Shown: positions 1 to 39,385 of the stretch, in pieces | Layout of the letters: each line of letters begins with the position of its first letter | How positions within the stretch are numbered: position 1 is the stretch's first letter | Origin: Actinomycetota bacterium | GTDB taxonomy: Bacteria; Actinomycetota; Aquicultoria; Aquicultorales; Aquicultoraceae | DNA: 39,385 bases | Assembly: GCA_014859275.1 (NCBI GenBank) | Contig: JACUUO010000008.1 | Coordinates: 1 to 39,385, forward strand | Direction of reading: 5' to 3' | Notes under the pieces: model-generated | The model's input: the letters and a program-made list of their open reading frames with translations, nothing else | What the model was told of the DNA's origin: nothing | Databases searched by the model: none | Made by a program: the position numbers and the translations under genes

Positions 1-52
1 TGGCTTCTTGCCAAAGCAGCCTAAGGAGAGTGTCTATTTTTTCTTGACCATG

Positions 53-1024
53 TCATTTGGCATCTACCCTTGGCATCGCTATTTCATTTGTGTCAAAGGG
101 GCTCTTCGGCAGGGGTCTTAAATGGGCAATTTCTTGTTCAAACATCTCTTGCACTGATCTGTCTCTGCCCTGCGGGATTCTTAAATCATCCTTTGCCATA
201 ATGATAAGAAGCAAGTTGTTTAAATCTTCGTAATCTTTGGCTTTAGGTACTGGCACGAGATTGTTTCGCCTAAATCTGCCAACGCTGCCTTCCACGCCGC
301 CCTTTTCATGGGCGCCTTCAATTCCGGGGCGGCAAAACTGGCTACTGAACAGATAATGTGATCTTAAAGCGATAAACCTTTCTGTCTCATGTCGTCTTCT
401 ACCCCTTAGTATCTTTTTAACAGCCGGGGTTAAGTTATCATAGCGCAGGTTTTCAAAGACCCCGCCAAAATAATTAAATGCATGGACATGTCCCTCAAGA
501 AATGCCTGTTGGTTTTTTAGGGGGGATGCTCTGTGAAACTCTCTTGCCGAATAAGAGGAGCGCATAGTAAAGAATTGAGCGGTCTCTAAACCCCATTCAA
601 ACTCAACGAGAGCTTCGTAAAAATCAACCTCTGCATCTTTTCCTGGCAGATGCACTTGAGGCACGGATACATCGCTGTGTAAGCCAAGCTCTTTTTTCTT
701 CTTGGCTACATAATTTCTTACTGTTGACTCGCTAATATCAGCTGCGTATTCATCCCTTAGTCTTTTGTAGATGCGAACTGCAGTATGTCTTTGCTTCTTC
801 GGCCTTTTTTTATCTTCTTTCAGCCAGCGGTCGATGTGGGCTTTAACTTTATCAAGTTTTATGCAGGGTCTACCCGGCTTTTTTCTTTCTGGAGGGATTG
901 CACTTGCTAAAGCCTGGCGCACCATTCTTCTGTGAATGCCTCTTTCTTTTGCAATGGCTCTTATGCTCTTGCCTTTAATTTTGTTATCGATTCTGATAAG
1001 TTCAAATAACTCCACCTTGGTCAA
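53..1024 (-). pseudogene. istA: IS21-family transposase IstA, C-terminally truncated
   Basis: The 323-residue product is a DDE recombinase of the IstA type. It has an N-terminal helix-turn-helix region (residues about 5-45, IRAIAKERGIHRRMVRQAL) and a second DNA-binding stretch to about 115. The acidic triad is visible as EVDFYEA, LRYDN and HEKGGVEG. It starts at TTG with a GGAGG box at 1033-1037. IstA proteins are usually about 390-510 residues and end in a beta-barrel domain after an RVD-type segment. Here the frame stops just at RVDAK, so that domain is missing. The partner istB would lie beyond the window edge and is not seen. After the stop the same frame reads on without resemblance to IstA, so a deletion or internal rearrangement is likely. 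The family is secure; loss of function is inferred. Confidence 0.85.
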
Positions 1025-1145
1025 TATCCTTTCCTCCGGTCATATTTGGTCTTTTTCACAAACCAACATACTACCGGAAATTTTGATCAGGGTGGGGCCA
1101 ATTTAAATTAACGTTTTGTTTAAAAGTGGGGCCAAATTACATTCA
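1025..1145 (-). mobile_element. Terminal end of the IS21-like element with two terminal direct repeats
   Basis: Upstream of istA lie two 24-base direct repeats at 1092-1115 and 1126-1149, both beginning GTGGGGCCAA and ending ACGTT, spaced 34 bases apart. IS21-family ends typically carry several such transposase-binding repeats. The element probably ends with CA at 1144-1145. The opposite end lies outside the window. Confidence 0.65.
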
Positions 1146-1152
1146 CGTTCCC

Positions 1153-1275
1153 AGACCCAGAGTAAACTGGCAAGAAGACGAGGAAACACTACATCGTCTA
1201 TATAGAGAAGAGCCTGTTGCAGAAGTGCGAATTAGGTTTCATGCTCTTTGGCTTGTACATAAAGTTCTGGCCTAG
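1153..1275 (+). pseudogene. Relic of an IS630-like transposase N-terminus
   Basis: The plus-strand frame from 1153 to the TAG at 1273 reads about 40 residues including NWQEDEETLHRLYREEP and VRIRFHALWLVHK. The pattern LYREEP...VR.R.HALWL is the helix-turn-helix start typical of IS630-type and related transposases. There is no start codon and the frame stops after the first helices, so this is a fragment. It abuts the end of the IS21-like element, which suggests one insertion next to or into another. Recognition rests on a short motif. Confidence 0.45.
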
Positions 1276-1398
1276 TTAAGGGGCGTTGGAACATTAATTT
1301 AGGACGCTAGGAAACAGGTCCCCTTGAATTAAGGGTTTGATGATAGATTCATTTAAGAGATTAAACCGAGTAGAAAATGCTCTTTGATAACGACTCCA

Positions 1399-1458
1399 CC
1401 CTCACCCTACACCCTCTCCCAGAGGGAGGGGGGCAGAGTATGGTATCTATATACTGCC
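1399..1458. repeat. Dispersed repeat, copy 1 of 2 (other at 22207-22266)
   Basis: About 60 bases containing CTCACCCTACACCCTCTCCC, an AGAGGGAG core and TATCTATATACTGCC. The copy at 22207-22266 is nearly identical and differs at only a few bases. The CCCTCTCCC/AGAGGGAGGG part is self-complementary, so the transcript can fold. It is extragenic in both places. An 86-codon open frame over this copy is a by-product of the repeat and the tRNA antisense and is not a gene. Confidence 0.8.
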
Positions 1459-1560
1459 ATAATAATTCAATCGATTTTCTACCATATAAATCCCATTAAC
1501 GGAATTTATATTCACCTGATGGTGCCACTTTTGGTAGTATGGATGTCTACTTCCGCAAAA

Positions 1561-1588
1561 ATAAAAGACCCCACCAGCGGTCTTTTAT
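1561..1588 (-). terminator. Rho-independent terminator of tRNA-Leu
   Basis: A perfect 10-bp stem (1561-1570 with 1579-1588, AUAAAAGACC/GGUCUUUUAU) closes an 8-base loop. On the minus strand it lies directly after the tRNA 3' end and is followed by a T-rich tail. Confidence 0.85.
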
Positions 1589-1590
1589 TC

Positions 1591-1677
1591 TGGTGCCCGA
1601 GGCCAGACTCGAACTGGCACGTCCACAAGGACGGCGGATTTTAAGTCCGCTGCGTCTGCCTATTCCGCCACTCGGGC
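1591..1677 (-). tRNA. tRNA-Leu, anticodon UAA, CCA encoded
   Basis: The 87-base gene on the minus strand begins GCCCGAG, which pairs with CTCGGGC before the discriminator A and an encoded CCA (1591-1593). The anticodon stem GCGGA/TCCGC encloses the loop CTTAAAA, giving anticodon UAA. A long variable arm (CGTCC...GGACG) marks a class II tRNA, and TTCGAGT is the T loop. It stands alone between mobile-element remains and ppx, with its own terminator. tRNA genes are common integration sites, but I see no att duplication here. Confidence 0.97.
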
Positions 1678-1896
1678 ATTTATGTGGGATGATGGAATTT
1701 TAACGATCAAAATCCTAATTAAATTTAGCGAGTCCGCCACATAAAGTCAAGGTAGAGCAATGGAACCCTTCTTAACGGCAAACCACCATTGTGCGATACC
1801 TTTCAGATGCCGACCGCAAATTCATGGAAGGAAGCACTGGACTTAGATATACTTGTACCAGCTCTCGAAAAGACCGAGCTCTAATTTTAGCCTTAA

Positions 1897-2814
1897 TCAA
1901 TCATCCAGCGAGTAAAGAAGACCGTCGAGGATGTCTTTTTCGCTTATAACCATTTCGGGGAAGCACAGCTTCGACATCGTCTCATCAAGTATCAGTGCGC
2001 CGGCAACTATTACATCTGCCCTCTCGGGACGCATCCCGGGAAGTTCTCTTCGCACGTCAACCTTCAATGAAGCCAGCTTTGCAATCAAACCTTTAAGCTC
2101 GGCAAGCGTTATTTTTGAGCCATGAATCCTTTCTGGATCATACGGCTCGACCCTGTAGTGGACGGCAGAGAGTTGGGTTGCCGTTCCTGCAACCGCAACC
2201 AGCACGGAAGGGTTTTCATCGGCGGCTTCTTTAAAAACTGGCTCCGTAAGCCTCCTAATCATGCCTCTTGCCTCTGTGAGCTCATCTTCAATCGGCGGAT
2301 CATGCTTTATAAAGAGCTCGGTTAAACGAACTGAACCTACATCGATACTCATCGCACCGAAAACCTGCCCACTTTTGCCATAGATATACTCAGTGCTTCC
2401 ACCGCCAACATCGACTACAAGCGCAACATCGTCCTCAGAAACGAGGGAATCCATTCCGGTGGCCCCGGCAAAGGTTAGTCGTCCCTCCTCCTTGCCTGAG
2501 ATAACTTCGATATCAAATCCAAGCCTCTCCTTAACTAATTCGATAAACTCAGCTGCATTTTTTGCATCCCGCATGGCGCTTGTCGAAATAATTCTCGATC
2601 CCTGCACACCATGGCGGTCCATAAGATCTTTATATTCCGCAAGAGTTGCCAGCGTGCGCTCCATCGCCTCTTTTTTGATAATGCGGTTGCAATCCACACC
2701 CTCGCCCAGGCGGGTAACCTCAACCGTTCGAAGAATATCACGCCACCCGCCACCCTTCTGGGCAATTAAAAGCCTGACTGAGTTTGTTCCAATATCCACA
2801 ACGGCTGTGGTCAC
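1897..2814 (-). CDS. ppx: Exopolyphosphatase / pppGpp phosphatase family (Ppx/GppA)
   Basis: The 305-residue cytosolic enzyme belongs to the ASKHA-fold Ppx/GppA family, which removes terminal phosphate from polyphosphate or converts pppGpp to ppGpp. The phosphate-1 loop DIGTNSVRLLI (residues 7-17), the phosphate-2 loop DVGGGSTEYIYG (about 141-152) and the adenosine-type motif VAGTATQLSA are all present. The length matches the short, single-module Ppx of Actinobacteria rather than the 500-residue E. coli form. It starts at GTG inside a 4-base GTGA overlap with the DUF501 gene, so the two are translationally coupled. This pair downstream of ftsB is typical of Actinobacteria. Polyphosphate versus pppGpp preference cannot be told from sequence. 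Confidence 0.93.
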   Translation of the reverse strand: MTTAVVDIGTNSVRLLIAQKGGGWRDILRTVEVTRLGEGVDCNRIIKKEAMERTLATLAEYKDLMDRHGVQGSRIISTSAMRDAKNAAEFIELVKERLGFDIEVISGKEEGRLTFAGATGMDSLVSEDDVALVVDVGGGSTEYIYGKSGQVFGAMSIDVGSVRLTELFIKHDPPIEDELTEARGMIRRLTEPVFKEAADENPSVLVAVAGTATQLSAVHYRVEPYDPERIHGSKITLAELKGLIAKLASLKVDVRRELPGMRPERADVIVAGALILDETMSKLCFPEMVISEKDILDGLLYSLDD

Positions 2815-3311
2815 GACCTATCACATCGCTCGCTGCACTCAAGCCCCGCTATGCTCTCGTGAACTATCTCCCCGATCGGATTTTCCCCGGTTGCCAGGTA
2901 GTGCGCATAATGAGCATGCAGGCACTTGATTATACCTAGGTCCCTTACGCCTCCGATCCCCGTACTAACTACGGGGTGATTAAGCTTTAACCCAGATAGC
3001 CTCCGCCGAGCCTTGTAGTCCTCCTGCGCAGCATGGAGGCGCTTACGGAGCGACTCATCTTCTGATATCCTTGCCTGCAACCTCTCGGCCCAGCCCTCAT
3101 CCTCAAGGCGCGATATGGCTTTTACCCTAAACGGACAGGTAATCCAGTAAAGGGTTGGGAAGGGCTGTCCTCCCTCTAGAAACATACCGGTCTCTACAAC
3201 CTGAGGCAGACCGAGGGCGCACCTTAAGGCGATCCCTTTTAAACCCCTCGGCTCCCTTTTCAGTTGTTTGCTTATTGTCTTTATATCGGCTTTGCTTATT
3301 GCGTTGCTCAT
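2811..3311 (-). CDS. DUF501 family protein
   Basis: This 166-residue protein is recognised by the DUF501 core GGVRDLGIIKCLHAHYAHYL followed by NPIG. The family is nearly restricted to Actinobacteria and has no established biochemical role. His and Cys residues cluster in the core (CLHAHYAHY), and further Cys lie in the tail (LECSERC), which might suggest metal binding; that is inference. I place the start at the ATG at 3311, which has AGGTG at 3321-3325. A GTG four codons upstream would overlap that ribosome-binding site. It overlaps ppx by four bases. A terminator just upstream (3342-3365) separates it from the S1-domain gene, so it probably has its own promoter. Confidence 0.9.
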   Translation of the reverse strand: MSNAISKADIKTISKQLKREPRGLKGIALRCALGLPQVVETGMFLEGGQPFPTLYWITCPFRVKAISRLEDEGWAERLQARISEDESLRKRLHAAQEDYKARRRLSGLKLNHPVVSTGIGGVRDLGIIKCLHAHYAHYLATGENPIGEIVHESIAGLECSERCDRS

Positions 3312-3341
3312 ATTACTTAGCACCTAAAACACGTGAAGAAC

Positions 3342-3365
3342 AAAAAAGTATCCCCCCGGATACTT
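3342..3365 (-). terminator. Rho-independent terminator after the S1-domain gene
   Basis: An 8-bp stem AAGTATCC/GGATACTT (3346-3353 with 3358-3365) closes a 4-base loop. On the minus strand it is followed by a run of six T. It ends the ftsB/S1 transcript before the DUF501-ppx pair. Confidence 0.88.
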
Positions 3366-3403
3366 CTTTGAAAAATTTTCGATTCATTTATAAAAATCCA
3401 AAG

Positions 3404-3784
3404 CTAGTTGCGCTTGGCTTCTCTATTTCTCTTAATATCTCCCAGTTTTTCTTCGCTCTGCTTGAGGAAATTCCTCATCATCCGCTCGAACGATTCACCG
3501 GTCTCTCTCTTCTCATAAGTCCTAATTTGAACTTGCTCTTTCTCTTTCGGCTTCTCCAACTGCTTAAGGGAGAGATCAATCTTCCCATCTGGCTTGACAG
3601 CTACTACCTTTGCCGTTACTGTGTCATTCTCGCGAAGGAAATCCTTAACATCCTTAACGTAAGAGTATGCGATCTCTGAGATATGGATAAGTCCTGTCTG
3701 CCCACCAATCAGCTCAACAAATGCACCGAAGTTCGTGGTCTTCACCACTTTGCCCTCGACAACGTTTCCAATTTCTAGCGACAT
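3404..3784 (-). CDS. S1 RNA-binding domain protein (YabR-like)
   Basis: The 126-residue protein has one S1 OB-fold domain at residues about 3-73. Its hallmarks are GNVVEGKVVKTTNFGAFVEL, TGLIHISEIA and DGKIDLSLK. The tail (about 75-126) is rich in Lys and Glu and probably disordered. Single-S1 proteins of this type bind RNA or the ribosome. In Bacillus subtilis the equivalent gene yabR also lies directly after divIC, as it does here after ftsB. A role in translation or RNA turnover is inferred; no catalytic domain is present. Confidence 0.9.
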   Translation of the reverse strand: MSLEIGNVVEGKVVKTTNFGAFVELIGGQTGLIHISEIAYSYVKDVKDFLRENDTVTAKVVAVKPDGKIDLSLKQLEKPKEKEQVQIRTYEKRETGESFERMMRNFLKQSEEKLGDIKRNREAKRN

Positions 3785-3870
3785 ACGTGTGTTACAAAAA
3801 CTCCTTTCGTTCTAATAAACAGATTTTCCCATTTTATAAGGCCATATGTCAAGAATCGACCATCCTACGG

Positions 3871-4359
3871 CTAGAATACGTGCGAGAAAATGCTCGTAAT
3901 CCTATGCCATAAAGAGTCCAGAATGCCCTTCTTTTCCTTTTTCTCGGCTTTATCGCCTGTTTCCTTTAAGGATTTATGAGAGGTCTCGGGAACAACGACC
4001 ACTATTTCTTCATCTGGTTTGGATAGACCAAGTCTCCTAGCTCTCTGCTCTATATACTCATCCGAGCTTAAACGCTTAATATCTGCCCTGAGTTCATCAT
4101 TCTGTCTTTCTATTTCAAGTAACTGCTTATTAAGACCTGCTAATTCGCGACTCTGCTCCAAGCGATAGGTGATAGGGTAGATGGCCCATGCTATAAAAGC
4201 CAAGGATATCCCGAATAGAATTATTCGGCCAACGTTTAACCTCGTTTTTCTTTTAGGGCGCAGAACGCTAACGTTACTTGCCGTTTTCTGATTTTTCTTC
4301 TTTTGGCCCGTTTTCTGATTTTTCTTCTGGCCGCTTCTCTGATTCACTTTTGCGCTCAA
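3871..4359 (-). CDS. ftsB: Septum formation initiator FtsB/DivIC
   Basis: The 162-residue bitopic membrane protein has a basic cytoplasmic N-terminus with an internal duplication (NQKTGQKKKNQKTA, residues about 14-27). One membrane segment follows (about 44-66, VGRIILFGISLAFIAWAIY). A coiled coil at about 67-100 (LNKQLLEIERQNDELRADIK) leads to the conserved EYIEQRARRLGL box. FtsB/DivIC bridges FtsL and DivIB/FtsQ in the divisome. The Lys/Glu-rich tail ends in a short amphipathic stretch. Its position between eno and DUF501/ppx is the actinobacterial arrangement, and its pairing with an S1 gene is the Bacillus one. Confidence 0.92.
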   Translation of the reverse strand: MSAKVNQRSGQKKNQKTGQKKKNQKTASNVSVLRPKRKTRLNVGRIILFGISLAFIAWAIYPITYRLEQSRELAGLNKQLLEIERQNDELRADIKRLSSDEYIEQRARRLGLSKPDEEIVVVVPETSHKSLKETGDKAEKKEKKGILDSLWHRITSIFSHVF

Positions 4360-4385
4360 TGCTGCCTCTTTTGCTACATATTTTG

Positions 4386-4541
4386 CTACATATCAATTAC
4401 TGCGTATAAGGGTAGATAGTCTGAGCCTTCCGCCAAAAGAACTTCGCTGCTTATAATATTACAATCGCTTGATATAAAAAGATAGTCAATCCTTATTATG
4501 TTGCCAAACCCAACGGGACCTATCCCTAAACTTGGTGAAAT
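4386..4541 (-). pseudogene. Relic of an endonuclease/exonuclease/phosphatase (EEP) family gene, C-terminal part
   Basis: The minus-strand frame, open from 4541 to the TAG at 4386-4388, reads 51 residues including NIIRIDYLFISSDCNIISSE and EGSDYLPLYAVID. R-I-D-Y-[IL]-F-[VI]-S followed some 20 residues later by SDHLPV is the C-terminal signature of EEP enzymes (exonuclease III/DNase I fold). Here the catalytic His of SDH is Tyr, there is no start codon, and the frame closes upstream. I take it as the tail of a decayed gene inserted or left between pyk and ftsB. Confidence 0.5.
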
Positions 4542-4566
4542 TTACCCATTTCTGGCTTAAAGTAAG

Positions 4567-5976
4567 CTAAACCCGGTGCACTTTGATCAAATTGGTCGTT
4601 CCGGGAACGTTAACCAGCACTCCCGCGGTAATTACAACCCTATCGCCCTTCGCAATGAGACCCGCCTTGAGTGGGATGTCGACGGCGATATCAAACATAT
4701 TATCCAGATTCACGCTCGGGCCTCCTTTTAGCGGGATAACACCCCAAGAAAGCCTGAGCTGGCGCACAACCTCCTCACTCGGGCTTATTGCGATTATCGG
4801 CTGGGCCGGTCTGTGCTTTGCAACCTGCCTCGCCGTCTGTCCGGATTGGGTCGAGGTAATTATCGCCTTGGCCTGAAGCGAGGTGGCAATCTCGCATGTA
4901 GCCCCGCTTATCGCCTCCGTCGTTCCCTTGATCTGCTTTCTCCTATCTCCCCTATCGATGCAGTAGCTAAGTACAGTCTCGGCAGCAATTATACTCCTCT
5001 CCATCATCTCAACGCTCTCAACGGGGAACTTGCCCATTGCGGTCTCACCTGAGAGCATGAGCGCATCGGTTCCATCTAACACAGCGTTGGCTACGTCGCT
5101 TACCTCCGCTCGGGTCGGGTGGGGATTTCTTATCATTGAATCAAGCATCTGTGTGGCAGTAATGACCGGTTTGCCAGCTATGAGGCATTTATTAATTATT
5201 GTTTTCTGAACCAGGGGAACCTTTTCAGTCGGCATCTCGATCCCGAGGTCTCCGCGTGCGATCATGATGCCATCGGCGGATTCAATTATAGCATCGATAT
5301 CCTTGACTGCCTCCGTCTTTTCAATCTTAGCAATTACCTTTGCCTTGCTAGTTGCCTCCGAAATTAGCCCCTTTAGCAGCTTTACGTCATCGGCATTTCT
5401 TACAAAAGACAGCCCAACCCAATCCACCCCCTGCTCTAGGCCAAAATCTAGATCACGGCGGTCCTTGTCAGAAAGCGGTGAGAGGCTTACCGTTACACTG
5501 GGGAGGTGTACCCCGCGCCTTGAATTAAGCGGCCCGCCCTCTATTACCTTCGCACGAACATCTTCCCCTTTTATATTTATGACTTCGAGGATAATCAGGC
5601 CTTCATCAATTAATATGGTGTCGCCCAGTTTCACATCCTGTGGAAGTCCCGGGTGATTGATCGAGGCGATATCTTTCGTCCCCATTATCTGCCTGGTAGT
5701 GATGGTAAATTCATCACCTTCGTTCAAGATGACCTCGCCCCCCTCCACATCGCCCGTCCTGAGTTTCGGGCCAGCAAGGTCCATGAGGATGGCGATCGGT
5801 TGGCCGGTCTCTTCCCTGAGCTGCCTGATGTTTGCAATAGTCAGCCTATGATCGTCATGGCTTCCATGCGCCATGTTTATTCGCACTACATCCATGCCTG
5901 CATTAAGTAACTTCCGCACCATCGCAACTTCCCGGCTGGCTGGGCCAATCGTGCAGACGATTTTTGCGTGTCTCAC
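4567..5976 (-). CDS. pyk: Pyruvate kinase
   Basis: The 469-residue enzyme transfers phosphate from phosphoenolpyruvate to ADP, the last step of glycolysis. The N-terminal KIVCTIGPAS, the active-site region KVIAKIEKTEAV...DGIMIARGDLG (about 214-245) with catalytic Lys and Mg-binding Glu/Asp, and MLSGETAMGKFPVE are intact. The C-terminal allosteric domain ends at the usual point, without the extra PEP-utiliser domain seen in some Bacillus enzymes. GTG is the start, with GGAGG seven bases upstream. It lies just downstream of eno, so the last two glycolytic enzymes are adjacent. Confidence 0.97.
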   Translation of the reverse strand: MRHAKIVCTIGPASREVAMVRKLLNAGMDVVRINMAHGSHDDHRLTIANIRQLREETGQPIAILMDLAGPKLRTGDVEGGEVILNEGDEFTITTRQIMGTKDIASINHPGLPQDVKLGDTILIDEGLIILEVINIKGEDVRAKVIEGGPLNSRRGVHLPSVTVSLSPLSDKDRRDLDFGLEQGVDWVGLSFVRNADDVKLLKGLISEATSKAKVIAKIEKTEAVKDIDAIIESADGIMIARGDLGIEMPTEKVPLVQKTIINKCLIAGKPVITATQMLDSMIRNPHPTRAEVSDVANAVLDGTDALMLSGETAMGKFPVESVEMMERSIIAAETVLSYCIDRGDRRKQIKGTTEAISGATCEIATSLQAKAIITSTQSGQTARQVAKHRPAQPIIAISPSEEVVRQLRLSWGVIPLKGGPSVNLDNMFDIAVDIPLKAGLIAKGDRVVITAGVLVNVPGTTNLIKVHRV

Positions 5977-6045
5977 AGAAAAACCTCCAGATATATCGTA
6001 GCCATTAGCTGTCAGCGATCGGCTATCAGCTATCAGCTAAGAGCT

Positions 6046-6072
6046 GTAGGTGCGTTCCCCGAACGCACCTAT
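6046..6072. repeat. Hairpin between eno and pyk
   Basis: A 12-bp inverted repeat (TAGGTGCGTTC / GAACGCACCTA around CCCC) lies in the 139-base eno-pyk gap, with no T-run after it on either strand. Beside it, 6000-6045 is built of imperfect AGCTATCAGC-type units also seen near 13270, 33970 and 39310. The hairpin may slow polymerase or protect the eno 3' end; that is inference. Confidence 0.6.
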
Positions 6073-6115
6073 AAAATCCACCGTTCTGATACAACGCTGT
6101 CTAATTACTACCCAT

Positions 6116-8210
<2,095 letters not shown>

Positions 8211-8243
8211 CCCACATCATAAAAAGATATCACGAAAAGTATA

Positions 8244-8257
8244 TCAAGTATACTTGA
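8244..8257. promoter_or_regulatory. 14-base perfect palindrome upstream of mazG
   Basis: TCAAGTATACTTGA lies 34 bases before the mazG start. On the minus strand a TATACT follows at once and could be a -10 element, so the palindrome would sit in the promoter spacer. It could be an operator; no regulator is identified. Confidence 0.4.
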
Positions 8258-8397
8258 AAGCATTCCACTCTATCGTAATGGGGGAAGACGTTATAATAGG
8301 AAGCTACTGATGGATGTATCGATTCGCTTAATAGTACCTGTAGTATCTGGCCATCAAAATCCCTATAACTGTAAAGCAGTTAATGTTGGTGCTGCGA

Positions 8398-8434
8398 AAT
8401 TAACAAGGACCCGCTCTGCGGGCCCTTGTTAATT
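8398..8434 (-). terminator. Strong hairpin terminator after the foldase gene
   Basis: A 17-bp stem with one mismatch (8398-8414 with 8418-8434) closes a TCT loop nine bases after the foldase stop codon. The arms end in AATTAAC/GTTAATT. The T-run is short, so it may stop RNA polymerase with help or act as an mRNA end. It separates the mfd-foldase transcript from mazG-eno. Confidence 0.75.
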
Positions 8435-8443
8435 CTTTAAAGA

Positions 8444-9472
8444 CTATTTACCAGTTTCGGTGTTGGTCTGCGCCGGTGGCTGACCGGGCTGTGCCCCACC
8501 TGGGGCTACGCCTTGAGGAGATGTAGCTTTACTTTCCATGGGGTACATCTTAATATCTGCCTTCTTCTTAAGCCTATCTATTAACTTAGTGTATACCTCT
8601 TGCTTCTTCTTCATGAGAAGCCTCTCCTTAACCTGATCTCTTACTTCAGCAAGCTCCATCTGACGGCTTGGCTTTTTGTCAATCAGTTTGATGATATGAT
8701 AGCCGTAATCGGTCTTTACCAGATCGCTGATCTCGTTGGGATTAAGTTTCCAGCAGGCATCTGCAAACTCCGGAACAAAGTCATCTTTGTCCGCCCAATC
8801 CAACCTCCCGCCTTTATCTTTGCTGCCGGGGTCGGTGCTGTACTGCTTGGCGAGCTGAGCGAAATCAGCGCCACCTTTGATCTGTTCCAATATATTCTTG
8901 GCATCCTCTTCCTTCTGAACTAGGATATGTGCTGCCATAATCTGATCCTGTGCGACAAAATCTTTCTTGTTATCTTTAAAGTATTTTTCGATATCCTTAC
9001 TGGAGACCTTTATCCCTTTAGAAATTAGCTTTTCTATCTTGATAGCCCTACCAACCTCTTCTTTAAACTGGGCTACCGTCGTACCCTTTTGTTTAAGCGC
9101 CTGCTCCAGATCCTTCTCGTCCTTCAAATTGTAGATCTTTATTATCTCTTTTACCTTTGCATCTACTTCTTTATCGGTTATCTTAATCCCCTGTCTATCT
9201 ACCTCTTGGATGACCAGCTCCATATTGATTAGCTGATCGAGGACAGCCTGCCTAAGCTGATCTTTCATCCTCTGGCCTTCAGGGCCCTTAAACATATCAC
9301 CGTACTGCCCGGCAAACTGTTCCATTTGTACTTCTAACTTCTCATTAACCTCAGCAACGGTTATCTTCTTACCGTTAACCGTTGCAGCCAGCGGTTCCTT
9401 CGAACACCCAGCTACGGTTAAGGCAACCGCTGTAATCAAAACGATCGCCAAACCGTACTTTAAGAACTTCAT
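8444..9472 (-). CDS. prsA: Lipoprotein peptidyl-prolyl isomerase (PrsA/SurA-like foldase)
   Basis: The 342-residue exported foldase has a lipoprotein signal peptide ending in the lipobox LTVAGC (Cys23), so it should be anchored to the outer face of the membrane. Residues about 28-165 form a SurA_N-type chaperone region rich in Lys and Glu. A parvulin (PpiC) domain at about 177-275 shows AAHILVQKEEDAK, FAQLAKQYSTDPGS, GGRLDWADKDDFVPEF and TDYGYHIIKLID. The Pro/Gln/Gly-rich tail is probably disordered. It starts four bases after the mfd stop, so it is cotranscribed with mfd, as lipoprotein genes often are near mfd-mazG-eno. The substrates are unknown. Confidence 0.93.
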   Translation of the reverse strand: MKFLKYGLAIVLITAVALTVAGCSKEPLAATVNGKKITVAEVNEKLEVQMEQFAGQYGDMFKGPEGQRMKDQLRQAVLDQLINMELVIQEVDRQGIKITDKEVDAKVKEIIKIYNLKDEKDLEQALKQKGTTVAQFKEEVGRAIKIEKLISKGIKVSSKDIEKYFKDNKKDFVAQDQIMAAHILVQKEEDAKNILEQIKGGADFAQLAKQYSTDPGSKDKGGRLDWADKDDFVPEFADACWKLNPNEISDLVKTDYGYHIIKLIDKKPSRQMELAEVRDQVKERLLMKKKQEVYTKLIDRLKKKADIKMYPMESKATSPQGVAPGGAQPGQPPAQTNTETGK

Positions 9473-9476
9473 TCAA

Positions 9477-12400
9477 TTACCTCGCTTTCTGGCTTATTTC
9501 CACTCTCAGATTGAGCGCACCCATTATATCACTAAACAAAGCCAGCAGGAAAGCTATTATTTCGGTATTCTCAAGCTTTGAGATTAGTAAATACTGTCTT
9601 TCCGAGCGGAAGGATAAATTATTGTACGACCTGGCTAGGGACATCTCTTGATGTTTAGCTAAGCGAATGGGTGATACTTTAACCTTACCACCTTGATAGC
9701 TTATCTGAGTTATGCCCAAATTTATCGATAACAGGCGGGTCTTTGCAATGCCAAGCAACTCAACCACAGGATCAGGGAGTGTACCGTAACGATCCGTAAG
9801 CTCGAGCATGACGTCGTCTATATCAGAAAAACTGCGAGATAGAATTATCTTCTTGTAGGCCTCTATTCGCAGGTTCTCCTCAGTTATATATGAATCTGGC
9901 AGATATGCATTAACGGGAAGGTCAATCTTTACTTCCAGCGGATCAACTATCGGTTTTCCTTCCAGCTCTTCAATCGCTTCTCTCAACATCTGGCAGTATA
10001 GGTCAAAACCGACAGCCGACATGTGCCCGCTCTGCTCGGGGCCGAGCAGATTCCCCGCCCCTCTTATCTCAAGGTCGCGCAGCGCTATTTTTACTCCCGA
10101 ACCGAGTTCGGTAAAATCGCTTATGGTCTTGAGTCTCTCGAAGGCCTGTGCAGTTAATAATATCTGTGGAGAGAAGAAGAAATATGCATAAGCGCGTTGA
10201 CCGCTTCTGCCGACCCTTCCCCTTAGCTGGTACAACTGCGCCAGGCCAAGATTCTCAGCCCTGTCTACGATTAGCGTGTTTACCCTCGGGATATCGATCC
10301 CCGACTCAATAATTGTCGTGCATATCAATACATCATACTCACCCTTTAAAAAGGCGAGCATTACCTTCTCCAGCTGATGTTCGCTCATCTGACCGTGCGC
10401 AACCGCAACCCTCGCTTCAGGAATTATCGTTTTGATACGCGTCGCCATCCGGCTGATGGTTTCAACCCGGTTGTGCACATAGTAGATCTGCCCTCCACGA
10501 CCAAGTTCACGCCTTATGGCCTGGGCCATCATCTCCTCATCATACCTGCCAACATGTGTAACTATAGGATGGCGATCTTCTGGCGGAGTCTCGATCACCG
10601 ACATATCGCGCACACCAGCAAGCGACATTTGAAGCGTCCTCGGAATCGGAGTTGCACTCAAGGTGAGCGTATCCGCAGTTTTTTTAAAGTGCCTCATTTT
10701 TTCTTTATCGTTAACCCCGAAGCGCTGCTCCTCATCAATGATAACAAGACCGAGGTTAAACGGTTTAACGTCGCTCTGAAGAAGCCTGTGTGTTCCTATT
10801 AAAACATCCAGACTCCCCTCATTAAGACGCGCTATTATCTCCCTCTGGCGGATTCTGGATTTAAAGCGGCTGACCATATCAATATTTACCGGGAAGGGGG
10901 AGAGGCGCTCGTTAAATGTAGTGAAGTGCTGCTGGGCGAGGATTGTGGTAGGCACAAGCACCAGCACCTGCTTGCCATCCATAACCGCTTTAAACGTCGC
11001 CCGCACTGCAACCTCGGTCTTCCCATAACCGACGTCTCCGCAGATCAGTCTATCCATAGGCTTAACGCCTTCCATATCCCTTTTAACATCATTTATCGCT
11101 GCCAGCTGGTCGGACGTCTCCTCGTACTGGAAAGAGTCCTCCAACTCCTTCTGCCAGGGAGAATCGGGCGAGAAAGAGAATCCATTGGCCTTTGCCCTCT
11201 CCGCATAGAGCGATAGCAGATCGTAGGCCACCTTTTTTGCCGAAGCTTTTGCCTTTCTCTTAGCCTTCAACCACTCAGAGCCGCCGAGCCTGGATACAGT
11301 CGGTACATCACCTGCAGACCCAATGTACCTGGTAATGCGATTGAGTTGATCGGTCGGTACGAAAAGACGATCCGAGCCAGCGTACTCGAGTACGGCGTAA
11401 TCACGGATTACGCCGGCCACCTCTCGCCTCTTTAAGCCCCCATAGATTGCGATGCCATGCGAACTGTGGACGACATAATCGCCGATCTTAAGATCGGCAA
11501 CATCGGAGATCGCCCGCCCGCCGCCACTGCTTCGAACCTTCTGCGGGTCGCTGTGCCTACCGAAGATATCGTAAAACGATATTACTGCAATACCGATATC
11601 GGGACTGACAAAACCACCGCTTAAATTACCGATAACCAGATTAACCCCTTCCCAGATTTCCGCATCTGTTGAATAGGGAATCTTCCAATCGGATAATAGT
11701 TCGGCTATTTGCATCAACTGGCCTTCATCGTGTAGGGAAATAACAACTTTTAAATCAAGGCTCGTGCAATCCTTGATCATATCTATAAGCTGCTCGACTC
11801 TCCCAACCATAGGCTGAACCGGCGATGCCTGGAAGTTTATGGTATCCTTTGTCACACCTCCGATAGAGGTCAATTCTATTTTTGCGCCATCCCTTTTAAG
11901 TATTCCTGCAGGATTTTTAAAATATGGACTTGGCGGTTTAACTATGACCTGATGGGTTATTAGATGATCGACATATGCCTGTTGCTGCTCAAAATAGCGT
12001 TTTGCCGATTGCTCAGTCTCCTCCGGTTCATCGACGACTAAAATGTAGCCGGCGGGTAGATAATCAAGGATTGTTGAGGTTCCTTCGTAGAGGAAGGGAA
12101 GATACTTTTCAATGCCCTCAAAGTATTGCATCTCCTTTAGCCTGCCGATCTCCTCCTCAAGCCACGGTTTATTAAGGCTTGAGAGTCGATACACAGCCCT
12201 AGCGGTATTCTCTTCAGTTAGAACGACCTGCCTGCAGCCGTATATTTTTACTTCTCTAAGCTGATCAACCGATCTCTGGCTGGATACGCCGAAAGTGCGA
12301 ATTGAATCAATCTCATCGCCGAAAAATTCGATGCGGATGGGAAGCTCCGCATCTGATGAGAATACGTCGATTATACCGCCCCTTAGACCGAATTGTCCCG

Positions 12401-12905
12401 GACCTTCAACAAGAGGAACCCTCATATATCCCATGGAGACGAGCTCTGAGGCCAATTCGTATAAATCTATCGCATCACCGATCTTTAACCTTAACGGGCG
12501 ATATATCGCCTCTGAAACCGGAGGCACAATGCGCATGGATGCCTGAACAGTTGTTACCCAGGCGCACGCACGCTCGGAAGCCATACTATCAAGCGTCGAG
12601 AATCTCCTCCCAACAGAAGCAGGGCTCGGCGAAAGAGAATCATAGAGCATCGTCTCAGCCTCTGGAAAAAGATATGCTTCCACCGAGAATGCTCGCAGAT
12701 CGGCGACCAGACGGCTCGCCCTCTCAGAGCTGAACGTGATGATAAGAAGCGGTCGCTTTACACTTGAGTAAAGCGACGCCAGAATATACGGGCGTACGCA
12801 CGAGCTAACCAAAACGATCGGCTTTCTACCATCATTTAGCTCCCCGAGCAATCTATTATATTTTTCTTCTTTGCAAATTAGTGCAAAGGTTTTCTCTAAT
12901 CCCAT
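9477..12905 (-). CDS. mfd: Transcription-repair coupling factor Mfd
   Basis: The 1142-residue ATP-dependent translocase displaces RNA polymerase stalled at DNA damage and recruits UvrA. The N-terminal UvrB-like module includes PLVEGPGQFGLRGGIIDVFS. The CarD-like RNA-polymerase interaction domain is at VADLKIGDYVVHSSHGIAIY. The RecG-like motor shows Walker A GDVGYGKTEVA, DEEQ in LVIIDEEQRFGV, LSATPIPRTLQMSL and motif VI QLRGRVGRSGQRAYAYFF. The TRCF C-terminal domain follows. I place the start at the ATG at 12905, which has GAGGCGA at 11-17 bases upstream. An ATG nine codons earlier has no clear ribosome-binding site. Length is normal for the family. Confidence 0.96.
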   Translation of the reverse strand: MGLEKTFALICKEEKYNRLLGELNDGRKPIVLVSSCVRPYILASLYSSVKRPLLIITFSSERASRLVADLRAFSVEAYLFPEAETMLYDSLSPSPASVGRRFSTLDSMASERACAWVTTVQASMRIVPPVSEAIYRPLRLKIGDAIDLYELASELVSMGYMRVPLVEGPGQFGLRGGIIDVFSSDAELPIRIEFFGDEIDSIRTFGVSSQRSVDQLREVKIYGCRQVVLTEENTARAVYRLSSLNKPWLEEEIGRLKEMQYFEGIEKYLPFLYEGTSTILDYLPAGYILVVDEPEETEQSAKRYFEQQQAYVDHLITHQVIVKPPSPYFKNPAGILKRDGAKIELTSIGGVTKDTINFQASPVQPMVGRVEQLIDMIKDCTSLDLKVVISLHDEGQLMQIAELLSDWKIPYSTDAEIWEGVNLVIGNLSGGFVSPDIGIAVISFYDIFGRHSDPQKVRSSGGGRAISDVADLKIGDYVVHSSHGIAIYGGLKRREVAGVIRDYAVLEYAGSDRLFVPTDQLNRITRYIGSAGDVPTVSRLGGSEWLKAKRKAKASAKKVAYDLLSLYAERAKANGFSFSPDSPWQKELEDSFQYEETSDQLAAINDVKRDMEGVKPMDRLICGDVGYGKTEVAVRATFKAVMDGKQVLVLVPTTILAQQHFTTFNERLSPFPVNIDMVSRFKSRIRQREIIARLNEGSLDVLIGTHRLLQSDVKPFNLGLVIIDEEQRFGVNDKEKMRHFKKTADTLTLSATPIPRTLQMSLAGVRDMSVIETPPEDRHPIVTHVGRYDEEMMAQAIRRELGRGGQIYYVHNRVETISRMATRIKTIIPEARVAVAHGQMSEHQLEKVMLAFLKGEYDVLICTTIIESGIDIPRVNTLIVDRAENLGLAQLYQLRGRVGRSGQRAYAYFFFSPQILLTAQAFERLKTISDFTELGSGVKIALRDLEIRGAGNLLGPEQSGHMSAVGFDLYCQMLREAIEELEGKPIVDPLEVKIDLPVNAYLPDSYITEENLRIEAYKKIILSRSFSDIDDVMLELTDRYGTLPDPVVELLGIAKTRLLSINLGITQISYQGGKVKVSPIRLAKHQEMSLARSYNNLSFRSERQYLLISKLENTEIIAFLLALFSDIMGALNLRVEISQKAR

Positions 12906-13146
12906 AGTTATCGCCTCAAATACGCTGAGCATGCCTAAAAGGCCCCGGCATACCGCCCAGGCCCCCTGTAATGATTATTTAGCGCGAATGTGTTCTTTAT
13001 CGCACATTTATTGATATCGGTAAATACCGGCGCTTTATCTTAATGGTATCAGTTTGGTGCCGCAGAATGTAGTCCCCGGTCCCCAGTCTTCGGTCTCCGG
13101 TCTTGATGTGCCAACTGCCAATGTGCTGCAGTCCTAACAGTCATTT

Positions 13147-13169
13147 GTAGTTGCCCCATTTATGGGGCG
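13147..13169. repeat. Extragenic palindrome GTAGTTG-GCCCCATTTATGGGGC, copy 1
   Basis: A 16-base palindrome GCCCCATTTATGGGGC preceded by GTAGTT. Five copies occur in the window, all in intergenic DNA: here, 22106-22124, 22138-22160, 39109-39131 and 39163-39185. Confidence 0.9.
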
Positions 13170-13228
13170 ATCCCTACTAGTCCTCGGTCTCCGGTCGCCA
13201 GTCAGTGAGGGTAAGAGATGAGGGTATT

Positions 13229-13270
13229 GAGATTCTTCGGTCGCTACCGCTCCTATAAGAATGACAATAT
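13229..13270. repeat. Dispersed module GAGATTCTTCGGTCGCT, copy 1 of 2
   Basis: GAGATTCTTCGGTCGCT, then CCGCTCC and AGAATGACA. A near-identical copy lies at 39269-39312, with the same flanking modules around it. Confidence 0.85.
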
Positions 13271-13447
13271 AGCCATCAACCCTCAGCTATCAGCCATCAG
13301 CATGTGGGTATGAGATGAGGGTATCCACCCTCCTCTAGCCTCACATCAAGGGGGAGGGAACAATTTAGAGCACTCCCATCAGAAATGAGGAATATTTATG
13401 GGCCTGTAAGATACGTTTAAGGGAGTGCACCCTACCAGCTTCGTTAT

Positions 13448-13469
13448 CAGGGCTAAAGCCCTGAGCTAC
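13448..13469. repeat. Palindrome CAGGGCTAAAGCCCTG + AGCTAC, copy 1
   Basis: A 16-base palindromic unit followed by AGCTAC, repeated exactly at 13524-13545. The layout (GC arm, AT core, GC arm, then AGCTAC) resembles the GCCCCAT family with a different arm sequence. Confidence 0.85.
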
Positions 13470-13523
13470 GATTCTGTTCTTTTCTTCTGGCTCCTGGATT
13501 CTGGCTTCTGCCTTCTCCAGTAT

Positions 13524-13545
13524 CAGGGCTAAAGCCCTGAGCTAC
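13524..13545. repeat. Palindrome CAGGGCTAAAGCCCTG + AGCTAC, copy 2
   Basis: Exact second copy of the unit at 13448-13469, in the same orientation and 76 bases downstream. Confidence 0.85.
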
Positions 13546-13726
13546 AGTGACTACCCACATCTCTTGCTTCCACTTGGCTATTGGCTACTCCCACACTTAT
13601 TTCCCCCATCGACATTCGTACCTTGGCACTTTAAGACAGTACCCACATCCCTTACCTACATCAACCGGTAACTGCAGCACTGGGCAACTATTCCCACGTC
13701 TCTTACCCACGTTCCGATTCACCTAT

Positions 13727-14302
13727 TCACCAATCTTCCCTGCGGCGGTTGAATTCGTTCATCGCCCTGGCGACGCCCTCCACGATGATGTAAAACACCG
13801 CATCCCCTGCTTCATCGATCGAGAGCGCTATTTCTTCCCATTCGCTCTTGCTGAAAGGGCTGAGAACATAATCAGCTGGGTCTTGACGGCCAGGTGGCCT
13901 CCCGATACCGACACGAACCCTCATGAAGTTTTCGCTGGATATCTGGCCCATGATAGACCTTATACCCCCATGGCCACCACTGCCGCCATTCTGCCGTATC
14001 CTAATCTGGCCGGGCTCTAGATCCAGGTCGTCATAGATGACTATCAGTCGCTCCGGGGCAGCCTCTTGCGCCCTTAAAAGCTTCTTTGCCACAAGGCCGC
14101 TGTTGTTCATATAGGTAAGCGGCTCGACCAGTATAACCCTCTCCTGGACAATCATACCTTCGCCCCATCGCATCAACCTGCTTCTCTTGCTAAGCGATAT
14201 GTCCAGCGCTTGGGCTAGCCTCTCCACAACCATAAAGCCAACATTGTGGCGCGTCTTCTCGTATCTAACTCCTGGATTACCCAATCCCATCACTATGTAC
14301 AT
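13727..14302 (-). CDS. pth: Peptidyl-tRNA hydrolase
   Basis: The 191-residue enzyme releases peptides from prematurely dropped peptidyl-tRNA. GLGNPGVRYEKTRHNVGFMV carries Asn9 and catalytic His19. TYMNNSG and IVIYDDLDLEPG carry the other active-site Asn and Asp. In the GGHNG loop of E. coli Pth (Asn114) this protein has GGHGG, so that Asn is Gly. The loop varies among Gram-positives and I do not take this as loss of function. The gene is the last of the glmU-prs-rplY-pth group, the order found in Bacillus (where pth is spoVC). Confidence 0.96.
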   Translation of the reverse strand: MYIVMGLGNPGVRYEKTRHNVGFMVVERLAQALDISLSKRSRLMRWGEGMIVQERVILVEPLTYMNNSGLVAKKLLRAQEAAPERLIVIYDDLDLEPGQIRIRQNGGSGGHGGIRSIMGQISSENFMRVRVGIGRPPGRQDPADYVLSPFSKSEWEEIALSIDEAGDAVFYIIVEGVARAMNEFNRRREDW

Positions 14303-14361
14303 GGCACCATAAACACCATAAGTAAAAAGGCGTGAGGCTTGCTCGTGCCCATAGCTTAGCT

Positions 14362-15006
14362 TTATTCTCCCTCACTGGCTGCAGCTTCAGCGCCTCCTGC
14401 AACCTCCTCGGGCGCAATCTCCTCAACGGCTACAGTAGCCGTACGTACCACCTGGGGCGCTGAAACCACTAAAACGGTCGTATCCGGATCGGTCAGCATT
14501 TCAACCCCTGGCGGTAGATGAATATCCCTTACGTGAATACTGTCACCAAGATCAAGATCGCTCACGTCTACCTCTATATTACTGGGCATATTATCGGGCA
14601 GAGCTTGAAGCTCAACCTCCCGGAGATGATGTTCAACTATTCCCCCAGCTTGCACTCCCAAGACTTCACCAACTATCGATACAGGGACCATCGCCGATAT
14701 CTTCTCATCCATGGCTATCTTCTGAAAATCGACATGGAAATACTCTCCTTTGAGCGGATTCCTCTGAACCTCCTTGATGATAGCGCTAGGTTGAGCGTGA
14801 GTATCTGCTATCTTTAGCTTAACAATTACGTTTGTTCCGGCCTTAGAGTGGGTGAGCGCCGAGAATTCGCGAGCATCTATCGCTATGGTAGTTGCCTCAC
14901 CATCGCTATATAGTATCGCCGGGATTCTGCCTTCCCGCCTGAGCTTCTTACTTGATTCTTTACCTACTATTTCACGCCTCTCCGCCTTAAGTTCGGTTAT
15001 TTCCAT
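14362..15006 (-). CDS. rplY: Ribosomal protein bL25, long CTC form
   Basis: The 214-residue protein has the 5S rRNA-binding L25 domain at residues about 4-92 (RREIVGKESSKKLRREGRIP, EVQRNPLKGEYFHVDFQ). The TL5/CTC-type C-terminal beta domain follows (about 100-185, SIVGEVLGVQAGGIVEHHLR, SDLDLGDSIHVRDIHLPPG). It ends in an Ala/Glu-rich acidic tail of about 20 residues. This long form corresponds to the general stress protein Ctc of Bacillus, encoded in the same place between prs and pth. It starts 16 bases after the prs stop. Confidence 0.95.
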   Translation of the reverse strand: MEITELKAERREIVGKESSKKLRREGRIPAILYSDGEATTIAIDAREFSALTHSKAGTNVIVKLKIADTHAQPSAIIKEVQRNPLKGEYFHVDFQKIAMDEKISAMVPVSIVGEVLGVQAGGIVEHHLREVELQALPDNMPSNIEVDVSDLDLGDSIHVRDIHLPPGVEMLTDPDTTVLVVSAPQVVRTATVAVEEIAPEEVAGGAEAAASEGE

Positions 15007-15021
15007 GAAATCACCTAATTC

Positions 15022-15987
15022 CTATGGTTGATTTTGTCCATCAAATAGTTCGCTAACCGACCTATCCTCATAAACATTTCTAATCGCCAGGGCAAAAAGC
15101 TGCGCTAGCGAGAGCACCTTAAGCTTGGAGATCATCTTGTTTTCCGGAATCGGTATGGTATCCGTGACGACCAATTTCTTAATCGGTGATTTTGCAATTC
15201 TTTCAATGGCCGGACCGGAGAGAACCGGATGGGTTGCACCGGCATAAACCTCTTTTGCCCCATGATCAATGAGCGCCTGGGCGCCACTAACTAGTGTGCC
15301 GGCTGTATCAACCATATCATCGATTAACAGGCAAGGCTTATCCTCAACCTCCCCGATAACGTGCGCTACCTCAACTACGCTATGGGCCGGCCTGGTTTTA
15401 TGTAATATGGCAAGCGACGCACCGATCCTATCGGCATATTTCTTGGCCACCTTTACCCTTCCGACATCAGGTGAAACGACCACGAGATCTTTCAGGTTCA
15501 TCTCCTCAAAGTAGTCAGCAAGAATGGGGAGACTCGTGAGGTGATCAACGGGAACGTCGAAGAATCCTTGAATCTGGCCTGCATGCAGGTCAACAGTTAT
15601 CATACGACTAATCCCCGCGGTCACCAGAAGATCTGCAATCAGCTTTGCGGTAATCGGCTCCCTTGCGGCAGCCTTCTTATCCTGTCTTGCATATCCGTAA
15701 TGAGGAACTACAGCAAAAATCCCATGGGCTGATGCGCGTTTTAAAGCATCAATCATTACAAGAAGCTCAATTAAATTGTCATTGATTGGATTAGAAAGTG
15801 TTTGGATTATAAATACATCAGCGCCCCTTACGCTTTCAAGATAGCGAACGTAGATTTCCCCATTGCTAAATGATGCGACTTCAACCTTGCCAAGCTGGAT
15901 GCCCAGGTACTTGGCAATTTCTCTTGCCAGGGCCGGACTGGAACGGCCGCTGAACATCATTAACCTCTTACTCTCTTCGCTTGCCAT
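15022..15987 (-). CDS. prs: Ribose-phosphate pyrophosphokinase
   Basis: The 321-residue enzyme makes PRPP from ribose 5-phosphate and ATP for purine, pyrimidine, His, Trp and NAD synthesis. It shows the N-terminal FSNGEIYVRYLESVRGADVF, the flexible loop YGYARQDKKAAAREPITAKL, the cation site TVDLHAGQIQGFFDVPVDHL and the PRPP motif CLLIDDMVDTAGTLVSGA. These mark a class I enzyme, which is Pi-activated and ADP-inhibited. It lies 14 bases after glmU, so the two are cotranscribed as in Bacillus. Confidence 0.97.
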   Translation of the reverse strand: MASEESKRLMMFSGRSSPALAREIAKYLGIQLGKVEVASFSNGEIYVRYLESVRGADVFIIQTLSNPINDNLIELLVMIDALKRASAHGIFAVVPHYGYARQDKKAAAREPITAKLIADLLVTAGISRMITVDLHAGQIQGFFDVPVDHLTSLPILADYFEEMNLKDLVVVSPDVGRVKVAKKYADRIGASLAILHKTRPAHSVVEVAHVIGEVEDKPCLLIDDMVDTAGTLVSGAQALIDHGAKEVYAGATHPVLSGPAIERIAKSPIKKLVVTDTIPIPENKMISKLKVLSLAQLFALAIRNVYEDRSVSELFDGQNQP

Positions 15988-16001
15988 TATCTCCTCACAC
16001 T

Positions 16002-17384
16002 TTAGTCCTTTAAGTTACCCCTCTTCCCATGCCGTTTCTTAGCCCAATTATCGATTATCTCCTGCTCCACCCTCTCGATCGCCAGGCTATCGGCTGGCAC
16101 ATCCTTAGATATAACCGATCCGGCACCGGTAAAGGCTCCCTCGCCTATTCTGACCGGAGCGACCAGCATGGTGTCGCTTCCAATAAAGGCACCATCCTCA
16201 ACAATAGTTTTGTACTTGTTGATACCATCGTAATTACAAGTAATAGTACCTGCACCTATATTAACACAATCGCCGATTTGTGCATCACCGATATAGCTTA
16301 GATGCGGAATCTTACTTCCGACGCCGATCTCGCTATTTTTTACTTCAACAAAGCCTCCGACCTTCGCCCCATTCTTAACAATAGTTCCCGGCCGGATGTG
16401 GCAGTACGGCCCCAAATCAACATTATCCTCGACAACGCTTTCCCTTACTATCGAACTCTTAATAGTGACTCTATTGCCGATAGAGCAATCGATCAGGTGG
16501 CTAGATGGTCCTATGATGCAATCTCCACCTATCGAGGTCTCCCCATCGATAAATGTCATAGGATAGATCACAGTATCCCGCCCTATGATAGCATCTGGCG
16601 ATATAAAAGTCATATCGGGATCGATAATAGTCACCCCGTTAAGCATAAGTTCCTCGTTAATCATGCGCCTCATGACTTTATCGGCCTCGGCGAGCTGGAC
16701 ACGAGAATTTATCCCCATTATCTCTTCGGGCTTATCAGCGGTGCTTGCCATAATCTTTTCACCTTGATCACTCAATATCTTGATCACATCGGTAAGATAG
16801 TACTCCTTTTGCTCGTTATCCAAGCCTACCTGGCGGAGGGCTTCAAAAAGCTTCTTCTTATCAAAGCAATAGATGCCGGAATTTGTCTCATCGATCTTCC
16901 TCTGCTCGATATTTGCATCCTTTTCCTCTATGATAGCTGCAACCGCCCCGCTGGGATTGCGAATTATCCGTCCGTAACCCGTCGGATCTTTTAATCTAGC
17001 CGTGAGAATACTTGCAGCCGCCCCGCTGGATTCGTGAACGCTCACCAGATCATTAAGGGCCTTCGCCTTAACAAGCGGGGTATCGCCGCTGACAACTGCT
17101 ACCGTGCCATCAAAGGTAGTAAGTAAACCCTCAGTCATTAGAACGGCGTGACCCGTCCCTAGCTGCTCCTCCTGAAATGCGAACTCGACTCCACCAATAG
17201 CCTGAATTACTTCATCGGCCTTATATCCGACGACCACTACAGTTTTTTCGGGGTGGAGTGACCCGACCGACCTCAGAACAAAATGGACCATCGGTTTCCC
17301 GCAGATGGCGTGGAGAACCTTCGGGCGGGATGACTTCATGCGGGTGCCCTCTCCCGCCGCCAAAACAATGACAGCAAGACTCAT
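16002..17384 (-). CDS. glmU: Bifunctional GlmU: UDP-GlcNAc pyrophosphorylase and GlcN-1-P acetyltransferase
   Basis: The 460-residue enzyme makes UDP-GlcNAc for peptidoglycan. The N-terminal uridylyltransferase (about 1-230) has LAAGEGTRMKSSRPKVLH, QLGTGHAV and VVSGDTPLV. A left-handed beta-helix of hexapeptide repeats (about 250-440) forms the acetyltransferase, with SKIPHLSYIGD and GAGTITCNYDGINK. It is the first gene of its operon and has a 5' leader with two overlapping hairpins on the minus strand. No strong ribosome-binding site precedes the ATG. Confidence 0.97.
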   Translation of the reverse strand: MSLAVIVLAAGEGTRMKSSRPKVLHAICGKPMVHFVLRSVGSLHPEKTVVVVGYKADEVIQAIGGVEFAFQEEQLGTGHAVLMTEGLLTTFDGTVAVVSGDTPLVKAKALNDLVSVHESSGAAASILTARLKDPTGYGRIIRNPSGAVAAIIEEKDANIEQRKIDETNSGIYCFDKKKLFEALRQVGLDNEQKEYYLTDVIKILSDQGEKIMASTADKPEEIMGINSRVQLAEADKVMRRMINEELMLNGVTIIDPDMTFISPDAIIGRDTVIYPMTFIDGETSIGGDCIIGPSSHLIDCSIGNRVTIKSSIVRESVVEDNVDLGPYCHIRPGTIVKNGAKVGGFVEVKNSEIGVGSKIPHLSYIGDAQIGDCVNIGAGTITCNYDGINKYKTIVEDGAFIGSDTMLVAPVRIGEGAFTGAGSVISKDVPADSLAIERVEQEIIDNWAKKRHGKRGNLKD

Positions 17385-17405
17385 CTTAACTTTGAGCTTT
17401 GAAGA

Positions 17406-17441
17406 CCCCGGCTTAATCCGGGGAGGAGAAGCCCTTCCTCC
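17406..17441 (-). promoter_or_regulatory. Two mutually exclusive hairpins in the glmU leader
   Basis: In the minus-strand leader, GGAGGA (17436-17441) pairs with TCCTCC (17422-17427), and CCCCGG (17418-17423) pairs with CCGGGG (17406-17411) over an ATTAAG loop. The two stems share bases 17422-17423, so they compete. The second ends about 20 bases before the glmU start. Regulation of glmU translation is inferred only. Confidence 0.4.
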
Positions 17442-17727
17442 TTTCCGTTATAACGCTCAACTTTCTGCAGATAACTCGCTAATTAGATAATACACTTATC
17501 GTGGCGCGTTTAAAATAACAGAATCGATCCAGAGCTCTCTTCTAGACTCCTTCTCTTCTGAACTCTTCTGGCTCTTCTTTCATCCCTGGCTCCTGGCTTC
17601 TTTATTCTCTTTTCTTTTCTGGCTTCTGACTTCCGATTTCCGAACCCGAATGGGATAAATATCACGAATTTGGAAAGAATAAAATAGTAAAAGATTAAAT
17701 TAAATATTGGGTTAGTGGGGTGATCGT
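17442..17727. other. Divergent intergenic region between glmU and the dehydrogenase gene
   Basis: With the glmU leader, the divergent gap is about 340 bases. It holds pyrimidine-rich CTGGCTCCTGGCTTCT-type low-complexity DNA at 17535-17640, similar to 13477-13520. An AT-rich patch (17481-17500) may hold a minus-strand -10 (TATTAT). I see no gene. Confidence 0.5.
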
Positions 17728-18747
17728 ATGACGGTAAAGGTCGCCTTCTTCGAGGCAGAGCCGTGGGAGCAGGCGTATATAACCGAGCACATGGACGGAG
17801 AAATGGAATTTACATTCTTCCCCGATCCGTTAACAATCGACAATGTCGAGCTGGCCAGGCCCTTTGAAATAATATCGCCCTTTATCTATTCAGATTTAAG
17901 CCGGAGTGTAATTGAGCAACTCCCCAACCTAAATTTCATGGCCACACGCTCGACCGGCTTTGACCATATCGATTTAAATACCTGTCGTGAGCGAAATATC
18001 GAGGTCTCGAATGTACCATCGTACGGGGAGAACACCGTCGCCGAGCATACCTTCTCGCTGATCCTTGCCCTTTCACGGAAGATACTTCCCTCCATCGAGC
18101 GCACTAGGAGGGGCAATTTTAGCCTCGAGGGTCTGCGCGGTTTTGACCTGAAAGGAAAAACCATCGGCGTTATCGGAGCGGGCCACATCGGTCAACATGT
18201 CATGAGGATTGCCCGCGGTTTTAACACGGATATACTTGTGTACGATGTGAGACGGGATGAGCTACTGGCGAAAAACCTTGGGTTCAGGTACGTTGGTCTT
18301 GACGAACTGCTAATGACTTCGGATGTCATCACCCTTCACGCGCCGTATAACCCATATACCCACCACATGATAAACAGGAAGAATATACATAGGGTAAAGC
18401 GTGGGGCGATACTTATAAATACCTCCAGGGGAGGACTCGTTGAGACCGCCGCTCTGGTTGAGGCGCTAAGCGAGGGTATATTAACCGGTGTTGGCCTAGA
18501 TGTTCTAGAGGAGGAAGGACTGATAAAGGAGGAGCGCCAGCTCCTATCCCATGAATTTCCCCATGAGCGCCTTAAAATCGCCCTTGAAACACACCTGCTC
18601 CTGTTTAGAGATGATGCAATCATAACGCCTCACAACGCATTTAACAGCGTAGAAGCGGTACAAAGGATCATGGATACGACGATCTCAAATATCAACGCTT
18701 TCATTGAAGGAAAGCCCCAGAATATTATCAGCCTAAAGGCAGCATAG
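17728..18747 (+). CDS. D-isomer-specific 2-hydroxyacid dehydrogenase (D-lactate dehydrogenase-like)
   Basis: This 339-residue NAD-dependent dehydrogenase reduces a 2-oxoacid to the D-2-hydroxyacid or the reverse. The catalytic domain begins VAFFEAEPWEQAYI. The Rossmann motif GVIGAGHIGQHVMRIARGF lies at about 147-165. The active-site Arg (INTSRGGLV), Glu (DVLEEEG) and His (IITPHNAFN) are present. Similarity to fermentative D-lactate dehydrogenases (LdhA type) suggests pyruvate as substrate; that is inference. It is the only plus-strand gene for 12 kb on either side and interrupts the conserved glmU-spoVG order, so it was probably inserted. A GGGGTG box precedes the ATG. Confidence 0.92.
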   Translation: MTVKVAFFEAEPWEQAYITEHMDGEMEFTFFPDPLTIDNVELARPFEIISPFIYSDLSRSVIEQLPNLNFMATRSTGFDHIDLNTCRERNIEVSNVPSYGENTVAEHTFSLILALSRKILPSIERTRRGNFSLEGLRGFDLKGKTIGVIGAGHIGQHVMRIARGFNTDILVYDVRRDELLAKNLGFRYVGLDELLMTSDVITLHAPYNPYTHHMINRKNIHRVKRGAILINTSRGGLVETAALVEALSEGILTGVGLDVLEEEGLIKEERQLLSHEFPHERLKIALETHLLLFRDDAIITPHNAFNSVEAVQRIMDTTISNINAFIEGKPQNIISLKAA

Positions 18748-19070
18748 GTGGTTGACCGCATGCACTGTGATTTAAGAGATTAAGTCTCAGGTAACACTCA
18801 ATACGAGTGCTAAAACAAGTTCAATTTAAAATAGGTTTTCAAATTACATCTTTAAAAGGAGGAGCCTTGTCGCAGATAATAACCACCTATAGCACTCTGG
18901 CTAAAAGCAAAAGAAGCCAATTAAGGCTCCTAAGGTTTTATTAGTTTTATTTAGTAAATTATCTCTCGCATCTCAGAAATAAACCAGTGCGATTTTCAAG
19001 CTATCGCCTTGGATTGTGATAACAGCAAGTCATCTAAGCATGCACGCTTTTATTATATTTTATTTTCAAC
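18748..19070. other. Convergent intergenic region between the dehydrogenase gene and spoVG
   Basis: These 323 bases lie between convergent genes. They contain an inverted repeat AGGAGCCTT/AAGGCTCCT (18860-18868 with 18923-18931) and a smaller minus-strand terminator-like hairpin nested at its right arm. A possible 25-codon reading frame (18867-18944) sits within the inverted repeat. No firm gene is seen. Confidence 0.6.
18903..18930 (-). terminator. Probable terminator of the spoVG transcript
   Basis: On the minus strand GGAGCC-TTAATT-GGCTTC forms a 6-bp stem (one G-U pair), followed by TTTTGCTTTT. It lies about 140 bases after the spoVG stop, at the convergent boundary. Confidence 0.55.
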
Positions 19071-19328
19071 TTACCCGCCGAGCTGACTTTTGTACTCTGC
19101 AATAACGGCCGTCTGGATCCGCTCCCTTGTCTCGCTGTTAATAGGATGCGCTATATCCCTAAAATCACCGCTCGGAAGCTTACGGCTAGGCATAGCGACA
19201 AAGAGACCCTTCTCCCCCTCAACAACGCGCAAATCGTGAACGACAAACTGGTCGTCAATGGTGATGCTTGCAATCGCTTTAACCTTGTTCATCTCTACTG
19301 GTCGAATGCTCACCCTTGTAATTTCCAT
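19071..19328 (-). CDS. spoVG: SpoVG family RNA/DNA-binding regulator
   Basis: The 85-residue protein matches SpoVG over its full length: [29 protein letters not shown] and [15 protein letters not shown]. SpoVG proteins bind nucleic acids and act on septation, capsule or virulence genes also in non-sporulating bacteria. The gene keeps the Bacillus position between ridA and glmU, although a dehydrogenase gene now separates it from glmU. It lies 20 bases after ridA and is probably cotranscribed. Its presence does not imply sporulation; no sporulation-specific gene occurs here. Confidence 0.95.
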
Positions 19329-19348
19329 TCTTTTTTTGCGCTCCTTTA

Positions 19349-19735
19349 CTAGGTTTTTGCTAATCCTATGGCTGAGATCTCAATTTTAGCGCCCTTAGGC
19401 AAGGCTACAACCTGAACGGTCTCCCTAGCTGGCGGTTGATTAGAAAAGAGAGCGCTAAATACTTCGTTCACCACCGGAAAGTCCGCTATATCTGTTAGGT
19501 AGATGGTCATTTTAATTGCTAGATCTAAAGAGCTATTGCCTGCAATAAGAACCGATTCAACGTTTTTAAGCGCTTGTTGTGCCTGTTCTTTTATGCCGCC
19601 ATCGGTAAAATCGCCTGTCTCTGGATCAAGCGGTATCTGACCCGAAACAAATATGAGGTTCTCAGCCTTCACACCCTGTGAATAAGGTCCCACCGGCTTC
19701 GGGGCACCTTCGGTAATGATAGTAATTTTATTCAC
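19349..19735 (-). CDS. ridA: RidA family enamine/imine deaminase
   Basis: The 128-residue RidA (YjgF/YER057c/UK114) protein hydrolyses reactive 2-aminoacrylate-type enamines made by PLP enzymes. [23 protein letters not shown], the substrate Arg in PPARETVQV and the Glu in KIEISAIG are all present, as in active members. I place the start at the GTG at 19735, since GGAGG ends five bases before it; a GTG two codons upstream overlaps that box. It overlaps the nucleotidyltransferase gene by eight bases. ridA (yabJ) precedes spoVG in Bacillus too. Confidence 0.95.
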
Positions 19736-20477
19736 TGCCACCTCCAGATAAAGCCGTCATAACTATCCGTAAATCGGATTCCTTATCGATGTCGACTCCT
19801 ATCTCAATAAATGGAGTTATTACCCCAGCACAGACCGCCTCCAACATCTGGCTAACTCTCTCCTCTATCTGGCTTATGCTTAACCTCCCGAGGATAAACC
19901 TGAGTAAAAATATAAGGCCTAGAAGTCGAATAAGCTTAAGGGGGCTTTTCCTTAACTCATATACATGCTCTATTAGCTCTATATTTCCCACGAGAACCTC
20001 TGGCTCAATGAGCATTATATTGCCGCCTGTAAATCTCCCTTCTTTTATTCGGCAATAGGTCCGCTTAACATCCGGGAAACGCCTCTCCGATTCACCATAC
20101 CCTATAATCGGATAGTATAACTCGGCTCTCAGTTTTGAGCATCTATTTAAGAAATCGCTGATTGCTTCAGGCGTTATTAGGGGTATATCCGCTGACAACA
20201 GGAGCACCGGTTTCTCAGTGCCTAAAAAATCGATTCCAGCTTTTACGACCTTTGGTAAGCTGCCGCTAGCTACAGCGACCCCTACTTCATCACCCAAATC
20301 GGCAAAAGAATACTCGACCGGCAGTACTATGCAGATACGATCTATATCTGCACAGCTCCGCAAGGCATCGATAACGTACTCAACCATAGGTCTTCCACTA
20401 ATCGGAACAAGACCCTTAGCCGGCACTGAGGCAAGACCCTTAGCATCACCCCCGGCTAGCACAACCGCATCTACCAA
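19728..20477 (-). CDS. MobA-like nucleotidyltransferase family protein
   Basis: This 249-residue protein has an N-terminal NTP-transferase fold (about 3-155). DAVVLAGGDAKGLASVPAKGLVPISGRPMVEYV is a variant of the LAGGxSxRxGxxK nucleotide site, and VLLLSADIPLITPEAI carries the metal-binding Asp. The C-terminal part (about 175-249) is hydrophobic and then helical (IRLLGLIFLLRFILG) and could touch the membrane. It starts at TTG with AAGGAG seven bases before. It lies between ispE and ridA, where Bacillus has purR. The sugar or cofactor substrate cannot be told; molybdopterin, sugar-1-phosphate or phosphocholine types remain possible. Confidence 0.8.
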   Translation of the reverse strand: MVDAVVLAGGDAKGLASVPAKGLVPISGRPMVEYVIDALRSCADIDRICIVLPVEYSFADLGDEVGVAVASGSLPKVVKAGIDFLGTEKPVLLLSADIPLITPEAISDFLNRCSKLRAELYYPIIGYGESERRFPDVKRTYCRIKEGRFTGGNIMLIEPEVLVGNIELIEHVYELRKSPLKLIRLLGLIFLLRFILGRLSISQIEERVSQMLEAVCAGVITPFIEIGVDIDKESDLRIVMTALSGGGSE

Positions 20478-20558
20478 TAGATGACTCCTTAAAAATACTA
20501 CTAGGTAACTTGCATATTCGTCACCGCTGCTAATTTTCCTTTTATTTTTGCAGAGTTC

Positions 20559-21425
20559 TCATAAAACTTCTACGCCCCGATCGACCGGTTTGATAATCTC
20601 AACAAAAAACGATGGATCATATGCTCGCATTGCATCCGCTATTTCATCTGCCGAATATCCATCCCGGCAGATGGTAAAAACTGATGGCCCGCTACCGGAC
20701 ATCGATGTCCCGATCCCTCCGGCAGTAAGCGCAAATTGTTTAAACTCTGAAATTTTAGGATATCGCTTCAGAACAGCACTTTCAAGGAGATTATCGAGTG
20801 AGCCTGCAAGACGAGCAATATCTCTGGCATCTAGCGCATCTAGAACTTTATCTTTTCGGTTGAGGGGAGTCAGGTTCTCCAGATCGAGGGCTTGATAAAC
20901 TTCAGCGGTGGATACGTATATTGGCGGAGTTGCCAAGACGATTGCAGCCTCAGGCATTGGATTTAGAGGGCTCAACAGCTCTCCTTTTCCTCCAGCAAGC
21001 ATGGTGCCGCCCGCAAGACAGAAGGGAACATCAGCGCCAAGTTCTAATCCTATCTCTTGCAGCTGCTCTAAGGATAGGCCAAGCCTCCAAAGGATATTTA
21101 AACCGGTAAGGGTTGCGGCAGCATCAGCGCTTCCACCGGCCAAGCCGGCCGAGGTGGGAATTCTTTTATCGATATTAATCTTGGCGCCAACCCTAAGGCC
21201 CGCCTTCTGCTGAAGTAGCTTGGCAGCCCGAAACGCCAGGTTATCTTGATTACATAACTCCTTTTTTGCGCAGGCGATATCGATAGTCGGGGCCCGAGAT
21301 ATTTCGACTAGGTCATGCAAGGACACGCTCTGCATGACGCTCTCAATCTGGTGGTAACCACCGGGGTACCGCGAGATGACGTCGAGATAGAGGTTAATTT
21401 TTGCATATGCTTTTATTGTAAGCAT
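20559..21425 (-). CDS. ispE: 4-diphosphocytidyl-2-C-methyl-D-erythritol kinase
   Basis: The 288-residue GHMP kinase phosphorylates CDP-methylerythritol in the non-mevalonate isoprenoid pathway. The catalytic Lys9 is in AYAKINLYLDV. The ATP loop IPTSAGLAGGSADAAATL spans about 89-106, the catalytic Asp132 is in LGADVPFCL, and the C-terminal GHMP glycine motif is GIGTSMSGSGPSVF. Its place after veg matches Bacillus. It implies use of the MEP pathway. Confidence 0.96.
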   Translation of the reverse strand: MLTIKAYAKINLYLDVISRYPGGYHQIESVMQSVSLHDLVEISRAPTIDIACAKKELCNQDNLAFRAAKLLQQKAGLRVGAKINIDKRIPTSAGLAGGSADAAATLTGLNILWRLGLSLEQLQEIGLELGADVPFCLAGGTMLAGGKGELLSPLNPMPEAAIVLATPPIYVSTAEVYQALDLENLTPLNRKDKVLDALDARDIARLAGSLDNLLESAVLKRYPKISEFKQFALTAGGIGTSMSGSGPSVFTICRDGYSADEIADAMRAYDPSFFVEIIKPVDRGVEVL

Positions 21426-21499
21426 TTTATTGGTAATTCCCAGATATCATAAATTCGACAGAGCGCTATTCACTCTGCCGCTTCTCGACTTCCTCGCAA

Positions 21500-21787
21500 T
21501 TATATGAGCCAGGGGAGCAGATTCTCGCCATTGTCGGGATTTGAGAGTTCAACCGTCTTAGTCAAGACATCCGCATAGCTATAGGATACCCTGCGGCAAC
21601 GATTCCGCTTTTCCTCAACCTTAACAACAAATAAATTAGGGTGCGTCTCCTCCAGTACACCCTCTCTTTCGATGATCTTGCAGCGCCCCATATTGGCCTT
21701 GAGGCGCATTTTCTCGCCAACAAACTCGTCAAGCTGCTTGCGAATCCGGTCAACGACCTCCACTTGCAGCAATTGACTAACTGCCAT
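21500..21787 (-). CDS. veg: Veg family protein
   Basis: The 95-residue protein matches Veg: VDRIRKQLDEFVGEKMRLKA, NMGRCKIIEREGVLEETHPN, LFVVKV and RVSYSYADVLTKTVEL. In Bacillus subtilis Veg stimulates biofilm formation by affecting the SinR pathway, and its gene is strongly expressed. No sin genes are seen here, so the role is open. The gene has a near-consensus promoter (21821-21849) and precedes ispE, as in Firmicutes. Veg is unusual in Actinobacteria. Confidence 0.93.
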   Translation of the reverse strand: MAVSQLLQVEVVDRIRKQLDEFVGEKMRLKANMGRCKIIEREGVLEETHPNLFVVKVEEKRNRCRRVSYSYADVLTKTVELSNPDNGENLLPWLI

Positions 21788-21820
21788 CGTATTAATCCCT
21801 CTCCTTCAGGTATTGTCCCG

Positions 21821-21849
21821 ATTATATCCTAAAACTGCGAAAATTTCAA
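21821..21849 (-). promoter_or_regulatory. Housekeeping promoter of veg
   Basis: On the minus strand TTGAAA (21844-21849), a 17-base spacer and TATAAT (21821-21826) give a near-perfect sigma-A promoter. Transcription should start near 21814, leaving a leader of about 27 bases to the veg ATG. A strong veg promoter is also known in Bacillus. Confidence 0.85.
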
Positions 21850-22105
21850 GTTTACTCCGTGCCACGATCAAATGCAAGTACTACTGTAGAAACTATTCAC
21901 CTTATCCAAAACTGCAAGTAGATCGAGTGCATTTTGCAGTCACCTTTACTATTCGCCCTGGTAATGCGATTGAGCTTCGGATAATAGTGAATAAATACAT
22001 ATCGTATTGACGACAGCTTTATCTATATAGATAACGTGCAAAACAAATCCTTCTTATTCCCTTATTTTTCGAAAAATATCCACACGGATTTTACAACTCC
22101 TGCAA

Positions 22106-22124
22106 TTGCCCCATTTATGGGGCG
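22106..22124. repeat. Extragenic palindrome GCCCCATTTATGGGGC, copy 2
   Basis: The full 16-base palindrome with TT before it; the leading GTAG is replaced by GCAA. Confidence 0.88.
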
Positions 22125-22137
22125 TTTCTTCCATCTT

Positions 22138-22189
22138 GTAGTTGCCCCATTTATGGGGCGTGCTTTCGCTCGATAAATCGAGCAACTAC
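22138..22189. repeat. Double-palindrome unit (copy 3 of GCCCCAT plus an inverted partner)
   Basis: GTAGTTG + GCCCCATTTATGGGGC (22138-22160) is followed by a short linker and GCTCGATAAATCGAGC + AACTAC (22168-22189). The outer GTAGTTG and CAACTAC are inverted repeats, so the whole 52-base unit is a larger palindrome containing two smaller ones. This resembles paired REP elements (BIME). Confidence 0.85.
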
Positions 22190-22206
22190 ATTTATATCTT
22201 TATACT

Positions 22207-22266
22207 CCCTCACCCTACACCCTCTCCCAGAGGGAGAGGGGCAGAGTATGATATCTATATACTGCC
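22207..22266. repeat. Dispersed repeat, copy 2 of 2 (other at 1399-1458)
   Basis: CTCACCCTACACCCTCTCCC, AGAGGGAG and TATCTATATACTGCC in the same order and orientation as at 1399-1458. It lies directly at the 3' end of rsmA. Confidence 0.8.
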
Positions 22267-22272
22267 TCACCC

Positions 22273-23133
22273 TCAAGAAAGAGGCTCCGAAAGAGCGTTG
22301 GCAATTGCCGTGAACTCCTCGATAGAGAGCGTCTCTCCACGCCGGCGTGGGTCAATTCCGGCAGCGGTCAAGGCGCGGGTGATTTCATCTAAGCTAAAAC
22401 CCAGCTCCGGGCTTCCGTGAAGGGCATTTTTTATCGTCTTCCTCCTCTGCCAAAACGCGCCTTTTATAACCCCAAAGAATAGCTCCTTATCCGCCACAAA
22501 TACCCGCGGCTCCGGCAGCCGGCGCATTTTAACTACCGCTGAGCTTACTTCAGGCGGGGGAATAAAAACTCTTCTTGAGACTGTGGCGACTCTATCAACA
22601 TCGCAATAAAACTGGGCTTTTACCGAAAATGACCCGTACTCTCTAGTCCCCGGACGGGCGACGATGCGGTCGGCAACCTCTTTTTGGATCATAACCACAT
22701 AGAGTGAAAGTTCATCAAATCTATCTAAGTAACTGGCTAAGAGCGGCGTAGCGATCTGATATGGGAGATTCGATACGAGTTTGTTCGGGACTGGAAGATT
22801 ATCCGGCATACTTCTTAGATCGACCTTGAGCGCATCGGTGAAAACAACCCTTGCATTACCATAATCTCGAAGCGTATATTCTAAAACCGGTTTTAACCTG
22901 CGATCAAGTTCAATCGCTATAACCATGCCAGCATTTTCTGCAAGAGCTTGCGTCAAGGTACCTATCCCCGGACCGACCTCAACCACCACATCACCACTGG
23001 TGAGCGATGCCGCATCGATGATCTTATTTAGGATGTTTTGGTCGATTAAAAAATGTTGCCCCAGGCCCTTTTCAAGCCTGAGGCCAAATTTTTTAACTAC
23101 TTCAAGCGTTGCCTGCGGCGTTGCTAGCGTCAC
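22273..23133 (-). CDS. rsmA: 16S rRNA adenine(1518/1519)-N6-dimethyltransferase
   Basis: The 286-residue enzyme (KsgA) dimethylates two adjacent adenosines in the 3' hairpin of 16S rRNA during small-subunit maturation. LEKGLGQHFLIDQNILNKI opens the SAM domain, VVEVGPGIGTLTQAL (about 50-64) is SAM motif I, and LVSNLPYQIATPLL is the catalytic N-L-P-Y motif. The C-terminal helical domain includes FWQRRKTIKNAL. In Bacillus rnmV (primase-like 5S maturase) lies between this gene and yabE; here only 31 bases separate them, so rnmV is missing. Confidence 0.96.
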   Translation of the reverse strand: MTLATPQATLEVVKKFGLRLEKGLGQHFLIDQNILNKIIDAASLTSGDVVVEVGPGIGTLTQALAENAGMVIAIELDRRLKPVLEYTLRDYGNARVVFTDALKVDLRSMPDNLPVPNKLVSNLPYQIATPLLASYLDRFDELSLYVVMIQKEVADRIVARPGTREYGSFSVKAQFYCDVDRVATVSRRVFIPPPEVSSAVVKMRRLPEPRVFVADKELFFGVIKGAFWQRRKTIKNALHGSPELGFSLDEITRALTAAGIDPRRRGETLSIEEFTAIANALSEPLS

Positions 23134-23164
23134 TTTATTTCCACTTATTCTTCGACTATAGCTA

Positions 23165-24193
23165 TTATTCTAGGATGGTAACTTTAACAGTCCGCCTACC
23201 AAACCTGAAGCACTCTTCAGGCGTATTATAGCATAGATCAATGCGATTTCCCTTAACCGAGGTCCCGACATCGGCTGCAATTGCATCCCCATATCCTTCG
23301 ATGTAAAGCCTGGTTCCTAAAGGAATAACCCTTGGATCAACCGCAACAACGCCCTTTTGCGCCCTCATACCGGTCGCAGTTCTGCTACCGACACCCGGGC
23401 CGGAATTCGGCGAGTAGGCGCTGGCATGCATTATCATTACCTTTCCCACTTGCGCTCTAATTTCTCCGCGCGATGCAGTAACCGACGACTCCCCTAAAAG
23501 AGCGAACTTGCGTTTTGTGCCTACCGCTACCACTTTAGCAAGTGGCGGCGATATAACGCCCTCCATTTTAACTTGCCTTCTAATAGGTTGGTCACCCTCA
23601 AAAACAACTTCGACAATCCTCATGAGTAAGCCCTGCTTACCCTGCGTCACCACCCTTCTCTTGCCGTAATTTAGATTCGGATCTTTCTTTCGCACGGTCT
23701 TGTACGGCACGGGAATCTTGGTGATCTCATACTCCCTTGTTGACAGCGCAACCTCTACAACCATGCCCGCCGTGAGCTTTTCATCCCTATTCGGTTGTAC
23801 TTTGTCGGCAGGTTTTAGCCGTAGCCCGATGTCCTTTAAAACTTCGCCGACTGTGTCGGCATTGGACATCATCGTAATTTTTTCTTTATTAATTTTAACA
23901 ATCACTGGTACAGCGTGTTCTACATCTACTGTCATTCCCTCTTTGATTCTCTTTGAGGGATCGGGTGTTACTTCATCAAATGCCTTAACCGTTACGCCGT
24001 TTTCTTTCAGAACATCAGCCACTGTTCGAGCCCTGGTTTTTATGACCCTCTTCTCTCCATCTACTACCAGGGTCACCTTCGCTTCGCAATAGACCAAGTC
24101 CACTAGGACAAATACCATAATTAGAGCAAGTAGGATGACCTCATACTTTCTTGCTCTAGGCCCGAGCGCTAGCTGATGGAAACGTGCGCTCAT
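23165..24193 (-). CDS. Cell-wall protein with DUF348, G5 and 3D domains (YabE/RpfB-like)
   Basis: The 342-residue protein is exported with an N-terminal membrane anchor (about 19-37, VILLALIMVFVLVDLVY). Two DUF348 repeats follow (about 40-80 and 95-138; VIKTRARTVADVLKENGVTV, TMMSNADTVGEVLKDIGL). A G5 domain spans about 145-220 (PVPYKTVRKKDPNLNYGKRR). The C-terminal 3D domain (about 250-342) has three conserved Asp in VAVDPRVIPLGTRLYIEGYG, AADVGTSVKGNRIDL. 3D domains in YabE, RpfB or MltA-like proteins cleave or remodel peptidoglycan, here probably as a lytic transglycosylase. Actinobacterial RpfB carries a transglycosylase domain instead of 3D, so this is the Firmicutes layout. Confidence 0.92.
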   Translation of the reverse strand: MSARFHQLALGPRARKYEVILLALIMVFVLVDLVYCEAKVTLVVDGEKRVIKTRARTVADVLKENGVTVKAFDEVTPDPSKRIKEGMTVDVEHAVPVIVKINKEKITMMSNADTVGEVLKDIGLRLKPADKVQPNRDEKLTAGMVVEVALSTREYEITKIPVPYKTVRKKDPNLNYGKRRVVTQGKQGLLMRIVEVVFEGDQPIRRQVKMEGVISPPLAKVVAVGTKRKFALLGESSVTASRGEIRAQVGKVMIMHASAYSPNSGPGVGSRTATGMRAQKGVVAVDPRVIPLGTRLYIEGYGDAIAADVGTSVKGNRIDLCYNTPEECFRFGRRTVKVTILE

Positions 24194-24341
24194 TAAATCA
24201 GTCCCTTCAGCTCCTTATTCAATTGTTAAGGCACAACCGCAATGATCGCTTGCCATTATATCATAATCGATCGTCTTTTCAAAAAAACTTGTAATTACTC
24301 AGGCATAGCACAATATTTAATGTACCCTAAAAATAGTCATC

Positions 24342-25121
24342 TTATTTGGGGATAGAAAATAACAGCGATACATTTTCTTGGGTTGATGCCTCGACAACTG
24401 ATATATCAACCCCTTTAATATCGGCAATTCTTTCGGCAATGAACCGCACGTAGGCAGGTTCATTTTTACGTCCTCGATAGGGATGTGGTGTTAGATATGG
24501 GGAATCGGTCTCTAATAGCAGCTTGGTCAGGGGCACGAACTTAGCAACGTCCACTAGATTACCTGAATTCTTAAACGTAATCGGCCCAGCGATCGATATG
24601 TAAAAATTCATGGACAGAACGGTCTCGGCAAGAGAAACATTCCCGCTGAAACAGTGAAATACTCCCTTTTTTATCCCCTGCTCGGCAATTATTCTAATAA
24701 CATCCTTATCCGCATCTCGATCATGTACGACGACGGGGAGTTCCAGTTCGTTGGCAAGTCCCAACAATTGGGCGAAGACTTTTTGCTGGACTGGCCTGGG
24801 TGAATGGTCTCTATAATAATCAAGCCCTATCTCACCTATGGCTACAACTTTGGGACTCTTCGCCAGCTCCTTTAGTTCTTTTATTGTGTTTGGACCGACG
24901 GTTTTTGCATCATGCGGATGAATGCCGACCGCGGCATACACACTATCGAACTTCTGAGCCAATTCGACCGCCCGGTAGCTTGATTCTAGGCGATCGGCAA
25001 TGGTTATTGTTCTATTTACGCGGTTCATCAGGGCCCTTGATATAACCTTCTCAACCGCCTGGTCGCTGCCAAAAAAATCGAGGTGCGCATGGGTATCAGT
25101 AAGATTGCTCGCCTTATTCAT
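24342..25121 (-). CDS. tatD: TatD family metal-dependent hydrolase (DNase)
   Basis: The 259-residue TIM-barrel enzyme has the metal ligands of TatD: LTDTHAHLDF (HxH), GEIGLDYYR (Glu), VVHDRDA (His), VFHCFSG (His) and LLLETDSPYL (Asp). TatD proteins are Mg-dependent 3'-5' exonucleases acting in DNA repair or quality control. It follows metG in the order metG-tatD-yabE-rsmA common to Firmicutes and Actinobacteria. The 123-base gap to metG holds interleaved inverted repeats. Confidence 0.94.
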   Translation of the reverse strand: MNKASNLTDTHAHLDFFGSDQAVEKVISRALMNRVNRTITIADRLESSYRAVELAQKFDSVYAAVGIHPHDAKTVGPNTIKELKELAKSPKVVAIGEIGLDYYRDHSPRPVQQKVFAQLLGLANELELPVVVHDRDADKDVIRIIAEQGIKKGVFHCFSGNVSLAETVLSMNFYISIAGPITFKNSGNLVDVAKFVPLTKLLLETDSPYLTPHPYRGRKNEPAYVRFIAERIADIKGVDISVVEASTQENVSLLFSIPK

Positions 25122-25186
25122 TATCCTCCCTAGTTTGAGAACGCTCTACAAATAAAGTAAAAGCGATCTAAGCAACTAAAGACTTA

Positions 25187-25239
25187 AGTGAATAATATCC
25201 CGGTTCAATGAATTTTATTCACTAATCTTACCTGAACCG
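25187..25239 (-). other. Interleaved inverted repeats between metG and tatD (possible pseudoknot)
   Basis: AGTGAATAA (25187-25195) is complementary to TTATTCACT (25215-25223). CGGTTCA (25201-25207) is complementary to TGAACCG (25233-25239). The pairs interleave, the topology of an H-type pseudoknot or of two exclusive hairpins. On the minus strand it begins six bases after the metG stop codon. There is no T-run. Confidence 0.5.
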
Positions 25240-25244
25240 CTTAT

Positions 25245-26777
25245 TTATTCTATCTCTACTCGCGGAAATAAAGGTGGTGCCTTTTTAACCGATGTTCCTC
25301 GAGCAAGGCCGTCCCAGCTCTTCGCATCGTCAATCGTCACCGATTTAAAGTCCGCCTGTCCGAGTTGATCCCAAATCTTTTCAGCCGTACGAGGCATGGC
25401 CGGGTATATAAGAATGGTGATCACCCGTATCGCCTCAAGAAGAGTTCGCATAACAGTCTCCAGGCGATCGGTCTGCCCTTCCCTCGCGAGCGCCCAGGGA
25501 GATGCCTCATCGATATACTTATTGGCCCTCCCTATGACCCGCCAGATCTGAACCAGGGCCTCACGGATATCCATCCGGTTCATAGCGTTATCGATAATCG
25601 ATGCTAGGCCGAGGGCCTCTTCCTTTAGATCTTCTTCAAGCCGCCCTAATTGGTGCGATTCGGGAATCGCGCCCTTGAAATACTTCATCATCATAGCAAC
25701 GGTCCGGTGGATTAGGTTGCCGAGGTCATTTGCGAGATCTCCGTTGATTCTCCTTATAAGCGCTTCCTGGGTAAACTCGCCATCTAAACCCAGGCTTATC
25801 TCTCGTAACAGGAAATAGCGTATAGAATCCTCTCCGAATTCCTCTATCAACCTGTTTGGATCGATAACTATGCCTCTGGACTTTGATATCTTCTCGCCAC
25901 CGAGGGTCCAGAACCCAGTGGCGAGCACCTTCTCAGGAAGCTCAACCCCAAGGGCCATAAGCATCGTCGGCCAAATAACCGCGTGGAAGCGGATGATGTC
26001 TTTCCCAATTATGTGGATATCGGCTGGCCAGAATTTGCGGTACTTCTCGTCATCCTGCAGGTACCCACTGCCAGTAAGATAATTTATAAGCGCGTCGAAC
26101 CAGACGTATACGACGTGGTCGGGATCGAACGGGACCGGTATCCCCCACTTAAACGTCGTGCGCGATACCGATATATCTTGAACGCCGCTTTCTATGAAGC
26201 TTACAACCTCGTTACGGCGAAAATCCGGCTGAACAAAGGTTGGGTTTTCTTTTATATAGCTTAGGAGTTGGTCCTGGTATTTCGAACTCCTGAAATAGTA
26301 GCTCTCTTCCCTTAACCACTCAACCTCACGCCCGCACTCGGGGCAGCAGCCCTCAACCAGCTGTGATTCGGGGTAGAAGGTCTCCTCATAAATACAATAC
26401 CACCCTTCATAAAAGCCCTTATATATATCGCCCTGGTCATAGAGCTTTTGAAATATGCTCTGAACAACCCTTTCGTGCCTCTCCTCCGTGGTTCTGATGA
26501 AATCATCGTAGGATACATTGAGCCGCCTCCAGAGTTCCTTCCAGGGACCCACCATAAGGTCGCAATGCTCTTGGGGAGAGAGCCCCCTATCCCTTGCAGC
26601 CTTCTCAACTTTTTGACCGTGTTCATCGGTGCCGGTCAAAAAGAGGACGTCGTAGCCCGTAAGTCTTTTATATCTGGCGATAACATCTGCAATTATCGTG
26701 GAATATCCGTGTCCAATGTGCGGGACGTCGTTGACGTAGTAGATAGGCGTCGTTACATAGAAATCCTTTTTAGACAA
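25245..26777 (-). CDS. metG: Methionyl-tRNA synthetase
   Basis: The 510-residue class I synthetase charges tRNA-Met. It shows the HIGH motif at 20-23 (DVPHIGHGYS), FLTGTDEHGQKV and KISKS at 296-300. The anticodon-binding helical domain follows. The zinc-knuckle region has Cys128, Cys145 and Cys148, but the position of the second Cys is Glu131, so zinc binding may be altered. It lacks the C-terminal EMAP-type tRNA-binding domain found in the Bacillus enzyme. I place the start at TTG 26777, with AGGTGG seven bases upstream. An ATG 35 codons earlier would overlap the abrB promoter and adds a non-conserved leader. Confidence 0.96.
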   Translation of the reverse strand: MSKKDFYVTTPIYYVNDVPHIGHGYSTIIADVIARYKRLTGYDVLFLTGTDEHGQKVEKAARDRGLSPQEHCDLMVGPWKELWRRLNVSYDDFIRTTEERHERVVQSIFQKLYDQGDIYKGFYEGWYCIYEETFYPESQLVEGCCPECGREVEWLREESYYFRSSKYQDQLLSYIKENPTFVQPDFRRNEVVSFIESGVQDISVSRTTFKWGIPVPFDPDHVVYVWFDALINYLTGSGYLQDDEKYRKFWPADIHIIGKDIIRFHAVIWPTMLMALGVELPEKVLATGFWTLGGEKISKSRGIVIDPNRLIEEFGEDSIRYFLLREISLGLDGEFTQEALIRRINGDLANDLGNLIHRTVAMMMKYFKGAIPESHQLGRLEEDLKEEALGLASIIDNAMNRMDIREALVQIWRVIGRANKYIDEASPWALAREGQTDRLETVMRTLLEAIRVITILIYPAMPRTAEKIWDQLGQADFKSVTIDDAKSWDGLARGTSVKKAPPLFPRVEIE

Positions 26778-26841
26778 GATCAAACCACCTAAGCGAATTT
26801 TCGTAAAATACAACAAAATATGTCTTACAGTATAGTCTTCA

Positions 26842-26870
26842 TTGACACAATTTTTCCACAACCATATAAT
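26842..26870 (+). promoter_or_regulatory. Consensus promoter of abrB
   Basis: TTGACA (26842-26847), a 17-base spacer and TATAAT (26865-26870) are a perfect sigma-A/sigma-70 promoter. Transcription should start near 26877, giving a leader of about 36 bases before the abrB ATG. Confidence 0.92.
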
Positions 26871-26912
26871 TGAAACAACCACTTGTCAAGGAAAGCAGCA
26901 GGAGGGTACCCT

Positions 26913-27164
26913 ATGAAGTCCACTGGCATTGTGAGACGCGTGGATGAGCTTGGAAGAATAGTAATACCCATGGAATTAAGGCGTACTTTTGGCATTGAAA
27001 TCAAAGACCCATTGGAAATCTTTGTTGACGGCAATTCAATTGTCCTCTCCAAGTACCAGTCAGTCTGCGTGTTCTGCGGAAGCGGAACTCAGATTGAGAG
27101 CTTTAAGGGTAAGAATGTCTGTCAGGATTGTAAAAAAGAGTTATTGACCGACAAAAAAATTTAA
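26913..27164 (+). CDS. abrB: AbrB-family transition-state regulator with C-terminal zinc-ribbon
   Basis: The 83-residue protein begins MKSTGIVRRVDELGRIVIPM, the AbrB swapped-hairpin DNA-binding fold (1-50), with conserved Arg8, Arg15 and Arg23-24. Instead of the Bacillus C-terminal dimer domain it ends in a CVFC...CQDC motif (Cys 52, 55, 70, 73) that should bind zinc, as in clostridial AbrB proteins. Such regulators bind AT-rich promoters and repress stationary-phase genes. The start has GGAGGG at 26901-26906; an in-frame upstream extension lies in the promoter leader and is rejected. It is divergent from metG, as in Bacillus. Confidence 0.94.
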   Translation: MKSTGIVRRVDELGRIVIPMELRRTFGIEIKDPLEIFVDGNSIVLSKYQSVCVFCGSGTQIESFKGKNVCQDCKKELLTDKKI

Positions 27165-27278
27165 GGTTTAGAAGAACGTCCAGCCTATTACTCCATCACA
27201 CATCAGTTGATAGTAAGAAATTAGATCGAGCGTTAGGCTGCCTGGTGAAGCTAGCAACTTTCCCCTCCAAATAGGTGC

Positions 27279-28139
27279 CTAAAATTTACCCTTAATATCT
27301 TTTTCATGAACATCCTTTGTGGCTTCATAGACTAAACGTTTGTTGATACCTAATTTCCTAGTCACTTCAGATATGGCTTGCTTCTTTGGTATACCGCTTT
27401 TTATCAGCTCGATAACCTTATTCCTTAGCTGGTTCTCGGTTAAAGCGACCGCCCTCTCCTTCCTTGCCGGGCCAAATAGCAGGACGACTTCGCCCTTTAC
27501 CATAGCCGCCTCTAGTAATTCCAGCAGCTGAGTTACAGTACCCCTGAGCACTTCCTCAAATCTCTTGGTTAGCTCACGCGCAATAACTGCGTCCCTTAAC
27601 GGGTCAATATCGGCAACCTCTGCAAGCGTTGATTTAAGCCGTCGCGGCGATTCAAATAGAATAATGGTACGCCCCATGGCTAGAAGATCGGATAGCAGTT
27701 TAGCGCGCTCACCCTTCTTTCTCGGCAGGAACCCCTGGAAGACAAAGCTATCGGTGGGAAGACCTGATACAACAAGCGCCGTTATGAGAGATGATGGGCC
27801 CGGCACAGCTTCAACCGGTATACCCTGTCCGATGCACGCCCTGATAAGCCTGTGACCTGGATCGGATATGCCAGGCATGCCGGCATCGGAGACGAGGGCG
27901 ATCATTTTGCCAGATTTCATCGCCTCTATAAGCTCGGGGCCCTTAGATGCCTCGTTATACTCATGGTAACTGGTCATCCGGGTGTGTATATCGTAGTGCG
28001 CCAAAAGTTTCCTCGTAACCCGGGTGTCCTCCGCCGCGATGAGGTCTACCTCTTTAAGCACTCGCAGTGCGCGTAGAGTTATATCTTCGAGGTTGCCGAT
28101 AGGAGTTGCACAGATGTATAACTTACCTAGATACTGAAT
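27279..28139 (-). CDS. rsmI: 16S rRNA 2'-O-ribose C1402 methyltransferase, probable AUU start
   Basis: RsmI methylates C1402 in the decoding centre of 16S rRNA. The family N-terminus KLYICATPIGNLEDITLRAL is encoded in frame before the first GTG at 28061, so the gene must start further upstream. Back to an in-frame TGA at 28154 there is no ATG, GTG, TTG or CTG upstream of it. The best candidate is ATT at 28139, with GAGGTG (28148-28153) eight bases upstream; this gives 286 residues, the family's usual size. The neighbouring ATT at 28142 is also possible. Further motifs are AAEDTRVTRKLL, LVSDAGMPGISDPG and EAVPGPSS. It follows the DUF362 gene without a gap. Confidence 0.9.
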   Translation of the reverse strand: MQYLGKLYICATPIGNLEDITLRALRVLKEVDLIAAEDTRVTRKLLAHYDIHTRMTSYHEYNEASKGPELIEAMKSGKMIALVSDAGMPGISDPGHRLIRACIGQGIPVEAVPGPSSLITALVVSGLPTDSFVFQGFLPRKKGERAKLLSDLLAMGRTIILFESPRRLKSTLAEVADIDPLRDAVIARELTKRFEEVLRGTVTQLLELLEAAMVKGEVVLLFGPARKERAVALTENQLRNKVIELIKSGIPKKQAISEVTRKLGINKRLVYEATKDVHEKDIKGKF

Positions 28140-28141
28140 AA

Positions 28142-29233
28142 TTATTTCACCTCAACTAAGGTATAATTTCTCTTACCCAGACCGATTTTTTCTCCGTAGG
28201 CCAATTGCGGCCGCCAATCGATTCCCGTTACCGTCCTGAATTTATCGTCATCATTGATTGCGGAGAGCCTACTTCCAGGAAGCCCCTCGGTTCTATTAAC
28301 CAGATCGACGCACGCCTGGTCAATCGCTATAGGATCAAACGAGGCCAGTATACCTATATCGGGAACGATGGGGGTATCATTCCAGCCACAGCAATCGCAA
28401 TCAGGGCTCACATTCGTAATAAAATTAAAATAACCGACCTTATCGGGCTTATCCTTGATAACAGCCCAGGTATACTCGACTATCTTCTCCTGTATGAGAT
28501 CGGGCTCGGTCTTCCAATTGACTGCAATCGCCTCGAAAGAGCATGTGACCGTGCACTCGCCACACCCGAGGCACCTGGATGCATCGATTGCGGCCGTGCT
28601 TGAGACCGTTATGGCCTCCGCCGGGCACCACTTTATGCATTTGCCACAGCTCGTACACTTCTCTTCCTCAATGCTGGGGAGTACATCGGAGTGCATTACT
28701 TGCTTGCCACTGCGACTTCCAAGCCCCATTCCAATGTTCTTAAGAGCGCCACCAAATCCGGTGAGCTCATGTCCCTTGAAATGAGTAAGGGCTATCACCG
28801 CATCGGCATGATAGACGGCGCTACCTATCTTTGCCTCCTTGACGTGCTTACCATCGATACCAACGGTAATGTAATCCTTGCCATTGATCCCGTCAGCGAT
28901 GATAAGCGGAGCGCCGACCGTGGCGTAGCTGAACCCGTTCTCGATTGCGGTAATCAGGTGATCAACCGCATTTGATCTCGCGCCGACGTAGAGGGTGTTT
29001 GCATCTGTTACGAACGGCTTGCCTCCTGCGGCTTTAACCTTATCCACAACGCGCCGCACGAACAGCGGCGAGAGAAAGGCTGTATTGCCCCGCTCGCCAA
29101 AATGAACCTTTATGGCAACAATATCGCCTGGCTCAATAAGGGATGCAAACTTAGCCCTATCAAAAAGCTTACTCGTTCTATCAAGCCAACTCTTATGCTT
29201 TCCTGAAAGATTGCTGAAATAGACTTCTGACAT
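28142..29233 (-). CDS. DUF362 protein with two 4Fe-4S clusters
   Basis: The 363-residue protein has a DUF362 domain (about 5-175; KVHFGERGNTAFLSPLFVRR, ALTHFKGHELTGFGGALKNI). A ferredoxin segment with CTSCGKCIKWCP and CLGCGECTVTCS follows, and a C-terminal domain with CDCCGW completes it. DUF362 iron-sulfur proteins are frequent in anaerobes; their substrates are unknown. I place the start at the ATG at 29233, which has GAGG six bases upstream; a GTG 12 codons earlier lacks support. The last codons contain the ribosome-binding site of rsmI, so the two genes are translationally linked. Confidence 0.92.
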   Translation of the reverse strand: MSEVYFSNLSGKHKSWLDRTSKLFDRAKFASLIEPGDIVAIKVHFGERGNTAFLSPLFVRRVVDKVKAAGGKPFVTDANTLYVGARSNAVDHLITAIENGFSYATVGAPLIIADGINGKDYITVGIDGKHVKEAKIGSAVYHADAVIALTHFKGHELTGFGGALKNIGMGLGSRSGKQVMHSDVLPSIEEEKCTSCGKCIKWCPAEAITVSSTAAIDASRCLGCGECTVTCSFEAIAVNWKTEPDLIQEKIVEYTWAVIKDKPDKVGYFNFITNVSPDCDCCGWNDTPIVPDIGILASFDPIAIDQACVDLVNRTEGLPGSRLSAINDDDKFRTVTGIDWRPQLAYGEKIGLGKRNYTLVEVK

Positions 29234-29310
29234 CACACACCTCAACTTACTGGTTGGAACCGACACCACCTGAAATCTAAAACGATAAAGGACTAGCAGC
29301 TCAAAACTAG

Positions 29311-29319
29311 ATTATATCA
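29311..29319 (-). promoter_or_regulatory. Extended -10 promoter element upstream of the DUF362 gene
   Basis: On the minus strand TGATATAAT (TG-N-TATAAT) lies 77 bases before the start. The -35 region is poor, which an extended -10 can offset. Confidence 0.5.
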
Positions 29320-29706
29320 ACTAATCATCTGTGATTACCAGCCACATGTCGAGTAGATGCCCAGTCAGCCATAGGCCAATAGCACTTAAGAATTGAAAAG
29401 TTCTTGGTGTGAATTAGTTTTCAAACAACAAGATCACAGCTCTGAGTTATTCCCTAAGTTATGATGTAGCCATTGAAATACCCAAGTGAAATACCAGGGT
29501 AGATGTATGCGATTTTTAATTCACATTGGATGCAATTGGCTAAATTTTCCATTTTTTCCCATTTACCCGTAGCTTTAAGGCATAATTTACGTTTAAGTAA
29601 TTAAATGCTGCCACATCTTACTGCCACACCTTGCCCTCTGGCAAAGACCAGCAGGGGACTCGCCACATGTAAATCACATCTAAAATAATCCTTCAAGGAG
29701 GAAAAC
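29320..29706. other. Gene-free region upstream of the Asp-rich protein
   Basis: About 390 AT-rich bases without a convincing gene. A small hairpin TTGCC-CTCT-GGCAA lies near 29625-29640. A strong ribosome-binding site AAGGAGG stands at the right edge, belonging to the next gene. No clear promoter with both elements is visible. Confidence 0.5.
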
Positions 29707-30567
29707 ATGCTAAAGAAAATCTTAGCCCTATTGATAGTGGCGATGCTCATGGTGCCAACCATGGCATTTGCAGCAGGCAAGTCTGAGTCTGCCGCAGGTA
29801 AGTCCAAAAGCAAAGTCTTCAGTAAAAAGAGTCCCAAAAGGGATCACTCCAAAAATAAGATAAAAGCCGTCGTTGAGAATACGGACGGTGAACAGGTAGG
29901 GGTCCAGGAAGAAGATAAGAGTGCTGATAAAGATGCTAAGAAGGCCGATAAGGATGCCAACAGAGCTGAGAAAAAGGCCAAGAAAAAGCTTGATTCTGGG
30001 GATGCCGATATAGTTGAAAGTACCGGTGTAGCCGATGCTGATTCAAACGCACCAGATGAAGATGCAAACATAGTAGGTGAAGATGCAAACACAGTTGTTG
30101 ATGGAGATACCGGTACGGCTAAGGATAGCACTACCACCGTGCACAGGGGTAAAGGCATACTCAATGCAATGAGTAAGCTTCAAAGAAATATTGAGCGTGC
30201 TGGAGAAAAAACACCGATGGCCTTAAAGATGGTCGTTAACAAATTTGCTTCATGGCTTGGCCTGGATCCGGTGTACGATGGTGAGGGTAACCGGATCAAC
30301 AAAGATACCAATGTAGTAGAAGCCGATGAGGATATAGCAAAGGCAGATGCCGATGAGGGCACCGCAGAAGCAGATGAAGATGCAGTAGAAATAGACGCCG
30401 ACGAAGATACCGATACAGTGACAGTGGATGCTAATAAAGTGGATGCTAATACTGATGAGGATGCAGCAGATACTGATACTGATGAGAATTCATCAACTGA
30501 TGCTAGTGGCGACAATTCTGACGATACCGACGATGGTGCCGATGAAGATGGCAGCGCTGAAATCTAG
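29707..30567 (+). CDS. Secreted Asp-rich low-complexity protein of unknown function
   Basis: I do not recognise a family. The 286 residues begin with a clear Sec signal peptide (MLKKILALLIVAMLMVPTMA, likely cut after AFA at 22). A Lys/Ser-rich basic stretch follows (24-55), then an alternating Lys/Asp/Ala section (70-95) and acidic EDAN-type repeats (115-130). A non-acidic helical patch comes at about 146-190 (GILNAMSKLQRNIERAGEKT, NKFASWLGLDP). The final about 90 residues are nearly all Asp, Ala, Glu, Thr and Ser (net strongly negative). Its ribosome-binding site AAGGAGG is excellent. An extracellular, disordered, cation-binding or envelope-associated role is inference. Confidence 0.8.
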   Translation: MLKKILALLIVAMLMVPTMAFAAGKSESAAGKSKSKVFSKKSPKRDHSKNKIKAVVENTDGEQVGVQEEDKSADKDAKKADKDANRAEKKAKKKLDSGDADIVESTGVADADSNAPDEDANIVGEDANTVVDGDTGTAKDSTTTVHRGKGILNAMSKLQRNIERAGEKTPMALKMVVNKFASWLGLDPVYDGEGNRINKDTNVVEADEDIAKADADEGTAEADEDAVEIDADEDTDTVTVDANKVDANTDEDAADTDTDENSSTDASGDNSDDTDDGADEDGSAEI

Positions 30568-30614
30568 TATAGGCATTTTGCCTAATTACTAGTTTTCAGT
30601 TGGAGCTAAAGGGG

Positions 30615-30640
30615 GAAAGCCAGCCAGTAGGCTGGCTTTC
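30615..30640 (+). terminator. Hairpin terminator after the Asp-rich protein gene
   Basis: A perfect 11-bp stem (30615-30625 with 30630-30640, GAAAGCCAGCC/GGCTGGCTTTC) with an AGTA loop lies 47 bases after the stop codon. The following CTGTTGCTCT is only moderately T-rich. Confidence 0.75.
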
Positions 30641-30767
30641 CTGTTGCTCTCCTAAAGAATCTGTAGAATTTGAGGAACGTCCCCTCGGATGCGTTATACT
30701 TTCCTGCACTGCGGGTAGCAAAAAGTATGAGTTTAAATCTTTGCCCAAAAGGAGGAAAGGAGTTCAC

Positions 30768-31424
30768 ATGAACGACCAAGAGATATTATCGGATATCCAG
30801 GACGCCCTAACATGGGATGTGAGGGTTGACGCGAGGAATATAAGCGTTGGGGTAGAAAACGGCGTGGTTACGTTAAACGGGACAGTAGACACCTACGCCC
30901 AAAAACTCGATGCGAGCCAGATCGTAAGCCGCATAAAAGGCGTGACCGATGTAGTAAATAACCTCATAGTTAGACCGGCGATTATTAGATCGGATGAAGA
31001 GATCCGTCAGGATATCGATGGGGCACTTAGAAGAGACGTCCTGGTCGATGAGACTAACATAATGGTAGAAGTGAGTAACGGCATAGCTATATTAAACGGA
31101 TCCGTCGCAACCATAGCAGAGAAAAACGCGGCGGAAAGCGATGCCTGGCTTACCCCGGGCATAACCGATGTTATAAACAACATCGTCGTCACGCCAGCGG
31201 TCGCCCGGATGGATCAGGAGATCGAGGAGGACGTGAGAGCTGGTCTTGCAAGGGATACCCGTATCGATATGCGAAATATCGATATCGAAGTCGTCGACGC
31301 AGTTGTTTATTTAAGGGGGGTAGTTGAAGACTTCACCCAGAAATGGATAGCTTCTGATATTGCCTGGTGGACGCCGGGGGTGCGCGATGTTATAAACAAG
31401 TTGACGGTAAGAGCGGCCGCCTGA
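30768..31424 (+). CDS. Triple BON-domain protein
   Basis: The 218-residue protein consists of three tandem BON domains at about 1-69, 75-143 and 148-215. Each shows D-Q/E-E-I, a D-x-R-V/I-D turn, I-x-V-x-V-x-x-G-V-V-x-L-x-G and a V-x-D-V-I/V-N-x-L-x-V end. BON domains in OsmY, Kbp or secretin-linked proteins bind phospholipid, K+ or envelope components. There is no signal peptide or membrane segment, so it is probably cytosolic, like E. coli Kbp or OsmY-like hyperosmotic proteins without export. The start has GGAGGAAAGGAG six bases upstream; an extension to 30600 would cross the preceding terminator and is rejected. A GC hairpin overlaps its stop codon. Confidence 0.9.
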   Translation: MNDQEILSDIQDALTWDVRVDARNISVGVENGVVTLNGTVDTYAQKLDASQIVSRIKGVTDVVNNLIVRPAIIRSDEEIRQDIDGALRRDVLVDETNIMVEVSNGIAILNGSVATIAEKNAAESDAWLTPGITDVINNIVVTPAVARMDQEIEEDVRAGLARDTRIDMRNIDIEVVDAVVYLRGVVEDFTQKWIASDIAWWTPGVRDVINKLTVRAAA

Positions 31425-31437
31425 TCAACGGCCGCTC
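31411..31437 (+). terminator. GC-rich hairpin overlapping the BON gene stop codon
   Basis: GAGCGGCCG (31411-31419) pairs perfectly with CGGCCGCTC (31429-31437) around a 9-base loop that contains most of the TGA stop. There is no T-run. It sits between convergent genes and may act as a bidirectional block or mRNA end. Confidence 0.5.
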
Positions 31438-31466
31438 GCATAGCTCCATACTAGGCACGCTCCGTA

Positions 31467-33911
31467 TTAAGCAGCTTCCCTTTCCTCTTCGCTATACTCA
31501 TATTCCTTCAGTATATCCGCCATCTGCTTCAGCCTCTCGTTAACAAGGTAGTTTATCGTTCCCTCGGGATATGTTCCATCTGCGCGCCTCTCACCCGCCT
31601 CAACTCCGGTCAATATTTCAATCCCCTCATCGATTGTTTTAACAGGGTAGATACGGAACTTACCCGCCTTGACCGCATCGGTTACTTCTTTTTTTAGCAT
31701 GAGGTTATCCACATTTTGTATCGGGATAAGAACGCCCTGGTCACCGGTCAGGCCCCGGGCATTGCAGATGTCATAGAAGCCCTCTATCTTGCGGCTTACG
31801 CCACCGATCGGCTGGATCTCACCGCGCTGGTTAACAGAACCGGTTACCGCCAAGCTCTGCTTGATCGGCACATCTGATAGTGCCGACAGAAGCGTATAGA
31901 GTTCGGTGCTGGAGGCGCTATCGCCGTCAACCCCTTCATAGCTCTGCTCGAAGGTTATGCTCGCCGATATCGAGAGGGGCTTATCGGTTGCATACATACC
32001 GGCTAGATAATTGGCCAGTATTAGAACACCCTTACTATGGGAGGGACCGCTCTGATCTATTTCTCGCTCGATGTTAACTACGCCCCGCTTGCCGAGGTGG
32101 ATTTTGGCGGTTATCTTCGATGGGCGACCAAAGTAGTAATCTCCAAGGCTGATTATTGAGAGCGCGTTTATCTGGCCGACGACCGCTTCATCGGTCTGGA
32201 TCATAACGATACCCCGGTTTATTAGCTCCTGAACCTTGGCCTCGATCATATTGGAGCGGAACTTCTTGTGATCTATCGCTTTATCGACGTGCTCTGCCGA
32301 GACCACCGGCGATGAGTCGGTCGCCTCTGCCCAGTAGCTCGCCTCACTTACCATATCTGCGATATCCAGAAACCTTGTCGAGAGCTTCTTCTGATCCCCG
32401 GCCAGCCAAGACCCATACTCAACAATCCTAGCGACACCCGATGGGTCGAAGGGCCTAAGCTTGGCTTCACGAGTCCTGTTACTTATAAAGGAGGCGTATT
32501 TTTCCTCATGCTCGCTCGTCCTGTCCATCTCGATGTTGAAGTCTGCCTTGATCTTAAAGAGCTCCCTGAAATCCTCGTCCAGGTGGTAAAGGAGCATGTA
32601 GATGCGCGGGTTTCCTATAAGGACAACCTTGATATCAAGCGGTATCGGTTCCGGCTTGATAGTTGCAGCAGGTATCGCCCTGAATTGCTCGCCCATGAGT
32701 TCAATCCTTATCTCCTCGCTCCTAATCGCTCTCTTAAGCACATCCCAAGCGAGCGGATTTAGAAGAACATCCAGGATGTTGACCATTATGAAGCCACCGT
32801 TTGCCCGGTGCAGCGCTCCGGCCTTAATCATGCTGAAATCAGTGGTCATCGCGCCAAATTGGGCCCGGTACTCTGTCTTGCCGACAAGGTTGTAATAGGA
32901 GGGATTGAGTTCAAATACTACCGGCGCTCCCTCAAGATCGCTGTTGTTTACTATCACATTGACCTTGTACCTGTCGAAGGTTGGCGGCCTCTGCAGGGCC
33001 TCGAGCCCTGGGATGGAGACCCGTGGTTTCTCACCTACGCGAAAATCATCCAAGTTTTCGATGATGTCCTTTTCAACCTGATCGAGATAACTCAGCACCT
33101 TAGGAAAATCACCATACCGATCTCTTAGGTCTTGGAGAAGATGACCGATTGCAAAAAGGGCAATCTCTTTATCCAGATCCTGAACCTTCTCCTTAGCCTC
33201 TTTATCAAGCCTTCTAATCCTAGTTAATACCTCGTTTATCTCTGATTGCAGCTCTTCGCCAGCTTCCTGTATCTCTCTTCTCTGCTCCTCCGGAAGAAGC
33301 GAGTATTCTTCCCTCCTTAAAGGTCTACCTTTCATTAACGGTATGGTTATAATACCGGCGGTAGTTATATCAACAGCAAACCCCCGTTCCTCAGCCTTTT
33401 TCTCTATCTCAGCCAGACCCTTCTCGCGCTGAGCTTCAAACTCGTTGGCAATCCGGGTTTTCCTCTCCTCGTACTCCTTGCTCTCAAATGCCCGCGGGAT
33501 CTCAGCTCTTGCGCTATTAACGAGCTCATCCATGTCTTTAGCAAGTATCCTGCCGCGACCGGGCGGAAGGGATACCGCAAGAGGCCGATCTGGATCGCTA
33601 AAGTTATTGACGTAACACCAATCATCAGGGACCGGCTCTCGCTTTGCTTTCACTTGAACATATGATTTTATGGTCGAAGTCTTGCCCACCCCAGGAGGTC
33701 CCGCCGCATAGAGATTGAAGCCCTTGGTTTTTATCCCAAAGCCAAACTCGATGGACTCGATGGCCCTATCTTGACCAATGGTACCCTCAAGCGGCTCAAC
33801 TTCATCAGTTGATGAGAACTTGAATATTGAAGGATCGCTCTCTCGCCTCAGATCTTTAACGGCTACTTCTGGAAAAACGCGCTTGACCTCTTTTATATTC
33901 GCTTTGCTCAT
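31467..33911 (-). CDS. LonB-like ATP-dependent protease (AAA + S16 peptidase)
   Basis: The 814-residue protein has Walker A GPPGVGKTSTIKSY (about 69-82), a large inserted coiled-coil region (about 130-290; EEYSLLPEEQRREIQ), an AAA core with ALHRANGGFIMVNILDVL, and a C-terminal Lon protease domain. There GDSASSTELYTLLSAL carries the catalytic Ser and IGGVSRKIEGF the catalytic Lys. This is the AAA_32 Lon-like family (E. coli YcbZ/LonH relatives), distinct from LonA in lacking its N-terminal domain. It should degrade damaged or regulatory proteins in the cytosol. No membrane anchor of the archaeal LonB kind is visible. Start ATG has a GGGGGG-type ribosome-binding site. Confidence 0.92.
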   Translation of the reverse strand: MSKANIKEVKRVFPEVAVKDLRRESDPSIFKFSSTDEVEPLEGTIGQDRAIESIEFGFGIKTKGFNLYAAGPPGVGKTSTIKSYVQVKAKREPVPDDWCYVNNFSDPDRPLAVSLPPGRGRILAKDMDELVNSARAEIPRAFESKEYEERKTRIANEFEAQREKGLAEIEKKAEERGFAVDITTAGIITIPLMKGRPLRREEYSLLPEEQRREIQEAGEELQSEINEVLTRIRRLDKEAKEKVQDLDKEIALFAIGHLLQDLRDRYGDFPKVLSYLDQVEKDIIENLDDFRVGEKPRVSIPGLEALQRPPTFDRYKVNVIVNNSDLEGAPVVFELNPSYYNLVGKTEYRAQFGAMTTDFSMIKAGALHRANGGFIMVNILDVLLNPLAWDVLKRAIRSEEIRIELMGEQFRAIPAATIKPEPIPLDIKVVLIGNPRIYMLLYHLDEDFRELFKIKADFNIEMDRTSEHEEKYASFISNRTREAKLRPFDPSGVARIVEYGSWLAGDQKKLSTRFLDIADMVSEASYWAEATDSSPVVSAEHVDKAIDHKKFRSNMIEAKVQELINRGIVMIQTDEAVVGQINALSIISLGDYYFGRPSKITAKIHLGKRGVVNIEREIDQSGPSHSKGVLILANYLAGMYATDKPLSISASITFEQSYEGVDGDSASSTELYTLLSALSDVPIKQSLAVTGSVNQRGEIQPIGGVSRKIEGFYDICNARGLTGDQGVLIPIQNVDNLMLKKEVTDAVKAGKFRIYPVKTIDEGIEILTGVEAGERRADGTYPEGTINYLVNERLKQMADILKEYEYSEEEREAA

Positions 33912-33982
33912 TCATGCCCCCCTTCGTTAAGCTCGGATACTGCGGTAGATTTTGATTGAGCTACCTGATAGCTTATAGTTCA

Positions 33983-34096
33983 CAGTTGCCAAAAAGGGTG
34001 CTATGAGCTAAGAGCTAGTTCAAGCCTATCGCTAGAGCTACCGCAATATTCGGGTTAAGATTCATCAGTCTGTAGTTTACCCCCTTTTGGCAACTG
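33983..34096. repeat. 114-base unit bounded by 16-base inverted repeats
   Basis: CAGTTGCCAAAAAGGG (33983-33998) and CCCCTTTTGGCAACTG (34081-34096) are inverted copies with one mismatch, enclosing 82 bases. The inside carries GCTATGAGCTAAGAGCTAG, a module also seen at about 6030. The 298-base gap between the ROK kinase and the protease has no gene. It could be a small non-autonomous element, but no target duplication is evident. Confidence 0.55.
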
Positions 34097-34209
34097 GAAA
34101 ACTCGAAGACGAAAGAGGAGAAATAGTCGGGCGTTACACGTTACACTTCAGCCCGCTGGCCTGGAAATAGCAGGTGGTTTTTTAATTGGAGGTCAGGTCA
34201 AGAGCAACA

Positions 34210-35172
34210 TTAGGTGGAGAGTTCATCGAAGACGAGTGCGGCTGCTCCCAGGACTCCCGCTTGATTACCGAGATCAGCCAGTACTACCTCAGCAACATCT
34301 TTATTTGGATGAAGTGTGCGCTCATCAATGACTTTCCTTGAAGGTGAGAGAATAAGCTCACCGGCATCCCCCATACCACCGCCTATAACTACGAGTTCTG
34401 GATTGAATATGTTTATGACGTTATTTATGCCGATACCGAGCCAGAACCCGATCTCGCCAAATACATCAAGCGCCGTCTTATCTCCCATTTGGCCTGCCTC
34501 GGTGACCATAGGTCCGGTTATATTTTTAGCATCACCGCCAGCAAGCTCCAGGATGAGGCTCTCCCTGTTTTGCTTAACCTTCTCTTTTGCAAGGCGCAAA
34601 AGAGCCCTACCTGCTGCCATCTCCTCAAAACAACCATATGAGCCGCAGGTGCATTGGGGCCCAGTCGCCTGTATAACCATGTGACCGATCTCAGCAGCGC
34701 TTCCGGTCGCCCCCCTGTAAAGACAGCCATCAAAGATTATGCCAGCGCCGATGCCGGTTCCAAGAGTTAACCCAATAATATTTCGGGCTCCTCGCGCAGC
34801 CCCATAATACTTTTCGCCCAGGGTCGCCAGGTTTCCGTCGTTATCCATGAAGGTAGAAAGCCCGAACTTAGATTCGACGATGCTTCTTAGCCTAATATTA
34901 CTGAAGGGTAGATTTGGGGATTGAACAACGAGGCCTTCTTTCCAGTTAATGGTCCCGGCAACGCCAAGGCCGATGCCAACTACCTCGCCGGTATTAAGCG
35001 CCGATTCATTAAGCCTCTTCACAATGTCACCTATCGCCGTAACGACATCATCCGATGTACCCCCCGGGGTGTCTATCTTAAGCGAGGAGAGCATGCGCCC
35101 TTCGATATCCACCGTAGCGGCAGCAATCTTAGTCCCGCCAATATCGACGCCAATTGCAATTTGTCTTGCCAT
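34210..35172 (-). CDS. ROK-family glucokinase / sugar kinase
   Basis: The 320-residue ROK kinase phosphorylates a hexose, most likely glucose, with ATP. The phosphate loop is GVDIGGTKIAAATVD (8-22). DNDGNLATLGEKYYGAARG carries the catalytic Asp of MDNDGN. GLTLGTGIGAGII binds ATP. E-I-G-H-M followed by CTCGSYGCFEE is the ROK zinc site (His and three Cys). No N-terminal helix-turn-helix is present, so it is an enzyme rather than a NagC-type repressor. The ROK signature and size match actinobacterial glucokinases; exact sugar choice is inferred. Confidence 0.93.
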   Translation of the reverse strand: MARQIAIGVDIGGTKIAAATVDIEGRMLSSLKIDTPGGTSDDVVTAIGDIVKRLNESALNTGEVVGIGLGVAGTINWKEGLVVQSPNLPFSNIRLRSIVESKFGLSTFMDNDGNLATLGEKYYGAARGARNIIGLTLGTGIGAGIIFDGCLYRGATGSAAEIGHMVIQATGPQCTCGSYGCFEEMAAGRALLRLAKEKVKQNRESLILELAGGDAKNITGPMVTEAGQMGDKTALDVFGEIGFWLGIGINNVINIFNPELVVIGGGMGDAGELILSPSRKVIDERTLHPNKDVAEVVLADLGNQAGVLGAAALVFDELST

Positions 35173-35193
35173 CGATTACCACCTTTTATCTTA

Positions 35194-35976
35194 CTAGTAG
35201 ACTGGAAACCTGGAGAAAGACCATTCCTGGGCAAATTCCTCCCTCGGCGTTTTGGTAGCTACCAAAATCTCTTCCGGCATTATATTGATCATGTTATAGG
35301 AAGGCTCGGTGTACCCCCGGGTGCGGTAGGTTGACACCGTACCGCTATTTATAATCAGCATATTCGATAGCGGCCAGACGTATGGGACATGCTTGTGTCC
35401 GCATAAAACGAGGTCTACCCCCGCGCCCCGCAGGCGCGCCAGCACATCACCTGCATCCCACACTATATTTCGTTCGCGACCGGTCCCTGGAACGCTAACG
35501 AGATGATGGTGGAGAACGAAAACTTTAAAGGTATGCCCCACGGTGAATTCTTCCCTCAACCAGTCGTAATGCTCACGGCCGACCTCACCGTCATTTAAAT
35601 CGGGCTTGCCCGAATCTACGGCCACGAACTTTATCCTTTCCTGGAAATTTCCCATCGAGGACATGCCGAACTGAAGATCTAATGTCCTATATCTCGCTCC
35701 GAAGATGCTTTCGAAGTGCAGATAGCCTAGGTTGCGGTGATCGTGGTTGCCGGCAACCACGACTTTGATCGGGCACTTAAACATATCTATATATGCTTTG
35801 GCCTGCTCAAACTCGTCCAGGTATCCCGCGGTTGTCAGGTCGCCGCAGACCACCACAATCTTTGGATTCGCTTCGTTGATTTCGTGGATCGCGCTGAGCA
35901 TAAGCCCTTCATCGAAACGCCCATCCCCACAGTGAAAGTCAGATACCTGCGCTATTCTATATGGTCCCATCTCCAT
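35194..35976 (-). CDS. Calcineurin-like metallophosphoesterase
   Basis: The 260-residue enzyme has the dinuclear-metal motifs of the family: QVSDFHCG (DxH, with Asp and His), VVCGDLTTAG (GD), VAGNHDHRN (GNHD), LHHHLVS and CGHKHVPY (GHxH). All ligands are intact. Its layout resembles CpdA/Icc-like cyclic-nucleotide or phosphodiester phosphatases, but the substrate cannot be assigned. I place the start at the ATG at 35976, with GGAGG nine bases upstream. A GTG 21 codons earlier gives a non-conserved leader. It ends 22 bases before the ROK kinase start, so the two are cotranscribed. Confidence 0.9.
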   Translation of the reverse strand: MEMGPYRIAQVSDFHCGDGRFDEGLMLSAIHEINEANPKIVVVCGDLTTAGYLDEFEQAKAYIDMFKCPIKVVVAGNHDHRNLGYLHFESIFGARYRTLDLQFGMSSMGNFQERIKFVAVDSGKPDLNDGEVGREHYDWLREEFTVGHTFKVFVLHHHLVSVPGTGRERNIVWDAGDVLARLRGAGVDLVLCGHKHVPYVWPLSNMLIINSGTVSTYRTRGYTEPSYNMINIMPEEILVATKTPREEFAQEWSFSRFPVY

Positions 35977-36091
35977 GCACGAGAACCTCCATGGACTCAG
36001 AGGCAACTGAGGCTCAACTTGGGTCGGGTCTCCTGCCACCAGTATTAATAGTATATTTTCCTATTCCAGCCAACTTTATACGCTACTTCTT

Positions 36092-38563
36092 CTATCCGGC
36101 CACTTTAATTTGCGGTGCCTTAAACCTCCTGAGCCTAAGCGAGTTCGATACTACCGAGACCGAGCTTAGGGCCATTGCCCCAGCCGCATATATCGGATCG
36201 AGCCTGATACCGAGCAGGGGATAGAGAGCACCCGCCGCAACCGGAATAAGCACTATATTATAGATGAAAGCCCAGAAAAGATTCTGATAGATCGTCCGGA
36301 GCGTCTTTCGGCTCAAGGCGATCGAAGTCACCAGGCCTTGCAGGTTACCACTGATAAGCGTGATATCAGATGCCTCGATGGCAACGTCTGTTCCGGTACC
36401 GATTGCGATGCCGATATCGGACTGTGCAAGCGCTGGAGCATCGTTTATGCCATCGCCAACCATTGCAACCACCTTTCCTTCTTCCTGAAGGCGCCTTATC
36501 TCGCGCGACTTATCTGCCGGGAGAACCTCAGCAAGTACCCGGTCTATACCGGCTTGTCCTGCAATGGCCGCGGCCGTTTTCTCATTATCGCCGGTTATCA
36601 TGATGACCTCAAGGCCCATCCCCCGAAGGCGCTCGACTGCCCTCTTTGAATTCGGCTTGAGGACATCGGCCACGGCTATAATGCCTTTAACACCCGAACC
36701 AACCGCGATATACATAGGCGTTTTACCCTCTTCAGAAAGACTTATTGCCCGCTCCGCCATCCTGTCTAACGCGATGGTTCGCTCCTGCATTAAGCGCAGG
36801 TTGCCCATTAGAACTGTCCAGCCATCTATGTTTGCGCCTATACCAAGGCCGGTAAAGGATTCAAAATCATGCGGCTCGGCAAGCGATATTTCCAGTTCCT
36901 TCGCCCTGGTTACAATCGCCTCTCCTAGGGGATGCTCCGAGTCCCTTTCGGCAGATGCGGCAAGCTTTAATATCTCTTCCTCGCTGAAGCCGTTGCCGCC
37001 GATGATATCGGTCACCACTGGCTTTCCAAGTGTGAGCGTCCCAGTCTTGTCCAGCACGATGGTATCTACCTTATGTGCGTTCTCAAGTGCCTGTGCATCC
37101 TTGATGAGGATGCCATTCTGCGCGCCCTGTCCTGTGCCTACCATGATCGCCGTCGGCGTTGCAAGCCCAAGCGAGCACGGGCAGGCGATTATAAGAACCG
37201 CGACAAAATTAAGAATTGCCACCGTAAAGGCCGGCTCGGGGCCGAAGAAGAACCAGACAACAAACGTGAGCACAGCGATAGCTATAACCATCGGGACGAA
37301 ATAGCTCGCGACTACATCCGCTAGACGCTGGATCGGCGCCTTTGATCCCTGCGCCTCATCGACAAGTTTCACTATTTGGGCAAGGGCCGTCTCGCTCCCG
37401 ACCTTGGTCGCCCTAAATTTAAACGTCCCGGTCTTATTGATGGTCGCGCCGATTACCTTATCGCCATCGCGCTTCTCAACTGGTATGCTCTCGCCGGTTA
37501 TCATCGATTCGTCCACCGATGAATACCCCTCAACAACAATACCATCGACCGGCACTTTCTCGCCGGGGCGGACCACAACGATGTCTCCGACTAAAATACT
37601 TTCAATAGGCACATCTACTTCTTGACCATCCCTTATCACCCGGCCAGTCTTGGCCTGAAGCCCAAGTAGCTTTTTGATGGCATCTGAAGCCCTTCCCTTC
37701 GCCTTTGCCTCCAGGTACCTGCCAAATAGTATCAGGGTAATAATTACCGCGGACGTATCATAATAGACGCCGGGCATAATTCCTTGCGCTTCAAATACGC
37801 CCGGGAAGAAGGTCGCAATCACACCAATCACACTATATAGGTATGCGGCCGATGTGCCGACGGCCACCAGCGTATTCATATCGGTGGTACCATGCTTTGC
37901 CGTAAGGTAAGCGCCCCGGTAAAATCTCCAGCCTGCCCAGAACTGGACGGGAGTGGCAAGGGCAAGAAGTACGACAAACCGAATCTGCGTTGTCTGCGTT
38001 GGGATTAGTATGGGGGCCGGAATGAACTTGTGCATGCTTCCTATCATTACCAGTGCGGAGAGCATAGCAGCAACTATAAGGCGAGATCGTATCTCATCGA
38101 TCTCACTTCTCGGCTTTACAACCCCATCGACTACTGCAGTCTCGCCGGAATCTCTCACCTCATAGCCCGCATCTCTAACCGCCTGTTTTAGTTGCTGAGA
38201 GCTCGTCAGCCCTGGTATATATTTGACTACCCCCTTCTCGGTAGCCAAATTTACGCTTGCTGATATAGCGCCGTCAACCTTAAGAAGAGCTATCTCAACT
38301 CTTCTTACACAGGAAGCGCACGTCATGCCGCCAATTGGTATGGTAAGCTCTTCGGCCGGCACTTCATAGCCCGAGGCCTCAACCGCTTTAACGAGATCGG
38401 TAATGGTCGCCTTGCCCCTCTCAACCTCAATGGTCGCTTTCTGGCTTACCAGGCTCACATTTACATTTTTTACACCTTTAACGCGTTCAAGCGCCGTTTC
38501 CACGCGGCGCACACACGATGCTCACGTCATCCCAGTGATGGGAAGAACAAATCTTTCTGTCAC
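36092..38563 (-). CDS. copA: Cu+-exporting P1B-type ATPase CopA with in-frame UGA at codon 14 (candidate selenoprotein)
   Basis: The 823-residue pump exports Cu+ across the membrane. Two N-terminal heavy-metal domains lie at about 4-68 and 72-138. The second has an intact GMTCASC (Cys82, Cys85). TGES (356-359), the metal-site CPC (461-463), DKTG with the phosphorylated Asp505, HP (544-545) and GDGIND (703-708) are intact. FIYN and MALSS in the last helices mark the Cu+ subtype. The start is GTG at 38563, with AGGAG upstream. Codon 14, the first Cys of the first metal site, is UGA (38522-38524), and reading continues in frame as ASCVRRVE. A candidate SECIS hairpin follows. Otherwise translation would have to restart after the UGA, with no ribosome-binding site. 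csoR is divergent. Confidence 0.9.
38491..38510 (-). promoter_or_regulatory. Candidate bacterial SECIS hairpin in copA
   Basis: GCGCCG and CGGCGC form a perfect 6-bp stem with the 8-base loop CGTGGAAA on the minus strand. The stem starts 12 bases after the UGA and the loop 18 bases after it. The second loop base is G. Distance, stem and loop sizes and the early G all fit published bacterial SECIS criteria, which are loose. Confidence 0.5.
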
Positions 38564-38613
38564 TTATGCGTCTCCTTTTAAGGGGACGTTGGTTAACTTA
38601 TAACTACAAAAAA

Positions 38614-38638
38614 TATGCCCCCTGCCCCCTATAGGTAT
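38614..38638. promoter_or_regulatory. G-tract element in the copA-csoR intergenic region, possible CsoR operator
   Basis: TATGCCCCCTGCCCCCTATAGGTAT carries two C5 tracts (G5 on the copA strand) with flanking ATA/TAT. CsoR operators are pseudo-palindromes of G-tract, AT-rich centre and C-tract. The resemblance is partial. Confidence 0.4.
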
Positions 38639-38671
38639 TTATTAGATTAACATCGTGCAACACTAGAAGTC

Positions 38672-38698
38672 AATCTACCAGCACATAACAGGTAGATT
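38672..38698. promoter_or_regulatory. Inverted repeat between copA and csoR
   Basis: AATCTACC (38672-38679) and GGTAGATT (38691-38698) are perfect inverted repeats around 11 bases, just upstream of the csoR -35. It could be an operator or a short hairpin in the copA leader. Confidence 0.4.
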
Positions 38699-38710
38699 CA
38701 GGCGTAATTG

Positions 38711-38739
38711 TTGACACTCCGACTAAATCCTAAGATAAT
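38711..38739 (+). promoter_or_regulatory. Promoter of csoR
   Basis: TTGACA (38711-38716), a 17-base spacer and GATAAT (38734-38739) match the sigma-A consensus at 11 of 12 positions. GGGGTATAT directly follows and could belong to a CsoR site overlapping the start of transcription, implying autoregulation. Confidence 0.85.
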
Positions 38740-38772
38740 AGGGGTATATGGCATATATAAAGGGGTGAAGAT

Positions 38773-39048
38773 ATGGCTTCATATGCCACCGATAAAGAGA
38801 AGATCTTATCGAGGTTAAAGCGCATTGAGGGTCAACTCCGCGGTATCCAGCGGATGGTCAAAGACGATAAGTACTGCGTTGATATCCTTGTCCAGATATC
38901 TTCCGTCCTGGGAGCAACTCAGAGGGTTGGGCTCATCCTCCTTGATGATCACATAAAAGGCTGTGTCAGAAGCGCTTTAGTAGACGGAGGTGGAGACGCC
39001 TCGATCCAGGAACTCATGGACGTAATCCAGCGCTTCGTTAAAACGTAA
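38773..39048 (+). CDS. csoR: Copper-sensing transcriptional repressor CsoR
   Basis: The 91-residue all-helical repressor has the Cu(I) triad Cys35 (KYCVDIL), His60 and Cys64 (DDHIKGCVR), in the C-H-C spacing of true copper sensors rather than RcnR or FrmR. KEKILSRLKRIEGQLRGIQRM is the DNA-facing first helix. Cu(I) binding releases operator DNA. It is divergent from copA, so it most likely controls copA and itself. The start ATG has AGGGG upstream. Confidence 0.95.
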   Translation: MASYATDKEKILSRLKRIEGQLRGIQRMVKDDKYCVDILVQISSVLGATQRVGLILLDDHIKGCVRSALVDGGGDASIQELMDVIQRFVKT

Positions 39049-39108
39049 TCACACTGTTTAACATACTGTCGTTAAACATGCTGCGGTGCTCCGTGCCAAC
39101 AATTATCC

Positions 39109-39131
39109 GTAGTTGCCCCATTCATGGGGCG
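39109..39131. repeat. Extragenic palindrome GTAGTTG-GCCCCAT, copy 4
   Basis: GTAGTTGCCCCATTCATGGG + GCG. One base of the central TTTA differs from the other copies (TTCA). Confidence 0.88.
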
Positions 39132-39162
39132 TCTTAAAGTGCTGCTGTGCTGCAGTGCCAAT

Positions 39163-39185
39163 GTAGTTGCCCCATTTATGGGGCG
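39163..39185. repeat. Extragenic palindrome GTAGTTG-GCCCCAT, copy 5
   Basis: Identical over 23 bases to copies 1 and 3. It lies 54 bases after copy 4. Confidence 0.9.
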
Positions 39186-39268
39186 AACTCTATTAGTCCT
39201 CGGTCCTCAGTCTCCGGTCCTGATGTGCCAAAGTGCTGCAGTTAAGTGTAAGCATAAGGTGTAAGTCT

Positions 39269-39312
39269 GAGATTCTTCGGTCGCTGCCGCTCCCTCAGAA
39301 TGACAGAATAGC
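39269..39312. repeat. Dispersed module GAGATTCTTCGGTCGCT, copy 2 of 2
   Basis: GAGATTCTTCGGTCGCT, then CCGCTCC and AGAATGACA, as at 13229-13270, with only scattered differences. Confidence 0.85.
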
Positions 39313-39385
39313 TATTAGCTAGTAGTTAGCAGTTAGTAGTTCATAGAGTAGTACCCACATCTCTTACCCACATTGATACGCCCCA

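Follow-up and report, generated by a model that had tools for sequence, protein, structure and literature searches.

The palindromes in the 39,385-nt stretch of DNA analysed here (the window) are very probably GTAG-family REPs that were spread by one clade of REP-associated tyrosine transposases (RAYTs), with no matching RAYT found in the window's own genome; this is the best explanation of the data as a whole. The results presented here reveal a repeat family, covariation of its arms, the pairing of unlike copies, and linkage of the same repeats to RAYT genes in other genomes. From these patterns we infer cleavage, a reason for the unlike pairing, loss of the RAYT, and also the movement assumed by an earlier note on this DNA, which had proposed REP/BIME behaviour with copies spread by a RAYT. 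That proposal is supported by the number of copies, the covariation, the unlike pairs, the GTAG head and a RAYT clade found at five places.

Repeats in the window

The hairpin GCCCCATTTATGGGGC, allowing up to three mismatches, gave 10 strand matches at five places in the window, against 0.40 expected, and none of 100 shuffles of the window attained 10. A REP with the sequence GTAGTTGCCCCATTTATGGGGC lies on the plus strand at 13147-13168 (39.7 bits under a covariance model of the family), flanked by an Mfd-like gene (9477-12932) and a peptidyl-tRNA hydrolase gene (13727-14302), both on the minus strand and, like the genes named below, identified with Pfam. The group at 22102-22189 begins with a decayed plus-strand copy at 22102-22123 (24.6 bits), in which the head reads GCAATT and the hairpin GCCCCATTTATGGGGC is intact. 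It continues with a head-to-head pair made up of GTAGTTGCCCCATTTATGGGGC, of arm type CCC, at 22138-22159 on the plus strand (39.7 bits), the 8-nt spacer GTGCTTTC at 22160-22167, and the inverted partner GTAGTTGCTCGATTTATCGAGC, of arm type TCG, at 22168-22189 on the minus strand (39.1 bits). This group is flanked by a VEG gene (21500-21787) and a ribosomal RNA adenine dimethylase gene (22273-23133), both on the minus strand, and a 92-aa open frame (22142-22420, plus strand) overlaps the pair. Near the end of the window, GTAGTTGCCCCATTCATGGGGC, with a TTCA loop and hence an ATTCAT core, lies at 39109-39130 (plus strand, 37.6 bits) in tandem with GTAGTTGCCCCATTTATGGGGC at 39163-39184 (plus strand, 39.7 bits), 54 nt start to start; these copies have an E1-E2 ATPase gene on one side and the end of the window on the other. 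The covariance model matched these six REPs at E values of at most 2.1e-5, with the next match at E 0.39, and Rfam at gathering scores returned only the tRNA over the whole window.

The earlier note had described five palindromes preceded by GTAGTT and always located between genes. The five places are real. GTAGTT followed by GCCCCATTTATGGGGC is literally present in only three of them (13147, 22138 and 39163), since the 39109 copy has the ATTCAT core and the 22102 copy is preceded by GCAATT. By our count four palindromes lie between Pfam-matched genes, and those at 39109-39184 are bordered by such a gene on one side only. The paired form was described exactly. What had been taken for a core kept by the partner, ATAAAT, is ATTTAT read on the opposite strand, and the loop, with its orientation relative to GTAG, is therefore the same in both members of the pair.

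Other repeats occur in the window. A second REP family, GTAGCTCAGGGCTTTAGCCCTGA, has two minus-strand copies at 13447-13470 and 13523-13546; a hairpin of this kind stands on both sides of a 172-aa RAYT in genome G010 (locus L267) and about 1.2 kb from a RAYT on contig C121 of the window's own genome, G000 (locus L030). A 60-nt repeat containing CCTCTCCCAGAGGGAG is present at 1399-1458 and 22207-22266 (97% identical), its second copy beginning 17 nt after the REP pair. The intergenic tracts 12935-13725 and 38520-39385 have short repeats in common besides the REPs (families D4, D7, D8 and D11). Outside 5980-6110, intergenic tracts show only weak heptad periodicity.

A high-copy intergenic family in the host genome

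The family follows the pattern GTAGTTGC-NNN-ATT(T/C)AT-NNN-GC. The assembly of the host genome (2.83 Mb in 299 contigs, completeness given as 98.2%) contains 124 copies of GTAGTTGCNNNATTYATNNNGC and 50 exact 16-mers; the reversed controls gave 0 in both cases. The covariance model, built from 25 chosen copies (alignment A2, comprising 22 of the 39 distinct copies and three variants from the RAYT loci L120 and L185 described below), gave 152 matches at E up to 1. The absence of further copies genome-wide, which would have spoken against the earlier reading, was thus not observed. Only 3 of 53 own copies in the loci retrieved fall inside frames of at least 150 aa, compared with 7255 of 12200 random positions. 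High copy number and a mostly intergenic position are as in GTAG-type REPs, and so is the GTAG tetranucleotide 5' of the palindrome, which has decayed in one of the five window palindromes.

In the host genome, REP and spacer together form tandem arrays, at 44-47 nt start to start, at C63:28655-28811 and on C129, C245 and C284, and the array units have flanks in common in changing combinations. The dinucleotide CT, four bases 3' of the stem, was found in 19 of 45 distinct right flanks from the host genome, 2 of 55 from Planctomycetota loci and 0 of 16 from the relative G009; because the host-genome flanks have array units in common, nothing is claimed from these counts regarding a cleavage dinucleotide. 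Several REPs of the window type in the host genome stand directly 3' of a sequence ending in CCTGTGTCCGCCC or TTTATCTCCGCCC. A third REP type, GTAGGGGCGGAC-...-GTCCGCC in locus L004, seems to have a similar 3' end, indicating that REPs of different families have been joined.

The pattern is present in 6 of 60 genomes comprising the window's own and its relatives (G000, 124; G009, 97; G017, 42; G002, 11; G007, 8; G038, 1) and in 8 of 75 genomes of a Planctomycetota class, that of G061 (34, 19, 18, 6, 6, 4, 1 and 1 copies). The window's genome and Planctomycetota genomes have entire 22-mers in common.

The stem is conserved as a fold

Three arm pairs of the stem are free to vary, and all three are perfectly paired in 165 of 202 copies from six genomes; 2000 shuffles gave a mean of 44.4 and at most 62. 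The set comprised G000 (65 copies), G002 (11), G007 (8), G009 (66 of 97), G060 (18) and G061 (34), with G017 left out; the G000 rows are 22-base copies with an ATTYAT core, and the pattern allows no loop other than TTTA or TTCA. Among the 39 distinct copies, 14 are perfectly paired (shuffled mean 3.95, largest 10), and in the host genome alone 60 of 65 copies are. The fully paired arm types are CCC, CCG, CCA, TCG, TCC, TCA, CTG, CTC, CTA and TTG. The claim that arms change with compensation, the fold rather than the sequence being conserved, is therefore borne out, and a lack of arm covariation, which would have refuted it, was not observed. A palindrome kept by compensating changes is a further property of GTAG-type REPs, seen also on the 25 rows of A2, a chosen set whose covariation test leans towards pairing.

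When the loop was left free, TTTA or TTCA stood between A and T in 123 of 128 head-strand hairpins from the retrieved loci, most of which had been fetched with the core fixed. The other five read ATCCAT, ATTCGT, CTTTAG (twice) and GCATGC. The count started from 130 distinct hairpins, two of which were second-strand readings.

Head-to-head copies have unlike arms

All 32 cases of neighbouring copies arranged head to head within 60 nt (in G000, G009, G060, G061, G071 and G109; 7.06 alike pairs expected) combine unlike arms, although many of these pairs are copies of one unit and the 32 cases are thus not independent. Only 1 of 5000 within-genome shuffles had zero alike head-to-head pairs. Tandem neighbours have like arms in 15 of 27 cases. 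The analysis covered these six genomes and G002; G000 supplied 83 copies, from hairpin rows that include three 21-base and two longer matches, together with five window copies. Second-strand readings of one palindrome were left out, as were C50:1559, C141:58 and the decayed copy at 22102; G007, G068 and G069 did not enter since, by eye, no two of their listed copies are within 100 nt.

Ten kinds of head-to-head pair can be told apart by the 5' arm. The CCC:TCG pair of the window recurs on C48, C163 and C179 of the host genome with spacers of 8-9 nt, and CCC is paired with TCG also in G060, G061 and G071. With REPs in inverse orientation, a short spacer and a unit that recurs, the element at 22138-22189 is a two-REP BIME. 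Folded as single-stranded DNA, the pair is predicted to form two hairpins closed by GTAGTT/AACTAC (-12.9 kcal/mol, z -4.97), and its GTAG may be paired in the predicted fold. In a prediction for 22095-22195, the two CCC copies (22108 and 22144) pair with each other, in competition with the single hairpins.

A RAYT clade beside the same REP

The RAYT invoked by the earlier note was found outside the window's genome. Window-type REPs adjoin a RAYT at 5 of 65 distinct places that were scanned or read, in five other genomes and in a single RAYT clade; none was seen beside the 60 other places, with the qualification that decayed hairpins would escape the flank scans, which look for near-perfect ones of GTAG or GGAG type. 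The 65 places comprise 46 and 16 from two flank scans and the loci L185, L187 and L163. Three of the five RAYTs are open frames in the Planctomycetota class (L185, L256 and L258, the last identical with L184), and two are truncated genes in the window's class (L120 and L163). At L120, in G017, the truncated RAYT retains MPNHLHL and WQPNYYEH; eight window-type REPs stand within 1.2 kb of it, on both sides. At L163, in G009, 68 C-terminal residues are left (69% identical) beside decayed REPs. A scan with these two RAYTs over 84,980 species, each represented by one genome, gave five loci, two of which were the queries' own. The other three were L184 (Planctomycetota), L187 and L185 (Planctomycetes), the last an open RAYT frame of 144 codons with the same REPs, and a pair of the window's kind, on both sides. 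At L256 (G068, 75% identity) window-type REPs also stand on both sides, and at L258 (G060, 76% identity) they stand on the 3' side, the frame running into the contig end. By best E-value, G068 and G060 hold the only other close genes in G061's class, and the next genome has 34% identity. The RAYT at L187 (Marinimicrobia, 38% identity) has a different hairpin beside the gene, and its genome has no copy of the REP pattern. A GTAG hairpin, GTAGAAGCGAGGCATGCCTCGC, lies inside the L187 coding frame (L187:3197-3224) without a stop.

In a tree of 24 rows, from which the G009 fragment was left out, a branch with 96/96 support separates the four REP-flanked RAYTs that could be aligned from all other rows, and none of 500 label shuffles was as clustered. 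In all four with a readable 3' end (L185, L256, L258 and L120), the stop codon of the RAYT is the TAG within the GTAG of the downstream REP. The RAYTs at L261 and L263 likewise end in the TAG of a downstream REP's GTAG. Over the two classes (36 and 75 genomes), the clade is present in 5 of the 10 REP-rich genomes (at least six copies) and in 0 of the 101 others. Two fragments were not counted in the clade: one in G025 (65% over 43 aa), with a different GTAG hairpin beside it, and one in G014 (51% over 63 aa), with no hairpin found beside it. Beside the remaining RAYTs there were different GTAG hairpins, or none was detected in the flank scans.

The L185 RAYT matches the solved TnpAREP structure 4er8 (E 9.9e-8) and exceeds the PF01797 cut-off. 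We take its MPNHLHL to be the HUH motif, and WQPNYYEH presumably holds the catalytic tyrosine. For the truncated L120 protein, the best NCBIfam match is NF047646 (REP-associated tyrosine transposase), below the cut-off at 67.8 of 80 bits. A RAYT gene flanked by the same REPs is the arrangement of a REPtron. An IS200/IS605 element would be expected in multiple transposase copies, and among the matches listed G060, G061 and G068 each have one gene at 70% identity or more.

No cognate RAYT found in the host assembly

No cognate RAYT was found in the assembly of the window's genome with either a truncated or an open query, the best match to L185 having 27% identity (E 6.7e-6). The copies are therefore probably left-overs of past activity, and the family is apparently orphaned in this genome. 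A REPtron would also have the cognate RAYT in the same genome, and none was found in this fragmented assembly. Six places in the genome match Y1_Tnp, and several of them have open frames; they were rejected as the cognate RAYT given the lack of window-type REPs in the fetched flanks and their distant sequence, four of the six having been placed in the tree. RAYT-like frames of about 325-360 aa occur on C282 and C121 of the host genome (L028 and L030) and in relatives (L108-L110 and L112-L114). L028 and L030 have weak C-terminal matches to HTH_23 or DnaA C-terminal helix-turn-helix models; the flank scan found GTAG hairpins near L030, L108 and L113 and none near L028, L109, L110 and L114.

It is possible, if rather unlikely, that the organism has the cognate RAYT and that the gene is missing from the assembly. 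At least nine REP matches begin within 40 bases of the first base of a contig, indicating that the assembly, with its many contigs, breaks at these repeats, and a RAYT would be expected between REPs. However, the stated completeness is high, and where the window's class retains traces of the RAYT, in two genomes, the gene is truncated. It is less likely still that the REPs of the host genome were spread in trans by its other RAYTs (for example, the 266-351 aa frames on C209, C282 and C121) and not by a cognate enzyme since lost. Such enzymes are available at the six Y1_Tnp places, and the REPs are uniform in that so few copies have imperfect stems. Yet the fetched flanks of those places hold no window-type REP, frames of like length (159-160 aa and about 325 aa, matched by length and not by orthology) occur in relatives without the REP, and in other lineages the GTAG hairpins beside REP-flanked RAYTs were of other kinds. 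That the palindromes are intrinsic terminators or mRNA-stabilising hairpins, kept for neighbouring genes and not mobile, is highly improbable: the copies do lie between genes and 22107-22124 scores as terminator-like on the plus strand, but this sole plus-strand site would serve neither of the Pfam-matched genes around 22102-22189, both being on the minus strand, the nearest gene end is a 5' end for 13 and a 3' end for 9 of the 22 own copies with both neighbours visible, and the GTAGTT head, the 22-mers identical across to Planctomycetota genomes and the unlike head-to-head pairing would be left unexplained.

Comparison with known systems and a proposed mechanism

The reading as REPs spread by a RAYT is consistent with a characterized system, REPtron Mb of Marinomonas sp. 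MWYL1, which has a group 3 TnpAREP (PMC8266576). The substrate of TnpA_Mb is GTAG, two nucleotides, a 5-bp stem and a TTTA loop; the enzyme needs loop bases 1, 2 and 4 but is indifferent to base 3, and it cleaves less well when the stem has mismatches (PMC8266576). The window family has the same GTAG, two unpaired bases, short perfect stem and TTTA loop with a free third base, some stem changes that preserve pairing are tolerated in the Marinomonas system, and in both an HUH/Y1 enzyme is encoded beside the REPs (PMC8266576). It differs in belonging to other phyla and in a stem longer by one A-T pair, and the likeness is drawn from the REPs, not from enzyme sequences. The natural TTTA and TTCA loops fit the one base that is free in the tested TnpA_Mb enzyme. 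By analogy, the enzyme of the L185 clade would act like TnpA_Mb. E. coli REPs also form pairs in inverse orientation (PMC8266576), and the E. coli TnpAREP 4er8 is a related enzyme; those REPs are longer with a required bulge (PMC8266576), whereas the window family consists of perfect short hairpins.

The GTAG families of Di Nocera et al. 2013 (PMC3733652) share with this one the GTAG tag, complementary stem variants, head-to-head dimers that are heterodimers in most families, several REP families per genome and RAYTs flanked by REPs. The hosts of GTAG repeats given there are Proteobacteria, Cyanobacteria, Chloroflexi and PVC. Neither 'actinobacteri' nor 'attta' is present in the text of that survey outside its Figure 1 consensus table. 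The window family is, as judged against the survey's text, a new family of a known kind, and an identical family may be listed in that table. As cited from a 2018 survey (PMC6006769), only subclass 1.1, of the IS200 type, was reported in Actinobacteridae. Of the 16-mers of six arm and loop types sought in 5.39 million papers, one occurs, in a single paper, a cyanobacterial sRNA study (PMC2190773), and among the matches listed for shorter strings of the family none is a REP paper by its title.

In the mechanism proposed here, a REP consists of GTAG, a two-base spacer, a short perfect stem and a TTTA or TTCA loop, and its single strand would fold into its own hairpin. A RAYT (HUH/Y1) of one clade most likely recognises GTAG plus the loop, and would cleave near the hairpin and spread REPs and BIMEs between genes, copies having since multiplied, presumably, in tandem arrays. 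The stem bases would be free to vary so long as they pair, hence the arm covariation. Head-to-head arms differ most likely because identical partners would form one long hairpin that is unstable or unrecognised. Preference for heterodimers was reported in most GTAG families, with protection from hairpin clearance offered as a thought and no obvious explanation given for their prevalence (PMC3733652). No insertion with a matching empty site was seen, and some of the copies could be due to tandem amplification alone.

Tentatively, the family may have persisted and still multiplied after loss of its RAYT, through growth of tandem arrays or a non-cognate RAYT acting in trans, and the REP-RAYT pair may have crossed between Actinomycetota and Planctomycetota, the REP identical and the enzymes diverged to 56% identity; on that reading the REP would have stayed identical because loop and GTAG are pinned by recognition. 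The repeat family is otherwise ordinary, and its points of interest are the missing RAYT and its two-phylum range, with a REP-RAYT pair common to Actinomycetota and Planctomycetota genomes. Its unlike head-to-head pairs form a clean set that is relevant to the prevalence of REP heterodimers.
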